64,000 bases of DNA from contig CAMAQH010000003.1 of the NCBI GenBank assembly GCA_945860295.1, positions 124,001 through 188,000 of the forward strand, written 5' to 3'. This stretch comes from Prosthecobacter debontii. GTDB taxonomy: Bacteria > Verrucomicrobiota > Verrucomicrobiia > Verrucomicrobiales > Verrucomicrobiaceae. Under the pieces are notes generated by a model. The model made no database searches and was not told the DNA's origin. It saw only the letters and a program-made list of their open reading frames with translations. Position numbers and translations under genes: made by a program. Below are positions 1-64,000 of this stretch, in pieces (position 1 is the stretch's first letter; each line of letters begins with the position of its first letter).

Positions 1-2182
1 ACTGAAACCACCCACGAATGCGATCGAACAACCCTGGGCCACTAGCACGCGGACGGCCATAACCCGATGGCGGCTGTGCGACCCTGCCTTGATGGGCGTT
101 GCAGAAATTCTGCGGCACGAGTTCATAGGGCAACTCGTCTTCATAGGCCGTGCCGCTGGCCTGGCAGACGGGGCTGGCGAGTTGGCTACTGAGGCGACAT
201 AAGGCCACTTTGGTGAGCGGTGGCTCGGTGCGCGGACCGGGCGGAATGTAGCCGAGTTCGACGGCTTTTTTCATCACATCTGCCCAGATCGGAATGGCGA
301 GTTTGCTGCCGTAACCTTCTTCAATGATGGTCTGTGGCTTGTCTAATCCGACCCAGACTCCACAGGTGACACGGTCAGTGTAGCCAGCGAACCAAGCGTC
401 TTTATAATCATTCGTCGTGCCGGTTTTGCCGCCGCCGATTTCTTTGAAACCATGCTGTGAGCGCACGCTAGCGGCGGTGCCTTTGTCCATCACTTGACCG
501 AGGATGCGGCGCATGATGTGAGCCACACCGGGGGTTGTGACTTCGACTTCGATGACGCCGGTGCTGTAGAGAATGTTGCCCGCTTTGTCGGTGATGCGGT
601 CGATGAGGAATGGGCGGCGGCGGACGCCTTCATTCGGGAAGATACTGAAGGCACTGGCCAGTTCTTTGGGATTGCCGCCGAGATTGCCGATGAACACCTG
701 CGGTGTGCGCTTGGCGTGCTCACCGATGCCAGCGTTCCCCAAAAGACCGAGCACGCGGTCGAGTCCGGCAAAATTACCGACGCGGATGGTCATCGTGTTA
801 CGGCTCTGCACGAGTCCGGTCATCAAAGTTTGTTGGCCGATGAATTTGCCGTCCGAGTTCTGTGGATTCCAGCCGGGATCTGAGCCTTCGATCTCGCCGG
901 ACCGGAGTGGCGCGTCGTCGATGAATGAGCCGGGCAGAAAGCCGCTGGCCACGGCTGCGGCATAGACAAAAGGCTTCACGGTGGAGCCGATCTGACGCTG
1001 GCCCAGGGTGGCTCGGTTGTATTTACTCTGACGGTAGTCGCGCCCGCCGACGAGCGCGAGAATGCCGCCCGTAGCATTGTCCATAACCATGAGCGCGCCT
1101 TGCAGATAGGGCGTGGAGGTTAGCTCTTGCGTGCCATCAAATGTTGGGTCAAAAGCAGCCTTCGTGGGGTGTTTATATCCGGGCAGTTTCTCCACCGCCG
1201 AGAGGCGCTTTTCGACCGCCGTTTCAGCGGTCGTCTGGAGTTCCTTGCTCAGCGTGGTGTACACGAGCATGCCGCCATCTTCGATCTCATGGACTTCAAG
1301 CAAGCGATCAAGATCACGCTTCACGGCATCCAGCGCGTAGTCGCCCTGGCTTTGAAACAAAGGCTGAGCGCGCAAGACGACATCGGCATAGCGCGCGGCG
1401 AGTTCCTCTTCCTTCGTGATGACTTTTGTTTGAAGCATGCGCTTGAGCACATCATCACGCTCCTTGGTCGCGCCTTCAAAATTGCGGAAAGGCGAGAAGC
1501 GCACGGGACTGCGGATGATGCCGGCAATCATCGCACTTTCACTAAGCGTGAGCTGACTGGCTGGCTTACCAAAGTACACTTGGCTAGCGCGCTGAATGCC
1601 ATAGAGTCCAGTGCCGAAAAAGATGCGATTCACATAGTGCTCTAGAATCTGGTCCTTGCTCCACATCTTCTCGATGCGACGCGCCAGCATCATCTCCAGC
1701 AGCTTGCGGTGGAAGGAGCGGTCGTTCAGATCTGGGTAGCTATTGCGAGCAAGCTGCATGGTAATCGTGCTCGCTCCCTGCACCACGCGGCGGTCTTTGA
1801 TGTTTCGCACAAAGGCACGCGCGACACCGATGTAGTCAATGCCGCTGTGCTGGTAAAAACGGCTGTCCTCACGGGCCAGCAGCGCCTTGATGAAATCTGG
1901 GGAGATTTGATTGAAGGGCACGACGATGCGGTTCTCGCCATGCATCCGACCCAGCAGCTCACCCTGAGCATCTATGACCATCGTGCGCTCAGGCATCCGA
2001 CCGAGCTGAGTGAGATCATACTTTTTCGCCATCTGCGAATAGATGCCGATGACGACAGCCACCGTCACAGCAGCAAGCAAACTGCAACTCATGAGGCCCG
2101 CCACGAGCACTCGCCGCCGCCAGCCCCAGCGAGAAATGTGCGGAGGTGGGCGGCGTGGTGCAGGGGCTTTAGAGGATTTCAT
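1..2182 (-). CDS. Class A penicillin-binding protein (PBP1A-type), C-terminus outside window
   Basis: Bifunctional peptidoglycan glycosyltransferase/transpeptidase acting at the outer face of the inner membrane. Reading the minus strand from the ATG at 2182 gives 727 residues without a stop, so the gene runs off the left edge. A basic, proline-rich cytoplasmic N-terminus is followed by one membrane segment (about residues 22-45). The GT51 domain shows EDSRFYQHSGID and GASTITMQLARN. The transpeptidase domain shows the SxxK motif STVK (Ser about 400, Lys 403) and the KTG box in GGGKTGTTND (Lys about 586). These two motifs were checked to be in the same frame as the start. The start was chosen because the membrane anchor follows it directly. 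Family assignment is secure; the exact PBP1 subtype is not. Confidence 0.93.
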   Translation of the reverse strand, partial: MKSSKAPAPRRPPPHISRWGWRRRVLVAGLMSCSLLAAVTVAVVIGIYSQMAKKYDLTQLGRMPERTMVIDAQGELLGRMHGENRIVVPFNQISPDFIKALLAREDSRFYQHSGIDYIGVARAFVRNIKDRRVVQGASTITMQLARNSYPDLNDRSFHRKLLEMMLARRIEKMWSKDQILEHYVNRIFFGTGLYGIQRASQVYFGKPASQLTLSESAMIAGIIRSPVRFSPFRNFEGATKERDDVLKRMLQTKVITKEEELAARYADVVLRAQPLFQSQGDYALDAVKRDLDRLLEVHEIEDGGMLVYTTLSKELQTTAETAVEKRLSAVEKLPGYKHPTKAAFDPTFDGTQELTSTPYLQGALMVMDNATGGILALVGGRDYRQSKYNRATLGQRQIGSTVKPFVYAAAVASGFLPGSFIDDAPLRSGEIEGSDPGWNPQNSDGKFIGQQTLMTGLVQSRNTMTIRVGNFAGLDRVLGLLGNAGIGEHAKRTPQVFIGNLGGNPKELASAFSIFPNEGVRRRPFLIDRITDKAGNILYSTGVIEVEVTTPGVAHIMRRILGQVMDKGTAASVRSQHGFKEIGGGKTGTTNDYKDAWFAGYTDRVTCGVWVGLDKPQTIIEEGYGSKLAIPIWADVMKKAVELGYIPPGPRTEPPLTKVALCRLSSQLASPVCQASGTAYEDELPYELVPQNFCNAHQGRVAQPPSGYGRPRASGPGLFDRIRGWFQ

Positions 2183-2393
2183 GGGCTGAACTCAGACGGC
2201 AAAGAGTGTGATTCCATTTCGCGCTTCCGCGATCAAAAGTGAAGGCTGAATGTCGAGTGACTTCCGCATCCTGACACAAAAGCTTCATCAGAGCTTACTC
2301 TTTGTTTCGAGTCACAATTGCATGTGTAAATGGTCATAAACACATGAAAATGAAAGCTTGGCTAGCGGCGACTTTTCCTGACAGACTAAGAAT

Positions 2394-3782
2394 ATGACTG
2401 ATAAATCAAAGATTCGCCTCCGCTGGAGGGTGCTGGCTATCGTTGGGGTGATCTGCCTATTCGGGCAGCTTCCCATTAAGGCCGATTGGCGAGCAGGAGC
2501 ATCTAGCATCGACATCACGCCCTCACATCCAGTGAGACTTAGCGGAAACAGCAGCCGCGCTCATGAGTCTGAAAACTCGGCCATGCCACTGCAAGCAAAG
2601 GCTCTGGCTCTGACCTGGAATTTAGATGCCCCAGTCGTGATGCTGACCGTGGACAGTGGCGGCATCCCGGCAGCCATGCGCACTGAAGTGCTGGCCCGAG
2701 TGGCGGCAGCGGGTTGGAAACTCGATGAGGCACGTTTCTCACTGCACTCCAGCCACACCCATGGCGCGCCGATGCTGCCCGGCGCACAACTTTTCCAATG
2801 GAGCGCTGAACTAACATCTGAGGAAAAAACCCACGCCGAAACTTATGCCAAGGAACTCACAATGAGGATGACCGAAGTGGTGATCAACGCCCTCAATGCA
2901 CAACAGCCTGCCAAGGTGGACTGGAGCATCGGCAAGGTGTGCTTTGCCCTGAATCATCGCCTCAAAATAGGCGGCCAATTCACCAACGGTTTTAATTTCG
3001 GTGGAGCCGAGGACCACTCACTTCCCGTGCTCCGCGTGACCGATCTAGCGGGCAAGTTACGCGTCATCTACAGCAGCTACGCCTGCCATTGCACCACCGT
3101 TGACCTTGGTGAGATTCACCCTGACTGGGCGGGCTATGCGCAAAAAGAATTGGAACTGCGATTCCCAAACATCGTGGCAATGACAGCAATCGGTTGCGGG
3201 GCGGATCAAAATCCCTATCCGCGCAACGAACTCAAATTTGCCAAGGGTCATGGCATCGAACTCGCCAAAGAAGCCGTGCGTCTGATTAACCTGCCCATGA
3301 AGCCTGTCACAGGTCCTGTTACCTGTGACGCTAAGAAAGTGATGCTGCCTTTTGATGCCATGCCGAATGTACAAGCCTGGCGTAAGCGTACGCTGGATAA
3401 GAATAACTGGACCGCCAAGCACGCCAACTTCTTTGTCGGTCAGGCTGAGAAGAATATAATCCCGGCGGCCTTGCCCTACACTGTCCAGGTTTGGGCCTTT
3501 GCCGACAGCCTGCTCACCATCAACCTACCCGGTGAGGTCGTGGTGGACTACAGCCTGCGTTTCAAAAAGCAGTTCGATCCGACCCGCGCCTGGGTCAACG
3601 CCTACACCAATGACATGCCATGTTTCATCCCCTCTCAGCGCGTCTGGGAAGAGGGCGGCTACGAGGCCGATCCTTCGACGAATTTCTTCCAACAGCCGAA
3701 CCGCTTTGCCGCCGGGATCGAAGACATCATCGCCAGCGCCGTGGCAGAACTCGTCCCCGCTGGCTACAAGAAGAAACGCTGA
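2394..3782 (+). CDS. Secreted neutral/alkaline ceramidase-like hydrolase
   Basis: 462-residue protein with a basic N-terminus and hydrophobic stretch (RVLAIVGVICLFGQLP), so probably exported. The mature part opens with AGASSIDITPSHPVRLSG, the usual beginning of the neutral ceramidase N-terminal domain family (PF04734). It also carries the expected metal-site patterns HSSHTHGAP, SYACHCTTV and the GCGADQNP segment. The protein is shorter than full neutral ceramidases (about 700 residues) and lacks the C-terminal immunoglobulin-like domain, as is common for bacterial family members of uncertain substrate. It may hydrolyse amide bonds in lipids or another amide; the sequence does not settle the substrate. 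It stands alone, 55 bp upstream of alr on the same strand. Confidence 0.8.
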   Translation: MTDKSKIRLRWRVLAIVGVICLFGQLPIKADWRAGASSIDITPSHPVRLSGNSSRAHESENSAMPLQAKALALTWNLDAPVVMLTVDSGGIPAAMRTEVLARVAAAGWKLDEARFSLHSSHTHGAPMLPGAQLFQWSAELTSEEKTHAETYAKELTMRMTEVVINALNAQQPAKVDWSIGKVCFALNHRLKIGGQFTNGFNFGGAEDHSLPVLRVTDLAGKLRVIYSSYACHCTTVDLGEIHPDWAGYAQKELELRFPNIVAMTAIGCGADQNPYPRNELKFAKGHGIELAKEAVRLINLPMKPVTGPVTCDAKKVMLPFDAMPNVQAWRKRTLDKNNWTAKHANFFVGQAEKNIIPAALPYTVQVWAFADSLLTINLPGEVVVDYSLRFKKQFDPTRAWVNAYTNDMPCFIPSQRVWEEGGYEADPSTNFFQQPNRFAAGIEDIIASAVAELVPAGYKKKR

Positions 3783-3837
3783 CCGTCGAAGGACCGTCTT
3801 GCCTTCCCGCTGACTGGCGGCGAATCATCGGAGCCAC

Positions 3838-4965
3838 ATGACGCCTGCCACCATTTGCTCCGATGACGACGCCGTCCGCCCGACTCATGTCGAGGTGAAC
3901 CTGGGTCTGCTCGCGCAAAATTTGGCCGCCATCCGCTGCCATGTCGGCAGCGCTCAGGTGATGACCATCCTGAAAGCGAACGCCTACGGACATGGTCTCG
4001 TGCCTGTCGCTCATCACATGGTCCAATGTGGCGCGGACTACCTCGGTATCGCGTTCTTGGAGGAAGGCATCCTTTTGCGTCGTGAGGGCATCACCACACC
4101 GATCCTCGTGCTCGGCGGCATCGCCGGCGAGCAGATCCCGCTCTTCCTCAAACACGACCTCACCATCACCGCTCCATCGGTGGAAAAGCTGCGCCTCATC
4201 GACGAAGCCGCCGCTGCAATGGGCGTGAAAGCCCGCGTGCATCTGAAGATCGACACCGGCATGGAGCGCATCGGCATTCATTACTACAGCGCTGATCAAT
4301 TGTTGGAAGCCAGCCTGCAATGCAAGCACATCGAAGTAGAAGGTATCTACTCGCACTTTGCCAATGCTGATGCCGCCGAACTAAGCCATACACGGCTACA
4401 ACTAGAGCGCTTCCATGACGTGCTCTCGTTTTATGAAAAGCGCAGCCTGCCCGTGCCCCTGCGGCACATCGCCAACAGCGCTGGCCTACTGCAAATGACG
4501 GACAGCCACCTCGATCTCGTGCGACCAGGTATCCTGCTTTACGGCGTCTATCCGAGTGCTGAATGCGTCCGCAGCATCGCGGTCAAACCCGCGCTGACGT
4601 GGAAAAGCCGTGTCGCCTATTTCAAAGTCGTACAACCTGGTCATCCCGTCAGCTATGGCAGCACTTGGCAGAGTGTTCATCCCGTGCGCGTCGTCACCAT
4701 TCCTGTCGGCTATGGCGACGGTTATTTCCGTGCTTTGTCGAACAAGGCGCAAGTCAGCATCCGAGGTCAGCGCTACCCCGTCGTCGGTCGCGTGTGCATG
4801 GATGCACTCATGGTAAATCTCGAACAAGGCACCGCCTACAACGGTGATGAAGTCACGCTCCTCGGCGGCGACATCACGGCAGATGCAATGGCCAACTGGG
4901 CCGGCACTATTCCGTATGAAGTGCTAACCAACATCAACACTCGGGTGCCACGGGTCTATCTTTGA
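3838..4965 (+). CDS. alr: Alanine racemase
   Basis: Pyridoxal-phosphate enzyme that interconverts L- and D-alanine for peptidoglycan, cytoplasmic. At 375 residues it has normal length. The N-terminal barrel carries the cofactor lysine in MTILKANAYGHG (Lys 46). The region PVSYGSTW near residue 273 matches the segment holding the second catalytic tyrosine, followed by VGYGDGYFR and VCMDALMVNL, all family signatures. The ATG at 3838 lies 55 bp after the ceramidase-like gene. The stop is followed within 30 bp by a 47-bp hairpin (4994-5040) that also ends the converging ATPase gene and may act as a terminator here. Confidence 0.96.
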   Translation: MTPATICSDDDAVRPTHVEVNLGLLAQNLAAIRCHVGSAQVMTILKANAYGHGLVPVAHHMVQCGADYLGIAFLEEGILLRREGITTPILVLGGIAGEQIPLFLKHDLTITAPSVEKLRLIDEAAAAMGVKARVHLKIDTGMERIGIHYYSADQLLEASLQCKHIEVEGIYSHFANADAAELSHTRLQLERFHDVLSFYEKRSLPVPLRHIANSAGLLQMTDSHLDLVRPGILLYGVYPSAECVRSIAVKPALTWKSRVAYFKVVQPGHPVSYGSTWQSVHPVRVVTIPVGYGDGYFRALSNKAQVSIRGQRYPVVGRVCMDALMVNLEQGTAYNGDEVTLLGGDITADAMANWAGTIPYEVLTNINTRVPRVYL

Positions 4966-4993
4966 GACCAAAAAAAACCGCTGAGGCAAAAAC

Positions 4994-5040
4994 GATTTTC
5001 TTCCTATGACGCGAAAAAAACACGTTATAGGAAGAAAATC
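4994..5040. repeat. 47-bp hairpin element, 3' copy flanking the ATPase-nuclease gene
   Basis: Arms 4994-5011 (gattttcttcctatgacg) and 5023-5040 (cgttataggaagaaaatc) pair over 18 bp with one G/T-type mismatch. The 11-nt centre contains an A7 run on the + strand and can extend the stem by two pairs. The element overlaps the TGA stop (5041-5039) of the minus-strand gene by two bases. It is a direct repeat, in the same orientation, of the hairpin at 6446-6492. The two copies differ at only a few positions, and two of these are base-pair-preserving double changes. Confidence 0.9.
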
Positions 5041-6445
5041 ATCTCAGCATCTCAGATGCCTGAATGATGCGATAGAAGTAGCCGGAGGCTGGTATTTCCT
5101 TGGAAACAGGCCCATCCACGACCAGCACAGGCTGCACGGTCCGCCGTGGGTAAGCGGCGCGGAGCGCCTCCGCCTTGCGCTCCACCTCAGCAATCACGGC
5201 CTTTCCCAGCGGTGCCGTTTGGCGCTTCATCTCGCAGAGTGTGATCACTCCGTCTGCACGATCATAAGCGAGGTCGATCTGCACACCGATCAGCCCTTTG
5301 CGCGGTGAGCGAAACCACGGACCCGCTTCATAGTCGATGGCTTCAAACTTAAGCAGACGCGCCAGCAGTACTTGATGACGCAGACACACCAACTCAAACG
5401 CACGTCCCATCCATGAGCGAAAGGCACCGCTCTGCCGTAGTGAGATGAATATGTCCTTCTTGCCGCCTGCGCGGATTTGCTTCAGCCGAGTGCGCAGGAA
5501 AGCGTGATAAAAACTCATCCACGGATCACTCAGGTAATAGCGGATCAGTCGGGACTCGCTGCCTTTGTCAAAAGGGCTGTGGGAGGAGATGAAGCCCGCC
5601 GCCTCCAGATCATGCAGTCGCAGGCTAAGCATCCCGCCCTCTGCAATTTCAGCTTCGGCAGACAACTCACGGCGGCTCAGACCATAAGGCGAATCTGCCA
5701 ATGCACGGACGAGTCGTGGATACTCGGCATTGCGCCCGAAATGGCTCACGAAGATGCGATCATACTCCTCCACAAAGTAGCCATCCGCACGGAATGCCTC
5801 CTTCTCCATGCCGAGCACCATTGAAGGCGCGGCGGCGAGCAGTTCCAGATACTTTGGCACACCGCCTGTGTAGCATTGGGCATCCAGCACTTCTTGGAAT
5901 CCACGTCCACGCAGCAGACGTGCCGTTTCATGAAGCTGAAATCCCTGGAGGTGAATCACCAAGTCCGTGCGCCCATAAAAAGCGCTGGAGCGGATGACCT
6001 TGGTCGTCATAAAAGAAGCGATCGATCCGCACAGGATCAGGCTGCGGCCTGGAGCTCGTGAGAGATACTGCTCCCAGACCATCTTCAGAGTCGAAACAAG
6101 TTCCTGCCGGTAATTCGCCAGCCACTGGAACTCATCCAACACGATGACCATCGGTCGCTTTGCCAAAGCCGTGTCCAGAGCCATCAGCGCATCGTGCCAG
6201 GAGGTCGCAGTCGGCAATGGCCGACGAAGCTGGCGTGATGCCTGAGCCAGGAAGCTCTGGATCTGAGCCTGGGTGGGTTGGTTCTCCAATCCCTCAATGA
6301 AAATCACCAGCTCGCGCCCCACAGATTGCCTGATGAGCGAGGTCTTACCGATGCGCCGACGCCCGTAAATCACAGCAAGCCGAGGCTCACGAGCCTGGAT
6401 GGCCGTGCGTAAAGCCTGCAATTCTTCGTCTCTTCCGATGAACAT
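5039..6445 (-). CDS. AAA ATPase (archaeal-type ATPase_2) fused to a PD-(D/E)xK-like nuclease domain
   Basis: 468-residue protein of the ATPase family common in archaea (PF01637) with a DUF234-like C-terminus. Walker A is YGRRRIGKTSL (about 28-37) and Walker B is MVIVLDEFQWL (99-109, Asp104/Glu105). A sensor-like segment ILCGSIASFM follows (137-146), then a winged-helix-like stretch (about 245-305). The C-terminal domain shows FELVCLRH (Glu351), QIDLAYD (Asp391) and LCEMK (Glu405, Lys407), the layout of a PD-(D/E)xK nuclease fold. The open frame extends 32 codons further upstream, but that part is translated hairpin. The ATG at 6445 starts exactly at the hairpin edge with GGAAG 8 nt upstream, lying inside the hairpin arm. 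Function of the family is unknown; a role in DNA handling is inference. Confidence 0.88.
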   Translation of the reverse strand: MFIGRDEELQALRTAIQAREPRLAVIYGRRRIGKTSLIRQSVGRELVIFIEGLENQPTQAQIQSFLAQASRQLRRPLPTATSWHDALMALDTALAKRPMVIVLDEFQWLANYRQELVSTLKMVWEQYLSRAPGRSLILCGSIASFMTTKVIRSSAFYGRTDLVIHLQGFQLHETARLLRGRGFQEVLDAQCYTGGVPKYLELLAAAPSMVLGMEKEAFRADGYFVEEYDRIFVSHFGRNAEYPRLVRALADSPYGLSRRELSAEAEIAEGGMLSLRLHDLEAAGFISSHSPFDKGSESRLIRYYLSDPWMSFYHAFLRTRLKQIRAGGKKDIFISLRQSGAFRSWMGRAFELVCLRHQVLLARLLKFEAIDYEAGPWFRSPRKGLIGVQIDLAYDRADGVITLCEMKRQTAPLGKAVIAEVERKAEALRAAYPRRTVQPVLVVDGPVSKEIPASGYFYRIIQASEMLR

Positions 6446-6492
6446 GATATTCTTCCTATAACGCAAAAAAAATACGTTATAGGAAGAATATC
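6446..6492. repeat. 47-bp hairpin element, 5' copy flanking the ATPase-nuclease gene
   Basis: Perfect 18-bp inverted repeat: arms 6446-6463 (gatattcttcctataacg) and 6475-6492, with an 11-nt centre rich in A on the + strand. On the minus strand the 3' arm contains GGAAG just before the ATG at 6445, so in mRNA the likely ribosome-binding site would be inside the hairpin stem. The element is near-identical to 4994-5040 and in the same orientation. Together the two copies bound the gene to within 2 bp at both ends. Confidence 0.92.
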
Positions 6493-6592
6493 GTCCACGG
6501 CTATTTATTACCTTCGTGAACTTTTTTGAGGTGCCCGTCATGCCGTGATTCGACAGGTCAGATGAACTCGGCTATGCACAGAAGACCTTACC

Positions 6593-8911
6593 GTGATGCC
6601 GCCCGATCAACTCAGCCTATTTGCCAGCAATGCTCCTGCTCAAGTGCAGGTGCACGTGACTGGCGGAGCGCCCGGAGTCGCCCGCGTGCAGCTTGAAGGC
6701 TCGGCGGTCATGGAGCTGGACTACGCCATTCCGGAAAAACTTATCTCACGTCTGACCATCGGCACGCGTGTCATCGTGCCGCTGCAAAATCAGCGCCAAC
6801 CCGCCGTGGTCATGGAGATCCTCGACTCCTCACCGCATCAGCATCGGCTTAAAGAAATCGCTTCCATCGTCGGCTCACGGCCCATGTTCACGCCTGGCCT
6901 GCTCAAGCTCGCCGATTGGGTGTCCGAGTACTACATCGTGCCTGTGCATCGCGTGCTGCGCTCCATGCTCCCACAGGCCGTGCGGGACAAGCCGGAGACC
7001 TTTCTCACCGACAGCCATTTAAAGCTGACCAAAGAGCCATCGCCTGAAGTCATGGACAAGCTCCACAAGACCGCGCCCATGCAGGCCCGCATCCTGGAAA
7101 CAATGCGCGCCAATGGTGGTGAAGTCACGCTCAGTGATCTGCGCCGAGAACTGCCGCGCGCTGCCAGCATCATCAAGCCGCTTCTAAAGGCGGCCCTCAT
7201 CACCCGCAGCGAACTGCGTGTGGAGCGTGATCCCTTTCAAACCGAAGAGTTCCTGCCCAGCCAGCCGCTCACCATGACCGAAGAGCAACAGGTCGCCTAT
7301 GAGAGCGTGGTCAAAGCTCTTCACGCGCCGAACGAGGCGCGTCCGCTCTTGCTTCAAGGCGTCACTGGCAGCGGCAAAACTGAAGTGTATCTCCAGGCCA
7401 TCGCTGAAGTTCTCAAGCTCGGCAAAACCGCGCTCGTGCTCGTGCCTGAGATCAGTCTCACGCCGCAGACTATCGAGCGCTTCAAAGCGCGCTTCTCGGA
7501 GAAGAAAGATGCCATCGCCGTGCTCCACAGCCATCTCAGCGATGGCGAGCGCCACGACGAATGGTTCAAAGTGCAGGAAGGCCGCGCCGACATCGTCATC
7601 GGTGCACGCAGCGCCATCTTCGCACCGCTGGAGAATCTGGGACTGATCATTGTCGATGAAGAGCATGAGCCATCCTACAAACAGGAAGATGCTCCGCGCT
7701 ATCAAGCCCGCGATCTCGCCGTCGTGCGCGGCCACATCGAGCGCTGCCCCGTCCTGCTCGGGTCCGCCACACCCAGTCTTGAGTCCTTTCATAACGCCAC
7801 CACCGGTAAGTACGAACTGCTGCGCATGACCAAGCGCATGGATGGCAAATCCATGCCGCTCATCCGCATCGTGGACATGCGCTTGGAGCGGCGAAAAGGC
7901 ACTGGTGTCTCCGTCGCAAACGCAGGCATCCTCTCTGAGAAACTGCGCAATGCCATCACCTCACGTTTAGAGAAGCGCGAACAAACGATTCTATTTCTCA
8001 ACCGTCGTGGCTTTAATACCAGCCTCGCCTGCACGTCATGTGGCGAGGTCGTCCAGTGTCAAGACTGCGCCGTGCCGATGACGTTGCACAAGAAAGACAA
8101 CCGCCTCGTTTGCCACATCTGTGGTGCGCGCCGCATCCCTCCGACGAAGTGCCCCGCCTGCAACGATCCCGCGCTGAAATACGGTGGCTTCGGCACCGAG
8201 CGCGTCGAAGCCGCCGTGAAGGAAGTTTTTCCAAATGCTCGCATGGCGCGCGTGGACACCGACACCATGCAGCGGAAAAACCAACTGCGTGACACGCTCA
8301 AAGACTTCCGCGCGCAGAAGCTCGACATCCTCATCGGCACCCAGATGATCGCCAAAGGGCTCGACTTCCCTAACGTCACACTCGTCGGCGTACTCAATGC
8401 CGACACCGCGCTGAATCTGCCCGACTTCCGCGCCGCCGAGCGCACCACACAACTCCTCGTTCAAGTCGCTGGACGAGCCGGTCGCGGAGAGGTGAAAGGC
8501 GAGGTCTTCGTACAAACTTACGCGCCGCACAGTCCGTCAATCCAGTTCAGTCGGCACAATAATTTCGAAGGTTTCGTGCAGCAGGAGATGGAGCACCGTC
8601 AGGCCTTCAAGTATCCGCCCTATAGCCACATGGTTTTGATCAGCAGTCGCGGCAAACATGAAACGCAAGCAGAGTTCACACTGCAAACTCTGCACAAACG
8701 TCTCGCCACCAAACTCCCGCCCGGCACGCTCATGGGTGAACCATCTCCATCATCACTCACCAAAGCCCACGGCCAATTCCGCTTTCAGCTTTTGCTGCGT
8801 AGTGATCGCATTCGTCCGTTAGCGCGTCACATTCAGTCCGTCATCGAATCCATCACGCTGCCGCAAGACATCATCGTGACGTGGGACGTGGACCCTGTGA
8901 ATTTAGGTTGA
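6593..8911 (+). CDS. priA: Primosomal protein N' (replication restart helicase)
   Basis: 3'-to-5' DNA helicase that reloads the replisome at stalled forks. The 772-residue length is typical. The N-terminal DNA-binding region has the family pattern RLTIGTRVIVPL. Walker A is GVTGSGKTEVY (about 256-266), and the DEEH box is LIIVDEEHEPSYKQED (about 350). The zinc-binding cysteines are spread over about residues 479-525 (CTSCGEVVQCQDC, then CHICG and CPAC). The helicase C-terminal motifs IGTQMIAKGLDFPNVTLVG and QVAGRAGRG are also present. The gene ends with TGA at 8909-8911, directly adjacent to the stop of the converging gene with no spacer. It appears to be transcribed alone. Confidence 0.97.
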   Translation: MMPPDQLSLFASNAPAQVQVHVTGGAPGVARVQLEGSAVMELDYAIPEKLISRLTIGTRVIVPLQNQRQPAVVMEILDSSPHQHRLKEIASIVGSRPMFTPGLLKLADWVSEYYIVPVHRVLRSMLPQAVRDKPETFLTDSHLKLTKEPSPEVMDKLHKTAPMQARILETMRANGGEVTLSDLRRELPRAASIIKPLLKAALITRSELRVERDPFQTEEFLPSQPLTMTEEQQVAYESVVKALHAPNEARPLLLQGVTGSGKTEVYLQAIAEVLKLGKTALVLVPEISLTPQTIERFKARFSEKKDAIAVLHSHLSDGERHDEWFKVQEGRADIVIGARSAIFAPLENLGLIIVDEEHEPSYKQEDAPRYQARDLAVVRGHIERCPVLLGSATPSLESFHNATTGKYELLRMTKRMDGKSMPLIRIVDMRLERRKGTGVSVANAGILSEKLRNAITSRLEKREQTILFLNRRGFNTSLACTSCGEVVQCQDCAVPMTLHKKDNRLVCHICGARRIPPTKCPACNDPALKYGGFGTERVEAAVKEVFPNARMARVDTDTMQRKNQLRDTLKDFRAQKLDILIGTQMIAKGLDFPNVTLVGVLNADTALNLPDFRAAERTTQLLVQVAGRAGRGEVKGEVFVQTYAPHSPSIQFSRHNNFEGFVQQEMEHRQAFKYPPYSHMVLISSRGKHETQAEFTLQTLHKRLATKLPPGTLMGEPSPSSLTKAHGQFRFQLLLRSDRIRPLARHIQSVIESITLPQDIIVTWDVDPVNLG

Positions 8912-9781
8912 TCACCTCATCCCTTCCTTCACCACATCTCGCGCAGTCTTGAGCACTTCACTGCCGACACTCAACAACGCTGATCTGTCCTTCTTTTCCG
9001 GCAGAGGCGTCATTGGCGCACCATTGCCGGTGTAGGGATGAATGTTCGGGAGCGGCACTTCCTTTTTACTGGTGGCATCGACCACCGTTTTCTCGCCTGG
9101 CTTAGCGGGTTCTTCAGGCTTCTTATCTGGGGCTAGTGGCGCAGGTTTTTCGATAGCAGCGGGTTTCTCCGGCAAAGATTCAGGCGGCTTGGCTCCGGTG
9201 GTCGTCGAGGGTACTGTGCCCGCCGGTATCGGTGCGTCAGGCTTCACACGCACGGCTTTGTAGATGAGGTTGTAGTTGTGACGAATGGCCGCTGGAAAGG
9301 AAACACGTCCGGGCTCCACGATCTTTTCGCGTAGCAGTTTCGAGGACAAGTCAGCCACCAAATCCGTGCCGATTTTTACCGCGCGGTCTACATACGGCGC
9401 CGCGACGGAGGTCGAAGCTGAAGCACCGCCTTTGATCAATTCACTGCTAATCGTGCGCCCTTGCAGAGCCAGGCTGCTTTGTGCTGTGACGAGCGTTCCA
9501 TCAGCCGAGAAGCTCAGCTCAAGGCTCGCATAATCATCGCTCGCCATGAAGCCGCGCACATGATCGATGCGGATCGAAACAAAGATACCGCCATCCGGCG
9601 AAGGCGATGTTTCTGGCTGATAAGTGCGGTACACAGACTCGGAGATTTCATACTCAGCCGCCCTGCCATTACGTGCCTGCCATCCGCCCAAACTATCCCC
9701 AAGCACATCGAGATCAATTTCGACTCCGGCAAAGGCGGGTAGGGCACTGATAAGGATCAGAAAGAAGGAGCAAAGTTTCAT
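8912..9781 (-). CDS. Secreted protein of unknown function with Pro/Lys-rich tail
   Basis: 289 residues with a clear signal peptide (LCSFFLILISALPAFA, cleavage near residue 18). Residues 19-185 look like a folded domain with alternating hydrophobic strands (GGIFVSIRIDHVRGFMASDD, YASLELSFSADG). The remainder is low-complexity and rich in Pro, Lys, Glu and Ala, probably an extended linker or periplasm-spanning segment. No family is recognised. Its stop abuts the priA stop base to base. There is no operon partner on the minus strand, since the next gene upstream (9905) is divergent. The 123-bp gap between them must hold both promoters. Confidence 0.7.
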   Translation of the reverse strand: MKLCSFFLILISALPAFAGVEIDLDVLGDSLGGWQARNGRAAEYEISESVYRTYQPETSPSPDGGIFVSIRIDHVRGFMASDDYASLELSFSADGTLVTAQSSLALQGRTISSELIKGGASASTSVAAPYVDRAVKIGTDLVADLSSKLLREKIVEPGRVSFPAAIRHNYNLIYKAVRVKPDAPIPAGTVPSTTTGAKPPESLPEKPAAIEKPAPLAPDKKPEEPAKPGEKTVVDATSKKEVPLPNIHPYTGNGAPMTPLPEKKDRSALLSVGSEVLKTARDVVKEGMR

Positions 9782-9904
9782 GAGAAAGGCGGGCGGACCG
9801 ACAATAGCCGACTTTAAAGTGTTTTCAGCCTCAGGTTATTCAAGCCCTTTCATGACAGGGCTCTTGCCGAACGAACTCGGCGACTCGAAGCGTTATCACC
9901 GCCC

Positions 9905-11332
9905 ATGAATCCATCCGCAGTCACTGATCTCAAACGCCGCCATTTCCTGCGCGCCACCTTTACCGGAGCCGCCATTACGCCTGCTTTCATGTCAGCGGCG
10001 GAGGCGGAGAAAGCCATCGCCAGCAGTGCGGGCAGCTTTCATGAGCCTGCTCAGGATCTGCCGCTCGTGCAGGATGCCGATGTGATCGTCTGTGGTGCTG
10101 GCCCCGCTGGAGTCACCGCCGCCATCACCGCTGCACGCGCCGGAGCCAAAGTGCGACTCTTTGAATGGCGTGGCTGCCTAGGCGGTGTGTGGACCGCCGG
10201 CCTGCTCGGCTACTTGCTTGATTTCGACAAGCCGGGCTTTGCCAAGGAACTCACCAAGCGCCTCGATGAACGGGACGTCCGCCGAGGCACCAGTCAGAAG
10301 AGCATCTGCTACGAGCCCGAAGGCATGAAGCTCCTGCTCGAAGACATGTGTGTGGAAGCTGGTGTGAAGTTCCAACTCCACACCCGCGCCGCTGCTGCTT
10401 ACAAAGAAGCCAGCCGTCTCACCACACTCATCACCGAGTCCAAATCAGGTCGCCAGGCTTGGCGCGCGCCCGTCTTCATCGACACCACGGGCGATGGAGA
10501 TCTCGGGGCGCTCGCCGGATGCTCCTTTGAGATTGGCGAATCCAAAGCCTGTCCCTGCCAGCCGATGTCGCTGAATGCGCTCCTCGTCGCCAAAGACGCC
10601 GCTGCTTTGGCTCCATTCATCCATGGCTCAGATCCGAGCAAGCAAGATAGCATCGCCAAAGAAGCCTTCCTGGCTGAGATCAAGCGCGCTGGTTTCTTCC
10701 CTTCTTATTCCAAACCAACGCTGTGGCAGGTGCGCGACAACTTACTGCTTGTGATGATGAACCACGAATTCAGCGTCATCCCCTACGACGCCGCGCAAGT
10801 CACCGAAGCCACTGTGCGTGCCCGCAGCGAGATGAACAAGATCGTCAACGGCCTGCGCAAGCTCGGCGGCCCATGGGAAGGCATCCAGCTCGCCGCTACC
10901 GCCGAGCAGATCGGCGTGCGTGATGGACGCCGTATCGCCGGTCGTTTCACCGTCACCAAGGATGATCTCGTCAAAGGTGCACGCTATGAAGACGGCGTCG
11001 TGCGTCCCACCTTCTCCGTAGACATTCACGCCCTAACTGCCGAGCACAACAAAGAAGCTGGTTACACGAATCGCGGCATCAAAGTGCAACCGTATGACAT
11101 TCCGCTGCGTGCTCTGATCGCCAAAGAAGTCGATGGACTCATGATGGCAGGCCGCTGCATCAGTGGCGACTTCATCGCCCACGCCAGCTATCGCGTCACC
11201 GGCAACGCCGTCGCCATGGGCGAAGCCGCCGGTGTCACCGCCGCGCTCGCCGCGCAATCCAAACGCCTGCCGCATGAAGTCGCCTGGAGCGAGGGTGAGG
11301 CCAAGTTAAAGGCGATGGGACAGCGAGTGTAA
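9905..11332 (+). CDS. Tat-exported FAD-dependent oxidoreductase (FAD_oxidored family)
   Basis: 475 residues. The N-terminus has twin arginines followed by a hydrophobic stretch (KRRHFLRATFTGAAITPAFM), a Tat-like signal. The dinucleotide-binding motif is DVIVCGAGPAGVTAAITAA at about residues 60-78. The rest matches the FAD_oxidored pattern (PF12831): GGVWTAGLLGYLLD, FIDTTGDGDLGALAGC and, near the C-terminus, LMMAGRCISGDFIAHASYR. Such enzymes are abundant in Planctomycetes and Verrucomicrobia and are thought to oxidise sugars or similar compounds; the substrate here is unknown. The gene converges on the GMC oxidoreductase operon, whose last gene ends 17 bp away. It may serve the same process as that operon, but it is not co-transcribed with it. 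Confidence 0.85.
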   Translation: MNPSAVTDLKRRHFLRATFTGAAITPAFMSAAEAEKAIASSAGSFHEPAQDLPLVQDADVIVCGAGPAGVTAAITAARAGAKVRLFEWRGCLGGVWTAGLLGYLLDFDKPGFAKELTKRLDERDVRRGTSQKSICYEPEGMKLLLEDMCVEAGVKFQLHTRAAAAYKEASRLTTLITESKSGRQAWRAPVFIDTTGDGDLGALAGCSFEIGESKACPCQPMSLNALLVAKDAAALAPFIHGSDPSKQDSIAKEAFLAEIKRAGFFPSYSKPTLWQVRDNLLLVMMNHEFSVIPYDAAQVTEATVRARSEMNKIVNGLRKLGGPWEGIQLAATAEQIGVRDGRRIAGRFTVTKDDLVKGARYEDGVVRPTFSVDIHALTAEHNKEAGYTNRGIKVQPYDIPLRALIAKEVDGLMMAGRCISGDFIAHASYRVTGNAVAMGEAAGVTAALAAQSKRLPHEVAWSEGEAKLKAMGQRV

Positions 11333-11349
11333 GCGCCATTGAGTCTAGA

Positions 11350-11985
11350 TCACGCGAGTCCGACATGCTTCAGCGCCTCGATCGGCGGACCTTCAAACGT
11401 CGCGCTCGGCACGTTGCCGACGTAGCCGATGGCCTTCATGCCTTCCGGCGTGGTGTAGTAGCCACCGGCAGTGAGGTCACGGTAGCGTTTGAAGAACGAT
11501 GCGGCCTTTTTGTCCTTCGGCTTGGCGCTGGTGATGTCGTCGCAGATCGCAGTTTGTTGTTCGAGTGTAAGACTGGCGAAGACCTTCTTGAAGCAACGAA
11601 TCGCTTCATCGTCGATCCACTTCAGTCCATCGAGAATGATACGCCGATCACCCGCCTGCGCGGGATAGGGAGAGCTGATCCATTCGTCGATAAAATCGGG
11701 CACTCCCACGGCGGAAGCACTGGGTGAGGAATCATCCGCAGGAATGATCACATCACACAGGGCACGTGCGGTGCGTTGTTGCGGCTCGGTGAACGTCAGA
11801 GGCCAGACATCGCCGGGCTTGTAGATCGTGATCATGCTCGGATCAGGGCCGTAGCCTTTCGCCTTGATGGGAGCATCGGCACCAAAGGCATCGCGATCAC
11901 GCACTGCCAGGGTCGCCGTGGCGCTGAGCATCCACTGCATCGCCTTGCGACGATCCATGCGGGGAAGATTTTCGGCGCTGTTCAT
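11350..11985 (-). CDS. Gluconate 2-dehydrogenase subunit 3 family protein
   Basis: About 211 residues from the ATG at 11985. The start overlaps the TGA of the upstream GMC gene by one base (TGATG), so translational coupling is likely. The N-terminus MDRRKAMQWMLSATATLA is a Tat-like leader. The body matches the small subunit (subunit 3, PF13618) of membrane-bound GMC dehydrogenases: LTFTEPQQRTARALCDVIIP, followed by the helical region LDGLKWIDDEAIRCFKKVF and a C-terminal GGYYTTPEGMKAIGYVGN. These subunits assist export or assembly of the flavoprotein subunit. It is the last gene of operon B. An open frame extends further upstream but would lie inside the GMC gene. Confidence 0.85.
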   Translation of the reverse strand: MNSAENLPRMDRRKAMQWMLSATATLAVRDRDAFGADAPIKAKGYGPDPSMITIYKPGDVWPLTFTEPQQRTARALCDVIIPADDSSPSASAVGVPDFIDEWISSPYPAQAGDRRIILDGLKWIDDEAIRCFKKVFASLTLEQQTAICDDITSAKPKDKKAASFFKRYRDLTAGGYYTTPEGMKAIGYVGNVPSATFEGPPIEALKHVGLA

Positions 11986-13820
11986 CAGATGTTTCCTTTC
12001 TTCATTTCGTCCTTGAGGCGGTCCGCCATGCGCCATGCGAGTGCCATGATGGTGAGCGTGGGATTCTTGTCAGCCGTGCTGGCAAAGGGTGCGCCATCGG
12101 CGAGGAAGACGTTTTTCACGTCCCAGGTCTGGCTCCACGCATTCGTCACCGAAGACGCAGGATCAGCGCCCATGATCGCACCGCCGACCTCGTGGATCAC
12201 GGTGCCGCCCTGCTTCATGGATTTGAGCACATCGGCATCGGCTTTTTGCGAAATCTTACCTCCCATCGATTCGAGGATCTCGCAAATGTGCTTCTGCTGG
12301 TGCCGCACTTGGTTGATCTCGAAGTCGGTCCACTTCCAATGAAAACGCAGCACGGGGATGCCCCACTGATCCTTCAACTCGGGATCGAGTTCGCAGAAGG
12401 AGCCATCGTTCGGCAGCATGGTTCCCTGTGCGCCGAATCCCAACTGACAGCCATAGAATCGCCGCGCCTCCTCTTTGAGCCTGCGGCCATAGAGCGTCCC
12501 CGCACTACCGGACTTACTGTCGATGCCATTCAATGTGGTGAGCGACGGCATCTGCCGCCCGCTGGTAAACTCCAGATGATAGCCGCCTGGAAAACCCAGC
12601 TCGCCGTTGCGATTCTGTGCATGCATCGTCCACGGCACATACGCATGCGGCCCACCCGCACCGTCTTCGTTGTGAACCGGCATTCCTTCGAAGGCCGGGA
12701 TGTGCGCACCGACACTGCTGGAGACGGAGTCGGTGATGTATTTGCCCACTTTGCCGCTCGAGTTCGCGATGCCTTGCGGGAAGAGATTCGACTTCGAGTT
12801 CAACAACAAGCGCACCGATTCCATCGAGCCAGCCGCGAGCACAACGACGCGCCCTTTCGCATGGCCTTCGCGTCCCGTTGACTTGTCGGTGAAGGTGATG
12901 CCCGTGGCCTTGCCCTGATTGTCGATCGTCACCTCACGTGCCATCGCATTGGGAAGGATGTCGAGGTTCCCCGTCGCCAGTGCGGGCCGCAAATGCACGG
13001 TTTGCGAATCGTAGTTCGCACGAATCGAGCAACCGCGATGACAGTCCGTCGCCCAAAAGCACGGTGACCGCGTGCGCATGTGATCTGCGAGGATGCCCTG
13101 CGCCTTCTTATTCCCCGGATGCAACTTCGCCGGCAGCGTCTCCGCATCCTGCGGACGTGTCAGCACCGCGCGATGAATCGACGTGATGTGCGCGCCGACC
13201 TTTTTGCCGTGCTTCTGCGCATAAAGCTCGCCGACACGCAGCTTCGGTGCTGGCTGCAACACACCCGGCGATGAATTAGGCGAGTTCTCCAGCCCTTCAT
13301 TGGTGCCAAACACACCGATCAACATCTCGACCTTGTCATAGTAAGGCGCGACATCGTCATAACCGATCGGCCAGTCAAAGCCCGCTCCGAAACACGTGCG
13401 CGGTTTGAAATCGTAAGGGCCGTTGCGCAGCGAAATGCGCCCCCAGTGATTCGTGCGTCCTCCCATCATGCGCTGCCGCCACCACTTGAACTGATTCTCC
13501 GGCTCCGAGTTTGCATTCGTGTAGGGTTCGCCTGGAATCTCCCAGCCGCTGTTGATCGAGCAATCGTGGAAGCCGTATTGCTTGTCCGGCGTCTTTTCAC
13601 CACGCAAGGGAGCATGGCTCGGCAGTTGTAGCATCGCCACCTCCGTCGCCGGATCAAATGAGCGCCCCGCCTCCATCACCAGCACCTTCACGCCCTCCAT
13701 CGTCAGCGTGTAGGCCGTCTGCCCGCCGCCCGCACCGGAGCCGACGATGACGACATCGTAGAAGCTTTGAAGTTTGTCGGTGGTGATGACGGGCATGGCT
13801 TTGTAACGACCGAAGGTCAC
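11985..13820 (-). CDS. GMC-family FAD oxidoreductase (gluconate dehydrogenase-like large subunit)
   Basis: 611 residues. The N-terminal FAD motif is VVIVGSGAGGGQTAYTLTME. The family continues with GGRTNHWGRISLR, and the C-terminal GMC domain with FLADGAPFASTADKNPTLTI (the conserved His/Asn region of GMC enzymes). It probably oxidises a sugar, sugar acid or alcohol in the periplasm, with its partner at 11350. No signal peptide is seen, which fits export in complex with the Tat-type small subunit. The start is GTG at 13820, overlapping the DUF1552 stop (GTGA); an ATG eight codons later is the alternative. It is the second-last gene of operon B. Confidence 0.9.
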   Translation of the reverse strand: MTFGRYKAMPVITTDKLQSFYDVVIVGSGAGGGQTAYTLTMEGVKVLVMEAGRSFDPATEVAMLQLPSHAPLRGEKTPDKQYGFHDCSINSGWEIPGEPYTNANSEPENQFKWWRQRMMGGRTNHWGRISLRNGPYDFKPRTCFGAGFDWPIGYDDVAPYYDKVEMLIGVFGTNEGLENSPNSSPGVLQPAPKLRVGELYAQKHGKKVGAHITSIHRAVLTRPQDAETLPAKLHPGNKKAQGILADHMRTRSPCFWATDCHRGCSIRANYDSQTVHLRPALATGNLDILPNAMAREVTIDNQGKATGITFTDKSTGREGHAKGRVVVLAAGSMESVRLLLNSKSNLFPQGIANSSGKVGKYITDSVSSSVGAHIPAFEGMPVHNEDGAGGPHAYVPWTMHAQNRNGELGFPGGYHLEFTSGRQMPSLTTLNGIDSKSGSAGTLYGRRLKEEARRFYGCQLGFGAQGTMLPNDGSFCELDPELKDQWGIPVLRFHWKWTDFEINQVRHQQKHICEILESMGGKISQKADADVLKSMKQGGTVIHEVGGAIMGADPASSVTNAWSQTWDVKNVFLADGAPFASTADKNPTLTIMALAWRMADRLKDEMKKGNI

Positions 13821-15148
13821 ACCTCTTCCAACATCATCTTCGCATCGCCGAAGGTCTTCGGGCGCACGTCCATCTTGTCCATCATCGACATGAAGAGGCG
13901 GCAGAGCTGGCGGTCGGGCTTGTTTTTGTATTCGAGGGAACGTCCGCCTTTAAGTCGTCCGCCTGCGCCGCCGAGGACGATGATGGGGAGCTGATCGTTG
14001 TCGTGCTTGGCTCCGGCCATCATGCTGGAGCAGTGCATGAGCATGGTGTTGTCGAGCAGCGTGCGCGGGCCTTCCTGGATGGCGTCAAGCTTGCGGGCAA
14101 TGTAGGCGAGCTGCTCCATGAAGAACTGGTTAACCTTGAGAAAGTCCTCGCCGTCGCTGTGGCTGAGCAGGTGGTGGATCATGTAATCAATGCCGTGCCC
14201 GGCTTGCTGCACGCTGGGCAGGTTTGGAAAACGCAGGGCGCTGTGATCGTTGTTGAGCTTCAGCGTGGTGATGCGCGTGGTGTCCGTCTGGAAACCGAGC
14301 ACGAGCAGGTCGATCATGAGCCGCATGTGCTCGCCGATGTCCTGCGGGATACCGTCCGCAGGGCGCTTGATGTTCGGTTTATCGAGCGTCGGCCGCCAGC
14401 CTTGCAGCTCTCCGCGTTTGCCTGCGTTCTCGATACGCTTCTCCACCTCGCGCACGCTGTCGAGATACTCGTCGAGCTTGCGCTGATCGCTGCTGCTGAT
14501 GCCACGGCGTAAATCCTGCGCATCCGCGAGCACGGCATCTAGCACGCTTTTGTCCGCTGGTGATGCTTCGTCTTTGAAGAGACGATCAAACGCGAGCGCG
14601 GGGTAAAGCTCCAGCGGTGTCGGAGTCGTCGGCGAACTCCACGAAATGTGCGAGCTGTAGAGCATTGAGTAGTTCTTATGCACCGACGGATTCGATTTCT
14701 CGCAGGCCAGCACGAGGCTCGGCACCTTCGTGCTGCGGCCATACGTTTGTGCGAGGAACTGATCAAAGCTCGTGCCCGAGCGGATCTCACCACCGCTTGC
14801 GATCGGCGCTCCTGAAAGCATGTTGCCTGTCTGCGACGAGTGGATGTTTCCTTTGCGAGCTTCTTCATGATAAAGACCACGCACAAAGAGCAGCTTCTCC
14901 TTGAACTCGTTCAATGGCGCTAGCACGCGGCCAAGCTCCATCGCCTTGCCTTCGCCCTTCGCCCACCATTCCTTCGAGTGGAACCCATTGCCGGAAAACG
15001 TCACGCACAACCGCAGCGGCGCTTCGCTGGCTGGTCGGTTCTTCTTCGGCTCGTCGCCCCAGACATTGACGGACTCCATCCAAGGCAAGGCCATGGTAAC
15101 GCCCGTCCCGCGAAGGAAGGCACGACGTGAGTAGCGGTGTGTGTTCAT
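13817..15148 (-). CDS. DUF1552 family secreted protein
   Basis: 443 residues with a Tat-type leader (MNTHRYSRRAFLRGTGVTMA). The body follows the DUF1552 pattern: VTFSGNGFHSKEWW, TGNMLSGAPIASGGEIRSGT, LDEYLDSVREVEKRIENAGK and NTMLMHCSSMMAGAKHDNDQ. Members have an alkaline-phosphatase-like fold relationship with DUF1501 proteins and are nearly always encoded beside DUF1592 cytochromes. No biochemical function is established. Here it follows the PIN toxin by 21 bp and overlaps the GMC gene. It is paralogous to 41346-42722. Confidence 0.88.
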   Translation of the reverse strand: MNTHRYSRRAFLRGTGVTMALPWMESVNVWGDEPKKNRPASEAPLRLCVTFSGNGFHSKEWWAKGEGKAMELGRVLAPLNEFKEKLLFVRGLYHEEARKGNIHSSQTGNMLSGAPIASGGEIRSGTSFDQFLAQTYGRSTKVPSLVLACEKSNPSVHKNYSMLYSSHISWSSPTTPTPLELYPALAFDRLFKDEASPADKSVLDAVLADAQDLRRGISSSDQRKLDEYLDSVREVEKRIENAGKRGELQGWRPTLDKPNIKRPADGIPQDIGEHMRLMIDLLVLGFQTDTTRITTLKLNNDHSALRFPNLPSVQQAGHGIDYMIHHLLSHSDGEDFLKVNQFFMEQLAYIARKLDAIQEGPRTLLDNTMLMHCSSMMAGAKHDNDQLPIIVLGGAGGRLKGGRSLEYKNKPDRQLCRLFMSMMDKMDVRPKTFGDAKMMLEEV

Positions 15149-15169
15149 GATTTTTCGTGTGAAATGATT

Positions 15170-15556
15170 TCACCAAACTCTCGAAGCGCCCAAGGATGAA
15201 AGCGGGGTGTCTGGGGAAAGAATGGTCATGCCCGACTCGATGGCTTGAGCGGCCAAGAGTCGATCAAACGGGTCTGCATGATGCCTGGGGAGTTCTCCAC
15301 TTCGATAGATCGCAGGACTTTCGAGAGCCAGTTCCGCGACACCAAAGAAGGCCATGCGCGAAGGCAGCCAATCGCGGGGTATGCCAGGCAAGCTGAATTT
15401 TCCAGCAGAGTGCTTCATGCAGATCTCCCAGATGCTTACATCACTCAAAAAGAGAGACGTGGCGGGGGCATTGATGAGTCGCGTAGCATCGGCTGAGAGC
15501 TTCCCTTGGGGGAGCGCCAGCCAAAGAAAAGTGCATGTGTCGAGAAGGACTCTCAT
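15170..15556 (-). CDS. PIN-domain toxin (VapC-like ribonuclease)
   Basis: 128 residues. It carries the four-acid PIN pattern: Asp in MRVLLDTCTFLWL, Glu in DVSIWEIC, Asp residues in HHADPFDRLLAAQAI, and Asp in LSPDTPL. These coordinate metal for RNA cleavage. The ATG at 15556 overlaps the antitoxin stop (ATGA), the normal toxin-antitoxin arrangement, so this start is preferred over the one three codons upstream. Unusually, the pair lies inside operon B, between the cytochrome gene (ends 15833) and DUF1552 (starts 15148), with short gaps on both sides. Confidence 0.9.
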   Translation of the reverse strand: MRVLLDTCTFLWLALPQGKLSADATRLINAPATSLFLSDVSIWEICMKHSAGKFSLPGIPRDWLPSRMAFFGVAELALESPAIYRSGELPRHHADPFDRLLAAQAIESGMTILSPDTPLSSLGASRVW

Positions 15557-15795
15557 AGACCCCATTCCTTCAGTTCCTCATCGGTGAGCGGTGCAAAAGC
15601 AGAGTCAGGAATCTCCCACTTCGGATCGAGCGTCTCCCCCACTTTCGGACGCGGTTTCTGTTTCGGCTTCTTCATCGGCACGAGCATGGCTACGGCCGAT
15701 TTGCCGCGTGCGATGATGAACTCCTTCCCCATCTCAACTTCCGCGAGATAGCGAGAGAGATGGGTCTTGGCTTCGTGAGTGGTGATTGTGGTCAT
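15553..15795 (-). CDS. Phd/YefM-family antitoxin
   Basis: 80 residues from the ATG at 15795. The N-terminus MTTITTHEAKTHLSRYLAEV and FIIARGKSAVAMLVPM match the Phd/YefM DNA-binding fold. The C-terminal half is Pro/Lys-rich and acidic (DPKWEIPDSAF, LTDEELKEWGL), as expected for the disordered toxin-binding tail. The open frame extends to a TTG at 15831, but Phd proteins begin at the MTTITTHEAK region. Such antitoxins repress their own operon. The only upstream space is the 37 bp after the cytochrome gene, so it may have its own promoter there or be read from operon B. Confidence 0.88.
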   Translation of the reverse strand: MTTITTHEAKTHLSRYLAEVEMGKEFIIARGKSAVAMLVPMKKPKQKPRPKVGETLDPKWEIPDSAFAPLTDEELKEWGL

Positions 15796-15832
15796 GGCCG
15801 TCAGGATAACGTTCGGGTAAAGGTTAGTCAAC

Positions 15833-18800
15833 TTAGTCCATTCTGTGATTCCTCCCCCGCACCTCGCGGAACTGCGGACTGCGCACGATCAAATCGACCA
15901 GCGTGCCGATACGAAGGTCACTCTTCACCATCGTTTCGATCAGCGGTTTGTCGGAGAGTTGCACGCTGCGGCCGAGGGCGTAGCCGAGAAGTTTGCGGCT
16001 GAATTGGCGCAGGAAATCATCGTGGCGTTTCGTGAGCAGATAGTCGCAGAGGTCGGCGAGGCCATCGACGGCGGTGCCGTCGGGCAAGGTGGTCTTAGTG
16101 TCGGCTTGGCGAGCGCGGCCGATGGCGTCGAAGCCTTCAAGCGCGAAACCGAAGGGATCGATGCGTTTGTGGCAGCCCATGCAGTTCTCATCGCGGCTGT
16201 GTCGCTCGATAAGTTGGCGCTCGGTAAGGTTGGCGGGGGCTTCTTCGGGTAAGGTGGGCACGCCTCTGGGTGGCGTGGGCAGTTTATCTCCGAGGATGAC
16301 TTCACTAAGCCAAGTGCCGCGCAGGATGGCGCTCGTACGTGAGGCTCCGGCTTGTTTGGCGAGTGTGGCGGCAAAGCCGAGGATGCCACCGCGGCCTTGA
16401 GCATTGAGACCGTCGATACGGTGCCAATCAGACGTGGAATTTGACAGGAGAATGGGGACAGGAGAATTTTTCAAAGGATTCTTTTGTCCCCATTCTTCTG
16501 TCGACATCCCATAATGTTTTGCGAGTTCGGCGTTCACAAACGTGTGATCGGCATCGAGCAGCGAAAGCACACTGCGGTTGTTTTGGATGAGGTCGATGAA
16601 GAAGCGGGTGACTTCTTCCTGCATGTCGTCGCGTAGATCGAGGAAGGTGGGGAAGTGGCGCTCGCTCTTTTCATCGAGCGTGGCGACATCACGCACATGC
16701 AGCCACTGGCAACCAAACTCGGTGGCGAGGCGGCGCACTTTGTCGCTCTTGAGCATGCGTTGGGCTTGAGCAGGAATTTCTTCGATTTTGGCGGAGCGGA
16801 GTTCGTCATCGGGTGCGGAGGACCACAAAAAGTAGCTGAGCCGCGTGGCGAGTTCTTGCTGGCTCACGGGGCCGGTTTTCTCGGGTGCTTTTTCGCCACG
16901 ATACAAAAGCGCGGGCGAAGTGAGCACGCGCACGAGCATCAAACGCGGCGGGAAGGTTTTCAGCACGTTGATTTCCTTCTCGCTGAGCGGACGTCGCCAC
17001 GCCATTGCCGCGAAATCGATCGCGGCCTGTCGTTGCGTGGCAACTGCGGTCTTTTGCTGCTCTTTGAAGGCGGCTGCGGCTTTGAGAATTGGCTGACGCA
17101 TCGGCTCGAAGGCACTGGGCTTCGCATCCTGTGTGGCGAATTGAAAAAGCTGCTCAAAGACATCGACTTGCTTCAGTGGCGACTCGTTGACGAAGTGCAG
17201 TTCGTCCCACCAACGATCGAGTTCGCGAGATTCGGCTTCGGAGAGCATGAGACGATTCAAAGGCTCGTCTTCGCGATGAAACAGCGTCAGCGTGACAACC
17301 TCGTCCACCGGCACGATGCGTGAGTAACACAGTGCGATGGGGAAAAGGGCGCGGAAGTCGTCGAAGGCGGCTTCAAATCGTTTCCGAGCGTCGCTGCCAT
17401 CATTGACGATCACTGGCGCACTTTGCTGCGTGACGAGATTGTTGTCGCTCCACTGACCGCTTTTCTGCGCGGACTCGGATTTGCCAGCGACGAGGCTCGT
17501 GGTGGCCGGCGGCTTCTCGGTGAGCACCTGCATCTGCACGCTGCCGCTGGTTTTGGAGGACAGTCTGCCGGTGACGACGAACTCCGTGCCATTGGCGAGA
17601 GCAGCGGGGATTTTCACTTCAATGACAGACGGCGCTTTAGCTTTCAGATCGTTCGTATCAGTCTGATCCAACCGATCATTCACAAACGGACGCAACAGCG
17701 GACTGTTCAGCGGAAAGTCCTTCTCCAAATGCTGCCGCACTTTCGCAGCGAGTTCAGCTGATGGTTTCTTCCGCCATTCAGCGATGGGCGCGGGCACATC
17801 GGGTGCGGATTCGAACGTTGCGGGTTGGCTCAGGAAATGCCACGCGCCATGTGGATTGCCTTTGAGGATATTCGGTGAGACATCCTTCGCGAGATCCCAA
17901 GTCTTCAAGCCATCGCTAAGTGTGAGATTCACCGCCGTGAGGTCACAGGCGTGGTTGCCATCGCGCGGGCCGATGACGAGGGCAATGACCTGACCGGCCT
18001 CGACGCGCACATTTTCAAACGGCCCCATCGGCAAAACGGGCGCGCCTTTTGTGACACCGCCGGCGAGCACTTCGCTGGTGTCACCGCGACGCACTTCGAG
18101 CGCCCAAGTGACGCCGTTGCCGCACTCGGGATGCGCATCGGCCACATCGCCTTGAATGCGGAGTGTGCCCGGCTTTTCACAACGCCATGCGATGACCGAG
18201 GCGCGTGTCGGCGAGGGATGCGTGGCGATGCTGTGGGCCTTCATCACGCCTGGCGTGCGCACGGTGGTATCAGAAGAGTTTGCCCACACGTTGAGCGCCT
18301 GCTCGCCCTGCCAGCCTTGGATGAAGTTATAGTCTGGCGTGCTCTTCATCTGCTTCGTGAGCAGCGGTTCGAGCTTGGTAGTGCCGTAGCCGAGATATTC
18401 GCGCCACGCGGTCATCAAAGCGGGATCAGCATCGTCCTTGCCATTGGCGATGGCATTCAGGCAAGCCTCTGTGCTCGCGATGATCTTCGTGCGTTGCTCT
18501 TCCAAATGCTTCACGAGTGCCGGGAGGCCGCTGATCGGCAAATCAGGCCGACCAGGAGCAATCAGCCGCGCATTCTGCCAGATCACCTCATCATGAGCGC
18601 TGCCATCACCCGCGTCAGTGGTGGTCAAATAAAGCGTCACGTCGCGATCTGAAGTGAGTTTCACGCGCATCTCATGCTGCGGCACCAGTGGCGTCACTGG
18701 CTCTTGCCAGGCCTTGGGGCCATTTTCTTTGCCGATGTGGCCGACGCTCGCAAAGCGCCACAGCACTTTCTGCCATGGCTCGATGTCGGCAGCGGTCAGC

Positions 18801-19666
18801 TTCTTCTCGCGTAACTTCGCCCGCAGCGGATCAAGCAAAACGGACGGCTGCGTGCTCGTGAGTGCCTCGCGGAGAATGAGGAGATATTTGCGGCTCAAGC
18901 CGTCCGCGCTGGCACGGCCTTGAAGTGCGTCGAGATACTTCACGAGCGGCAAACGACCACCGCCCGTGCCGGTGTCGAGCTTGATGCCTTGCCCCTCCGT
19001 TTGCGTGCCCGTAGCCGTGGACGTGTGACGTGCATAGATCGCGCGGATGGCCGCCAGCGCTTCATCCGTCCAATCCTGCGCCGAGGTGCTGGCGGACCAA
19101 TGCATGCCGTGCGGCGTGAAGACCGCGTGGCTCGCGATTTCCTTCGCCGCATCGAGATATTTCGTCAGCAACCCTGGCGACATCACGAGCGCTGCGCCTG
19201 CATTGGTAAAACCTTCGCCCGCTGCGCCATCGACAGGAAACTCCTTCGCCGGATCGAGCGACTCGATGCCCGTCAGATCACGCAGCGTGTAAGTGTATTC
19301 CATGTTCGAGAGCCGCCGCAGCACGACCGGCCCCGGATCGCCCGCGCTGGCGAGTGCAATCTCATCCAGTGTCGCCTGCGTCCATGCGAGGAGCGCGGTT
19401 TTATTCTCAACTGAAAGCTGTGGTTCCTTCTTCGGTGGCATCTCGCCGTTTTTTATCTGCTCCAGCACCTCCTGCCAGATCATCGGCTCCTTCTTGATGT
19501 CAGCGAGACTCGTGAAGCGCTCCAGATCGAGATCGCCTTTTTGTTTCTTTGTGGAGTGGCAGTTGAAGCAGCTCTTTTGGAGAATGAGGTGGATGTCTTT
19601 CTCAAAGGCAAAAAGTGGAGATGCTAAAGCGGCCCAACCTAGAGTGATGAATAAAATCGTATTCAT
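15833..19666 (-). CDS. Large secreted cytochrome-like protein: PSCyt1-DUF1587-DUF1592-DUF1588-DUF1585
   Basis: 1277 residues. After a signal peptide (ILFITLGWAALASPLFA) comes a haem-binding-type CFNCHS in the planctomycete cytochrome C domain. DUF1587 follows (VVLRRLSNMEYTYTLRDLTG). A long central part contains a carbohydrate-binding-like region. Then come DUF1595/DUF1592 ([18 protein letters not shown]), DUF1588 with a second haem-type motif (NCMGCHKRIDPFGFALEG) and C-terminal DUF1585 (LLGYALGRSVQLSDKPLIE). The role is presumed extracytoplasmic electron transfer or polymer oxidation. The ATG at 19666 overlaps the regulator stop (ATGA), making it the second gene of operon B. Residues around position 1080 are encoded by an inserted simple repeat (16442-16504). 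Much larger than its paralogue at 38867 (813 residues). Confidence 0.88.
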   Translation of the reverse strand: MNTILFITLGWAALASPLFAFEKDIHLILQKSCFNCHSTKKQKGDLDLERFTSLADIKKEPMIWQEVLEQIKNGEMPPKKEPQLSVENKTALLAWTQATLDEIALASAGDPGPVVLRRLSNMEYTYTLRDLTGIESLDPAKEFPVDGAAGEGFTNAGAALVMSPGLLTKYLDAAKEIASHAVFTPHGMHWSASTSAQDWTDEALAAIRAIYARHTSTATGTQTEGQGIKLDTGTGGGRLPLVKYLDALQGRASADGLSRKYLLILREALTSTQPSVLLDPLRAKLREKKLTAADIEPWQKVLWRFASVGHIGKENGPKAWQEPVTPLVPQHEMRVKLTSDRDVTLYLTTTDAGDGSAHDEVIWQNARLIAPGRPDLPISGLPALVKHLEEQRTKIIASTEACLNAIANGKDDADPALMTAWREYLGYGTTKLEPLLTKQMKSTPDYNFIQGWQGEQALNVWANSSDTTVRTPGVMKAHSIATHPSPTRASVIAWRCEKPGTLRIQGDVADAHPECGNGVTWALEVRRGDTSEVLAGGVTKGAPVLPMGPFENVRVEAGQVIALVIGPRDGNHACDLTAVNLTLSDGLKTWDLAKDVSPNILKGNPHGAWHFLSQPATFESAPDVPAPIAEWRKKPSAELAAKVRQHLEKDFPLNSPLLRPFVNDRLDQTDTNDLKAKAPSVIEVKIPAALANGTEFVVTGRLSSKTSGSVQMQVLTEKPPATTSLVAGKSESAQKSGQWSDNNLVTQQSAPVIVNDGSDARKRFEAAFDDFRALFPIALCYSRIVPVDEVVTLTLFHREDEPLNRLMLSEAESRELDRWWDELHFVNESPLKQVDVFEQLFQFATQDAKPSAFEPMRQPILKAAAAFKEQQKTAVATQRQAAIDFAAMAWRRPLSEKEINVLKTFPPRLMLVRVLTSPALLYRGEKAPEKTGPVSQQELATRLSYFLWSSAPDDELRSAKIEEIPAQAQRMLKSDKVRRLATEFGCQWLHVRDVATLDEKSERHFPTFLDLRDDMQEEVTRFFIDLIQNNRSVLSLLDADHTFVNAELAKHYGMSTEEWGQKNPLKNSPVPILLSNSTSDWHRIDGLNAQGRGGILGFAATLAKQAGASRTSAILRGTWLSEVILGDKLPTPPRGVPTLPEEAPANLTERQLIERHSRDENCMGCHKRIDPFGFALEGFDAIGRARQADTKTTLPDGTAVDGLADLCDYLLTKRHDDFLRQFSRKLLGYALGRSVQLSDKPLIETMVKSDLRIGTLVDLIVRSPQFREVRGRNHRMD
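16442..16504. repeat. Inverted pair of TGTCCCCATTCT-type repeat inside a coding sequence
   Basis: Left arm 16442-16466 (TGACAGGAGAATGGGGACAG and onward) is an imperfect inverted copy of 16480-16504, which contains TGTCCCCATTCTTCTGTC. The same 26-bp sequence appears again between genes at 44141-44167. Here the pair lies in frame in the large cytochrome gene and encodes about 20 residues (STEEWGQK and NSPVPILLSN) where related proteins have a short loop. Confidence 0.75.
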
Positions 19667-20322
19667 GCCTCCACCTCCATCGTTGGCAGCCACTCGCGCC
19701 AGCCGGTGATGTGTTTGCGCATCAGTGACTCGCAAGCAGTCGGTGTTTGCTTTTTGAAGCAATCAATCACCGATTGATGCGCACGAATGGTCTCGTCCCG
19801 CGTGTCAAGTTTCTGTCCCTGATGCTGCCGATGCAGTCTGCCGAGCCATAGCTCCAGCTCCCCGCGCATGGATCGCCATAGTTTGAGCAGACGCCCGTTG
19901 CCTGAGGCTTTGAGGATGATCTCGTGAAACTCCAGGTCAAGCCGGGTGACATCCAGCATCGTCTTCGCCCGCGCTGTGGCTTTGATGTTCTTCTCCAGCA
20001 GACTGGCATCGGCTTTGAACGATGGAGATGCCAGACGTGCCGCCAACGGCTCCAGTGCGAGACGCAATGTGTAAAGCTCTTCAAAATCCTGCGGCGACAG
20101 AGCTTTCACAAACGCCCGGCCCGTGCCACTGAATTCAACGAACCCTTCACGCTCCAAGGCAAACAGCGCCTCTCTCACTGGCACTCGACTTACTCCCAGA
20201 CGCACCGCCACCGCTGACTCCGCCAGCAGATGGCCCGGTTCTGTTTTGCCGCTGAGGATCTCCTGCCGCAAAAGCGAGGTGGCGTGATCAGCGCGTGAGG
20301 TGGATATGGGGATGCTGGTCAT
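19663..20322 (-). CDS. GntR-family transcriptional regulator, FCD (FadR) subfamily, operon B
   Basis: 219 residues. The winged helix-turn-helix is at about residues 15-75 (LLAESAVAVRLGVSRVPVRE, ALFALEREGFVEF). It is followed by the all-helical FCD ligand-binding domain with the acidic/histidine pattern (RLDLEFHEIIL, RAHQSVIDC, LMRKHITGW), which usually binds a metal and an organic acid. It is first in operon B, overlapping the cytochrome gene. A GTATAC-type inverted repeat sits at 20325-20357, 2 nt before its ATG, implying autoregulation. It is close in sequence to the regulator at 24273 along the whole length, so the two are probably duplicates. UxuR/ExuR-type relatives respond to sugar acids; the ligand here is unknown. 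Confidence 0.93.
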   Translation of the reverse strand: MTSIPISTSRADHATSLLRQEILSGKTEPGHLLAESAVAVRLGVSRVPVREALFALEREGFVEFSGTGRAFVKALSPQDFEELYTLRLALEPLAARLASPSFKADASLLEKNIKATARAKTMLDVTRLDLEFHEIILKASGNGRLLKLWRSMRGELELWLGRLHRQHQGQKLDTRDETIRAHQSVIDCFKKQTPTACESLMRKHITGWREWLPTMEVEA

Positions 20323-20324
20323 TT

Positions 20325-20357
20325 GGTATACCGTTTATATTATTCAAACAGTATACC
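20325..20357 (-). promoter_or_regulatory. Candidate GntR/FCD operator for operon B
   Basis: Inverted repeat ggtataccgttt (20325-20336) and aaacagtatacc (20346-20357), 11 of 12 positions matching, 9-nt spacer. Each arm carries a GTATAC core like the known UxuR/ExuR half-sites of this regulator subfamily. It lies immediately upstream of the regulator start codon (20322) and closely matches the site at 24924-24955. No Shine-Dalgarno sequence is visible in between, so the transcript may be leaderless or start nearby. Confidence 0.7.
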
Positions 20358-20410
20358 GTCTTGATTTCTTTCAGCGAATTTGAGTCAGCCGCGCATTCAC
20401 AGTCTGAAAA

Positions 20411-21811
20411 CTATGCCAGAATCTCCTTCACCACGTTCCCATACACATCCGTGAGCCGGTAATCGCGGCCCACGTGGCGCCAGGTGAGTTTTTCGTGATC
20501 GAGACCGAGTTGATGCAGGATCGTGGCGTGGAGATCATGCAGATGTATTTTGCCGGAGACGGGACGGAAACCGAAGTCATCGGTCTCACCGAGCGTAAAG
20601 CCGGGCTTGATGCCACCACCGGCCATCCAGGTGCAGAAGCTCTCGGGCTGATGCTCGCGCCCATGTTTCTCGATGGGCGAGGTGCCGCTGAGGTCCTGAC
20701 TCCAGGGCGTGCGGCCAAATTCACCGGACCAGACGACGAGCGTGTCGTCCAGCAGACCGCGTGATTTCAAGTCTTTGATCAAAGCGGCACAGGGCTGATC
20801 AGTCTCGCCACAGCTCTTCGGCAACGCGTTGCGGATGTCACCGTGATGATCCCAGCCGCCCATGGTGACCTGCACGAAGCGCACTCCGGCTTCGCTAAGT
20901 CGACGGGCCAGCAGACAGGCACGACCATTCTTGTCCGTGGCCTTCTCACCGATGCCGTAGAGTTTTTTCGTCGCCTCGGATTCGTTGGCGATGTCCACCA
21001 GTTCCGGCGTGGCGCTTTGCATGCGAAAGGCGATCTCCATGCTCTCGATCATGCCCTCCATGCGCGCATCGACCTCGGCCCGCTGGAGCAGGCGGCGGTT
21101 CATGTGCTGCGTGAAGTCGATGCGCGCACGCTGCGTCTTCGCATCGCCGGAGACATTAGCGAGGTAGTCGATGGGCGATTGCTTGTCGCTCTGCGGGATG
21201 ATCACCTTCGTCCCTTGATGCGCGGCGGGCAGGAAACCGGAACCGTAAAGACGCGTGTCGCTGTCCGGATGGATCGAAATGAAATTCGGCAGGTTCTGAT
21301 TCTCAGCACCGAGGCCGTAGCTGATCCATGAACCCATCGAAGGGCGCACATCGGCGGTGACGCCGGTGTGAAACTGGAGCGCGGCGGGCTGATGCTGATT
21401 GTTGTCCGCATGCATCGCACGCAGCAGGCAAATCTCATCAGCGATGCTCGCGGTGTGCGGCAGCAGATCGGAAATCATCATGCCTGATTGTCCGCGCGGA
21501 CGGACATCGCGTTGCGTGCCGAGCGCGAGGAACTTGTCCGTTCCCACACGCAGCTCGTTCGTGTTGATCGGCGCGGAGATCGTCTTGCCATGCATCCGCT
21601 TGATGTAGCTCTTGGGATCAAACAGATCTGGCTGCGACGGCCCGCCTGACATGAAGAGAAAGATCACGCGCTTCGCTTTGGCAGGCATATGCGGCGCACG
21701 CGTGGCGAGAGGACTCTGCGCAGCACTCACAAGGTCATGCAGTGCGAGTGCGCCAAAGCCCGTGGCGGTGCGTTGCAGCCAAGTGCGGCGGGAGATGGGG
21801 GTGATAGTCAT
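20411..21811 (-). CDS. DUF1501 family secreted protein (sulfatase/alkaline-phosphatase-like fold)
   Basis: 466 residues. A Tat-like leader (SRRTWLQRTATGFGALALHD) is followed by the DUF1501 opening RVIFLFMSGGPSQPDLFDPK. Internal landmarks are LLPHTASIADEICLLRAMHAD, RRLSEAGVRFVQVTMGGWDHHG and DTLVVWSGEFGRTPW. Members are encoded next to DUF1549/DUF1553 cytochromes throughout Planctomycetes and Verrucomicrobia, without an assigned reaction. Its ATG overlaps the upstream stop (ATGA at 21808-21811), so it is the last gene of operon A. Confidence 0.93.
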   Translation of the reverse strand: MTITPISRRTWLQRTATGFGALALHDLVSAAQSPLATRAPHMPAKAKRVIFLFMSGGPSQPDLFDPKSYIKRMHGKTISAPINTNELRVGTDKFLALGTQRDVRPRGQSGMMISDLLPHTASIADEICLLRAMHADNNQHQPAALQFHTGVTADVRPSMGSWISYGLGAENQNLPNFISIHPDSDTRLYGSGFLPAAHQGTKVIIPQSDKQSPIDYLANVSGDAKTQRARIDFTQHMNRRLLQRAEVDARMEGMIESMEIAFRMQSATPELVDIANESEATKKLYGIGEKATDKNGRACLLARRLSEAGVRFVQVTMGGWDHHGDIRNALPKSCGETDQPCAALIKDLKSRGLLDDTLVVWSGEFGRTPWSQDLSGTSPIEKHGREHQPESFCTWMAGGGIKPGFTLGETDDFGFRPVSGKIHLHDLHATILHQLGLDHEKLTWRHVGRDYRLTDVYGNVVKEILA

Positions 21812-24273
21812 AGGCGGAGAAGAAACTCGTTTGAGGAAAGCAACGCGTGGCTGAGTTCGATCCAGGCTTTGTCGGCGGAGAGAGCTTCGATGAGTGCGCT
21901 GGCTTCATCACGCTCGACGGAAGTGATTGGGCGGTTCAGGATGCGGAGCCAAAGGGCTTCGAGACGCGCGCCAGTGTTCGATTCGGTTTGAGTGAGATGT
22001 TGGGCAATCTCGGTGGCACGAGCGCGCAGCATGTCGCTGTTGAGGAGGAAGAGTGCCTGTGTGGGCACGGCGGTCTCGGCGCGTTTGCCAGCAATTTGCG
22101 CGGGCTGGGTGAAGTCGAAGACATCACGCAGCTTTGCAGGACCGGGCTGGGTGGCGGTGCGGATGACGGGCAGATAGACCGTGCGCTCAAACTCCTGCAC
22201 GGGGCGGAACTTCTTGAGATTAAACGCGGGTGGGTTCACCGCTTTGGGGCTCAGGCTGGTGACGTTCTCGGGGAACTCAAGTGGCAACGCCGGGCCGCCA
22301 TTCGCGGGTGCCAGTTTGCCGCTGATGGCGAGCATGGAGTCGCGAATGGCCTCCGCATCAAGGCGCTGGCGGTTCATGCGCCAGAGCAGGCGGTTGTCGG
22401 GGTCTTTGGTCATCGCGACAGCATGGTGCGCGCTGCTCATGCGATACGCGCGGCTTAGCACGAGGCTGCGAATCAACTGCTTCTGCGACCAGCCACCGCG
22501 CACGAAGCGGGAGGCGAGATGATCGAGCAACTCGGGATGCGTGGGCGCATCGCCGCGCACACCGAAGTAATCGACACTGCGCACCAATCCTTCGCCGAAA
22601 AGCTTCTGCCAAATGCGATTCACCGTGACGCGTGCGGTGAGTGGGTTGCGCGAATCAGCCAGCCAGTCGGCGAGCTGCACGCGACCGCTTTGATTCGCCG
22701 GGATCGGTGGCAGTTCACCCCATGAAGCCACGGCCATCACGCCGCGCTTCACTTTGTCACCAAGTGCATAGGGATTACCACGGATGGTGATCTGCATGTC
22801 CTCGGATTTCTGGCGATCATGCACGGCGAAGGTCTTCGGAGCGATGGGCGCGAAGAACTTGGCGTGCTCGACTTCGCCGTTGATGGCTTTGATGCGCGCC
22901 GCGATTTCATCGCGCTTCTTTTCGAGCGCAGGCTTCGCTTCTTTGGCCGCGTCTTTGATCTGTGGCTCCAATGCGGCCTTCTCTTTCTCTGCGGCGGCAC
23001 GTTCGGACTTGAGCGACTGCTGTTTCGCTTCGTTCGCTGCGAGGAGTTGGGTTCGTTTGGCCTGCTGATCGGGCGTTTCGGGCATCTCGCTCGCATTGAC
23101 GCTGCTCCAGACGCCGTTGTCGGTTTTGTAGGTTGAGTCGGTGCTTCGGAACATGCCGGCGATGGCGTAATAGTCACGCTGCGTGATGGGATCGAACTTA
23201 TGATCGTGGCAGCGGACGCAACCCAGCGTCATGCCGAGAAACGCGGTGCCGACTTTGCTCACCTGCTGATCCACGAGATCGATTTCCATCTTCAATTTGT
23301 CCACCGCAACAATCTCGACATCACCGAGCACCAAAAAGCCAGTAGCGGTAAGATGTGCGGCCCGTTCCTGCGGCGAGGTGAAAGGCAGCAGATCGCCGGC
23401 GATCTGTTCGCGGATGAAACAATCGAAGGGCTTGTTCGTGTTGAACGCGTCGATCACATAATCGCGATAGCGCCACGCATGCTCGGCGAAAACATTGTTC
23501 GACGTACCGATCTGGTCCGCATAACCCGTGAGATCGAGCCAATGCCGCGACCAGCGCTCGCCGAAGGCTTTGGATTGCAACAGACGATCCACCTGCTTCG
23601 CAAATGCAGAATGACGAATATGAAATGACGAATGATTGAGATCAGCGGTGAAGGATTGGATTTTCTCCGGTGTCGGCGGCAGGCCGGTGAGATCAAGCGA
23701 AACGCGGCGCAGCCAAGTGTAAGGATCGGCGTCAGCGTTCGGTGTGAGTCCGGCGGCTTCGAGTTTCGCGAGGATGAAGCCATCCACGTCATCAGACGGC
23801 CATGACGTATTCTTCACCGCAGGTGACTTCGCATCACGCACCGGCTGGAAGGACCAGAACTTCTTCCCTGCCGCGATGTCGATGGTTCTGGCTTTAGCTG
23901 CCACTTTGGCCACGCGCGAATCCGGCGCCCCAATCGCGACCCATTTCTCGAACACCCCAATCTCACTCGCGAGGAGTTTTCCCTTCGGCGGCATCTCCAT
24001 TTCGGGATCGGCATAACGCACAGCCTGGACGAGGTGGCTTTTCATCAGGTCGCCAGGGATGATCGCAGGCCCGTTGTCGCCGCCAGTCTGCCAGCCCGAT
24101 TTCAAATCGAGCGCCAAGCCACCCTTGATCTTTTTCTCATGCGAGTGGCACTCGTAGCAGCGCTGCTGCAGCAGCGGCAGCACCTTGGATTCAAAGAACA
24201 CCATGCCATCCTCCGCCCGCGCCGACGACAGGGCGAGAGAAGCGACGATGAAACTCTGGAAGATGCGGTTCAT
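21808..24273 (-). CDS. Secreted cytochrome-like PSCyt1-DUF1549-DUF1553 protein
   Basis: 821 residues. Signal peptide RIFQSFIVASLALSSARA, then the planctomycete cytochrome C domain with haem-type CYECHS (about residue 40). DUF1549 follows (SLDLTGLPPTPEKIQ, HWLDLTGYADQIG and the CVRCHDHKFDPI motif). A charged helical segment rich in Ala/Lys/Glu (about 400-470) is probably coiled coil. C-terminal DUF1553 shows ADWLADSRNPLTARVTVNRI and YFGVRGDAPTHPELLDHLA. It presumably works with the DUF1501 partner outside the cytoplasm; function unproven. The ATG at 24273 shares one base with the regulator stop (TAATG). About a dozen residues (NHSSFHIRHSAFA) are encoded by a simple repeat, see 23606-23639. Confidence 0.9.
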   Translation of the reverse strand: MNRIFQSFIVASLALSSARAEDGMVFFESKVLPLLQQRCYECHSHEKKIKGGLALDLKSGWQTGGDNGPAIIPGDLMKSHLVQAVRYADPEMEMPPKGKLLASEIGVFEKWVAIGAPDSRVAKVAAKARTIDIAAGKKFWSFQPVRDAKSPAVKNTSWPSDDVDGFILAKLEAAGLTPNADADPYTWLRRVSLDLTGLPPTPEKIQSFTADLNHSSFHIRHSAFAKQVDRLLQSKAFGERWSRHWLDLTGYADQIGTSNNVFAEHAWRYRDYVIDAFNTNKPFDCFIREQIAGDLLPFTSPQERAAHLTATGFLVLGDVEIVAVDKLKMEIDLVDQQVSKVGTAFLGMTLGCVRCHDHKFDPITQRDYYAIAGMFRSTDSTYKTDNGVWSSVNASEMPETPDQQAKRTQLLAANEAKQQSLKSERAAAEKEKAALEPQIKDAAKEAKPALEKKRDEIAARIKAINGEVEHAKFFAPIAPKTFAVHDRQKSEDMQITIRGNPYALGDKVKRGVMAVASWGELPPIPANQSGRVQLADWLADSRNPLTARVTVNRIWQKLFGEGLVRSVDYFGVRGDAPTHPELLDHLASRFVRGGWSQKQLIRSLVLSRAYRMSSAHHAVAMTKDPDNRLLWRMNRQRLDAEAIRDSMLAISGKLAPANGGPALPLEFPENVTSLSPKAVNPPAFNLKKFRPVQEFERTVYLPVIRTATQPGPAKLRDVFDFTQPAQIAGKRAETAVPTQALFLLNSDMLRARATEIAQHLTQTESNTGARLEALWLRILNRPITSVERDEASALIEALSADKAWIELSHALLSSNEFLLRL
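23606..23639. repeat. GAATGACGAAT-type repeat inside a coding sequence
   Basis: Two tandem copies of (G)AATGACGAAT separated by a few bases, in frame within the DUF1549 gene, encoding NHSSFHIRHSAF on the minus strand. The same motif, in direct and inverted copies, lies between genes at 47500-47578. The encoded peptide sits in a surface-loop position between the DUF1549 opening and KQVDRLL. Confidence 0.7.
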
Positions 24274-24920
24274 TATAAAAGCGGCAGCCACTCGCGCCAG
24301 CCGAGGATGTGTTCACGCATGAGACGCTCGCAAGCGGCGGGAGTTTGCGTTTTGAAGCAATTCACAATGGCTGCGTGGGCGTCAGCGGTTTCGCTGAGCG
24401 TGCCCTGCGTTTGCAGATGATGGCTGCGATGCAAGCGGCCAAGCCATAGCTCCATTTCGCCGCGCATCGACTGCCACAGCTTGAGTAAACGGGTGTTTCC
24501 CGAGGCATCGAGGATGATCTCGTGAAACTCCAGATCGAGACGCGTCACGTCCTTTACCGATTTTGCGCGTTGAGTGATGGAAATGTTTTTCTCCAGCAAG
24601 GAAGCGTCTTTTTTGAGCTGCGGAGCGGCTAAACGCGCCGCCAGTGGTTCCAAAGCCAGCCTGAGGGTAAAAAGCTCCTCAAAGTCCTGTGGCGAGAGAT
24701 CCTTCACAAACGCCCGCCCCGTCTCGCTGAACTCCACTAGACCGTCTCGCTCCAGCAAAAACAATGCCTCGCGCACTGGCACGCGACTCATGCCCAATTC
24801 CCGCGCCACAGCCACCTCGGCCAGCAGGGAACCAGGTTCGCTTTGTCCATCAATGATGCGACGGCGCATCAGATTGATGGCGTATTCGGATCGAGACGAT
24901 AAGGCAGGCGCGTTCTTCAT
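24273..24920 (-). CDS. GntR-family transcriptional regulator, FCD (FadR) subfamily, operon A
   Basis: 215 residues. Winged helix-turn-helix LLAEVAVARELGMSRVPVRE, then the FCD domain (RLDLEFHEIILDASGNTRLL, LMREHILGW). The ATG at 24920 was chosen because an FCD regulator normally begins 10-15 residues before the helix-turn-helix. The open frame extends 28 codons upstream, but these run through the operator at 24924-24955. It shares near-identical blocks with the operon B regulator (LSPQDFEEL, TLRLALEPLAARLA, ASLLEKNI), which points to duplication of the regulator together with a cytochrome-gene target. First gene of operon A, overlapping the next gene by one base. Confidence 0.93.
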   Translation of the reverse strand: MKNAPALSSRSEYAINLMRRRIIDGQSEPGSLLAEVAVARELGMSRVPVREALFLLERDGLVEFSETGRAFVKDLSPQDFEELFTLRLALEPLAARLAAPQLKKDASLLEKNISITQRAKSVKDVTRLDLEFHEIILDASGNTRLLKLWQSMRGEMELWLGRLHRSHHLQTQGTLSETADAHAAIVNCFKTQTPAACERLMREHILGWREWLPLL

Positions 24921-24923
24921 AAT

Positions 24924-24955
24924 GTATACCGTTTCAAGATTTGAAAACGGTATAC
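24924..24955 (-). promoter_or_regulatory. Candidate GntR/FCD operator for operon A
   Basis: Perfect 11-bp inverted repeat gtataccgttt (24924-24934) and aaacggtatac (24945-24955) with a 10-nt spacer. It ends 3 nt before the regulator ATG (24920), the same geometry as the operon B site. The identical half-site sequences suggest the two paralogous regulators may cross-bind each other's operators. Confidence 0.75.
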
Positions 24956-24970
24956 AGAAGTAATTTCTTT

Positions 24971-25296
24971 CTATTTCGAGCGGAAAACCTCGCTCTCCTC
25001 GCACTGCAAAACGAGGTCACGCAGGCGGTAGCCGTCTTTGGCGGCGGTTTCGAGGATGTGCCGTATGTGGAGGCGATCGGCGACTTTTAATTCGCGTCCG
25101 AGGGCGTCGATGAGAGGCTACTCGATTAGGCAGCGGGCGAAGGCAGGTTCACGTTTCAGGAGCGCGGCTTTGAACTCGATGATGTCTTTGAATGCCTGGC
25201 CGCCGAAGTTGCCGGTGGTGTCGATGAGGGTGTGTTGAATGCCGATTTGATAGTGCTTCCGCCAGAGCAACTGGCGCATCATCAAAACCGGCATGG
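24971..25296 (-). pseudogene. C-terminal remnant of a DUF1592/DUF1585 cytochrome-like gene
   Basis: Minus-strand reading gives RQLLWRKHYQIGIQHTLIDT, then FGGQAFKDIIEFKAALLKRE and, after an in-frame TAG, ALGRELKVADRLHIRHILET and DGYRLRDLVLQ, ending at TAG 24973-24971. This is the DUF1585 C-terminus characteristic of DUF1592 proteins. There is no start, no upstream domains, and one internal stop at about 25115-25120. It sits directly upstream of operon A, so a cytochrome gene appears to have been lost or displaced here. Not a copy of either intact paralogue in the window as far as can be judged by eye. Confidence 0.75.
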
Positions 25297-25342
25297 ACGC
25301 GCTGAGTCTTAATTATAATGTCTCGCCTTCAGTCACTTCCGC

Positions 25343-25420
25343 GTTTGGAGCACCGCCTTCAGGCGGTTCTGGGAACGTCCACGAAACACCCCAGAAGCGT
25401 CTAAAGCCGCTGCTCCAAGC
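25343..25420. repeat. Inverted pair of REP-like elements
   Basis: Unit 1 (25343-25375) reads gtttggagcaccgccttcag followed by gcggttctggg; it contains the palindrome ACCGCCTTCAGGCGGT. The reverse complement of 25387-25420 reads gcttggagcagcggctttag followed by acgcttctgggg. The two align over about 33 bp with roughly three-quarters identity. The opposite orientation gives a larger hairpin (GGAGCA facing TGCTCC), as in BIME-like REP pairs. No RAYT-type transposase gene was seen in the window. Confidence 0.55.
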
Positions 25421-25423
25421 TAA

Positions 25424-25555
25424 ATCCCCGCTTGGCTGCGTAACTACCTGCCGATTACGACAGAGGTGGATCGCGTCCGCATCAATACCTACTTCGTCGG
25501 GGTGAAACCCATCTCCCTACGAAGTCTCATCGAGAGTCGCGTTTTCAAAGTTTAG
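25424..25555 (+). pseudogene. Possible 3' fragment of an unidentified gene
   Basis: A 43-codon stretch open from a preceding stop to TAG at 25553, without a start codon. It reads WLRNYLPITTEVDRVRINTY and then FVGVKPISLRSLIESRVFKV. The composition looks coding, but the family is not recognised. It follows the REP-like pair directly, which fits a truncated gene end in a scrambled stretch. The remaining 25556-25649 holds nothing recognisable. Confidence 0.25.
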
Positions 25556-25649
25556 TTCTGTGCGCGGACGGCCCCCGCCTTCTATCGATTACCAAGATTT
25601 TAAAAAGTACAGCGCCTTTTTAGACAATCTTTTCGAGAACCGGTCTAGG

Positions 25650-26264
25650 CTACCTCAATCGCCAGCCACCGCGTCGGGCGGCTCTGGCTTCGGCTTCGAT
25701 TTGGTGGAGTTGCTGCTCGTATTGGCTTGGGGTGCGGCCATCTGGAAGTCTCGTGCCGCTGGTGTGAATGCGCGCTAAACCTTCACGAATGAGCTTGGCG
25801 GAGAGATCTTCACCATCCTTAAAAAGGATGAAGGCGTAGTGGCGACCGCTGTTGTACACGCTCTGCCATTTCGTGCAGATGGTGAAGGACTGAGTCGTGA
25901 GCAGACGCTCGGTGAAGGCCTGCGCTTGCAGACCTACAGCGACTGTCTCTGACTCGCTCAGGTTGCCAAAATAGCGTCCTTGCTCGGCGAGACGCTCACC
26001 GTTGAGATGATGGCGTTTCTTTTCCGGGCAGTCGGCGAAGTAGAGGCGGAATTCGTGGGTTTGGCCGCCATGATCGAGGTGAAAACTGTCGCCATCGTTA
26101 TCGGGATGCGGACGCAACTGCGCATTGAGGATAACCTCGAAAACTTTGATCGACTGCTTGGGCGAATTCGCAGGTGCATCATGAAGTTCCCGCCAGGCCT
26201 GAAAGCCGGCGCCGATGAGTGCGAGCACAATCCAGAGCCATGACTTGCCACGACGCTGACTCAT
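25650..26264 (-). CDS. Membrane-anchored thermonuclease (SNase-like) protein
   Basis: 204 residues. A basic start and a hydrophobic segment (WLWIVLALIGAGFQAW, residues 9-24) form a signal anchor. The nuclease-like domain (SNc fold) shows DGDSFHLDHG and EFRLYFADCPE near residue 75. Further on are ERLLTTQSFTICTKWQSVYN, the catalytic-region segment GRHYAFILFKDGEDLSAKLI and REGLARIHT. It probably cuts nucleic acids in the periplasm or outside the cell. The ATG overlaps the stop of the ABC ATPase gene (ATGA at 26261-26264), so it is co-transcribed with it, an odd pairing functionally. Confidence 0.82.
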   Translation of the reverse strand: MSQRRGKSWLWIVLALIGAGFQAWRELHDAPANSPKQSIKVFEVILNAQLRPHPDNDGDSFHLDHGGQTHEFRLYFADCPEKKRHHLNGERLAEQGRYFGNLSESETVAVGLQAQAFTERLLTTQSFTICTKWQSVYNSGRHYAFILFKDGEDLSAKLIREGLARIHTSGTRLPDGRTPSQYEQQLHQIEAEARAARRGGWRLR

Positions 26265-27118
26265 GCACTGGCAGATTCGAGCGCAGCGTAGTCGATGGTG
26301 CGCAGGCGGGCTTTCTTGGCTCCCATGCGCGGCACGCAGTCCAGCAGGGCCTGAGTGTAGGGGTGCTGGGGATTGTTGAGCACTTTTTCTGTCGTGCCAG
26401 TCTCGACGATCTGTCCGCGAAACATCACGGCCACGCGGTCAGCGACACCCCGGATGATGCCAAAGTTATGCGTGATGAGGATGAGGCTCATGTCCAGTTC
26501 GCGGCGCAGTGAGGCGAGCAGCTCCATGATCTGTTTTTGGATGGTGACATCCAGCGCCGTGGTGGGCTCATCGGCGATGAGGAGCTTCGGCTGGCAACAC
26601 AGTGCCATGGCGATCATGACGCGCTGCTGCATGCCACCGCTGAGTTCATGAGGGTAGGCCCGCAATCTCTTTTCTGGCTCCGTGATGCCGACTTTGTTGA
26701 GCCAAGCGAGGATTTCAGCATCGCGATCTTTGACCTCGGGGCGATGCAGCGCCACGGCTTCGCCGATCTGCGTGCGCACGGTGAGTACGGGATTCAGAGA
26801 GGTAGTTGGTTCTTGAAAAACATAAGCGATCTCTTTGCCGCGCACCTTCCGCAGTTCCTTTTCCGTCATGTTTAAAATATGATGTCCGGCGATGCTTAAC
26901 TCACTCGCGGTGATGCTCGCTTGCGGCTCAGGCAGAAGCCTTGCGAGCGAGAGCGCCATGGCACTTTTACCGCTTCCACTTTCTCCGACAATGGCAATGG
27001 ATTCACCCTGCTTCAGATCGAGGCTGAGTCCCTTCACGGCTTGAGTGGGTGGTCCGTCATGACGACGGAAGTCGATCTTCAAATCGCGGATGCGCAGGAG
27101 CGGCGGCGTGTCAGGCAT
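26261..27118 (-). CDS. Peptide-type ABC transporter ATP-binding protein (OppD/DppD family)
   Basis: 285 residues from the ATG at 27118. Walker A is [10 protein letters not shown] (about 40), signature [16 protein letters not shown], Walker [13 protein letters not shown], and the H-loop ILITHNFGI. The C-terminal [15 protein letters not shown] is the hallmark of OppD/DppD-type importers. An upstream extension of the frame has no family similarity, and [17 protein letters not shown] is the normal start. No permease genes are nearby. The only related gene is a truncated peptide-binding protein remnant at 27607-27843, so the transporter appears incomplete here or its permeases lie elsewhere. Confidence 0.92.
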
Positions 27119-27213
27119 GGGGTCATTCAGGGTTCGTTGAAAGTGCTGATGATGTGACCCACGAACCACAAAGACAAGGCGCAAAGCATGGGCTGTAGTC
27201 CTGCCCACAGAGC

Positions 27214-27591
27214 TCATTCTGGCGAAGCGCAAGCGATGTCCGAATTGATGAGCACGAATATCTTGCTGACGTGCATTCCGATGACGTTCGTGGCGAGGGT
27301 TAGCATCTACACGCACCAAGCGGCTATTTTAAACAGAGCGGCAAGGCCACTCTGCAAACATGCCACGGGCCATGACCCAGGACCACTGACGATGAGGGTC
27401 CAGAGAACACTGATGCTGGTCAACATTAGTGTGGCCGTGGCGGCGCTGCTGAAGTCCAGTGCACGCAGGCTCTGGCCAAGTGCTGCGGCTGAGCTATGAA
27501 GGCCGAGTGCGTCTTCGATGCAAATGAGCAGCGCTAATTTCATCAGGATCAATCCACTGGCGCTGAGAAGCGTGGTAAAATAGCAGGTCAT
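27214..27591 (-). pseudogene. Small membrane protein frame interrupted by TAG
   Basis: The minus-strand frame from ATG 27591 gives about 94 hydrophobic residues (LLSASGLILMKLALLICIED, TATLMLTSISVLWTLIVSG), ending at TAG 27309. The same frame continues at once with ATG and 31 more residues (MLTLATNVIGMHVSKIFVLI) to TGA 27216-27214. Codon third positions look coding on both sides of the TAG, so this may be one gene with a nonsense mutation. No family recognised. It lies in the same frame as the peptide-binding-protein remnant just upstream. Between this and the ABC ATPase start nothing else is visible. Confidence 0.4.
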
Positions 27592-27606
27592 GTTCTGGTG
27601 CCAGCT

Positions 27607-27843
27607 TCATTGCTCGGCAAGCGCGGCACCGAGCCGACCTTCACGATCTAAGCAGATGAGTGGCTCATGGATCAAATCGAGAAGTTGCCGCTCAGCTTCC
27701 GTCTCGGGCAGTGCGCCGGGCAGCAGCATCACTACGCCTTCATGTGTTGTGCGGATCGGCTGGCCAGCGTGCCATGCACTCCAGCCGCCTACGGCCAGCG
27801 CCACCAGCGGAAAACAAAGCAGTGTCTTGCGGATCCAAGCCAT
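27607..27843 (-). pseudogene. N-terminal remnant of a peptide-binding (SBP_bac_5 type) protein
   Basis: 78 residues: a signal-peptide-like start (TLLCFPLVALAVGGWSAW), then LPETEAERQLLDLIHEPLIC and LDREGRLGAALAEQ, closely resembling the beginning of oligopeptide-binding proteins. TGA falls exactly where the family has a Trp codon (ALAEQ-W), and SWHQNMTCYF follows in frame, as in functional relatives. After that the similarity is lost. A real protein of the family has more than 500 residues, so this is a truncated, decayed gene next to its likely former ATPase partner. Confidence 0.6.
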
Positions 27844-27894
27844 GCCATGATCGGATTCTAGGCTCGGACTGCCTGCGGTGCAATCAATGCGCGG

Positions 27895-28950
27895 CTACTG
27901 CTGTTTAACAACGTCTAGAAGCGACGGCAGACCTTTCAGCATGTCGGTGCCTGCGGGCAATCCTGCACTCGTCGGTGGCGCAGAACTGGGTTTCTCCGAC
28001 GACTTCAAATAGTGCAAAAAGTCACTGTCCGTACTCAGGATCAGATTCGTGTCTGGTGTGATCACGAGCTTGTAGGCCTCCATCGTTTTGGTGAACTCAA
28101 AAAGCTCAGCTGCCTCAGGCGTTTGGTTGTAGGCCTTTGCATAAATTTCAGTCGCCTTGGCATCAGCAGCGCCTTCGATCTCTTGCACCTTTTTGTAAGC
28201 TTCAGATTCGATGAGCTTCAAGTCACGTTCACGCTCCCCCAAGATTTTGGCGCCTTCACCGGCTCCTTCAGACTTGAAGCGCTCAGCGATCTGAGTGCGC
28301 TCGCTAACCATGCGCTGGTAGATCGTCTGACTCACAGCTGGGGTGTAATTGATCCGCTTGAAGCGCAGATCCATCAGTTCGATGCCGAAGCCTTTTACTT
28401 TCGGCGCAGCGCTGGCGAAGATTTCCTTTTCCAGCTCCGCTCGCCCGCGTGTGATTGGCGACAGGATGCCGATGCGGGCATCTGCGATGGATGCCGTCGC
28501 GCTCACCTCCCGCGCGACCTTGCGATCCTTCGTCGTGCGGATGGCCTCGATGAAATCATGGCGGGCGATCACATTGCGCGTTTCACTTCCCAGTACATCT
28601 GTGAGTCGTGACATCGCGCTGCGTTCATCCCGCAGATTTTCAAAGAACGCGCGCGGCTCGATGATGCGCCAGCGGGCAAAGCTATCGACCACGATGTAAA
28701 CCTTATCCTTCGTGGGCATGTTGGTGGGTGGGCCGTCCCATTCGAGGATGCGTTTATCGAAACGATTCACCGTTTGAATGAACGGCGTCTTGAAGTGCAG
28801 GCCCGCCTCAGTGACAGGCTCGCCCACGGGCTTACCGAACTGAGTGATGATGACCTGCTCGGTCTCGCCAACGGTGTAGAGACTTGTGCTGGCCAGGATA
28901 TAAAGCCCGAAGCCAGCGATGAGGATGAGGAGTGAGAGACCAGATTTCAT
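27895..28950 (-). CDS. hflC: HflC protease modulator (SPFH/prohibitin family)
   Basis: 351 residues. N-terminal membrane anchor LSLLILIAGFGLYILASTSL, then the SPFH domain (GETEQVIITQFGKPVGEPVT, LHFKTPFIQTVNRFDKRI). It then shows the HflC landmark FGIELMDLRFKRINYTPAVS and an Ala/Glu-rich helical region (EIEGAADAKATEIYAKAYNQ). Together with HflK it forms the membrane complex that modulates FtsH proteolysis. The ATG overlaps the hflK stop by four bases (28947-28950). The tail is longer than in enterobacterial HflC, with a Ser/Pro-rich stretch before the end. Confidence 0.95.
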   Translation of the reverse strand: MKSGLSLLILIAGFGLYILASTSLYTVGETEQVIITQFGKPVGEPVTEAGLHFKTPFIQTVNRFDKRILEWDGPPTNMPTKDKVYIVVDSFARWRIIEPRAFFENLRDERSAMSRLTDVLGSETRNVIARHDFIEAIRTTKDRKVAREVSATASIADARIGILSPITRGRAELEKEIFASAAPKVKGFGIELMDLRFKRINYTPAVSQTIYQRMVSERTQIAERFKSEGAGEGAKILGERERDLKLIESEAYKKVQEIEGAADAKATEIYAKAYNQTPEAAELFEFTKTMEAYKLVITPDTNLILSTDSDFLHYLKSSEKPSSAPPTSAGLPAGTDMLKGLPSLLDVVKQQ

Positions 28951-29966
28951 CGGGAAGTATTCTTGGAGTTGTTGGCAGGAGCCGTTTTGTTTGGCTGCAA
29001 GTTCATGAGTGGCAGGAACTGCGGCACTTTGTCATCGATGATGATTTTTCCAGGCACGTTTGGCAGCACCTCACTCAGGGTTTCTAGGTAGATGCGCTTC
29101 TTCGTCACGGCAGGTGCTTTCTGGTATTCGGTCAGCAGAGCCTTGAAGCGTGCCGTGTCACCCTCCGCCTCATTGACGCGCTGTGTGGCATAGCCCTCTG
29201 CCTGACTGACACTTTGTTCGGCCTTGCCGCGCGCTTCGGGGATAACGCGGTTGTACTCGCCATTAGCTTGGTTGATGGAGGATTCCTTTTGCTGCTGCGC
29301 GCGGTTCACTTCATCAAAGCTGTCTTTCACTTCGAGCGGTGGGTTTACATTACCGAGCTGCACTTGGTCGATGTGGATGCCCATGTTCAGTGTGCTGGCG
29401 ATGGTTTGCAGCTTTTCGAGCGCCTTCACCTCCATCTCCTGACGGCCCACCGTGAGCACCTCATCGATGGAGCGATCACCCACCACTTCACGCATCACTG
29501 ACTCAGATAGATCACGCAGGGTCGTCTGCGGTTCGAGGAAGTTAAAAACATAGGCGCGTGCTTCAGAGATGTGGAACTGCACCACCCACTCGACCACCGC
29601 CGCATTGAGATCACCCGTAACCATATTCTTCTCCAGCTCCATGTCCCCGCCATCGCGGTTGTATTGGTAATCGTTCAGCGCACCGCGCGTGCCGTAGCCG
29701 AACTCCAGCTTCAATTGCCGCCGCACTTCCACAAAGGTCACCTGATCCAGGCCAAAGGGCAGTTTGAAATGCAGCCCCGGTTCTTTGGTGGTCAGATATT
29801 TGCCAAAGCGCTGCACGATGGCCACTGAACTGGCCGGCACTTGGTAGAAGCTAGAAAAGCCGCCGATCACGACGAGCAGAGCAAGCACTGCTAGTAAAAC
29901 GCGTGCCGGATTCAGTCGAAAGCTCGCTGGGTCAAAAGGGAGCGTGTTGGGTTGGTTAATGGCCAT
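28947..29966 (-). CDS. hflK: HflK protease modulator (SPFH/prohibitin family)
   Basis: 339 residues. A single membrane segment (VLLAVLALLVVIGGFSSFYQ, about residues 23-42) precedes the SPFH domain (VPASSVAIVQRFGKYLTTKE, EPGLHFKLPFGLDQV). The HflK-type helix follows (IHIDQVQLGNVNPPLEVKDS, FDEVNRAQQQKESSINQANG). It acts with HflC at the membrane to control FtsH. First gene of the hflKC pair. The start at 29966 is supported by the short polar N-terminus before the anchor. It lacks the long Gly-rich cytoplasmic N-terminus of E. coli HflK. Confidence 0.95.
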   Translation of the reverse strand: MAINQPNTLPFDPASFRLNPARVLLAVLALLVVIGGFSSFYQVPASSVAIVQRFGKYLTTKEPGLHFKLPFGLDQVTFVEVRRQLKLEFGYGTRGALNDYQYNRDGGDMELEKNMVTGDLNAAVVEWVVQFHISEARAYVFNFLEPQTTLRDLSESVMREVVGDRSIDEVLTVGRQEMEVKALEKLQTIASTLNMGIHIDQVQLGNVNPPLEVKDSFDEVNRAQQQKESSINQANGEYNRVIPEARGKAEQSVSQAEGYATQRVNEAEGDTARFKALLTEYQKAPAVTKKRIYLETLSEVLPNVPGKIIIDDKVPQFLPLMNLQPNKTAPANNSKNTSR

Positions 29967-30074
29967 GAGTTCCCCCCTTAGCCGAGATCGTTCCGCATTC
30001 CAAGATGTTCCTCCGCCTCAGTTTGTTTTCAGTCGCCGTGTTGCTACTCACTCAGCGCAGCCTTTATTGAAGTC

Positions 30075-30659
30075 ATGACCGACTGGGAAAAATGCTACGT
30101 CGAAGGCCACATGCCATGGAACAAGGGAGCGCCATCACCGCCTATGCTGGAGTGGGTGCATCATCATCAGCCGCAAGGGCGTGCGCTGATGCCCGGCTGT
30201 GGCGTCGGTCATGATCTGGCGATGCTCGTCACGCAGGGTGTAGATGCGACGGGGCTCGATCTATCTCCGACCGGTATCGAGATGGCCAAGACGACTTACC
30301 CCGCCTTGTCCGAGCGCTTCGTGGTTGGCGATTTGTTTGCCATGCCCGCAGATTGGCTGGGGCATTATGATTTTGTTTTTGAGCACACTTGTCTCTGTGC
30401 CTTGCCGCCGGACTTGCGCGCTGATTATGAAAAAGCAGTGAACAGCGTGCTCAAGCGGGGCGGGTTGCTCGTCGGCATCTGGTTCATCAATCCTGAAATG
30501 GACCCAGGAGAAAGCGGTCCGCCGTTTGGCATCCCGACGTCAGAATTGGACACGCTCTTTTCTGCACCACGCTGGGAGGTGGTCGAAGATGTTGTGCCCG
30601 AAGTCGGCCACGGCGGACGAGTCGGTCGTGAACGACTGCGTGTTCTCCGGAAACTTTGA
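30075..30659 (+). CDS. SAM-dependent methyltransferase, TPMT/thiol-methyltransferase type
   Basis: 194 residues. The opening WEKCYVEGHMPWNKGAPSP matches the thiopurine/thiol methyltransferase family (PF05724). The SAM-binding motif I region is RALMPGCGVGHDLAMLV (residues about 38-54), followed by VDATGLDLSPTGIEMAK and the DFVFEHTCLCALPP motif typical of the family. It may detoxify thiols or halides by methylation; the substrate cannot be read from the sequence. Its TGA ends at 30659 and the converging gene stops at 30660, so there is no spacer. Confidence 0.85.
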   Translation: MTDWEKCYVEGHMPWNKGAPSPPMLEWVHHHQPQGRALMPGCGVGHDLAMLVTQGVDATGLDLSPTGIEMAKTTYPALSERFVVGDLFAMPADWLGHYDFVFEHTCLCALPPDLRADYEKAVNSVLKRGGLLVGIWFINPEMDPGESGPPFGIPTSELDTLFSAPRWEVVEDVVPEVGHGGRVGRERLRVLRKL

Positions 30660-31415
30660 TCAAAGATACGGCTCGATCGGCAGCTTGCCGTTGGACGCAC
30701 AAATGAACATCGTGCCCGGCTTCACCACACTCGGTGACGTGCTGACTTTTCCACCTGCGGCTTCGACGAGCATCACGCCAGCAGCGATGTCCCAGAGGCT
30801 GATCTGCTCCTCAACATAAGCATCGAGGCGGCCACAGGCAATGTAAGCCAAAGCGAGCGCGGCACTGCCGAGCATGCGCGTCTTGCGCACATCATAGGCG
30901 ATGCGTTTGTAGCGCTCGAAGCCAGCATCGAGTGCGGATTTACTCTTCGAGAATCCAACGGTGACGACTGCTTCCGCCATCGTCGCACGTGGGCTGACAG
31001 AGATGGGCTTGCCATTAAGCATGGGTGGCCCGCCTTTGATCACGCTCCAGGTTTCATTCATCATCGGATCATGGATCACGCCAAGCAGCATCTCCTTGGT
31101 ATGGCGATTCCGTGCTGCGATGGACACGCAGAAGTGAGGAATATTAAAGTAGTAGTTCACCGTGCCGTCGATGGGATCGACGATCCATTCGACATCGCCA
31201 TCACCACCGAGGTCGCCCTCTTCCTCACCGAGGATCGCATGAGTGGGGTCGTTCTTCAGAATGATCTCGGTGATGAGCTTCTGGCTGCGCACATCGAGCT
31301 CCAGCTTGATGTCGTGGCGCTGCATCTCATTGACCGTGAGATCAGAGCCAAAGTTGCTTTTGATGAGCAGACCCGCCTGCATGGCGGCGTCGAGAGCGAT
31401 GGGTAGGAGTGACAT
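30660..31415 (-). CDS. Inositol monophosphatase family protein
   Basis: 251 residues. Metal- and phosphate-binding motifs of the family are present: ILGEEEGDLG (Glu pair), WIVDPIDGTVNYYFNIPHFC (DPIDGT), and WDIAAGVMLVEAAGG near the C-terminus. It hydrolyses inositol-phosphate-like sugar phosphates in the cytoplasm; SuhB-like or another sugar phosphatase role is possible. Small differences from the consensus, such as TVNYYFN in place of T-x-N-F-x-H, suggest substrate divergence. Monocistronic, abutting the methyltransferase gene tail to tail. Confidence 0.92.
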   Translation of the reverse strand: MSLLPIALDAAMQAGLLIKSNFGSDLTVNEMQRHDIKLELDVRSQKLITEIILKNDPTHAILGEEEGDLGGDGDVEWIVDPIDGTVNYYFNIPHFCVSIAARNRHTKEMLLGVIHDPMMNETWSVIKGGPPMLNGKPISVSPRATMAEAVVTVGFSKSKSALDAGFERYKRIAYDVRKTRMLGSAALALAYIACGRLDAYVEEQISLWDIAAGVMLVEAAGGKVSTSPSVVKPGTMFICASNGKLPIEPYL

Positions 31416-31545
31416 GAGTGAAGATGCAGCGTAGCGCAGGAGCAGGAGCGGCCGGAGAGCTGCAATTCATCCTTGTTACATGCCCTCCCTCATGGCAAGC
31501 AATGCTTCAAAGCTGGCAGCATTTCTCATCACAGTTGTTAAAAAC

Positions 31546-31926
31546 ATGCCGAAACCCAAGTCTCAAGCTTTCACTCGCATCCGAACGGAGGTCATTCGTC
31601 TCCTGGCTCTCATCCCGGCTGGGAAATTCACCACCTATGGTAGCGTCGCACTTCACATGAATGTGGCACCTCGGCATGTGGCGAGCGTGACTAGCCGACT
31701 GACTGAAGGAGAATCAGCCACGCTGCCCTGGCACCGCATTGTGAGTGCTGAAGGGCGGATCAGCCAAAACATGCCCATTGAACTCGCGGCCGTGCAAAGA
31801 ACCCGACTCGAAGCCGAGGGACTAACCCTCAATGACAAAGGCTATATCAAAAACTCCGACGCCCATTTTCATGTCGTCGGCATTCGTCGTGAGATCCGCT
31901 GGAGCGACTCAAGTTTGGCATTTTGA
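31546..31926 (+). CDS. Alkyltransferase-like protein (ATL), Cys-less MGMT relative
   Basis: 126 residues from the ATG at 31546; an upstream ATG would add 22 residues not seen in the family. The helix-turn-helix DNA-binding part is present (IPAGKFTTYGSVALHMNVAP, RHVASVTSRL). The active-site motif is LPWHRIV in place of PCHR, so the methyl-accepting Cys is replaced by Trp. Such ATL proteins bind O6-alkylguanine without repairing it and pass the lesion to nucleotide excision repair. The segment SAEGRISQNM follows as in family members. A C-terminal extension of about 25 residues has no recognised function. Confidence 0.85.
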   Translation: MPKPKSQAFTRIRTEVIRLLALIPAGKFTTYGSVALHMNVAPRHVASVTSRLTEGESATLPWHRIVSAEGRISQNMPIELAAVQRTRLEAEGLTLNDKGYIKNSDAHFHVVGIRREIRWSDSSLAF

Positions 31927-31927
31927 T

Positions 31928-32572
31928 CTAACGATCTCTTGGTTCTAATCGAGTGATCTGCGTGATCAGTTCGCTCGCGAGCAGCGTCTTACTTTGCTGC
32001 TGCAAGATTTGAGTCCGGCCATCTGAGAAGCAAAGCGTGACAGCGTTTTCCGCACTGTCGAACCCGATACCCGGCTGAGACACGTCGTTGGCAATCACCA
32101 GATCGCAGCCTTTGCGCACAAGCTTGTCCTGCGCGTGCTCGACGATTTTCTCCGTCTCCGCTGCGAAGCCGACGAGACAGCCTTTGAAGCCAAACAGGCT
32201 CCGAGCCGAACCGAGAATGTCCTCCGTGCGTTCCAATTCGAGCGTCAGTGTGGCGGCACTCTTCTTGATCTTCTGCTCTGATTTGATGACAGGTCGGTAG
32301 TCCGCCACCGCTGCCGCAAAGATGGCTATATCCGCATGGGAGATGTGCTGTTGCACCGCCTCAAACATCTCGCGTGCTGTCTCCACTTTCACCAGCTTGA
32401 TGCCAGTGGGTGCAGGCAGAAAAACCGGCCCAGAAATCAAAGTTACCTCATGCCCCGCATCCCGCGCCATCTCCGCCAGCGCATAGCCCATGCGTCCCGA
32501 GGAACGGTTTGTGAGATACCGCACCGGATCAAGTGGCTCACGAGTCGGTCCAGCCGTGATGAGGAAATGCAT
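31928..32572 (-). CDS. coaB: Phosphopantothenate-cysteine ligase (CoaB), stand-alone
   Basis: 214 residues. The protein consists only of the CoaB half of the usual CoaBC fusion: ITAGPTREPLDPVRYLTNRS, SGRMGYALAEMARDAGHEVT, IFAAAVADYRP, LVGFAAETE and DLVIANDVSQPGIGFDSAEN. It catalyses condensation of phosphopantothenate with cysteine in CoA synthesis. No CoaC decarboxylase domain or separate coaC gene is in the window, so CoaC must be encoded elsewhere. It converges on the ATL gene with a 1-bp gap. Confidence 0.93.
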   Translation of the reverse strand: MHFLITAGPTREPLDPVRYLTNRSSGRMGYALAEMARDAGHEVTLISGPVFLPAPTGIKLVKVETAREMFEAVQQHISHADIAIFAAAVADYRPVIKSEQKIKKSAATLTLELERTEDILGSARSLFGFKGCLVGFAAETEKIVEHAQDKLVRKGCDLVIANDVSQPGIGFDSAENAVTLCFSDGRTQILQQQSKTLLASELITQITRLEPRDR

Positions 32573-32653
32573 GGGTGCATCTTCCGTCGCTGGAAGCGGT
32601 GGTCAAACGCCAGCGCGTCTCGTAGCAGCGGGCGTCAGAACGCAGAAGATATC

Positions 32654-33088
32654 TCACGGACAAACAATCATGCCTGCAACTTTTGCCAGACGCCGCTGCG
32701 CTCCATCAAAGCTGATGAAGTGTGTTGCCCCCAGCTCCTGGGCAGAAGCGACATGAACGATGTCCATCGCCCCATAGGTTTCTGGGCCGACGTGATGGAG
32801 ACTCAGGCGCTGAGCAGCGGGATAAATCCGTCTGTTCGAGATTTCGCGTCGCTCGATCAAGCCTTCGAGCCGTGCTCGTTGTAGTCCAGCCAGAGATTGA
32901 TCAGCCCTGGCCTTGTCCCAACGACCGTCCCATTCGCCGCACCAAATCGTATTCTCCGCCTCGAAAAGAGCCATCCTCGAAACCAGCAGTGGCACCAAAG
33001 ATTGCTTCCTCCACCATCGCCAGGCGGTGACGCCGTTTTGATTGCCTACAAGGGCCGACACAAGGAAGCTGGCGTCAGCGGAGATCAT
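32654..33088 (-). CDS. PIN-domain toxin (VapC-like)
   Basis: 144 residues with the PIN acid set: Asp in MISADASFLVSAL, Glu in FEAENTI, Asp in GAMDIVHVASAQEL, and Asp in FISFDGAQ. It is predicted to be a ribonuclease toxin. The start at 33088 is 4 nt after the stop of a short ORF (33093-33251) that is the candidate antitoxin. Tryptophan-rich N-terminal part (WRWWRKQ). 81 bp separate it from coaB downstream. Confidence 0.82.
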   Translation of the reverse strand: MISADASFLVSALVGNQNGVTAWRWWRKQSLVPLLVSRMALFEAENTIWCGEWDGRWDKARADQSLAGLQRARLEGLIERREISNRRIYPAAQRLSLHHVGPETYGAMDIVHVASAQELGATHFISFDGAQRRLAKVAGMIVCP

Positions 33089-33092
33089 GCTT

Positions 33093-33251
33093 TCAGCGAG
33101 ATCTCAGGCTGCGGATGTATTGCGCGGCATCCACCTCGCTGCCCGTACCTTTGTGGGCGAATTCACGGTAAAACTTATCGAATACCTCTTTGGTAAGTAG
33201 CTTGCGGACGGGCTCTCGCCGTTTGGAAGCTGTGGAAGACTGAGTTTTCAC
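33093..33251 (-). CDS. Very short candidate antitoxin of the PIN pair
   Basis: 52 residues from a GTG start at 33251, reading VKTQSSTASKRREPVRKLLT, KEVFDKFYREFAHKGTGSEV and DAAQYIRSLRSR. The N-terminus is basic and the rest helical. The stop lies 4 nt before the PIN start, the expected antitoxin-toxin spacing. No antitoxin family is recognised, and the length is below the usual 70-90 residues. It could be truncated, or the antitoxin could be of a minimal type. The upstream 150 bp to xylB hold nothing else recognisable. Confidence 0.5.
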   Translation of the reverse strand: MKTQSSTASKRREPVRKLLTKEVFDKFYREFAHKGTGSEVDAAQYIRSLRSR

Positions 33252-33402
33252 AGCCCAAGGATGCCTCTAACTTTCTGCTTTGGCAAACGAGACATTTTGT
33301 CTGGCCTACTCGGACGGCATGCTGACGCCTTCCACTACAATGCATTTGCCCTCATCGAAGCGACCCGCCATCATCGCGGCCACACTTTAACCCATCAGCA
33401 CC

Positions 33403-34902
33403 ATGTATTTCCTCGGCATCGACAGCGGCACCCAGAGCACGAAGGCCATCGTACTCGACCTCGACAGCGGTAAGATTCTAGCCTCCGGGCACAGCGCCTA
33501 TGATTTGATCGAAGGCCTGCCTGCGGGTCATCTGGAGCAGCATCCGCAAAGCTGGATCGACGCAGTGGAAAGCAGCGTGAAGCAGTGCCTGGAGAAGATC
33601 GGCGCGGATAAATCCAAGATCGCGGGGATCGGTGTGAGTGGTCAGCAGCACGGGCTGGTGGCGCTCGGTGCCGATGACAAACCCGTGCGTCCTGCCAAGC
33701 TGTGGTGTGATACTTCGACACAGGCTCAGTGCGCTGAGATCGCCCATGAGTTCGGTGGTCAGCCGGGCGTCATCGCTTTGGCGGGGAATGCCATACTGCC
33801 CGGCTACACGATCCCGAAGCTACTTTGGATCAAACAAAACGAGCCTGAGAACTTCGCCAAGATCGCCTCCATTTTGTTGCCGCATGATTACATCAACTTC
33901 TGGCTCAGCGGTGTGAAGCGCATGGAGTATGGCGATGCCTCCGGCATGGGCATCCTCAACGTGAACACGCGGCAGTGGTGCTACGACTTGTGTGATTACA
34001 TCGACCCGCGTGTGCGTTCCATGCTGCCTGAGCTTGGGTCGAGTCTCAGCGTGCATGGTCGGCTTCGTCCTGAACTGGCGAAAGCCTGGGGACTCGGCGA
34101 CAACGTCATTATCTCTGCCGGTGGTGGGGATAACATGATGGGAGCAATTGGCACGGGGAACATCAAACCTGGTGTCATCACCGCCAGCTTCGGCACTAGT
34201 GGCACGCTTTACGGCGTCGCCGGTTCACCTGTGGTCGATGGCCAGGGCGAAGTAGCCGCTTTCTGCGACAGCACCGATCAATGGCTGCCGCTCGTTTGCA
34301 CCATGAATGTCACCGTCGTCACCGAGCAAGTGCGCGACATGTATGGCTGGGATTTGCGGCAGCTTGAAGACGCCGTGAAATCGTCGCCTATCGGAGCCGA
34401 TGGCGTGATGTTCTTGCCTTACCTCAATGGCGAGCGCACGCCGAATCTGCCCAACGGCACAGGCGTGCTCCACGGCCTGCGCCCCACCAACATGACGGCG
34501 GCAAACATCGCCCGTGCCGCAGTCGAAGGTGCGACACTTGGCCTCGCCTATGGTTTGAAACGCTTCCGTGATCTCGGCATGAACCCCACCGAGATCCGCC
34601 TCACAGGTGGCGGCAGCAAAAGCGCGACCTGGAGACAAATCGCCGCCGATTGCTTCAATGCCGAAGTCGTCACGCTGAGCACCAGCGAAGGGGCCGCCCT
34701 CGGCGGAGCCATACAGGCCGCGTATGCGCAAGCCAACGAGCAGAGTGAAACTATCAGCTACGAACAGCTCTGTGCGAAACTCGTCACGCTCGATGAATCC
34801 ACGCGCTGCAAACCAAACGCAGCAAATGCCAAGCTCTACGCCGAGCAGCTCGAACGCCAGATGGACCTGACCGGTCGGCTTCAGCAGACGGGATGGCTCT
34901 GA
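33403..34902 (+). CDS. xylB: Xylulokinase
   Basis: 499 residues, normal FGGY-kinase length. N-terminal ATP/sugar site YFLGIDSGTQSTKAIVLDLD, then GIGVSGQQHGLVAL (xylulokinase-type QQHG), AKLWCDTS and the aspartate-bearing segment MEYGDASGMGILNV. The C-terminal domain has GTSGTLYGV, FLPYLNGERTPNLPNG and RLTGGGSKSATWRQIAADCF. It phosphorylates D-xylulose to xylulose 5-phosphate. No xylose isomerase or transporter is adjacent. The next gene on the same strand is a Gfo/Idh/MocA oxidoreductase 74 bp away, so the two could be co-transcribed for sugar use. Confidence 0.95.
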   Translation: MYFLGIDSGTQSTKAIVLDLDSGKILASGHSAYDLIEGLPAGHLEQHPQSWIDAVESSVKQCLEKIGADKSKIAGIGVSGQQHGLVALGADDKPVRPAKLWCDTSTQAQCAEIAHEFGGQPGVIALAGNAILPGYTIPKLLWIKQNEPENFAKIASILLPHDYINFWLSGVKRMEYGDASGMGILNVNTRQWCYDLCDYIDPRVRSMLPELGSSLSVHGRLRPELAKAWGLGDNVIISAGGGDNMMGAIGTGNIKPGVITASFGTSGTLYGVAGSPVVDGQGEVAAFCDSTDQWLPLVCTMNVTVVTEQVRDMYGWDLRQLEDAVKSSPIGADGVMFLPYLNGERTPNLPNGTGVLHGLRPTNMTAANIARAAVEGATLGLAYGLKRFRDLGMNPTEIRLTGGGSKSATWRQIAADCFNAEVVTLSTSEGAALGGAIQAAYAQANEQSETISYEQLCAKLVTLDESTRCKPNAANAKLYAEQLERQMDLTGRLQQTGWL

Positions 34903-34976
34903 TTGGCATGTAAACTGATGCACGAAAAATGTCTTGGCTGCGTATGAATGTGCCTGTTTTCTACAGACCCATCTCT

Positions 34977-36326
34977 ATGAACCCAACCAACTCGTCCCGT
35001 CGTTCCTTCCTGACCACTGCCGCTGGTGCCGTGGCTGCTCCATTCATCCTTCCTAGCCGCATCTGGTCCGCTAATGCAGCGCCGAGCGGACGCATCCGCA
35101 TGGGCTTCATCGGCATGGGTATGCAAATGGGCAAACTGATCAGCAAGTTCCTTCAATATCCTGAAATCGAAGTCGTCGCTGTTTGCGATGTCTATGCGAT
35201 GCGCCGAGAAATGTACAAAGCCAAGGTGGATGAGCATTACGCGAAAAATGGCGGCACAGGCAAGCCCTGCGCAGCGGTGAATGACTTCCGCGAGATCACC
35301 GAGCGCACCGACATCGACGCCGTGTGCATCGCCACGCCGGACCATTGGCACGCCATCATCACGAACTCTGCACTGAGCCACGGCAAAGACGTGTATTGCG
35401 AGAAGCCACTCACGCACAACATCCACGAAGCCACCTCCGTGGTCGAGACCATGAAGAAGCACAACCGTGTGCTCCAGACCGGTTCCATGCAGCGCTCCAG
35501 CAAGGAATTCCGCGTCGCCTGCGAACTCGTCCGCAACGGCGTCATCGGTGACATCAAAACCATCACGATCAGCATTGGTGACCCTGCCGCGCCGAATGCA
35601 TATCCTGAAGAAGCGAAACCTGAGGGCCTTGATTGGGATCGCTGGTGTGGTCCAGCCCCGCTCGTGCCTTTCAATCACGAACTCTGCCCTGTGGGCGAAA
35701 GCAAAACCTACCCGAACTGGCGCAAGACGCGCGAATTTGGCGGCGGCATGATCACCGACTGGGGCGCGCATCACATCGACATCGCTCAGTGGGGTCTTGG
35801 CATGGATGAAAATGGTCCTGTCGAAGTCCGAGCACCTGCCAACTACAAGACCGCCAAGCGTGGCTGCCAGCTCGTCTATGCGAACGGCACCGTGCTCACT
35901 CATGCTGAAGGCAGCATGGGCTGTACTTTCCACGGCACAGAAGGTGAAGTGAATGTCGGACGCGGCCAGTTTGCTCTCAGTATGGGAGGCAAAGACAAGT
36001 TCGCCTTCCGCAGCAAAGAGGCGAGCAAAGGCACCTCTGTGGATCGTGAGGTCGCTCTCGCAGAGCGAGAATTTTTGGCGAATGCCAAGACCAAGCTCTA
36101 TGTCAGCAAGGATCAGATCGCTGACTTCATTTCCTGCATGAAGAGCCGCCAGCAGCCGATCTGCCACGCTGGTGTCGGAGCCAGCAGCGCCATCGCCTGC
36201 CACCTCATGAACTTCGGTTACTGGCATGGAGCCAATGCCAAGTGGAACCCCACTGAGCACCAATTCATCAGCGGTGGTGACGACAAATGGCTCACGCGTG
36301 AATATCGCGGCGAGTGGAAGGTCTGA
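34977..36326 (+). CDS. Tat-exported Gfo/Idh/MocA family oxidoreductase
   Basis: 449 residues from the ATG at 34977. The leader contains SSRRSFLTTAAGAVAAPFIL, a Tat signal; an upstream ATG at 34929 would put 16 extra residues before it. The Rossmann domain starts RIRMGFIGMGMQMGKLISKF and contains VVAVCDVYAMRREMY and AVCIATPDHWHAIITNSAL, followed by the EKP motif (VYCEKPLTHNIHEA). The C-terminal domain has FGGGMITDWGAHHIDIAQWG. It presumably oxidises or rearranges a sugar with NAD(P) carried through Tat export. A rho-independent terminator follows at 36356. Confidence 0.93.
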   Translation: MNPTNSSRRSFLTTAAGAVAAPFILPSRIWSANAAPSGRIRMGFIGMGMQMGKLISKFLQYPEIEVVAVCDVYAMRREMYKAKVDEHYAKNGGTGKPCAAVNDFREITERTDIDAVCIATPDHWHAIITNSALSHGKDVYCEKPLTHNIHEATSVVETMKKHNRVLQTGSMQRSSKEFRVACELVRNGVIGDIKTITISIGDPAAPNAYPEEAKPEGLDWDRWCGPAPLVPFNHELCPVGESKTYPNWRKTREFGGGMITDWGAHHIDIAQWGLGMDENGPVEVRAPANYKTAKRGCQLVYANGTVLTHAEGSMGCTFHGTEGEVNVGRGQFALSMGGKDKFAFRSKEASKGTSVDREVALAEREFLANAKTKLYVSKDQIADFISCMKSRQQPICHAGVGASSAIACHLMNFGYWHGANAKWNPTEHQFISGGDDKWLTREYRGEWKV

Positions 36327-36355
36327 TCTTCAGCCTGCCACCCTTGCTTCAATGT

Positions 36356-36386
36356 AGCGGCTCCAGAAATGGAGCCGCTTTTATTA
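36356..36386 (+). terminator. Rho-independent terminator after the Gfo/Idh/MocA gene
   Basis: Perfect 9-bp stem agcggctcc (36356-36364) and ggagccgct (36371-36379), loop agaaat, followed by a T-rich run (ttttatt). It lies 30 bp after the stop at 36326. Confidence 0.85.
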
Positions 36387-36433
36387 CTCCTGATTCACAT
36401 GAAGTGAACTGAAGCCCACGCCACGTGACCGGC

Positions 36434-36805
36434 TCACGCCTTCCCCTGCAACAACATCCGCAGGCCGAAGACGATGAGGATAGTGCCGAAGACACGGCTG
36501 AGGGTTTCGTTGCTCATGCTCTTCAACCAGCCGGCACCAAAGTAAGCGAAGATTGAGGCGGAGAGCGCTGTGATGGCGGCGACCTTCCAGTTCACGAGAT
36601 CATTCCTGGCGTTCTGCGTGGTGGCCATGAGCGCTGTGGGGATGATGATGGCTAAGCTGGTAGCGACGGCCATCTTTTGGGGCATGGCCAAAAGAAAGAC
36701 AAAAGCAGGCACCATGACCACGCCGCCGCCGACGCCACAAAGCGCGGCAACAATACCAGAGATGATGCCGATGCCGAGACAGATGAGAATGGTGGTGGTG
36801 GTCAT
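36434..36805 (-). CDS. TSUP family (TauE/SafE-like) membrane permease, half-length
   Basis: 123 residues with four hydrophobic segments: ILICLGIGIISGIVAALCG, VVMVPAFVFLLAMP, VAAITALSASIFAYFGAGWL and RVFGTILIVFGLRMLLQG. The conserved GVGGG after the first segment is typical of the TSUP anion-permease repeat. Full-length family members have two such repeats (about 250 residues). This one has a single repeat and would have to dimerise. The ATG at 36805 is preferred over one eight codons upstream because the first membrane segment follows directly. Substrate, perhaps sulfite or an organosulfonate, is unknown. Confidence 0.8.
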   Translation of the reverse strand: MTTTTILICLGIGIISGIVAALCGVGGGVVMVPAFVFLLAMPQKMAVATSLAIIIPTALMATTQNARNDLVNWKVAAITALSASIFAYFGAGWLKSMSNETLSRVFGTILIVFGLRMLLQGKA

Positions 36806-36851
36806 GTGGGTCTGCGGGATGGCAAACAAACAACGAGAAGTGCCTGTGATT

Positions 36852-38192
36852 CTACTTCTTACTTTTCTTGGCCTTGGTTTGAATCAGGAATTCAGAGAAT
36901 CGTGACTCGTAACGTTTGGGCACGACGATGGTGATGTCCGCGACTCCGCGTTCATAGTCTTCACTGAGGACTTTACCCTGCTCATGGGCAAGCGCGACGA
37001 GGTCCATGCGATTAAGCGGAATGCTCAGTTCTAGCCGCACGATGCGGTCGATGAGCATGTCATGGATACGATCAAAAAGCACGTCGAGGCCCTGCCCAGT
37101 GAGCACTGAGATGTGGACGGCATCAGGGAACTCGCGCGTCAGCTCCATGCGCCGAGTGTCGTCGATAAGATCGACTTTGTTCAGCGCCAGCAGCACGCGC
37201 TTATCACCTGCACCGAGTTCGGCCAGCACCTTGGTCGTGGTTTGATAAAACTCGAGCGACTGTGAGGAGCTGGCGTCGATGACATGAATGAGGAAGTCGG
37301 CGAGCACCGCCTCCTCCAGCGTGGCGCGGAAGCTCTGCACGAGATCATGCGGTAGATTGCGGATGAAGCCGACGGTGTCGGTGAGAAGCATGGAAGTGCC
37401 ATCGGGAAGCTCAAGGCGGCGCGTGGTGGTGTCGAGCGTGGCAAAGAGCTTGTCCTCAGCGAGCACGTCGGAGTTGGCGAGCTTGTTGAGCAGGGAGGAT
37501 TTTCCGGAGTTTGTATAACCAACGATGGCCGCATGAGGTATGGCGACGCGGCTGCGTTCTTTGCGCATGGTGTCACGCTGCTTTTTGACTTCCTCGAGAT
37601 CGGCCTTGAGCTTGTCCACGCGCTTGTCCACGAGTCGGCGGTCCGTTTCGAGCTGTGTTTCACCTTCACCACGCGCCGCGCCGCCGCCACCACCCGCACC
37701 ACTACCGCCGCCCGCACTACCACCCGACCCGCCGCCCTGGCGGTCAAGGTGTGCCCACATGCGTGTGAGTCGTGGAATGGAATAGGCAAGACGCGCCAGC
37801 TCGACCTGAAGCCGTGCTTCACGGGTCTTGGCGCGCATGTTAAAGATGTCGAGAATGACTTCGTGCCGGTCGATGACGCAGAGGTTCGACTCCTTTTCCC
37901 AGGCACGCTGCTGGCCGGGTGAAAGCTCGTTGTCAAAGATGATGCACTCGACTTGGAGTTCCTTCGCTCTGGCCATCAACTCAGCGGCCTTGCCTTTACC
38001 GATGAGGTGGCGTGCGGTCATCTCGCGGGCGAAAACGAGATCTGCCTCTACCACTTCGATGCCCATGGTCCGCACAAGATCCTTTAGCTCGATGAGTAGC
38101 TCGTTGGATTCGTTTTCCTTTCGACGGTTGAAATACGCGCCGATGAGAAAGGCACGCTGAACTTGGCTGGGTTTGTCGCGGATATCGAACAT
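36852..38192 (-). CDS. hflX: GTPase HflX with expanded Gly-rich linker
   Basis: 446 residues. The HflX N-terminal domain (RAFLIGAYFNRRKENESNEL, ELSPGQQRAWEKESNLCVID, REARLQVELARLAYSIPRL) is followed by the conserved GEGETQLETDRR. The G domain shows G1 AIVGYTNSGKSSLLNKL, G3 LTDTVGFIRNLPHDLVQSFR and G4 LLALNKVDLID. HflX rescues stalled ribosomes, notably under heat stress. The loop before GETQLE, normally a handful of glycines, is expanded here to a run of about 20 Gly with Ser and Ala. The gene is preceded by a decayed hydrolase gene and has no operon partner. Confidence 0.95.
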   Translation of the reverse strand: MFDIRDKPSQVQRAFLIGAYFNRRKENESNELLIELKDLVRTMGIEVVEADLVFAREMTARHLIGKGKAAELMARAKELQVECIIFDNELSPGQQRAWEKESNLCVIDRHEVILDIFNMRAKTREARLQVELARLAYSIPRLTRMWAHLDRQGGGSGGSAGGGSGAGGGGGAARGEGETQLETDRRLVDKRVDKLKADLEEVKKQRDTMRKERSRVAIPHAAIVGYTNSGKSSLLNKLANSDVLAEDKLFATLDTTTRRLELPDGTSMLLTDTVGFIRNLPHDLVQSFRATLEEAVLADFLIHVIDASSSQSLEFYQTTTKVLAELGAGDKRVLLALNKVDLIDDTRRMELTREFPDAVHISVLTGQGLDVLFDRIHDMLIDRIVRLELSIPLNRMDLVALAHEQGKVLSEDYERGVADITIVVPKRYESRFSEFLIQTKAKKSKK

Positions 38193-38277
38193 CGCTCACC
38201 CTTAGCATGGTTCTTTAGCTTTGTGTTTGGCAAAAATGAACTGAACTTTCCGCGATCCACACAAATCCAATTCGGCC

Positions 38278-38734
38278 ATTAAGCTTCGCACCCTGCTTTT
38301 GGGTATCACGCTACACGCTGAGCAATGCCTCGTGATCGGTGATAGCCTCTCTGAGGAATACGAACTCGAATTCCCCGCGCTTTATCCATGCAATCCGGAA
38401 TCCTGGGACTCGCGGAACTAGGCCGAGATCTCTGAATGAGAACCACAAAGGCTGGTTCGATCTCGGTAGATGGAGCGGTTTTGCAGGCCCGCGTCTCGTC
38501 GGTCATGAACACAACTAGGCTTTCCCTGGTGCCGTAACATCGCAGATCAAGAGTCAGCTCAGCAGTTCTCGGAATTTTTGATGGCCCGGCGATTTACAAC
38601 GGCGCACCGATGCCGATGAGAGAACGCATTATCTATCCTCGGGCGATGGATTCCATCCAAACACCTGTGCCCACGCCAAGATCGCCCAGATGATCGTCGG
38701 CGCCTTCCGCGCTCGCTATGCAGAGTTCATCTAG
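38278..38734 (+). pseudogene. Decayed SGNH/GDSL hydrolase gene
   Basis: Recognisable pieces in order: KLRTLLLGITLHAEQCLVIG DSLSEEYELEFP (signal peptide plus GDSL block I), PESWDSRN then TAG then AEIS; in a shifted frame KGWFDLGRWSGFAGPRLVGH then TAG then AFPGA; finally HYLSSGDGFHPNTCAHAKIA (block V with the catalytic Asp/His), ending AEFI and TAG at 38732. At least two stops replace likely Trp codons and there are frameshifts, so this is a dead gene. It fills most of the 670-bp gap between hflX and the next cytochrome cluster; 38193-38277 shows nothing. Confidence 0.8.
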
Positions 38735-38866
38735 CCCAGCGAGCCAATTTGCGCCGAGTAAAACACCATCAACCACCAAGCCAAAAATCGTGGATTTATT
38801 CATCGCATGAAATGTGGGTTATCAAAAAAAACGGCACCGATTAACCGTAGATATTAAGCGCCATCC

Positions 38867-41308
38867 ATGTCCGACCACCGAGATTTATCCCGCTTCTGCC
38901 TGCTCCTCATCGCCAGCCTCAGCTTCGCTAGTGCTGCGGAACCTTTTGATGCCTTCCTTGCGAAGCATTGCACCCGCTGCCATGGGCCGGAGAAGGAGAA
39001 GGGCGATTTGCGGATCGACATGCTCTCGCGTAATTTCAAGCTGGGAGCGGATACGCATCATTGGGCGGAAATGATGGAGCAGGTGAACTCGGGCGAGATG
39101 CCGCCTAAAAAAGAGAAGAAGCCGACGCAGGAGGAGATGGCGGCTTTTGTGACGAGTCTTGATTCGCGCATCAAAGAGGGCCGGGCGGCGCGAATGGCAG
39201 CACGGCCGGCGGTTTCGCATTATAGGCTAAGCCGGAAGGAGTATCAAAACACTGTCTATGATCTGCTCGGCGCACGCTATGATCCCGCCAAGCCGGGGGA
39301 ACTGAATGAAGACACGCTATGGCATGGATTTGAGCGTATCGGTTCGGAGCTTTCGCTTTCGCCGTCGCATGTGGATCGTTACTACCGCGCGGCGGAGCTG
39401 GTGCTGGACCGTGCATTTCCTGTAGCGACATCGGGTGAGACTCGCAAGGTCCACAAGACGGCGGCGGAGATCCGTTACGGCGGCGGCAAGGACCAGCAGG
39501 CGGCGCTGGACCGCTTCGGCATCAAGCGGCCGCTGCGTTATCTCCTTTTCCCCGGCACGGTCCAAAACGCGCTCTCGCCGAACTCGCTCGGAAGGACCGG
39601 CCCGGAGCACAGCGGCCTCTACAAACTCCGCATCCTGGCCAGCGGCATCCGACCGATCGACGGCCAGACGGCGCACTTGAGCATCGGCAAGCGCACGGGC
39701 GAGGAGACGGTGGATGGGCTCATCGAGTTCGACATCACGTCGCCAGAGGACAAACCGCAGGTGTATGAGTTCGAGGTATTTCTCGAAATGCCTGCGACGC
39801 TGGACTTCTGCGTGGTGGCCACGGATGTTGTGGATCGTCGGGCCGGTGCGGCCTTCCGCAATGCCCTCGGCAGCAGAGGCGGCTACATTTTCACGCACAG
39901 CAGCGAGACCCTGCTCTTAAACCCGAACGCGCCGCAGATGTTCGATGACAAGGGCAACGGCCTTTTCTCCACCGTGCTGCTCGATTGGATCGAATGGGAA
40001 GGGCCGCTGGTGTCGGCGGAGGAAAAGTCCCGCCGCAACGATGTGGTGCCACCCGATGACGCGACGCCCGAGGTGGTCACGGAGCATCTGCAACGCTTTG
40101 CCGAACGCGCCTGGCGTCGTCCGGTAAAGAAGGAGGAACTGGAGGAGTATTTGCAATCCTATCGCACCGAGCGCGAAGCGGGCGAGAAGACGGCCGATGC
40201 CTATCGTGTGGCGTTGCAGGGTGTGCTAACCTCCCGGCACTTCATCTACCTCGTGGAAGGCGACACAGTGGCGCGCGAACGGCTCACGGACACGGAACTC
40301 GCCTCACGACTCTCGTATTTCCTCTGGAGTTCGATGCCGGACGACGGCCTCCTCACCGCTGCCAGAGGCGGCACGCTGAATGGCGATGGCCTCAAGAAAG
40401 TGGTGGACCGGATGCTGGCGGACAGCAAGGCCAGCCGCTTCATCGACGACTTCGCGAGGCAATGGCTGCAACTGCACCGCGTGGGCATGTTCCCGCCGGA
40501 CAAGAAGCTTTACCCCGCCTACGACGCATGGCTGGAGGAAAGCATGCGCTCGGAACCGGTGGAGTTCTTCCGCGAGATGTTCGGCAAGAACCTGCCCATC
40601 GACGGCTTCATCCATTCCGACTGGACCGTGGCCAATGCCCGGCTCTGCGATTTCTACGGACTGGTGGAGCCGAAGAACGGCGGCTTCCAACGCGTGTCGC
40701 TGAAGCCCGAAGATCGTCGCGGTGGACTTCTCACCATGGGTGCGGTGCTCGGCCTGACCTCTGACGGCACGCGGCAACGCCCGGTGCATCGTGGCGTGTG
40801 GCTCAGCGAAGTGGTGCTCGGCAAGACGCCGCCACCACCACCCGCGAACGTCCCTGCCATCGAACCCCCAACACCGCAGAGCCCCAAGGCGACGCTGCGC
40901 CAAAAAATCGAAGCTCACCGCAACGATGCAAACTGCGCCGCCTGCCATGCGAAGCTCGATCCTCTGGGCCTCGCCTGGGACAACTACGACGCCATCGGCC
41001 AGTGGCGCACTCACGAGAAAGTCGCGGCGGGAGTCGGTGCGGACCCATTGGTGAATCCTGCCGGTGAAATGCCCGATGGCCGCGCCTTCAAGGATGCCAA
41101 TGAGTTCAAGCAGCGCCTGCTCGAAGACCGCGACGAACTCGCCCGCGCCTTCATCGACCACCTTTGCACCTACGGCCTTCGCCGCGCCCTCAGCTTTGAC
41201 GACCAAGACGACCTCAAAGCCATCCAGGCCGAAGCGAAGAAGAGCGAATACCGTATCAAGGACATCGTGCGTGCTGTGGCGATGTCGGAACTCATCCGCA
41301 AACGCTGA
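38867..41308 (+). CDS. Secreted cytochrome-like PSCyt-DUF1587-DUF1592-DUF1588-DUF1585 protein
   Basis: 813 residues. Signal peptide [15 protein letters not shown], haem-type [16 protein letters not shown] (about residue 37), DUF1587 ([20 protein letters not shown]), DUF1595/1592 ([20 protein letters not shown]), DUF1588 with [18 protein letters not shown], and DUF1585 ([20 protein letters not shown]). This is the compact form of the family, compared with the 1277-residue paralogue at 15833. First gene of the cluster 38867-45460, followed by DUF1552 after 37 bp. The function, presumably extracytoplasmic redox, is not established. The upstream 130 bp is AT-richer than the surroundings and probably carries the promoter. 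Confidence 0.92.
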
Positions 41309-41315
41309 CAAGACC

Positions 41316-41340
41316 CATCACTCCACAACTCCAACACTTC
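41316..41340. repeat. CACTCCA-type simple repeat
   Basis: ccatcactccacaactccaa followed by cacttc, three to four degenerate CACTCCA units in the 37-bp gap before the DUF1552 start codon. Other copies lie at 42732-42870, 44181-44208 and 45512-45529. Confidence 0.6.
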
Positions 41341-41345
41341 AATTT

Positions 41346-42722
41346 ATGAGCAACTACCTCTCCCAATCCTGGCTGATTGACCGCCGTCACGCTCTCAAGG
41401 CACTCGGCAGTTTCATCTCACTGCCCTTGCTCGAATGCATGGTTCCGCTACGTGCGGCAGAAAAAGCCACCGCAACACCCAAGCGCAGCGCTTTCATTTA
41501 CCTCGCGAACGGCGTCCACTCGCTAAACTACCAGATCACCAAGGAGGGGAAGGGTTACCAGTTCTCTCGGTCGCTGAAGCCGCTGGAGAAGCATCGCGAC
41601 GTCATCACGCCGATCAGCGGCCTGCATCATCCGGGAAGCCTTAGTCACCACCACAATTGCATCAATATCTTCCTGACCGGCGGGAAACTCGGCCCTTCGG
41701 ATCGCAACACCATCTCAGTGGACCAGAAGATGGCGGAAATCACCGCGCTCCAAACCCGCGTCGCTTCGATGGAAGTTGCCCTCACGCAGGAATCCCTCGC
41801 TTGGACGGCGGATGGCGTGCGGCTGCCTGCGATGCGTCGTTGCAGCGAGATTTTCGCCTCTCTCTTTGAGGAACCGAAAGGCGGCAAAACGGTCCAGCGG
41901 CGGGCCTTGCGCCGCAAAGGTAGCGTGCTGGACGCCAACCTTGCCGAGGTGCGCCAGCTCGAGAAAAAGATGGGCTCGGAGGACAAAGGTCGCATGCAGC
42001 AATACCTCACCTCCGTGCGTGAGGCAGAGATCCGCACGCATAGGGCCGATACATGGCTCGACACGCCGTTGCCAGCTGTCTCCGACGCCGACCGCAAGCG
42101 CACCAACCGCGACATCGCCGCCACCATGGCGGGCGATTATTTCCGCACCGTCTATGACCTCATGGTGCTCGCCTTTCAGACGGATGTAACCCGCGTGGCC
42201 ACCTTCAGCATGGGCGGTGAAGGAGATGCGTTTTCGATTCCTGAAATCGGCATCACCGAGTCGCGCCACCAGCTCAGCCACCACGGCGGCGATGCCGGTT
42301 ACATGGAGAAGCTCACCAACTACGACACCTTCGCCATCGAGCAATTCAGCTACTTCCTCACCCGCCTCGCGGAGACCAAGGACCTCAGCGGCAAGCCTCT
42401 TCTCGGCTCCACCATGGCGCTCTTCGGCAGCGGCATGTCCTACGGTCACAGCCACGGCAATGCGAATCTCCCGCTGGTGTTTGCCGGTGGTTCCGACCTC
42501 GGCCTGAAGCACGGCAGCCATCTCGACTTCAACAAATCAGCCAAAGACTTCCAAGGCTACGCGCTCGGCGCGGACGGAGCGCTCACCAGCGCGCATTACC
42601 AGCTCTGCAGCCGTCCCGCGAACACCGACGCTCACATGAGCAACCTGCTCCTCCTCATGGCCCAACGCATGGACGTTGAAACTGACCAGTTCGGCGACAG
42701 CAACAAGGTCGTCGCGATCTGA
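41346..42722 (+). CDS. DUF1552 family secreted protein
   Basis: 458 residues from ATG 41346; the open frame extends 94 codons further into the preceding gene, but those are out-of-frame translation of that gene. A leader with Arg-Arg ([20 protein letters not shown]) suggests Tat export. Landmarks: [73 protein letters not shown] and [20 protein letters not shown]. It is paralogous to 13817-15148 and, like that gene, follows a DUF1592 cytochrome. Function unknown. Confidence 0.92.
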
Positions 42723-42731
42723 CGCGGATGA

Positions 42732-42870
42732 ATGGAGTGGTGGAGTATTGGAGTATTGGAGTGCTGCGGCCAAGCAGTTCATCACTCCAGCAATCCACTA
42801 CACCCGGACTCCGCCGCCATTCTCTTGTTGAAAATGATCCCTCCAATACTCCAGCACTCCACCACTCCAT
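42732..42870. repeat. CACTCCA-type inverted repeat spanning a start codon
   Basis: Left arm 42732-42761 (atggagtggtggagtattgg and onward) and right arm 42841-42870 are inverted 30-bp copies with two mismatches, separated by 79 nt that also hold a CACTCCA-like stretch at 42779-42803. The ATG at 42834 lies in the loop, 7 nt from the right arm, and the right arm itself encodes the first residues (PPILQHSTTP) of the gene. Confidence 0.75.
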
Positions 42871-44123
42871 CGCTCCGCTGGCTCGTGGCGCTGGGCCTGG
42901 GCCTCTTGCTGCTCACGAACGCCGCCGCCGATGAGCCCTTCCGCCCCGTAGCGGGAAAGTTCCCGCCTTTGGAAAAAGCTCACGCCTACCGTGGTGAACT
43001 CGTCTTCGTGGATCACGTCAACCGCCGTGGCAGCATTCGCGTTCAATCCACGGGCATCTTTCGTTTCACGGCACCGAGTCCGTTTACCATGCTGCCTTAC
43101 GGCATCATCATGTATCACGGAAAACCGGCAGAGCTGCGCGATATTCCACTCGGCACAATCCTGTATATCCGAGCTTTTCTTCCGCCCGATCCAAAAACGT
43201 CCGCCGTGCCGGTGTTGCCGATCAACAACCGGACAAAGACCAACAACGGAGGCCCAGGCACCGCACCTGCCGAGAACCATGTCATTCTTCTCGAAGACGA
43301 GTCCAGCCACTGCATGCGTGAAGGATTGGTATGGAAGCTCAAGGAACTGGAGATCAAAAACCACGAGGGAACGATCACCACCAGCCGTGAATCGAAGCAA
43401 GACGGAGACAGCAAGGCCAACGAGGAAACGCTGACCTTCGATGCCGCCACCCGCGTCTGGCGTGGCCGCGAATACCTCCGGATCGAACACCTAATCGCCG
43501 AGGGCGCATGGCCTGCCGAAGGAAAAAAAACGCTCAGTGGCCAGTCCGTCCAGCTCGACATCACCTGGAAGCCAACGCCCGGCGGTGTGTTCGCTCGCTT
43601 CCATATCTCCGACATCTGGCTGGACGACGCCGCGATGCAAAACGCAGCGCACCGTCAGACCGAAACACACAAGGCCTTCATGCGCAGCCGTTGGCTGCCC
43701 GCGTGGATCGACGCCGTCGATTATGGCAAGTTTGGCCGCGCCACCGTGACCGCAACCTTGTTCGGCGGCATGGCCCCCTCGCTCTACGCCGATTTCAAAA
43801 AGGGCGGCACCGCTCTGATGAATCCGGTCGAGTACACCTTGAAGCACACCGAAGGCGGTACCGCCGGCCCCACACAAATGGCCGCACGAGGCAAACTCAT
43901 CGACGTCACGCAGTTGCCTGGCGCAGTCCCTTTCGGCAGCAGCGGCATCCAGATTCATTTTGAAACCGACCTCATCACCGAAGGCCTTCGCCCCACACGA
44001 GTTGTACGTGTTCGTCCCGCCGAGTGGCCCGATGTCCATGTGCCCCGCGAAGAACATCTCAGCGACGGAGCCTCCAGCATCGACGAGCGCTTCCCCACCC
44101 CGGCCATCTTCCCGAAATACTGA
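42834..44123 (+). CDS. Secreted protein of unknown function, tandem paralogue 1
   Basis: 429 residues. An N-terminus encoded by the CACTCCA repeat (IPPILQHSTTP) is followed by a hydrophobic signal segment (RWLVALGLGLLLLTNAAA). The mature protein begins DEPFRPVAGKFPPLEKAHAY, then RGELVFVDHVNRRGSIRV and LPYGIIMYHGKPAELRDIPL (possibly an OB-like beta region). The middle is charged, and the C-terminal half contains FHISDIWLDDAAMQ, FMRSRWLPAWIDAVDYGKFG and ATVTATLFGGM. No family recognised. Same length as and homologous throughout to 44171-45460. It follows the DUF1592/DUF1552 pair and is likely part of that operon. Confidence 0.85.
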   Translation: MIPPILQHSTTPSLRWLVALGLGLLLLTNAAADEPFRPVAGKFPPLEKAHAYRGELVFVDHVNRRGSIRVQSTGIFRFTAPSPFTMLPYGIIMYHGKPAELRDIPLGTILYIRAFLPPDPKTSAVPVLPINNRTKTNNGGPGTAPAENHVILLEDESSHCMREGLVWKLKELEIKNHEGTITTSRESKQDGDSKANEETLTFDAATRVWRGREYLRIEHLIAEGAWPAEGKKTLSGQSVQLDITWKPTPGGVFARFHISDIWLDDAAMQNAAHRQTETHKAFMRSRWLPAWIDAVDYGKFGRATVTATLFGGMAPSLYADFKKGGTALMNPVEYTLKHTEGGTAGPTQMAARGKLIDVTQLPGAVPFGSSGIQIHFETDLITEGLRPTRVVRVRPAEWPDVHVPREEHLSDGASSIDERFPTPAIFPKY

Positions 44124-44140
44124 TCTCGGCACTGTCCCTT

Positions 44141-44208
44141 CATTCTCCTGTCCCCATTCTTCTGTCGAAAATGATCCCTCCCATACTCCATCACTCCACC
44201 ACTCCATT
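44141..44208. repeat. TGTCCCCATTCT-type and CACTCCA-type repeats side by side
   Basis: 44141-44167 reads cattctcctgtccccattct followed by tctgtcg, the same sequence type as the pair at 16442-16504. It is followed at 44181-44208 by ccatactccatcactccacc and onward. The second part lies inside the next gene and encodes its N-terminal PPILHHSTTP. Confidence 0.7.
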
Positions 44209-45460
44209 GCGCCACTGGCTCACAGCCCTGTGCCTCGGCCTCTCGCTGCTCACAAACTTGGCCATATCTGCGGACGAACCCTTCCGCCCCGAGGCGGGGA
44301 AGTTCCCGCCTCTGGAAAAAGCGCACTCCTTCCGGGGCGAACTCATCTTCGTGGACCACGCGAACCGCCGCGGCAGCATCCGCGTGCAGGGCTCGGGCAT
44401 GTTTTTCCGCAACGACCCGCACCCCTTCGCCATGCTGCCCTACGGCATCGTGCGTTATCACGGCGCACCAGCGGATTTGCGGGATATTCCCCTCGGCACC
44501 GTGATGCACGTCCACGCCTTCCTGCCGCCTGACCCGAAGACTTCCGCCGTGCCGGTCTTGCAGGTGAGTAGCGGGAAGCAGGACGCAAATCACAATCGCG
44601 GCGCAGGCATCTTCCCCGCCGAGAATCATGTGCTTCTCCTCGAAGACGAGCCCAGCCATTGCCAACGCGAGGGCATGATCTGGAAGCTCCGGGAAGTGGA
44701 TATCAAAAATCGCGAAGGCATGATTATCGCCACCTGCGAACCGAAGCAAGGCAGAGACAGCAAGGCCACCGAAGAAAAGCTGACCTTCGATGCCGCCACC
44801 CGCGTCTGGCGTGGCCGCGAAAGCCTCGGGCTCGATGAATTGATCACCGAAGGCGCATGGCCCGCCGATGGCAAAAAATCCCTCGGCAAAAAATCCGTCC
44901 AACTCGGCATCACCTGGAAACCCACGCCGGATGGCATCTTCACTCGTTTCCACATCTCGGACATCTGGCTCGACGATGCATCGTTGCAACGCGCCGCCAA
45001 GAACCAGACCGAAACGCACAAGGCCTTCATCCGCAGCCGCTGGATGCCCGCATGGATCAATGCCGTCGAGTATGGCAAGTTCGGTCGCGCCACCGTGACC
45101 GCGACCCTTTTCGGCGGCATGGACGACTCGCTCTACGCCGACTTCAAAAAAGATGTCCCGGCCCTGATGAATGCCGTCGAGAACACTTTGAAGCACACCC
45201 ACGGCGCCTACGGACCCGCGCACATGGCCTCCAAGGGGCCCATGCTCGACGTCATCAAACTACCTGGCCTAACCCCTCTAGGCAGCAGCGGCATCCAGAT
45301 CCGTTTTGACACCGACCTCATCATCGAAGGCATCCGCCCCGGCAGAGTCGTCCGCGTCCGACCTGCGAGCTGGCCCCAAGTCCAAGTGCCACGCGAGGAA
45401 TACCTCAATGACAGCCTCGAAGAGCGCTTTCCCAGTCCGACCATTTTCCCGAAGTATTGA
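44171..45460 (+). CDS. Secreted protein of unknown function, tandem paralogue 2
   Basis: 429 residues from ATG 44171. The longer open frame to 44024 overlaps the previous gene and was rejected because the paralogue begins at the equivalent MIPPIL. Signal segment LRHWLTALCLGLSLLTNLAI, mature start ADEPFRPEAGKFPPLEKAHS, then RGELIFVDHANRRGSIRVQG, FHISDIWLDDASLQ, FIRSRWMPAWINAVEYGKFG and ending ERFPSPTIFPKY. It matches paralogue 1 along its length, diverging mostly in the middle (about residues 130-160) and near the C-terminus. Tandem duplication is evident. Function unknown; context suggests an extracytoplasmic partner of the DUF1592/DUF1552 proteins. Confidence 0.87.
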   Translation: MIPPILHHSTTPLRHWLTALCLGLSLLTNLAISADEPFRPEAGKFPPLEKAHSFRGELIFVDHANRRGSIRVQGSGMFFRNDPHPFAMLPYGIVRYHGAPADLRDIPLGTVMHVHAFLPPDPKTSAVPVLQVSSGKQDANHNRGAGIFPAENHVLLLEDEPSHCQREGMIWKLREVDIKNREGMIIATCEPKQGRDSKATEEKLTFDAATRVWRGRESLGLDELITEGAWPADGKKSLGKKSVQLGITWKPTPDGIFTRFHISDIWLDDASLQRAAKNQTETHKAFIRSRWMPAWINAVEYGKFGRATVTATLFGGMDDSLYADFKKDVPALMNAVENTLKHTHGAYGPAHMASKGPMLDVIKLPGLTPLGSSGIQIRFDTDLIIEGIRPGRVVRVRPASWPQVQVPREEYLNDSLEERFPSPTIFPKY

Positions 45461-45511
45461 TGGAATCGTCGAGAGCTGGAACCATGGAACAATTCATCGC
45501 ACTGGCACTTC

Positions 45512-45529
45512 ACCATCACTCCAACACTC
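45512..45529. repeat. CACTCCA-type simple repeat
   Basis: accatcactccaacactc in the gap after paralogue 2, the fourth occurrence of this repeat type around the same gene cluster. The rest of 45461-45594 shows no gene. Confidence 0.5.
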
Positions 45530-45594
45530 TGAGCATGGAAGGCACCACCCGAGGATTGCCCGGCGGCACGCTCAATGGCACTGTGGCCGCGTGC

Positions 45595-45750
45595 TCAGTC
45601 AATGTGCAGTAGGGCGGTGAGATGCTCGGCAAGTTCCGCATTCGCAGCGGTGCTCCATAATCGTTTGTTACCGAGATCCGCCACTGGCACTGGCTGTGCC
45701 GCAGTGATCGTGGCAAACCGGAATGCGCGCGTGTGAGCTTTGAGCCGCAT
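45595..45750 (-). CDS. Small hypothetical protein downstream of the ABC transporter
   Basis: 51 residues reading MRLKAHTRAFRFATITAAQP, VPVADLGNKRLWSTAANAEL and AEHLTALLHID. It begins 5 nt after the ABC transporter stop on the same strand, with coding-like third positions. No family recognised. It could be a genuine small protein translated by coupling or the remains of a longer gene. Confidence 0.4.
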   Translation of the reverse strand: MRLKAHTRAFRFATITAAQPVPVADLGNKRLWSTAANAELAEHLTALLHID

Positions 45751-45755
45751 GGAGT

Positions 45756-47495
45756 TCACAGCAGCGCCAGACTCGCCAGCTCGCGATAGTAAGCGCAGCT
45801 TTGCACCAGCTCCTCATGGCGGCCATGGGCTAGCACGACGCCCTGACGCATGACATAAATCACATCCGCGCTGACGACGGTACTAAGGCGATGAGCGATG
45901 ACTATGCAGGTGCGATCCTGGCGCAGTTTATCGAGAGCTTGTTGGATGAGTTGTTCGGACTTGGTGTCCACGGCGCTCGTCGCTTCATCCAGCAACAGGA
46001 TCGGTGCATCTTTGAGAAAGGCACGCGCCATGGCGATGCGCTGCCGCTCGCCGCCACTGAGCATGACGCCACGCTCACCGACCTGAGCTTCGAGACCATC
46101 GGGGTGACGCCGAACAAACTCTTCTGCACTGGCGAGATCGAGTACGCACCACATCTGCTCATCCGTAGCCGCAGGATCACCGAGGCGGAGGTTATCACGA
46201 ATGGTGCCAGCAAAGAGAAAGGCGTCCTGAGTGACGTAAGCCAGCGCATCACGGAGAGAGACGCGGCTGTAATCGGCGAGAGGTCGGCCATCGAGTGTGA
46301 CACTGCCTGATTGCGGCTCATAGAAACGGGTGAGCAATTGAAACAGGGTCGATTTCCCTGAACCAGTCGCGCCGACGATGGCCACGGTTTGCCTTGGCTC
46401 AACGCGCAGATTCAGCTCTTGCAGCACGGGCTTGTCGGCGCTGTAGCCAAAGGTCACGGCGTGGAATTCGATTGCGCCTCTGGCCTGCTCCAGCGTGTGG
46501 CCTTTCTCCAAATCTTCCTCACCTTCCTGATCTAAAATTTTGAAGATACGCTCAGCGCTTGCTAGGCCGGTGACGATGGTTTGATTGACTCCATGCAGCC
46601 TCGCGATGGGTTCAAAGAAGAAGCCGAGGAGGAAGATGAATTTAAAAAGCTCGCCCGTGGTGATTTGGCCCTGGATGGCTCCATAAGCGCCCATGCCGAG
46701 CAGCAGCACGAGGCCAAAACTGCCGAAGAATCCCATGAGCGGACTGTAAACTGCCCATGCTGTCATGAGCCGTTGCTGAGCTTGTCGGAGCAGGTGACTG
46801 GCCTGATTAAAATCGTCCTGCTTGGTGTCTTCAGCCGTGTAGCTCTTCACTTGGCGGATGCCAGTGATGGTGTCGTGTAGCAGCGAGTTCATGTGGCTAC
46901 TAGCCTCACGCGCTAGTTTGGCGCGTGGAGCCACCCAGCGTGCAAACAGCCAGCCGCCAGCCGCGATGAACGGCGTGGGAATCATAACTATGAGAGCGAA
47001 CTGTGGGTTCGTGTAAAACATGACGGCTCCAGCGATGATGATTTGCAGGATGGAAGTAAAGCCCTGCTCGATGCTTTCCAGGATGACGCGCTGAGTCGCG
47101 GGCACGTCATCGGCAATGCGAGTGAGGATGTCTCCCGTGCTTTGCTTGTCGAACCAGGCCAGCGGCAGTCGTGCGATCTTGCGGTGAAGCCGCCCGCGCA
47201 GGTCAAAGATCATGCGCTGCTCGAAGACGCTGTTCACGCGTGTGCGGACATAGAATAGAAACTCACGCAGAAAGAAGACCCCGATGGCGAGTCCGCCTGC
47301 ACGCCAGATGCCGAGAATATCTTTGTTCGGTATGATGTCATCCACAAACCACTGCACCACGCCGGGGAAGACGATGATCAATGAAGTCCCGAGCATGGCC
47401 AGCACAAGCTGTAACAGCGCGATCTGCCAATGCGCACGAGCAAACTGTAGCAAGCGACGCGCCGCAGAGGAGAGAGAAGTGGGTTTATCGGACAT
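45756..47495 (-). CDS. ABC transporter, fused permease/ATPase (MsbA/LmrA-type exporter)
   Basis: 579 residues. An N-terminal six-helix membrane domain (first helices IALLQLVLAMLGTSLIIVF and AGGLAIGVFFLREFLFYV) is followed by a nucleotide-binding domain. Walker A is AIVGATGSGKSTLFQLL, signature LSGGERQRIAMARAF, Walker B ILLLDEATSAVDTKSEQ, H-loop IVIAHRLSTV. As a half transporter it should form a homodimer that exports lipids, drugs or peptides; the substrate cannot be deduced. Upstream lies an inverted GAATGACGAAT repeat, then a membrane-protein gene on the same strand 88 bp away. Confidence 0.93.
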   Translation of the reverse strand: MSDKPTSLSSAARRLLQFARAHWQIALLQLVLAMLGTSLIIVFPGVVQWFVDDIIPNKDILGIWRAGGLAIGVFFLREFLFYVRTRVNSVFEQRMIFDLRGRLHRKIARLPLAWFDKQSTGDILTRIADDVPATQRVILESIEQGFTSILQIIIAGAVMFYTNPQFALIVMIPTPFIAAGGWLFARWVAPRAKLAREASSHMNSLLHDTITGIRQVKSYTAEDTKQDDFNQASHLLRQAQQRLMTAWAVYSPLMGFFGSFGLVLLLGMGAYGAIQGQITTGELFKFIFLLGFFFEPIARLHGVNQTIVTGLASAERIFKILDQEGEEDLEKGHTLEQARGAIEFHAVTFGYSADKPVLQELNLRVEPRQTVAIVGATGSGKSTLFQLLTRFYEPQSGSVTLDGRPLADYSRVSLRDALAYVTQDAFLFAGTIRDNLRLGDPAATDEQMWCVLDLASAEEFVRRHPDGLEAQVGERGVMLSGGERQRIAMARAFLKDAPILLLDEATSAVDTKSEQLIQQALDKLRQDRTCIVIAHRLSTVVSADVIYVMRQGVVLAHGRHEELVQSCAYYRELASLALL

Positions 47496-47499
47496 GAGA

Positions 47500-47578
47500 G
47501 AAAATGACGAATGCAGAATGACGAAACTAAGAAGCGCTCAGACGTGCCTGCCCCCCAAGATTCGTCATTCGTCATTCC
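47500..47578. repeat. GAATGACGAAT-type inverted repeat between genes
   Basis: 47500-47525 reads gaaaatgacgaatgcagaat then gacgaa; 47560-47578 reads attcgtcattcgtcattcc, an inverted copy. It occupies the 87-bp gap upstream of the ABC transporter start and could form a hairpin in its leader. The same motif occurs in coding sequence at 23606-23639. Confidence 0.7.
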
Positions 47579-47582
47579 ACAG

Positions 47583-48464
47583 CTAGCGCGTCTTGTACAC
47601 GATGCTGTCCATCGCTTCCGCCAGAGCCAGGCCTTTGAGGAAAGGCACAAGCTGTGGATTCGAAGCCGCCTTTTCCAACTGCGGCAACTGCATGAGTCCA
47701 GCGAAGTCTTGACGGTCGATGGCTTGACGCACTTTTTCATCTCGACCCAGGGCGGCGATCTCAGGATGGTTAAGCGCATTGGCAGAGTCAGGACCACGCG
47801 CGGCGATTTGCTGCCACACGCGATTGTCAGGCCAAAGGATGAGCAGCCGAGCGAGATTCGCTGTGGCACGCACATCATAGGGATCGAGCTGCTCGGTGAG
47901 CTTGCCAATAGAGGTGTGATCAAATTTTTGGGCGAACTGCTCGACCCATGCGCCGAGATCACTCTTCACGCCTTTGGCACCTTGCTCGACGGCGGCATTT
48001 TCCAGACCATAGACGCTACCGACAAGACGCAGGACCATGGCTGAAAGCCAGACCAGTGCGCCTGTTGGCAGGAGGCTGATCAGGCCCGCCTTCCAGCCCG
48101 TCATGCTTGCCAGGAAAGAGAGCAGTCCAAAGCCAGCGAGCATATTGAAGGCAGCGCGTGCCAGGAAAAAGGTGACGAGACCAACACCGCCAGAGATCAT
48201 GAGCAGAGCGTCCGTGCTCATGTTTGAAGCCAAAACACCAAACATGTCGGCGTGATGGCGGAATACATACGTGGCGGCCAGAACGGCCGCCGCAAGACTG
48301 AACATGCCAATAACCTGAGAGACCACACCACGAGCCACGGCCAACCCCGCGAGGAAAGCGACAGCCACCAGACCCCAGGCACCCATGCTCTGACCAGCCA
48401 TGGCTCCTTTGGCCTGTTCGAGGGCACCGCTGACATTCGGTAGATTGAGGGCGAGGAACTCCAT
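47583..48464 (-). CDS. Membrane protein of unknown function (weak CvpA-like appearance)
   Basis: 293 residues. Four to five hydrophobic helices in the first 150 residues: GLVAVAFLAGLAVARGVVSQ, GMFSLAAAVLAATYVF, LLMISGGVGLVTFFLARAAF, MLAGFGLLSFLASMTGW and LISLLPTGALVWLSAMVLRL. The C-terminal half is soluble, about 140 residues (HTSIGKLTEQLDPYDVRATA, QAIDRQDFAGLMQLPQLEKA), which may bind a partner. The helix arrangement vaguely recalls CvpA, but no motif clinches it. It may be co-transcribed with the ABC exporter, though a repeat-filled 87-bp gap separates them. Confidence 0.65.
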   Translation of the reverse strand: MEFLALNLPNVSGALEQAKGAMAGQSMGAWGLVAVAFLAGLAVARGVVSQVIGMFSLAAAVLAATYVFRHHADMFGVLASNMSTDALLMISGGVGLVTFFLARAAFNMLAGFGLLSFLASMTGWKAGLISLLPTGALVWLSAMVLRLVGSVYGLENAAVEQGAKGVKSDLGAWVEQFAQKFDHTSIGKLTEQLDPYDVRATANLARLLILWPDNRVWQQIAARGPDSANALNHPEIAALGRDEKVRQAIDRQDFAGLMQLPQLEKAASNPQLVPFLKGLALAEAMDSIVYKTR

Positions 48465-48591
48465 GCTTGTCCGCTATCAAAAGGGCACGCTGTAGATGGC
48501 GCAAGCCGTTTGTGGTCCATGTCAGGCAGACTTCAGTCAGCCCCATATTTGCCTTCCGGCGTATATGCTATACGCTCCACTCTTTTCTGCC

Positions 48592-49815
48592 ATGACTGCC
48601 ACCGCTGCCCCCCTTCCCGTGATGCCCGACAAACACGGCCACTTTGGCCGTTACGGAGGCATGTTCGTGCCAGAGACGCTCATGTCGGCACTCAATGAAC
48701 TGGCCGAAGAATATGAGCGAGCTAAGGCAGATCCGCTTTTCCAAACCGAGCTGAATCGATTGCTACACGAGTATGTCGGTCGCCCCACACCGCTCTATTT
48801 TGCTGAGCGCTGGACTCAGAAGCTCGGTGGCGCACGCATCTACCTGAAGCGTGCAGATTTGCTGCACACAGGTGCCCACAAAATCAACAATGCACTCGGT
48901 CAGGCCCTGCTCGCGCTGCGACTCGGCAAGCAGCGCATCATCGCAGAAACGGGTGCGGGTCAGCATGGTGTGGCGACGGCGACTGTGTGCGCTCGTTTCG
49001 GCCTGGACTGCACCATCTACATGGGTCTGGTCGATATGGAGCGGCAGGCGTTGAATGTCGCACGCATGAAATTCCTCGGGGCCAAAGTCGTGGCTGTGAC
49101 CGCTGGTCAGGCGACTTTAAAAGAAGCTGTGAATGAGGCCATGCGTGACTGGGTGACGAACGTCCACAGCACCCATTACATTCTTGGCAGCGCTCTCGGT
49201 TCGCATCCCTTCCCGATGATCGTGCGCGACTTCCACCGCATCATCGGCGTGGAGGCACGTCAGCAGATCTTGGAGCGTGAGGGGAAGCTGCCTGATCTGC
49301 TCGTCGCTTGTGTCGGTGGTGGCAGCAATTCCATCGGCCTTTTCCATCCCTTCCTCAATGATCCAAACGTGCGTATGATCGGCGTCGAAGCGGGTGGTGA
49401 TGGCATTGTCCCCGAGCGTCATGCGGCACGCTTCCAGGGCGGGCGGCTCGGTGTTCTGCAAGGCACGAAAACCTGGTTGCTCGCCAATGACGACGGCCAG
49501 ATCGAACTGACTCACAGTGTCAGCGCTGGACTCGACTACGCCGCCATCGGCCCCGAGCACGCTTGGCTGCATGATATGCAGCGCGTCGAGTATCATTACG
49601 CGACCGATGACGAAGCACTCGCCGGCTTCCAGGACCTCTCGCAGATCGAGGGCATCATCCCCGCTTTAGAAAGCAGCCACGCCATCGCCGAAGTGACCAA
49701 GGTCGCACCGAAGATGGGCAAGGACCAAGTCATTGTCGTCAACCTCTCCGGTCGCGGCGACAAAGACGTGGCCCAGGCTGCACGCATGATCTTAAAGGAA
49801 GAGCTGAAGTTTTAA
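48592..49815 (+). CDS. trpB: Tryptophan synthase beta chain
   Basis: 407 residues from ATG 48592; an in-frame ATG 32 codons upstream is too early, since the family begins with [16 protein letters not shown]. The pyridoxal-phosphate lysine is Lys97 in [15 protein letters not shown]. Further motifs: [37 protein letters not shown] (phosphate loop) and [14 protein letters not shown]. It converts indole and serine to tryptophan, normally with TrpA. No trpA or other trp gene is adjacent here, so the pathway genes are dispersed. Confidence 0.97.
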
Positions 49816-49827
49816 CAAGCCGCTGAC

Positions 49828-50232
49828 TCACTGCTTCGTTGCTCGCGGAATGTCCGGCAGTTCAGCGCGGCGGATTTCTTCTTGCGGAGCCGGCATCAAA
49901 GAAGCGGGCTTGTAGCTTGCCATGGCTCGGCGAACGGCGGCGGAGCGTTGAGGTGCTATTTTCAGCGCTGTCTGCAAAATAATACGGACCTGATCCGGCT
50001 CCGCCTGGACTGCGCACATGGCAGAAACAACAATGTCTGCGGCACAGGACTCCTGCATGACCAGAGCATCTTCCAGCCGCATCTCCAGCGCAGCAGGTTG
50101 CCTCTGAATGGCGGCGATGAGATTCACACAAAGATCTTCGCAGGGAGACACCCAGAGCTTGGCCTTCGGTGCCTGCGCATAAGCGCCGAAAACCTGAGCC
50201 ATCAGGGTGATGAGGAGGCATAAACGTTTCAT
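49828..50232 (-). CDS. Small secreted hypothetical protein
   Basis: 134 residues from ATG 50232; the open frame extends upstream into the esterase gene, but the signal peptide (RLCLLITLMAQVFGAYA) begins here. The mature part is helical with four Cys residues (PCEDLC, ESCAADIVVSAMC), probably forming disulfides. Segments such as LIAAIQRQPAALEMRLEDAL and DQVRIILQTALKIAPQRSAA resemble small periplasmic proteins common in Verrucomicrobia. Function unknown. It lies 34 bp downstream of the esterase gene on the same strand. Confidence 0.75.
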   Translation of the reverse strand: MKRLCLLITLMAQVFGAYAQAPKAKLWVSPCEDLCVNLIAAIQRQPAALEMRLEDALVMQESCAADIVVSAMCAVQAEPDQVRIILQTALKIAPQRSAAVRRAMASYKPASLMPAPQEEIRRAELPDIPRATKQ

Positions 50233-50266
50233 CAGCAGACAAACGAGGGGCGAGGAGTTGTCGGAC

Positions 50267-51361
50267 TCAGCGGAAAAGTTTCGGCGCAAAGTCTGCCAAG
50301 TAGTCCCGCCAGATAGGCCAGGAATGATCACCCGGAGTAAGATGCCAATCATGATGAATGCCGCGCGCTTTAAGTATGGTGATGAGCTGTTGATTGCGGT
50401 CGAGTAAGAAATCTTTTTCGCCACAGGCAATCCAAAGCAGCTTGAGTTTCTCATTCGTACCTGAAGCGTCATCGAGCGCAGCTTTGATCTCATTTTCATC
50501 CACCGCACCACTGAAGGAACCGATCCATGCAAAGCGATCCAGATGCGTCATGCCTGTGCTCAGCGACTGCCAGCCGCCCATGCTAAGTCCAGCAATGGCG
50601 CGTTGCTCGCGCTCGGTGGACAAGCGGTAGCGGCTTTCAGCCAGTGGCAGCGCATCCTCCAGCAATTCCTTTTTAAATGCCGCGAGAGAAGAGCTGCGTT
50701 TGTCCGCCCTCTCACGAGGGATTTGGCCCTGCGGATGGCCGTCGATCATGAGCACAATCATGGGTTTCGCTTTTCCCGCAGCGATGAGGTTGTCCAGAAT
50801 CCAATGCGCTTTGCCATGCACCACCCAGGTTTCATGGCGGTCGCCAGAGCCATGCTGGAGAACCAAGAGAGGATATTTTTTATCAGCATCTGCCTCATAA
50901 CCCGGTGGCGTGTAAACCCAGGCCTCACGCTGCCTGCCGAGTGCTTTCGAAAGATAGATATGCTGATGCACGGCTCCATGCGGCACATCCTGGAAATCCC
51001 ATACGTTGGGCGGAGTGCCTGTCACATGCAGGATGCTCGTGTTGGGATTGCGCTGCGGCTTCATCGTGGGGTTCGCAGGGTCGATCATGGACAGCCCATC
51101 CACGATGAAACTGTACTCCCACACGCCGGCCTTCAGTTGGGGCACCGCCACACTCCATACGCCGTCTGCGTCCTTGGCCATGTCCACCTGCTGCCGATCC
51201 CATTGACCGCGCAGCAACACCTTCGTCGCCATTTTAGCCTAAAGCCGAAAAACAACGCCGTGATCCTCACCGATCTCTGGTGAAATGACTGGCTGAGCCA
51301 TGATGGAAAGCGCGGTGCTGGTCAGGAAAAATGCGAGGGTGAGAAGGGTCTTCATAATCAT
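50267..51361 (-). pseudogene. Secreted esterase (Esterase_D / enterochelin-esterase type) split by one amber codon
   Basis: From ATG 51361 (or 51355) the frame encodes a signal peptide (TLLTLAFFLTSTALSIMAQP) and ISPEIGEDHGVVFRL, then TAG at 51241-51239. It continues in the same frame with AKMATKVLLRGQWDRQQVDM, a CBM48/immunoglobulin-like domain. The alpha/beta-hydrolase domain follows: YPLLVLQHGSG, nucleophile GLSMGGWQS, and His in TPGDHSWPIWRDYL. The only visible lesion is the TAG, where relatives have Lys or Arg. Translation could restart at ATG 51232 to give an intact but unexported 321-residue protein. Recorded as a pseudogene because export seems lost. Confidence 0.7.
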
Positions 51362-51485
51362 GACGACGCTGACATGAGCCGCGCTGATGGGAAAGACGCA
51401 TTTCATCCATGACCTCACTTTGAGTCGCTGCCGACGGCCTGAAATGAGCACTCGCACATCAAGCAATCGCGTCCACTCTCAACGA

Positions 51486-52892
51486 ATGTCCTTCCAAGCA
51501 CTCGGCCTCGACGCCAAGATTCTCCAAGCTATCGCAGAAGCCGGTTACACTGAGCCTACCCCAATCCAGACCGCCGCCATTCCACCCATCATTGCTGGAA
51601 ATGACCTCATCGGCATTGCTCAAACCGGCACGGGTAAAACCGCCGCCTTTACGTTGCCCATCCTGACCCGTCTTGTGGCTAGCCAGGGCAAGCCGGGGAC
51701 CAAGGTGCTCATCCTCGCGCCGACACGTGAACTCGTGGTGCAGATCGAAGAAAACGTGCTGGCCTATGCCAAACACTTGCCGCTCACCATCGCTAAAGTC
51801 TTTGGCGGTGTCGGCGAGCGCCCGCAGATCAATGCTCTGCGCGCTGGCTGCGACATTGTGATCGCCACGCCAGGCCGCCTGATCGATCTCATGGGCCAAC
51901 GCCATGGCAACTTCAGCGGACTCCAGCACCTCGTGCTCGATGAGGCGGATCGCATGCTTGACATGGGTTTCCTGCCCAGCATCAAGCGCATCGTCCAAGC
52001 CATGCCGAAGAAGCGTCAGACGCTCATGTTTTCCGCCACGCTGTCGAAAGAGATCGAGGCGCTCACGCATGAGTTTCAGCATAGCCCTAAGATCGTTCAG
52101 ATCGGTCGCCGCTCCAATCCCGCTGAGACCGTGACCCAGATGGTCTATGAAGTGCCTATGCACCTGAAACAGCCGCTGCTCAGCCACCTGCTGGAGGACA
52201 ATACAATGAATATGGTGCTCGTCTTCACCCGCACCAAGCACGGTGCCGACCGAGTCGCACGTAAGCTGGAGCAGACTGGTGTGAAGTGCGCCACGCTGCA
52301 CGCAAATCGCTCTCAGAATCAGCGCCTCAAAGCACTCGCCGATTTCAAATCTGGTGCCGTGCGGGTACTTGTCGCCACAGACATCGCCGCGCGTGGCATT
52401 GATGTGGACGGCATCTCCCATGTGGTGAATTACGACTTCCCCATGCACTCCGAAGACTATGTTCACCGCATCGGTCGCACAGGTCGTGCGCAGGCGATTG
52501 GGGATGCCATCAGCTTCATCACCCCAGAAGACCAGGCTCCCTTGCGCAGCCTTGAGCGCTTCATCGGCCGCGGCCTCATCCGCAAACGTGCTGAAGGTTT
52601 TAATTATGCCGCCTCTGCGCCACCGCGCTCGGAAGAACCGCCACGCCAGCGCGACTCACGCGCGGGATCACAGTTTGGCCATCTTGGTCGTCGCCCACCC
52701 GGTGGTGGTGGTGGCGGCGGTCAGGGCCGTGGAGGCCGCAGTCAAGGAGGCGGCGGTGGTGGTGGTCGTGACGACCAACGCGGCCAGGATCAAGGCCGAG
52801 GACGCCCCCAATCGTCGTCCCAAGAATCACGCCCAGCTCAAGCTGGCGATGCCGCCAAGCGCAGCCTGTGGAATCGTTTATCGGGTAGGTAG
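51486..52892 (+). CDS. DEAD-box RNA helicase (RhlE-like)
   Basis: 468 residues from ATG 51486 (MSFQALGLDAKILQAIAEAG); ATGs at 51387 and 51444 would add a tail without family similarity. Q-motif EPTPIQTAAIP, Walker A AQTGTGKTAAFTLPIL, DEAD box LVLDEADRMLDMGF, SAT in LMFSATLSKEI, and motif VI HRIGRTGRA. The C-terminal 100 residues are low-complexity with two poly-Gly runs separated by Arg/Gln/Ser, an RGG-like RNA-binding tail. It unwinds RNA, probably in ribosome assembly or cold adaptation. Divergently transcribed from the esterase. Confidence 0.93.
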   Translation: MSFQALGLDAKILQAIAEAGYTEPTPIQTAAIPPIIAGNDLIGIAQTGTGKTAAFTLPILTRLVASQGKPGTKVLILAPTRELVVQIEENVLAYAKHLPLTIAKVFGGVGERPQINALRAGCDIVIATPGRLIDLMGQRHGNFSGLQHLVLDEADRMLDMGFLPSIKRIVQAMPKKRQTLMFSATLSKEIEALTHEFQHSPKIVQIGRRSNPAETVTQMVYEVPMHLKQPLLSHLLEDNTMNMVLVFTRTKHGADRVARKLEQTGVKCATLHANRSQNQRLKALADFKSGAVRVLVATDIAARGIDVDGISHVVNYDFPMHSEDYVHRIGRTGRAQAIGDAISFITPEDQAPLRSLERFIGRGLIRKRAEGFNYAASAPPRSEEPPRQRDSRAGSQFGHLGRRPPGGGGGGGQGRGGRSQGGGGGGGRDDQRGQDQGRGRPQSSSQESRPAQAGDAAKRSLWNRLSGR

Positions 52893-53148
52893 TCGCCAAA
52901 AGCACCTACTGTAACCGTCAAGCCGATCTCTACTCCATGAAAGCTGAGGTATGAGGTGCCTTTCGCCGTATTCAGCACCTATCGGCGCCCAGGTAAGCGC
53001 ACCCAGAATTCAGCGATGATCATCTGATACCTATCAACATTGGAACCACGGCTGATGTTTTTAATGGTGAACAGGATGGAATGAAAAATCCTACCTGCTG
53101 GCTAGAAAATCATCTGGGCGCAGGGCGTGATGCGCGGCAACATGCGGC
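52893..53148. other. Intergenic stretch without recognised content
   Basis: 256 bp between the helicase and mtnA. No open frame of note, no clear hairpin terminator and no S-adenosylmethionine riboswitch pattern was recognised despite the sulfur-salvage gene downstream. Confidence 0.5.
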
Positions 53149-54198
53149 ATGCTCGTCTCTGGAAAACCCTTTCGCACCATTTGGATGCCCGATGCCTCAA
53201 CCGTGCGCATCATCGATCAACGCCGCCTTCCGTGGAGCTTCGATCTGCTGGATTTGTGCACCGTAGCGGAGGTGGCTCATGCCATTAAGGACATGGCCGT
53301 GCGTGGTGCGGGTCTAATCGGTGCCACCGCAGGTTATGGCATGGCGCTGGCAGCTCGTGAGGCATCCGACATGGCAGAACTAGAAGTACTGGCGACGAGC
53401 TTAGTCCAAACCCGGCCCACAGCCGTGAACCTGAGCTGGGCAGTGCAGCGTCAGCTTGCGGGCATTCGTGCGGCTAGTTTCGATCAGCGTGTCGAGGTGG
53501 CGCGGACAGAAGCGGAACGGATTGCCGATGAAGATGCTGAAGCTTGCACCGCCATCGGCCAGCATGGGCTAGAGATCATTCGTGACATCGCCGCACGGAA
53601 GCCGGGGCAGGTGGTGAACATCCTCACGCATTGCAATGCGGGTTGGCTAGCCTTTGTCGATCACGGCTCGGCCACCGCCCCGATCTATGCAGCTCATGCG
53701 GCGGGCGTTCCCGTTCATGTCTGGGTGGATGAAACCCGCCCGCGCAATCAAGGCGCGCGACTCACGACCTGGGAGCTCAGTCAGCAAGGCGTGCCGCACA
53801 CCGTCATCGCCGACAACACGGGCGGACATCTCATGCAGCATGGGCTTGTTGATCTCGTCATCACCGGAGCTGACCGCGTGACGCGCTGCGGTGATGTCGC
53901 AAACAAGATCGGCACCTATTTAAAAGCACTCGCCGCGCGTGACAACAACGTGCCCTTTTACGTCGCCCTGCCATCATCCACCTTCGACGCCACGCTGCGT
54001 GAAGGCGTGAAGGAGATCCCCATCGAGCAACGCGACGCCAACGAGATCACTCACATGGAAGGGTTGGCCGCTGATGGCTCTGTGCAAACAGTGCGTATCG
54101 TTCCCGAAGGTTCACACGTCGTGAATTATGGCTTCGATGTCACGCCCGCGAGGTTGATCACGGGACTGATCACGGAGTCTGGGGTGCGTTCGGCGTGA
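53149..54198 (+). CDS. mtnA: Methylthioribose-1-phosphate isomerase
   Basis: 349 residues. It opens with MDASTVRIIDQRRLPW-like sequence (PDASTVRIIDQRRLPWSFDL), then DMAVRGAGLIGATAGYGMAL, the catalytic-Cys region ILTHCNAGWLAFVDHGSATA and TGADRVTRCGDVANKIGTY, all typical of MtnA. It converts methylthioribose 1-phosphate to the ribulose form in methionine salvage. Cytoplasmic. No other mtn gene is adjacent. Its last 29 bp overlap the converging LRR gene. Confidence 0.94.
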   Translation: MLVSGKPFRTIWMPDASTVRIIDQRRLPWSFDLLDLCTVAEVAHAIKDMAVRGAGLIGATAGYGMALAAREASDMAELEVLATSLVQTRPTAVNLSWAVQRQLAGIRAASFDQRVEVARTEAERIADEDAEACTAIGQHGLEIIRDIAARKPGQVVNILTHCNAGWLAFVDHGSATAPIYAAHAAGVPVHVWVDETRPRNQGARLTTWELSQQGVPHTVIADNTGGHLMQHGLVDLVITGADRVTRCGDVANKIGTYLKALAARDNNVPFYVALPSSTFDATLREGVKEIPIEQRDANEITHMEGLAADGSVQTVRIVPEGSHVVNYGFDVTPARLITGLITESGVRSA

Positions 54199-55291
54199 TG
54201 CGCGCGCCTGAGGCTTTGAGTTCCACGACGAGTTTTTTTGATGCCTCATTCAGCGGGCATTCGATGAGGAATATCTGGCAGTAGGGTGCCCATTCGCGGG
54301 GGCCGTCGTTGTCCTTCTTCCACATGCGATGCAGCGGCGTGATGTCGGCCACGGGATTCTTGTCGAGGAAGAGGAATTGGAGATCCATCAACGGCTCCAA
54401 CGGGGTGAGATCGGCGACTTGATTGCCTTTAACGGACAGCATGGACAGCCACTTCAAAGCACCGATGCCCTGAAGATTACTGACCTTGTTGCCATCGAGG
54501 TAGAGTGTCCAAACCTTGGGCAGTTTGAAGAGTGAGGTCACGTCGATGATCTGATTGCCGGCGAGGTAAAGCGAGGTCAGCGCGGGGATGCCACCGAGCG
54601 GGGAGACGTCGGTGACTTTGTTGTTGGTTAACTCGACATATTGCAGCGCCTTGCAGGTGGCCAGCGGGGAGATGTCGATGATCTGATTGTTCGCCACATC
54701 GAGGAATTGGAGACGCTCTAGGCCTTTTATGGCGGCCAGACTGGTGACCTTGTTATCGGTCAGAGTCAGCGAAGCGAGTGCGACACATTTCTCCAGCCCG
54801 GTCAGATCGGTGATGCCTACGCCCTTGCCCTCAATGATGGAAACCGTGGCCACATCCTCGGCGGTGATGATGTCCTGCGTGTCACGTTTGGCGAAGACCT
54901 GCTTTCGCACGGCTGTTTCGAGCGCCTTATCTTTGAAAACTGCGACCGGCTTGGGTGGTGGAGGTGGAGCAGGCTTGGCAGTAGCAGCAGCTGGCTTGGT
55001 TTCGGGCTTTGCTGGTGTGACTGGCGCAGGCGTCTTGGCCACAGGTGCTGGTTTCGGAGCAGGTGTGGTGGGTTTTGCTGCCGGAGGTGTCGCGGGCTTG
55101 ACCGGAGCAACAGCAGGCGCAGGCGGTGTTACTGGCTTCGCGGGCGCGGCGGCAGGTTTGGGCGGCGTAGGCGTAGGTGCCACAGCAACAGCAGGTTTGG
55201 CAGGCTCGGGTTTCGCGGGGGCAGGTTTGGTCTCCTGGGCAGAAAGGTTCAGCGCCGTCAGGAAGAGAGTCAGTGCGGTAGTGAGTTTCAT
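54170..55291 (-). CDS. Secreted leucine-rich-repeat protein with Pro/Ala/Lys linker
   Basis: 373 residues from ATG 55291. Signal peptide LTTALTLFLTALNLSAQ, then about 105 residues made of Pro, Ala, Lys, Thr and Val repeats (PAPAKPEPAKPAVAVAPTPT). After a short helical region (ALETAVRKQVF) come about seven 22-residue internalin-type LRRs: LASLTLTDNKVTSLAAIKGL, LQYVELTNNKVTDVSPLGGI, LTSLYLAGNQIIDVTSLFKL, and so on. The repeat fold would bind a protein or glycan outside the cytoplasm; the linker may span the wall. The stop overlaps mtnA by 29 bp on the other strand. Confidence 0.87.
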   Translation of the reverse strand: MKLTTALTLFLTALNLSAQETKPAPAKPEPAKPAVAVAPTPTPPKPAAAPAKPVTPPAPAVAPVKPATPPAAKPTTPAPKPAPVAKTPAPVTPAKPETKPAAATAKPAPPPPPKPVAVFKDKALETAVRKQVFAKRDTQDIITAEDVATVSIIEGKGVGITDLTGLEKCVALASLTLTDNKVTSLAAIKGLERLQFLDVANNQIIDISPLATCKALQYVELTNNKVTDVSPLGGIPALTSLYLAGNQIIDVTSLFKLPKVWTLYLDGNKVSNLQGIGALKWLSMLSVKGNQVADLTPLEPLMDLQFLFLDKNPVADITPLHRMWKKDNDGPREWAPYCQIFLIECPLNEASKKLVVELKASGARITPNAPQTP

Positions 55292-55380
55292 GCGTGGATG
55301 GGACTGTGAAAAGTTGTCTGGCGCATATACGGCAGCACAGGGTTGCATGTTATCGTAAAATCGGCTCTGTCACAGGCACT

Positions 55381-55668
55381 ATGATCAATGTTATTGTGAT
55401 TCTCGAAGTCGATCCTGCACGAGTGGACGACTTCCTCGAAGTCATCACCTACAACGCCGCCGAGTCGGTGAAGGAGCCCGGTTGCCTGCGCTTCGAGGTG
55501 AACCGCCAGTTTGACCAGCCGAACCTCTTTGCGCTCAGCGAGCAGTATGTGGATAAAGCCGCCATGGAGGCACACTACCTGACGCCGCATTTTGCGCAGT
55601 GGAAGGAGAAGTCGGCCACCGGTTTCGTCATCAAACGCTGGTCCGTGAAAGGCCCTGTGCTGGAGTAA
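55381..55668 (+). CDS. Antibiotic biosynthesis monooxygenase (ABM) domain protein
   Basis: 95 residues from ATG 55381; an upstream ATG at 55294 adds sequence not seen in the family. MINVIVILEVDPARVDDFLE, EPGCLRFEVNRQFDQPNLFA and HYLTPHFAQWKEKS fit the ABM/YgiN-like ferredoxin-like fold (PF03992), including the conserved EPGCLRF. Family members are quinol monooxygenases or stress-related dimers; no cofactor is needed. It ends 6 bp before moaA on the same strand, probably one transcript. Confidence 0.88.
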   Translation: MINVIVILEVDPARVDDFLEVITYNAAESVKEPGCLRFEVNRQFDQPNLFALSEQYVDKAAMEAHYLTPHFAQWKEKSATGFVIKRWSVKGPVLE

Positions 55669-55674
55669 ACCGCT

Positions 55675-56673
55675 GTGGAAGACGCCTTCGGCCATCGCAT
55701 CTCCTACTTGCGCGTTTCAGTCACGGATCGCTGCAACGAGCGATGCCGTTATTGCATGCCCGAGGAGGAGCAGGCCTGGTTCCCCAAGGATGAGGTGCTC
55801 AGCTACGACGAAATGCTGCGCGTGCTGCGCGTCGGGGCCGGACTAGGTATCAAAAAAGTGCGCGTCACGGGTGGCGAGCCGCTGACACGTCCGGGTGTCG
55901 CTGATTTCTGCGCACAGATCGCCGAGATTCCGGGCATCGAACAGATCGGCATCTCCACGAATGGGACGCTTTTGAGCAAGCTGGAGGGCGGTGTTAGCAT
56001 CGCTCAGCGCTTGGTCAATGCTGGCGTAAAGACCGCGAACATCTCCCTCGACTCCATGGACCGCGGCATCTACCAGCACGCCACCAGCCGCGATCTGCTG
56101 CCACGCGTGCTTGAGGGCATCGATGCCGCCATCGCCGCCGGATTCGACTCCATCCGCCTGAATTGCGTGCTCATGAAGAACCAGACCGAGCGCGAGTTTG
56201 TGCCGCTGATCGACTACGCCCGCAGCAAAGGCGCGCTGATCCGATTCATCGAACTCATGCCCGTGAGCACGCAGGACGTGTTGAAGGAAGACAGCTTCCT
56301 CGCCACCGGCGTCGCCCTGAAGATGGTCGAAGAGCATTACGGCCCGCTCACACCACTGCCCGACTTCAAGACCAACGGGCCTGCCACCTACTACGAGATC
56401 CCGGCCACCGGCCAGAAGATCGGCTTCATCGGCGCGATGACCAATCTGCACTTCTGCGAAAGCTGCAACAAGCTTCGCCTAACGAGCGATGGCAAACTGC
56501 GTCCCTGCCTGGGCAGCTACCTTGAGTTCGATTTAAAGACCGTGCTCCGTGACGGCTGCACCGACACCGAGCTTGCCGACTTCCTCCACAGCGTCGTCGC
56601 CCGGAAGCCCAAAGAGCACGACTTCCGCGACAACTACCAGCCCAACCGCCGCATGATCGCGATCGGGGGGTGA
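55675..56673 (+). CDS. moaA: GTP 3',8-cyclase (molybdopterin biosynthesis protein A)
   Basis: 332 residues starting with GTG at 55675. The radical-SAM cluster motif is CNERCRYC (Cys 20, 24, 27), followed by KKVRVTGGEPLTRPGV. The second cluster uses Cys of FCESCNKLRLTSDGKLRPCL near residue 262-280, as in MoaA. The chain ends with Gly-Gly (AIGG), as required for activity. It performs the first step of molybdenum cofactor synthesis from GTP. No other moa genes nearby. The upstream ABM gene ends 6 bp before it. Confidence 0.96.
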   Translation: MEDAFGHRISYLRVSVTDRCNERCRYCMPEEEQAWFPKDEVLSYDEMLRVLRVGAGLGIKKVRVTGGEPLTRPGVADFCAQIAEIPGIEQIGISTNGTLLSKLEGGVSIAQRLVNAGVKTANISLDSMDRGIYQHATSRDLLPRVLEGIDAAIAAGFDSIRLNCVLMKNQTEREFVPLIDYARSKGALIRFIELMPVSTQDVLKEDSFLATGVALKMVEEHYGPLTPLPDFKTNGPATYYEIPATGQKIGFIGAMTNLHFCESCNKLRLTSDGKLRPCLGSYLEFDLKTVLRDGCTDTELADFLHSVVARKPKEHDFRDNYQPNRRMIAIGG

Positions 56674-56684
56674 GTTTTAGGCAC

Positions 56685-56712
56685 AAAAAAGCCGTGACCC
56701 GAAGGCCACGGC
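56685..56712 (-). terminator. Rho-independent terminator for the peroxidase gene
   Basis: Stem gccgtg (56691-56696) and cacggc (56707-56712), with a+ strand A6 run at 56685-56690 that reads as T6 on the minus strand. It lies 21 bp beyond the stop of 56733-57275, and moaA ends just before it. Confidence 0.75.
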
Positions 56713-56732
56713 ATTCGTGAATTCAGAGCAGC

Positions 56733-57275
56733 TTACTTCGCGGCGATGGCCTTCTCGATGGCGGTGACGACAGTGGTGTCATCAGGCGTGGTCTTGGGCT
56801 CGAAGCGCTGGATGGGCTTGCCGTCTTTGCCGATGAGGAACTTGCCGAAGTTCCACTTCACGTCGCCCGGGAAGGCACCTTCCTTACCGGTCAGGGCGGA
56901 GTAAAGCGGGTGCTGCTCTTCACCTTTGACGTGGAGTTTGTCGAACATCGGGAAGCTGACATTGTACTTCTCGGTGCAGAAGATTTTGATCTCTGCATTG
57001 GTGCCAGGCTCCTGCGCGCCGAAGTCGTTGCAGGGGAATCCGACCACGGAGAAGCCTTGGTCCTTGAACTTTTCATGCAGGGCTTGCAGCTCTTTGTACT
57101 GCTTGGTCAGGCCACAGCGGGAGGCGACATTGACGACGAGGAGTACTTTGCCTTGATAAGCTTTGAGGCTAGTGTCTTTGCCTTCGATGTCCTTGAGAGG
57201 AATATCGAGCACAGACTTTTCAGCAGCACCAGCGATGCCAGCGGCGAGGAGAAGGGAAAGAAGGATGTATTTCAT
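56733..57275 (-). CDS. Exported glutathione peroxidase-like protein
   Basis: 180 residues with a signal peptide (LLSLLLAAGIAGA). The peroxidatic Cys is Cys54 in NVASRCGLTKQY; there is no selenocysteine. The family motif GFPCNDFGAQEPGTNAEI has Asp84 where the catalytic Gln of FPCNQFG normally stands. The WNFGKFLIGKDG motif is intact. It reduces peroxides in the periplasm, probably using thioredoxin-type reductants. Single gene with its own terminator. Confidence 0.92.
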   Translation of the reverse strand: MKYILLSLLLAAGIAGAAEKSVLDIPLKDIEGKDTSLKAYQGKVLLVVNVASRCGLTKQYKELQALHEKFKDQGFSVVGFPCNDFGAQEPGTNAEIKIFCTEKYNVSFPMFDKLHVKGEEQHPLYSALTGKEGAFPGDVKWNFGKFLIGKDGKPIQRFEPKTTPDDTTVVTAIEKAIAAK

Positions 57276-57385
57276 GGGACGTAGGAGACGTTGCGCGGGC
57301 GCAGAACTTTCGCGTGATATGAGGCCTCTTGGTCAAATGTCGCCTTGTGCCTTAATTACCAACGCGCTAGAAAGCCCGATTCCCA

Positions 57386-58435
57386 ATGGTCGCCTCCACT
57401 CAAGAACTTGACTCAAGCTGGATGCACGTCGCGCTGGATCAAGCCAAGCACGGCGTCGGATTGACCAGCCCGAACCCACCTGTCGGCGCCATCATCGTTG
57501 CCCAGGGCAAGATCATCGGCCAAGGCTACCATCGAAAGGCGGGAGAGCCGCACGCGGAGATCGAGGCGATCAGGGACGCGAAGACTTTCAATCCAGAGCT
57601 GCTAACTGGAGCCACACTCTTTGTCACGCTGGAGCCCTGCTGTACTGTGGGCCGCACCGGCCCGTGCACAGATGCGATCAAGGCCTGTGGAATCAAGCGC
57701 GTGATCTGGGGCGCTCAAGACCCGAACCCAAAACACGCAGGCCGCGCGCAGGAAATCCTCAGTGCTGCGGGCATTTCGGTGACGACCGGAGTCCTGGAGG
57801 ATGAGTGCTGCGACATGATCCGGCCCTTTACCAAATGGGTCACGACGGGGCTGCCTTATGTCATTGCCAAAGTCGGCCAGAGCCTAGATGGCCGCATCAC
57901 CCGGCCTGCCGGTGAAGGCCAGTGGATCACGAGCGATGCAGCACGTGCTCACGGTCGCAGGCTGCGCTCACGCGTGGATGCCATCATCGTCGGTGCCGAG
58001 ACAATCCGTCAGGACAATCCGAAACTGACCCTGCGTGACGGCAATGTGGCGGGCAAGGAGCAGCCGCTGCGCGTGATCCTCTCGCGCAGTTGTCAGATAC
58101 CCGAGACATCTCATGTTTTCACCGACGAGTTCAAAGATCGCACCTGGGTGCTGCGTAACCTCGACTTCCCGCAGGTCCTGCAAGAGCTGGGCAAACGCGG
58201 CATCGTCAGTGTACTCGTCGAAGGCGGAGCAAACGTGCTCGCGCAGGCCTTTGCCAGTCGTGCGGTGGATGAGGTGGTCTGGTATGTGGCTCCGCGCATC
58301 TGCGGCTCCGGCCTGCCCGCCATCGGCGGCACTGGCATGGCGCACTCAGTCGAGCTGCAGCAGGTGAAGATCATGCCCATCGACGACAATGTCTGCATCA
58401 CTGGCCGTCCCATCTGGCCACCTATCCAAGCATGA
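57386..58435 (+). CDS. ribD: Riboflavin biosynthesis bifunctional deaminase/reductase
   Basis: 349 residues. The deaminase domain carries the zinc motif GEPHAEIEAI (His56/Glu58) and LEPCCTVGRTGPC (Cys85 and Cys94). The reductase domain from about residue 150 has YVIAKVGQSLDGRITRPAGE, SRVDAIIVGAETIRQDNP and VSVLVEGGANVLAQAF. It catalyses the second and third steps of riboflavin synthesis. Its stop overlaps the next start by four bases (58432-58435). No FMN riboswitch pattern was recognised in the 100-bp leader. Confidence 0.95.
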   Translation: MVASTQELDSSWMHVALDQAKHGVGLTSPNPPVGAIIVAQGKIIGQGYHRKAGEPHAEIEAIRDAKTFNPELLTGATLFVTLEPCCTVGRTGPCTDAIKACGIKRVIWGAQDPNPKHAGRAQEILSAAGISVTTGVLEDECCDMIRPFTKWVTTGLPYVIAKVGQSLDGRITRPAGEGQWITSDAARAHGRRLRSRVDAIIVGAETIRQDNPKLTLRDGNVAGKEQPLRVILSRSCQIPETSHVFTDEFKDRTWVLRNLDFPQVLQELGKRGIVSVLVEGGANVLAQAFASRAVDEVVWYVAPRICGSGLPAIGGTGMAHSVELQQVKIMPIDDNVCITGRPIWPPIQA

Positions 58436-58968
58436 GCCGCCCTGCTGTTATCTTCGATCGTGATGGCGTGGTGAATCTCACACCTGGTGCTGGCTATGTG
58501 CTGCGCTGGAGTGACTTCCATTTCTCTACAGGAATCATCGACGCGCTGCGCCTCTGCCGCACTCGTGGTTATGCCACAGTGCTCGCCACCAGTCAGCAGG
58601 GCGTTGGACGAAAGCTCATGTCCCAGGCCGATCTCGACGACATCCACACGCGGATGCAGGCGCATCTCCGCGAGCACAACGCGGCCTTTGACGCCATCTA
58701 TGCCTGCACCTGTTTGCAGACCGATCCCGGCTGCACCTGTCGCAAACCAAGCGCCGAGATGATCCTGCGCGCTGCGGCTGAACACGATCTGGATTTGAGC
58801 CAAAGTTTACTTGTCGGTGATGCGGATCGTGACATCGAGATGGGTATGAATGCCGGCGTGCCAGTCACCATCCGCATCGAAAGCGAAAACCCTCATATCG
58901 TCACCGCCACTCACACCTTGCCTGATACCACCGGCCTTATTGAGCTACTGAATCGTTGTCTTCATTGA
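58432..58968 (+). CDS. HAD-IIIA phosphatase (GmhB-like)
   Basis: 178 residues. HAD motif I VIFDRDGVVNL, motif II region ATSQQGVGRKLMS, zinc-type cysteines CTCLQTDPGCTCRKP as in heptose-1,7-bisphosphate phosphatase, and motif IV LLVGDADRDIEMG. Translationally coupled to ribD. GmhB would serve lipopolysaccharide heptose. The coupling to ribD raises the alternative that it is the riboflavin-pathway phosphatase missing in many bacteria, which is inference only. Confidence 0.88.
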   Translation: MSRPAVIFDRDGVVNLTPGAGYVLRWSDFHFSTGIIDALRLCRTRGYATVLATSQQGVGRKLMSQADLDDIHTRMQAHLREHNAAFDAIYACTCLQTDPGCTCRKPSAEMILRAAAEHDLDLSQSLLVGDADRDIEMGMNAGVPVTIRIESENPHIVTATHTLPDTTGLIELLNRCLH

Positions 58969-59015
58969 GCAAAATGCGTGTTGACGAATCAAACGCAGCC
59001 CCGCCTTAGTACGCC

Positions 59016-59450
59016 ATGCCTCGCCGCCCGTCCCTCTTGCTTGCCATCTTCGCGCTTCTTGCGCTGGGTTGGGCGCAGGTGTTTGGGATCATGCGGGGAT
59101 ATGTCTGTGACTGCGGTGGCGAGGTGGAAATCACCGCCATGGATCATTGTCACGGGCCGCACGGCATCGCCTGTCATGATCATGAGTCTGATGCTCCTGA
59201 ACACGATCACTCGGAAGAAGAAAGCCACGAGCACCCACCGCTGACCGAGTCCGTGCAGGCGCAGCAGCAGTCGGCTCAGTCTTCTCTCGTTGTCGCGCCC
59301 ATGCTGGCCGTGATCGCCACACTTGAGGCCATCACGCCTTTCATTTCTCTGAATGAGATCACCCTCTCCTACACGCCGCCGCCGCGAGATGTTGGCGGTG
59401 GCCGAAGATGGCCGCAGGTGCTGACGCGCACCATTGCATTGCGGGTTTGA
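59016..59450 (+). CDS. Small exported His-rich protein at the head of the RND efflux cluster
   Basis: 144 residues. A signal peptide (LLLAIFALLALGWAQVFG) is followed by YVCDCGGEVEITAMDHCHGP and a His/Asp/Glu-rich stretch (about residues 50-75: HDHESDAPEHDHSEEESHEH) that looks metal-binding. The C-terminal half is mostly uncharged with one hydrophobic segment (SLVVAPMLAVIATLEAITPF). Such small His-rich proteins precede heavy-metal efflux operons in several phyla. It may buffer or sense periplasmic metal; this is inference from composition and context. Confidence 0.75.
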   Translation: MPRRPSLLLAIFALLALGWAQVFGIMRGYVCDCGGEVEITAMDHCHGPHGIACHDHESDAPEHDHSEEESHEHPPLTESVQAQQQSAQSSLVVAPMLAVIATLEAITPFISLNEITLSYTPPPRDVGGGRRWPQVLTRTIALRV

Positions 59451-59547
59451 GACAGCCGCACACCGCCATCCACGATGATGGCCGATACTTTCGCGCTTCC
59501 TTCATGGGCATGGTCCTTCATGCTCGAAAATCTCTACCTACTTTCTC

Positions 59548-60750
59548 ATGTTTCGTTCTCTTTTCATCACACTGTTCATTCCGCTGACGACCTCCGCCGT
59601 CACGCTTTCGCTTTCCGACATCGCGCCGCATGTGCGTGATCATCACCCCGCGCTAAGGGCCGCACGACTTAGCATCGAAGAAGCACGAGGGCGGCAGCTC
59701 GGCGCTGGCAGACTCACCAATCCTACATTCGATACCAGCTTCCAAAACGAAAGCCGAGTCAGTCCGCGCACCACCGTGTTTGGCATTGATCAATCCTTCC
59801 CGCTGACCAAGCGCCTCACGCTTGAAAAGCAGCTCACTTCGCAGCTCGTCACATCTGCCGAGCATGAAGTGCGTGATATCGAGCGCCGCTACATCGCAGC
59901 GGCTCGCAGTCTCGCCGTGAAGATGCTCGCCTTAGACAAGCAACGCGCGCTACGCCAGCAGCAGACAGCGCTGGCCCAGAAGCTCTCCGACTTTGCCAAA
60001 GATCGCGCCAAGGCCGGTGAGCTATCACCACTCGATGCCGCCCAGGCTCAAGTGGACGCCCAGCGCCTGCTGCTGGAAGCCCGCCGCATCGAAATCGAAA
60101 GCGTGAGTCTGCGCGGCGAACTCAAGCCCATGCTCGGCCTCAAACCTCAGGATGCGCTGACCCTTAGCGGCGAGCTGCCATCGCTCACACTACCGCCATC
60201 GAAAGCCTGGCAGCAACGCGCCGACTACCAGCTCGCCCGAACCAAAGTCGAAGCCGCGCAAACCGACGCCGCGCTCGCCAAAGCCAAACGCATGTCGGAC
60301 GCCAGCGCAGGCTTCTTTGCCTCACGCGAGCAGCAGGACGTGACACAGCGAAACACCGAGCGCACAGGCTTTGTCGGCTTTCGTTTCTCCCTCCCGCTGC
60401 CGTTCTGGAATCGCAATCAGGGAGAGATCGCCGAAAAAGCAGCCACCGCTGAACGTGCCCGCCTGGAAACCGAAGCGCTGGCCGCACAGATTACCTGCGA
60501 GGCCGATACAGCACGTCGCGAAATGGAAGCGAACGCCGCACTTGTTACCGACACACGCGTCAAGCTGCTGCCACTTGTCATCGAGCAAACCAGCAAACTG
60601 GAGAAAGCCTACGAGTCCGGCCAGACCGATCTCCTGACCGTGCTACGTGCTCGTGATCAACGCCTGCAACTTGAATCTGCTGCGCTGGACGCCACACGCG
60701 ACTTTCACCTCGCCCGCATCCGCTACGAAGCCGCCATCGGGCATCCTTAA
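59548..60750 (+). CDS. TolC-family outer-membrane efflux protein (CzcC-like)
   Basis: 400 residues. Signal peptide FRSLFITLFIPLTTSAVTLS, then two outer-membrane-efflux-protein repeats: HVRDHHPALRAARLSIEEAR, GRLTNPTFDTSFQNESRVSP, QSFPLTKRLTLEKQLTSQLV and, in the second half, FRFSLPLPFWNRNQGEIAEK and YESGQTDLLTVLRARDQRL. It forms the outer-membrane channel of a tripartite RND pump. First structural gene of the efflux operon, followed by DUF3147 after 5 bp. Confidence 0.92.
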   Translation: MFRSLFITLFIPLTTSAVTLSLSDIAPHVRDHHPALRAARLSIEEARGRQLGAGRLTNPTFDTSFQNESRVSPRTTVFGIDQSFPLTKRLTLEKQLTSQLVTSAEHEVRDIERRYIAAARSLAVKMLALDKQRALRQQQTALAQKLSDFAKDRAKAGELSPLDAAQAQVDAQRLLLEARRIEIESVSLRGELKPMLGLKPQDALTLSGELPSLTLPPSKAWQQRADYQLARTKVEAAQTDAALAKAKRMSDASAGFFASREQQDVTQRNTERTGFVGFRFSLPLPFWNRNQGEIAEKAATAERARLETEALAAQITCEADTARREMEANAALVTDTRVKLLPLVIEQTSKLEKAYESGQTDLLTVLRARDQRLQLESAALDATRDFHLARIRYEAAIGHP

Positions 60751-60755
60751 ATCTT

Positions 60756-61106
60756 ATGAGCTACTACCTGATCAAACTCTTCCTCAGTGCTGGAGTCATC
60801 GTCCTCGTGACCGAGATTGCGAAGCGCAACAACGCCGCCGCCAGCATCATCCACTCGTTGCCACTGACATCGCTTCTCGCCTTTATCTGGTTGTATGTGG
60901 AGACCAGGGATTCTGCACTCATCGGGCGTCACGCCTTCGGCACCTTTTGGTTCGTCCTGCCCACGCTGCCCATGTTCATCATGATGCCTTGGCTCATCAA
61001 GAAGCTCGGCGACTTCTGGCCTGCATTGATCGTCGGCATCATCATCACTGTGGCACTTTATGCCCTCACCATGCGCCTGCTGAAGGTGGCTGGTGTGAAC
61101 CTTTAA
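60756..61106 (+). CDS. DUF3147-family membrane protein
   Basis: 116 residues with four hydrophobic helices: YYLIKLFLSAGVIVLVTEIA, SLPLTSLLAFIWLYVE, GTFWFVLPTLPMFIMMPWLI and LIVGIIITVALYALTMRLLK. The layout, with the Arg/Asn pair after helix 1 (KRNNAAASIIHSLPL), fits the DUF3147 family often found in metal-efflux operons. Function unknown. It lies between the outer-membrane and adaptor genes with 5- and 9-bp gaps, so it is surely part of this operon. Confidence 0.82.
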   Translation: MSYYLIKLFLSAGVIVLVTEIAKRNNAAASIIHSLPLTSLLAFIWLYVETRDSALIGRHAFGTFWFVLPTLPMFIMMPWLIKKLGDFWPALIVGIIITVALYALTMRLLKVAGVNL

Positions 61107-61115
61107 ATCATTTTC

Positions 61116-62237
61116 ATGAAACTAAAATCACTCTCTCTTCTCGCGCTGCTGCCCGCACTTTCCTTGCGCGCTGCCGATCCTGGACGAGCCGACAACACCG
61201 TCATCCTCGAAGCTGCCGCCGTGGCAAATCTTCAACTCGAATTTGCCGAAGCGGAGGAAACCACCTTTGAGGAAACCATCTTCTCGCTCGGCCACATCGA
61301 GGTCTTGCCCGGCAATCGAGCCATCGTCAGTAGCCGCATTCCAGGCCGTGCTTTCTCGGTGCTCGTGATCCCGCATCAGGAGGTCGAGGCCGACGCCGAA
61401 GTCGCGTGGGTGGAAAGCCGTCAGCCCGGCGATCCACCGCCCGTGATCAAGCTCACCGCACCCATCAGAGGCATGGTTTCCAAAGTGAACATCGCTCAAG
61501 GTCAGCCCATCTCGCCTGACCAAGAGCTGATCGAAATCATGGACCTCAGCACCGTCGAGGCTGTGGCGAATGTGCCGCAGCATCTCGCCGGCAAATTAAA
61601 GATCGGCGTCAAAGCCCACATCCGCATCAATGCGCTGCCTGATCGCGTCTTTGAAACCAAGCTCGTCCACATCGCCGCCACGGCAGATGAAGACGCCGGA
61701 ACGCTTGAAGCCGCCTTCCACGTCGCCAACCCTGACAAGCTCCTGCGTCCTGGCATGAAGGCCGAGTTCAGCCTCGTCGTCAGCCAGCGTGAAGGCGTCA
61801 TGTCCATCCCGCGCAGTGCGGTGCAGGGAGATGCGGCGGAGCGATTCGTGTACATCAAAGACTACGATCTGAAGAATGCCTTCGTTAAAACCAGCGTCGT
61901 GCTTGGCGCGCAGAATGATCAGTTTGTCGAAGTCGTTAAAGGCCTGTTTCCCGGTGATGAAGTCGTCACTCGCGGTGCTTATGCGCTGGCCTTTGCTGGC
62001 AAAGGCAGCGTCAGTCTCAAGGAGGCGATGGACGCCGCTCATGGCCATCCGCACAATGAAGACGGCACCGAGATGAGTAAGGAGCAACTTGCTGCGGGCG
62101 GACACGAAGATCACGATCATGAGCACGGTGGCGAAAGCTGGAACATGCAGACCACCTTCTTTGCAGGCACCAGCGGGCTACTGTTGCTGCTGCTTGTTCT
62201 CACACTGGTCATGAACCGGAAAACCGCAGCAGCGTAA
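61116..62237 (+). CDS. RND efflux periplasmic adaptor (CzcB/CusB-like) with His-rich, membrane-anchored C-terminus
   Basis: 373 residues. Signal peptide SLSLLALLPALSLRAADPG, then the membrane-fusion-protein core: NRAIVSSRIPGRAFSVLVIP, lipoyl-like APIRGMVSKVNIAQGQPISP, barrel RVFETKLVHIAATADEDAGT, GMKAEFSLVVSQREGVMSIP. The last 75 residues are unusual: a His-rich segment (AHGHPHNEDG, GGHEDHDHEHGGE) and a C-terminal hydrophobic helix (AGTSGLLLLLLVLTLVM) ending in positive charges. The His stretch suggests metal substrates. It ends 4 bp before the RND permease gene. Confidence 0.92.
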   Translation: MKLKSLSLLALLPALSLRAADPGRADNTVILEAAAVANLQLEFAEAEETTFEETIFSLGHIEVLPGNRAIVSSRIPGRAFSVLVIPHQEVEADAEVAWVESRQPGDPPPVIKLTAPIRGMVSKVNIAQGQPISPDQELIEIMDLSTVEAVANVPQHLAGKLKIGVKAHIRINALPDRVFETKLVHIAATADEDAGTLEAAFHVANPDKLLRPGMKAEFSLVVSQREGVMSIPRSAVQGDAAERFVYIKDYDLKNAFVKTSVVLGAQNDQFVEVVKGLFPGDEVVTRGAYALAFAGKGSVSLKEAMDAAHGHPHNEDGTEMSKEQLAAGGHEDHDHEHGGESWNMQTTFFAGTSGLLLLLLVLTLVMNRKTAAA

Positions 62238-62241
62238 CCTC

Positions 62242-64000
62242 ATGCTGAATCACCTCATTCGATTCTCACTGCATCATCGCCCTCTCGTTCTGATGGCGGC
62301 GTTGGTCGTACTGGTCTTTGGCCTGCAAACGCTGACACAACTGCCGGTGGAAGTGCTGCCGGACATGACGAAGCCGACGGTCACCATTTTGACCGAAGCT
62401 CCCGGGCTCGCTCCTGAAGAAGTCGAGACACTCGTCACGCAGCCCCTTGAAAGCGCGGTTCAAGGCGTCGGCGGACTGGATCGCTTGCGCTCGAACTCCG
62501 ATGTCGGCCTCTCGCTGGTGTTTGCCGAATTCGGCTGGGGCACGGACATTTACCGGGCACGACAGCTCGTGCAGGAGCGCATGCAGTCCGTGCTCAGTTC
62601 GCTGCCAAAAGGCGTCAAACCAGGCATGACACCCGTGTCATCGCTGATGGGAGAGATCCTGCTCGTCGGCCTGCGCAGCACGGATGGTAAAGTCGCTCCG
62701 GTTGATCTCCGCACACTGGCGGATTGGACGCTGCGCCGCCGCTTGCAGAGCATCAGTGGCGTGGCGGAGGTACTGACCATCGGTGGCGGCGTGAAGCAGA
62801 TTCAGGTGCAGCCAAATCCAAATCGTCTCGCGGCTTATGGCATCACCTTTGAAGAAGTGGAAACCGCCGTGAGCCGCTCGGCTGGCAATGCAACAAGTGG
62901 TTATCTACAGGCTGGGCCGCGTGAGATCATGGTCCGCAATCTCGGCATGACGACACGGTTGGAAGACATCGCCCACACCGTCGTCAAAACTGTGGGAGAT
63001 CGGCCCGTGCTGATCAGCGATGTGGCGGAGGTTAAACATGCCGTGCAGCCCATGCGTGGTGATGCCAGCGTGAATGGCACGATGGGCGTGGTTCTCAGCA
63101 TCGACAAAGCGCCCGGCTTTGACACGCTCAAGCTCACCCACAGCATCGAGACCGCGCTCGAAGAACTGCGTCCAACTCTGCCCGCCGGAGTCACGGCGGA
63201 GATCATGTTCCGTCAGGGCGACTTCATCGAGCACGCCATCGGCAATCTCAAAGAAGCCATCCGCGATGGCGCGATCATGGTCGCGATCATTCTGTTTCTG
63301 TTCCTGCTAAACTTCCGCACCACCGCCATCACGCTCATGGCCATGCCGCTGTCGTTTGCTGTGACGATCCTCATCTTCAAAGCCTTTGGCATCAGCGTGA
63401 ATTCCATGACGCTCGGCGGTCTCGCCGTAGCCATCGGCATGGTCGTCGATGATGCGATTGTCGATGTGGAAAACGTGTGGCGGCGACTGCGTGAAAATCC
63501 CACCAAGTCGCTCCTTGAAGTCATTGCCAATGCGTCAGGTGAAGTGCGGAATTCCATCCTCTACGCCACCGTCCTCATCATCCTTGTCTTCCTACCGCTG
63601 CTTGGATTGGAAGGCATCGAAGGCCGACTGTTTACACCTATCGCCATCGCCACGATCACCAGCATGGCGGCTTCGTTTGTGGTGAGCCTCACGGTGATCC
63701 CTGTGCTGTGCTCATTGCTGCTGAAGCCGAAGGCTGGCACTCACAGTGACGGATTCTTGGTTCGCGGGATGAAGTTCATTGTGCGTCACACCTTCCTCCG
63801 CGTAGCTCTCGGCGCGCCGATGCTTGTCATCGCCTTCGCGGGCACGTTGCTGATCGCCTCGTTCATGCTTTACCCGATGATGGGAAAAGAATTCTTGCCG
63901 ACCTTTAATGAAGGCAGCGCCACTATCTCGCTTGCCAGCGCACCTGGCACTTCGCTGGCGCAATCGAATGAGATCGGCGAAGTCGGGACACGACTTTTGC
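62242..64000 (+). CDS. RND efflux permease (CzcA/CusA-type), N-terminal part only
   Basis: 586 codons from ATG 62242 to the right window edge, about half of the expected protein (about 1030 residues). First membrane helix RPLVLMAALVVLVFGLQTL, porter domain with PVEVLPDMTKPTVTILTEAP, then the helix bundle with MPLSFAVTILIFKAFGISVN. Proton-relay helix GMVVDDAIVDVENVWRRL carries Asp-Asp, Asp and Glu. It uses the proton gradient to export substrates with the adaptor and outer-membrane protein encoded upstream. A heavy-metal role is suggested by the His-rich partners but not proven by the permease itself. Confidence 0.93.
   Translation, partial: MLNHLIRFSLHHRPLVLMAALVVLVFGLQTLTQLPVEVLPDMTKPTVTILTEAPGLAPEEVETLVTQPLESAVQGVGGLDRLRSNSDVGLSLVFAEFGWGTDIYRARQLVQERMQSVLSSLPKGVKPGMTPVSSLMGEILLVGLRSTDGKVAPVDLRTLADWTLRRRLQSISGVAEVLTIGGGVKQIQVQPNPNRLAAYGITFEEVETAVSRSAGNATSGYLQAGPREIMVRNLGMTTRLEDIAHTVVKTVGDRPVLISDVAEVKHAVQPMRGDASVNGTMGVVLSIDKAPGFDTLKLTHSIETALEELRPTLPAGVTAEIMFRQGDFIEHAIGNLKEAIRDGAIMVAIILFLFLLNFRTTAITLMAMPLSFAVTILIFKAFGISVNSMTLGGLAVAIGMVVDDAIVDVENVWRRLRENPTKSLLEVIANASGEVRNSILYATVLIILVFLPLLGLEGIEGRLFTPIAIATITSMAASFVVSLTVIPVLCSLLLKPKAGTHSDGFLVRGMKFIVRHTFLRVALGAPMLVIAFAGTLLIASFMLYPMMGKEFLPTFNEGSATISLASAPGTSLAQSNEIGEVGTRLL

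What the first reader, a model, noticed from the sequence alone, without database searches (positions are those of the whole stretch)
4994..6492. ATPase-nuclease gene bounded exactly by two near-identical hairpins with compensatory changes
A single gene (AAA ATPase plus PD-(D/E)xK-like C-terminus) is delimited at stop and start, within 2 bp, by two 47-bp hairpins in the same orientation. The copies differ at few sites. Two differences are pair-preserving (A-T versus T-A near the stem base, G-C versus A-T next to the loop), which suggests that the folded form is maintained. The upstream hairpin holds the likely Shine-Dalgarno sequence in its 3' arm. Such a hairpin-gene-hairpin unit, with a DNA-cutting-type domain, could be a compact mobile or selfish unit or a self-regulated cassette. 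I know of no described system of this form. Mobility is inference.
Basis: partly seen in the sequence, partly recalled or inferred. Interest (0 to 1): 0.85.

Follow-up and report, generated by a model that had tools for sequence, protein, structure and literature searches.

The report
Mobile ATPase-nuclease gene with private hairpins
A single gene for an ATP-driven DNA-cutting-type protein appears to travel between bacteria together with its own private mirror-image DNA sequence, and it belongs to a common gene family so far listed only as a candidate virus-defence gene.

Summary
Observation confirmed. Two 47-nt inverted repeats (hairpins, IRs) bound one ORF: 6446-6492 abuts its ATG, 4994-5040 overlaps its stop codon. 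Of five differences, four form two compensatory changes. Close relatives at six different chromosomal sites carry both hairpins, and the stems change in concert. The site behind hisS shows filled, single-hairpin and hairpin-free states in related genomes.

The arrangement is part of something wider. The protein (ATPase_2, winged helix, PD-(D/E)xK-type motif) matches PADLOC candidate PDC-S27. Of 118 homologues, mostly from this phylum, 81 have a strong upstream IR, against 3 of 96 ORFs from nine of the same genomes. Paralogues in one genome have different IRs; arms are conserved mainly above 70% protein identity. Stem mismatches show no RNA-strand bias, which suggests DNA recognition.

In 7 of 13 close pairs (six families) the main homology ends near the IR and the stop codon while flanks differ; in 6 of 13 it extends further. 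Among three genera the gene's fourfold-site identity (81-91%) far exceeds that of hisS (52-56%). Direct repeats flank 34 of 116 genes (controls 1 of 96, 0 of 50).

Best reading: a single-gene mobile unit whose protein binds its own IR. Whether the IR serves movement or only autoregulation is open.

The parts
5039..6445 (-). ORF, 468 aa: ATPase_2 (residues about 2-202), winged helix (about 241-290), C-terminal PD-(D/E)xK-type motif; PADLOC PDC-S27
6446..6492 (-). upstream inverted repeat (UP hairpin), 18-bp arms, 11-nt loop, abuts the ATG
4994..5040 (-). downstream inverted repeat (DN hairpin), same orientation, overlaps the stop codon by 2 nt
6452..6457 (-). AGGAAG, possible Shine-Dalgarno sequence inside the 3' arm of the UP hairpin
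   Evidence: read by eye from the sequence
6341..6364 (-). Walker A stretch (residues 28-35, GRRRIGKT)
   Evidence: G28 R29 R30 R31 G33 K34 invariant in 34 of 34
5576..5725 (-). winged-helix stretch (residues 241-290), proposed to read the inverted repeat
   Evidence: suggestive only
5225..5281 (-). nuclease-type motif QxD...ExK (residues 389-407)
   Evidence: Q389, D391, E405, K407 invariant in 34 of 34
3838..4965 (+). flanking gene alr (alanine racemase)
6593..8911 (+). flanking gene priA

Best explanation
The feature is a single-gene mobile unit. The gene encodes an Orc/Cdc6- and STAND-like ATPase with a winged helix and a PD-(D/E)xK-type nuclease motif (the PDC-S27 family). The protein most likely binds, as a dimer or higher oligomer and through its winged helix, an inverted repeat that is private to that gene; the repeat sits at or ahead of the promoter or ribosome-binding region. 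Gene and repeat move together as a unit running from about the outer edge of the repeat to the stop codon, and are sometimes flanked by direct repeats of target DNA. In the Verrucomicrobiaceae clade of the window a second copy of the repeat lies at the stop codon; loss of gene plus one repeat leaves a single hairpin. I propose that the bound repeat serves both to regulate the gene and as the end or attachment site at which the nuclease helps the unit to move. Shown by sequence: the private repeats, their specificity and co-inheritance, similar units at different sites, horizontal transfer, single-hairpin sites. Inferred: binding, regulation, exact unit ends, and any role of the nuclease in movement.
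For: IR specific to these genes: score >=11 in 81 of 118 homologues, against 1 of 32 neighbouring genes, 13 of 142 genes in alr/hisS loci and 3 of 96 ORFs in nine of the same genomes. 19 of 19 copies examined in genome G431 (of 22 matches there) have an IR at score >=10, nearly all different (2 of 171 pairs reach the similarity threshold). IR arms alike in 39 of 42 pairs above 70% protein identity (11 of the 26 pairs at 70-85% lie outside the window clade), in 17% of 54 pairs at 60-70%, in 1-6% below. Stem mismatches: 15 G-T against 14 A-C in the gene sense. The protein stretch most tied to IR type is residues 261-280 in the winged helix, also without the window clade. Two-ended form: 10 of 10 genomes with a close copy, own included, have hairpins at both ends; UP and DN loops keep distinct signatures across sites. 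hisS site: filled in G014, G026, G036, G043; single hairpin in G010, G040; none in G028, G031. Mobility: in 7 of 13 close pairs (six families) main homology ends at the unit; upstream edge within 1 nt of the IR outer edge in 4 of 6 families, 3' edge within 8 nt of the stop in 5 of 6. Transfer: G368/G431/G434 ATPase fourfold-site identity 81-91%, hisS 52-56%. Flanking direct repeats: 34 of 116 against 0 of 50 and 1 of 96.
Against: No recombinase or transposase domain was found by Pfam, and nothing shows that the protein moves DNA. In 6 of 13 close pairs homology extends beyond the unit, and two of the six unit-limited families also share shorter repeat pieces in the flanks. The excess of ATPase over hisS identity is small, absent or reversed in some pairs: G431/G309 52 against 44%, G434/G478 55 against 55%, G282/G473 34 against 42%. 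Sampled copies within one genome are almost all divergent (7 of 340 pairs at >=60%), unlike an active transposon. 37 of 118 homologues lack a strong IR, and none was seen in the 2 haloarchaea sampled. The downstream IR is not general (5 of 33 against 5 of 30 controls). In the window clade the unit looks vertically inherited at some sites. The winged-helix association is weak in a matched comparison (24 of 38). Sharp homology edges can partly reflect that only IR, promoter and ORF are under selection. Of the 34 flanking direct repeats, 12 are the IR itself and 8 more may be dispersed repeats (L174-L177, L196, L235, L248, L168).
Confidence: 0.48

Rival explanations
1. The inverted repeat is only an autoregulatory operator of a defence gene. 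The gene spreads by ordinary horizontal transfer and recombination in defence islands, and the protein has no part in moving itself.
For: IRs lie at the ribosome-binding site or, by eye, just upstream of a -35-like box, and are often in tandem with shared arms and different loops; winged helix linked to IR type (suggestive); DNA rather than RNA symmetry; HMM match to PDC-S27; PDC genes are described as single-gene candidates found by 'guilt-by-embedding' (passages of PMC12988326). Homology that extends beyond the unit in 6 of 13 close pairs fits transfer in larger pieces.
Against: Does not by itself explain the second IR at the stop codon, single IRs at emptied sites, unit edges near the stop codon in six families or flanking duplications of target DNA.
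Confidence: 0.37
2. ssDNA transposition like IS200/IS605 or REP/RAYT units: hairpins in the same orientation at both ends are recognised in single-stranded form by the nuclease.
For: Same-orientation hairpins at both ends in the window clade and in L139, L143, L150 and L144; asymmetric, often T-rich loop; single hairpins at some sites.
Against: No HUH or Y1 domain was found; most family members have IRs only upstream; flanking target duplications are not a feature of that mechanism (recalled).
Confidence: 0.08
3. An RNA-level structure: the hairpins are a translational switch (the Shine-Dalgarno sequence lies in the 3' arm) and a terminator or mRNA stabiliser.
For: The UP hairpin holds AGGAAG next to the ATG; in L014 the broken hairpin keeps GGAAG on the SD side.
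Against: No excess of G-U over A-C in the transcribed sense (15 against 14); 68 of 89 upstream IRs end 40-130 nt before the start, ahead of a -35-like box where one is visible by eye; no Rfam family at its gathering score. The terminator scan did not flag the hairpins, but it allows loops of 3-8 only, so it is a weak test.
Confidence: 0.05
4. A dispersed host repeat (REP-like) that happens to flank the gene.
For: Single hairpins exist at a few sites.
Against: Only 2 places in the own genome; hairpins in 16 of 189 relatives and mostly at the gene; IRs differ between paralogues in one genome.
Confidence: 0.02

Closest known systems
PADLOC PDC-S27 (phage defence candidate; ATPase fused to PD-(D/E)xK)
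   Same: Window protein matches PDLC04984 at 1.5e-93 over residues 2-444; single gene; reported as transferred between domains (PMC12988326, passages)
   Different: The words inverted, hairpin and operator do not occur in the main text of PMC12988326, and the passages read there give no private repeats, unit boundaries or self-mobility. Defence function untested here
PDC-S01 / AAA_14-DUF4143 ATPases
   Same: ATPase fused to a PD-(D/E)xK-type domain (PMC12988326); IR >=11 in 7 of 28 and flanking direct repeats in 8 of 28 DUF4143 loci. The link between PDC-S01 and DUF4143 is recalled
   Different: Weaker and less regular IRs; a separate family
IS200/IS605 elements and REP-RAYT units (recalled)
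   Same: A gene between same-orientation hairpins; single hairpins can stand alone
   Different: No Y1 HUH transposase domain found
TnsA-TnsC / TniB transposition proteins
   Same: AAA+ ATPase related to TnsC (PDB sequence hit 3.9e-6; structural Z about 14-15); PD-(D/E)xK is also the TnsA type (recalled)
   Different: No TnsB-type transposase found in the unit; TniB Pfam match only E 0.02, below cut-off
Archaeal Orc1/Cdc6 initiators and STAND ATPases
   Same: Fold of residues 1-344: 2qen Z 21.4, 2fna Z 20.4, archaeal Orc about 16, NLR-type STAND about 17
   Different: Extra nuclease-type motif; no evidence of an origin of replication

Membership tests
PDC-S27 | match to the PADLOC HMM over nearly the full length | tested here: met
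   1.5e-93, residues 2-444 of 468 against profile 4-451 of 474
PDC-S27 | ATPase with PD-(D/E)xK-type motif residues kept | tested here: met
   Walker A, E105, Q389, D391, E405, K407 invariant in 34 of 34
PDC-S27 | protects against phage | not testable with these tools
   no experiment; validation described as pending for most PDCs (PMC12988326)
Pfam ATPase_2 (PF01637) | score over the gathering threshold | tested here: met
   65 bits, cut-off 33.2; 34 of 34 members match at E<=0.01
Pfam DUF234 | match of the C-terminal domain | tested here: inconclusive
   10 of 34 members match at E<=0.01; the window protein is not among them
IS200/IS605 or REP-RAYT | Y1 HUH transposase gene between the hairpins | tested here: not met
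   Pfam matches over cut-off are ATPase families only; NCBIfam gives nothing over cut-off
IS200/IS605 or REP-RAYT | hairpins at both ends in the same orientation | tested here: met
   window clade and L139, L143, L144, L150
Transposon in general | same unit at different sites with unrelated flanks | tested here: met
   7 of 13 close pairs, six families; six sites in the window clade. In 6 of 13 pairs homology extends further
Transposon in general | target duplication of constant length | tested here: not met
   flanking direct repeats vary from about 28 to 205 nt and were not found in 82 of 116 loci
Transposon in general | self-encoded movement | not testable with these tools
   needs a mobility assay
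Rfam RNA families | match over the gathering score | tested here: not met
   best sub-threshold hits 23-25 bits against 59-107

The most novel reading that the evidence does not exclude
PDC-S27 genes, and perhaps their PDC-S01 cousins, are not primarily defence genes but a new class of transposase-free, single-gene mobile elements. Each carries its own recognition code: a winged helix matched to a private inverted repeat. The ATPase-nuclease moves the unit from the repeat's outer edge to the stop codon and can insert with long target duplications that spare the neighbouring gene. Their embedding in defence operons, on which their status as defence candidates rests, would then be a footprint of insertion. 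Copies with the same code rarely share a genome, as if they exclude each other.
Probability: 0.28. Interest if true: 0.95.

Novelty: categorically new. Interest (0 to 1): 0.82.

Why it matters
[quoted passage not shown] A private, swappable inverted repeat per gene gives a direct handle on what these proteins recognise. It makes testable whether they are defence genes, autoregulated cargo, or a new kind of mobile element, and it offers a large natural set of protein-DNA specificity pairs (19 sampled in one genome, G431, nearly all different).

Tried and rejected
Host repeat/REP: contradicted. RNA switch or terminator: disfavoured; the scan cannot see 11-nt loops. Phage origin of the window hairpin: 0 exact matches to a degenerate pattern in viral contigs; distant ATPase relatives exist in viral contigs (17 loci, IR >=11 in 7 of 17, three of which are near-identical). 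Recent transfer of the window copy: G000 and G044 share the alr/priA site; the ATPase is 95% identical at protein level, fourfold-site identity 62% against 44-48% in alr and priA. Strong purifying selection explains much of this, so I do not claim recent transfer there. In the hisS clade the ATPase is less conserved at fourfold sites (61-64%) than hisS (72-85%), so it looks vertically inherited there after insertion. General downstream IR: not supported. Winged-helix specificity: top window in two overlapping sets but weak in a matched comparison (24 of 38). Within-genome exclusion: based on part of the copies (G431 19 of 22 matches, G434 9 of 14, G478 11 of 17, G309 10 of 15, G368 4 of 9), and one 96% pair exists in G478. 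In one search the hisS extraction failed for G478 and G282; it was redone, and those pairs do not show a uniform excess (G431/G478 ATPase 89 against hisS 73%; G473/G431 61 against 43; G431/G309 52 against 44; G434/G478 55 against 55; G282/G473 34 against 42). Fold search covered only residues 1-344; the nuclease domain was not searched alone, so its fold rests on the motif and on the published description. No sigma-70-type promoter was found in the window. G099 and G115 hairpin hits (E 0.006-0.007) were treated as chance. The control ORFs were given their longest ATG start, which may lie upstream of the true one. alr 3' ends: the search motif was found in 18 of 30 loci. Fetched but not used: L262, L278, L286.

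Literature: (nine searches: DUF234, DUF4143, COG1672, COG1373, PF01637, hairpin, palindrome, mobile element, PDC-S27, PADLOC, guilt-by-embedding) listed no paper that I recognised as describing private inverted repeats or unit mobility of these genes. Listings only were seen, except PMC12988326, of which passages were read. The library lacks most subscription papers and all bioRxiv-only ones, and the original paper on the PDCs was not read.

Odds of the best reading lowered from 0.50 to 0.48, of the novel case from 0.30 to 0.28, and of the operator rival raised from 0.35 to 0.37 for that reason.

Full report
OBSERVATION. The minus-strand ORF 5039..6445 encodes 468 aa. A 47-nt inverted repeat (6446-6492) abuts its ATG, and a second (4994-5040) overlaps its stop codon by 2 nt. 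Of five differences between the copies, four form two compensatory changes and one breaks a Watson-Crick pair. Both fold far better than shuffles as ssDNA on either strand (z -7 to -11). The own genome holds no further copy within 3 mismatches. The gene lies between alr and priA.

RELATIVES KEEP BOTH HAIRPINS. A genome-wide scan found 13 relatives. All eight at 63-95% identity (L007-L014) have hairpins at both ends. The stems change together at both ends: CTTCC in most, CAGCC in L010 and L014, TCTCC/GCTCC in L008. An alignment of 23 hairpins shows 87.6% paired cells and 30 two-sided changes, against a shuffled mean of 10.6 (0 of 500 shuffles) and 10-14 with slid partners. Within-locus UP-DN identity averages 0.86 over 8 loci, against 0.77-0.80 between loci. 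One loop position is A in UP of 8 of 8 and G in DN of 6 of 8. The two ends are therefore distinct and travel with the gene, yet change in concert. Relatives at 45-51% (L015-L018) have an upstream repeat with a CCTAT/ATAGG-like core (by eye).

SITES AND EMPTY SITES. Of 189 related genomes, 10 (own included) have a close homologue (64-100% identity) and 2 more have distant ones. A covariance model built from the hairpins finds matches in 16 of the 189: the same 10 genomes, always on both sides of the gene; strong single hairpins in G005, G010, G040 and G089; and two weak hits. G089's hairpin follows a fragment matching residues 408-467 of the window protein (67%, E 2e-20); no such fragment was found beside the other three. 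The unit sits at six sites: alr/priA; hisS; and different neighbours in G060, G057, G063 and G031. At hisS the site is filled in G014, G026, G036 and G043; has one hairpin in G010 (same left and right flank as G036/G043) and G040 (right flank alike, left flank shorter); and has none in G028 and G031. By hisS identity to G010, filled G014 (92%) and G043 (94%) lie further off than emptied G028 (99%) and G040 (95%), so loss of gene plus one hairpin is the simpler reading; insertion into a standing hairpin is not excluded. In G021 and G035 alr and priA are adjacent with no hairpin. In L014 the hairpin next to the ATG is a chimera: CAGCC-type left arm, GGAAG-type right arm that keeps the Shine-Dalgarno sequence. 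A full CAGCC hairpin lies further upstream.

THE WIDER PATTERN. The three paralogues found in the same genome (27-32% identity) have strong upstream inverted repeats of other sequence. I scored gapless inverted repeats (+1 per pair, -2 per mismatch, loop 3-25, G-T not counted) in the 200 nt upstream. Score >=11 was reached by 81 of 118 homologues (73 of 108 without the window clade), against 1 of 32 neighbouring genes, 13 of 142 genes in alr/hisS loci and 3 of 96 ORFs from nine of the same genomes. All 19 copies examined in G431 have one at score 10 or more, nearly all different. Ten records outside the set (260 nt upstream): Butyrivibrio, Segatella, Emticicia, Rhodothermus and Sinorhizobium at >=13; Desulfosarcina at 9; none at >=9 in two haloarchaea, in Vescimonas, or by this scan in the Wolbachia phage gene, which has a tandem imperfect repeat by eye. 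Homologues were chosen by similarity to the window protein, most are from this phylum and from metagenome assemblies, and some are close to each other, so counts are not independent. A second clade (L139, L143, L150) and L144 have the two-ended form with other sequences.

WHAT THE REPEAT IS. Among 89 upstream repeats at score >=10, stem mismatches number 15 G-T and 14 A-C in the gene sense (of 64), so there is no sign of RNA pairing on the transcribed strand. Tandem repeats share arms but not loops and lie just ahead of a -35-like box in several loci (by eye). IR arms are alike in 25 of 26 pairs at 70-85% protein identity (15 of these pairs are within the window clade) and 14 of 16 above that, in 17% of 54 pairs at 60-70%, and in 1-6% below. 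The stretch of the protein that best separates same-IR from different-IR pairs is residues 261-280, in the predicted winged helix; the matched comparison is weak (24 of 38). Taken together this points to a duplex DNA site read by the gene's own protein; binding is inferred.

THE PROTEIN. Pfam ATPase_2 (34 of 34 members), DUF234 in 10 of 34, helix-turn-helix matches in a few. AlphaFold2: mean pLDDT 87.6, pTM 0.84. Residues 1-344 match archaeal ATPases 2qen (Z 21.4) and 2fna (20.4), STAND proteins (about 17), Orc/Cdc6 (about 16) and TnsC (about 14-15). Walker and QxD...ExK residues are invariant in 34 of 34. It matches PADLOC PDC-S27 at 1.5e-93. The passages I read of PMC12988326 describe PDC-S27 as an ATPase fused to a PD-(D/E)xK domain, and PDCs as found by 'guilt-by-embedding', with validation pending for most.

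MOBILITY. Thirteen pairs among the wider set have >=85% protein identity. In seven (six families) the main homology ends at the unit and the flanks differ; two of these families (L145/L168 and the L196/L235/L248 family) also share shorter repeat pieces in the flanks. In the other six pairs homology runs further: three between G362 and G309, and L188/L256, L196/L235 and L236/L250. In the six families the upstream edge falls within 1 nt of the outer edge of the outermost shared inverted repeat in four (L201/L242, L159/L191, L234/L260, L235/L248) and inside it in one (L145/L168). In the sixth (L252/L255, same genome, 94% over 1482 nt) it lies 73 nt upstream with no strong repeat. The 3' edge lies within 8 nt of the stop codon in five and 13-25 nt inside the ORF in L252/L255. 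For G368, G431 and G434 (three genera) the ATPase has 81-91% fourfold-site identity, hisS 52-56%; other pairs are mixed: 89 against 73 (G431/G478), 61 against 43 (G473/G431), 52 against 44 (G431/G309), 55 against 55 (G434/G478), 34 against 42 (G282/G473). Direct repeats flank 34 of 116 genes against 0 of 50 hisS/alr genes and 1 of 96 ORFs of nine of the same genomes. In 12 of the 34 the repeat is the inverted repeat itself; in 22 it is other sequence, of which 8 (L174-L177, L196, L235, L248, L168) may be dispersed repeats. Clear cases: L143 lies between a decayed copy of the first 195 nt of hsdM and a longer hsdM reading frame (HsdM_N 4e-12); L153's stop codon overlaps a 28-nt repeat that begins an hsdR-like frame (HSDR_N only 0.0065, below cut-off; frame broken further on); L154 follows a reading frame whose 3' end recurs as a 31-nt repeat at its own stop codon.

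AGAINST. Few recent duplicates exist within genomes (7 of 340 sampled pairs at >=60%). The downstream repeat is not general. In the window clade the unit looks stably inherited at some sites. Transfer excess is not uniform. No movement has been seen.

JUDGEMENT. I put 0.48 on a self-contained mobile unit whose protein reads its private repeat for regulation and movement, and 0.37 on an autoregulated defence gene moved by other means.

Noticed in passing
L143 (rc coordinates 1151-3178): ATPase unit with hairpins at both ends between a decayed copy of the first 195 nt of hsdM and a longer hsdM reading frame.
   Followed up: partly
L153, L154: 28- and 31-nt direct repeats begin at the ATPase stop codon; one starts an hsdR-like frame (weak match), the other is the 3' end of the upstream frame.
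   Followed up: partly
L014 upstream of 2645: Chimeric hairpin: left arm CAGCC type, right arm GGAAG type, beside a full CAGCC-type hairpin.
   Followed up: partly
L287-L316: DUF4143 genes (28 of 30 loci usable): upstream inverted repeats >=11 in 7 of 28 and flanking direct repeats in 8 of 28.
   Followed up: partly
L270: Wolbachia phage WO record: a relative lies inside the head-gene module, with a tandem imperfect inverted repeat upstream by eye.
   Followed up: no
L331, L335: Two different relatives with different inverted repeats on one viral contig.
   Followed up: no
L085 around 1501-1551: Single hairpin in G005 with no ATPase fragment beside it; its loop resembles the downstream type.
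   Followed up: partly
L171, L163, L178, L147: Flanking direct repeats of 97-205 nt of unknown nature around ATPase genes.
   Followed up: no
L188, L256: 99.4% identical ATPases in genomes assigned to different families (G499, G309), with homology of about 2.8 kb: transfer of a larger piece or shared contamination.
   Followed up: no
window 2394-3782: Weak match to neutral/alkaline ceramidase (Pfam E 1.2e-4, below cut-off); similar-looking frames lie beside the unit in G014, G026 and G063 (by eye).
   Followed up: no
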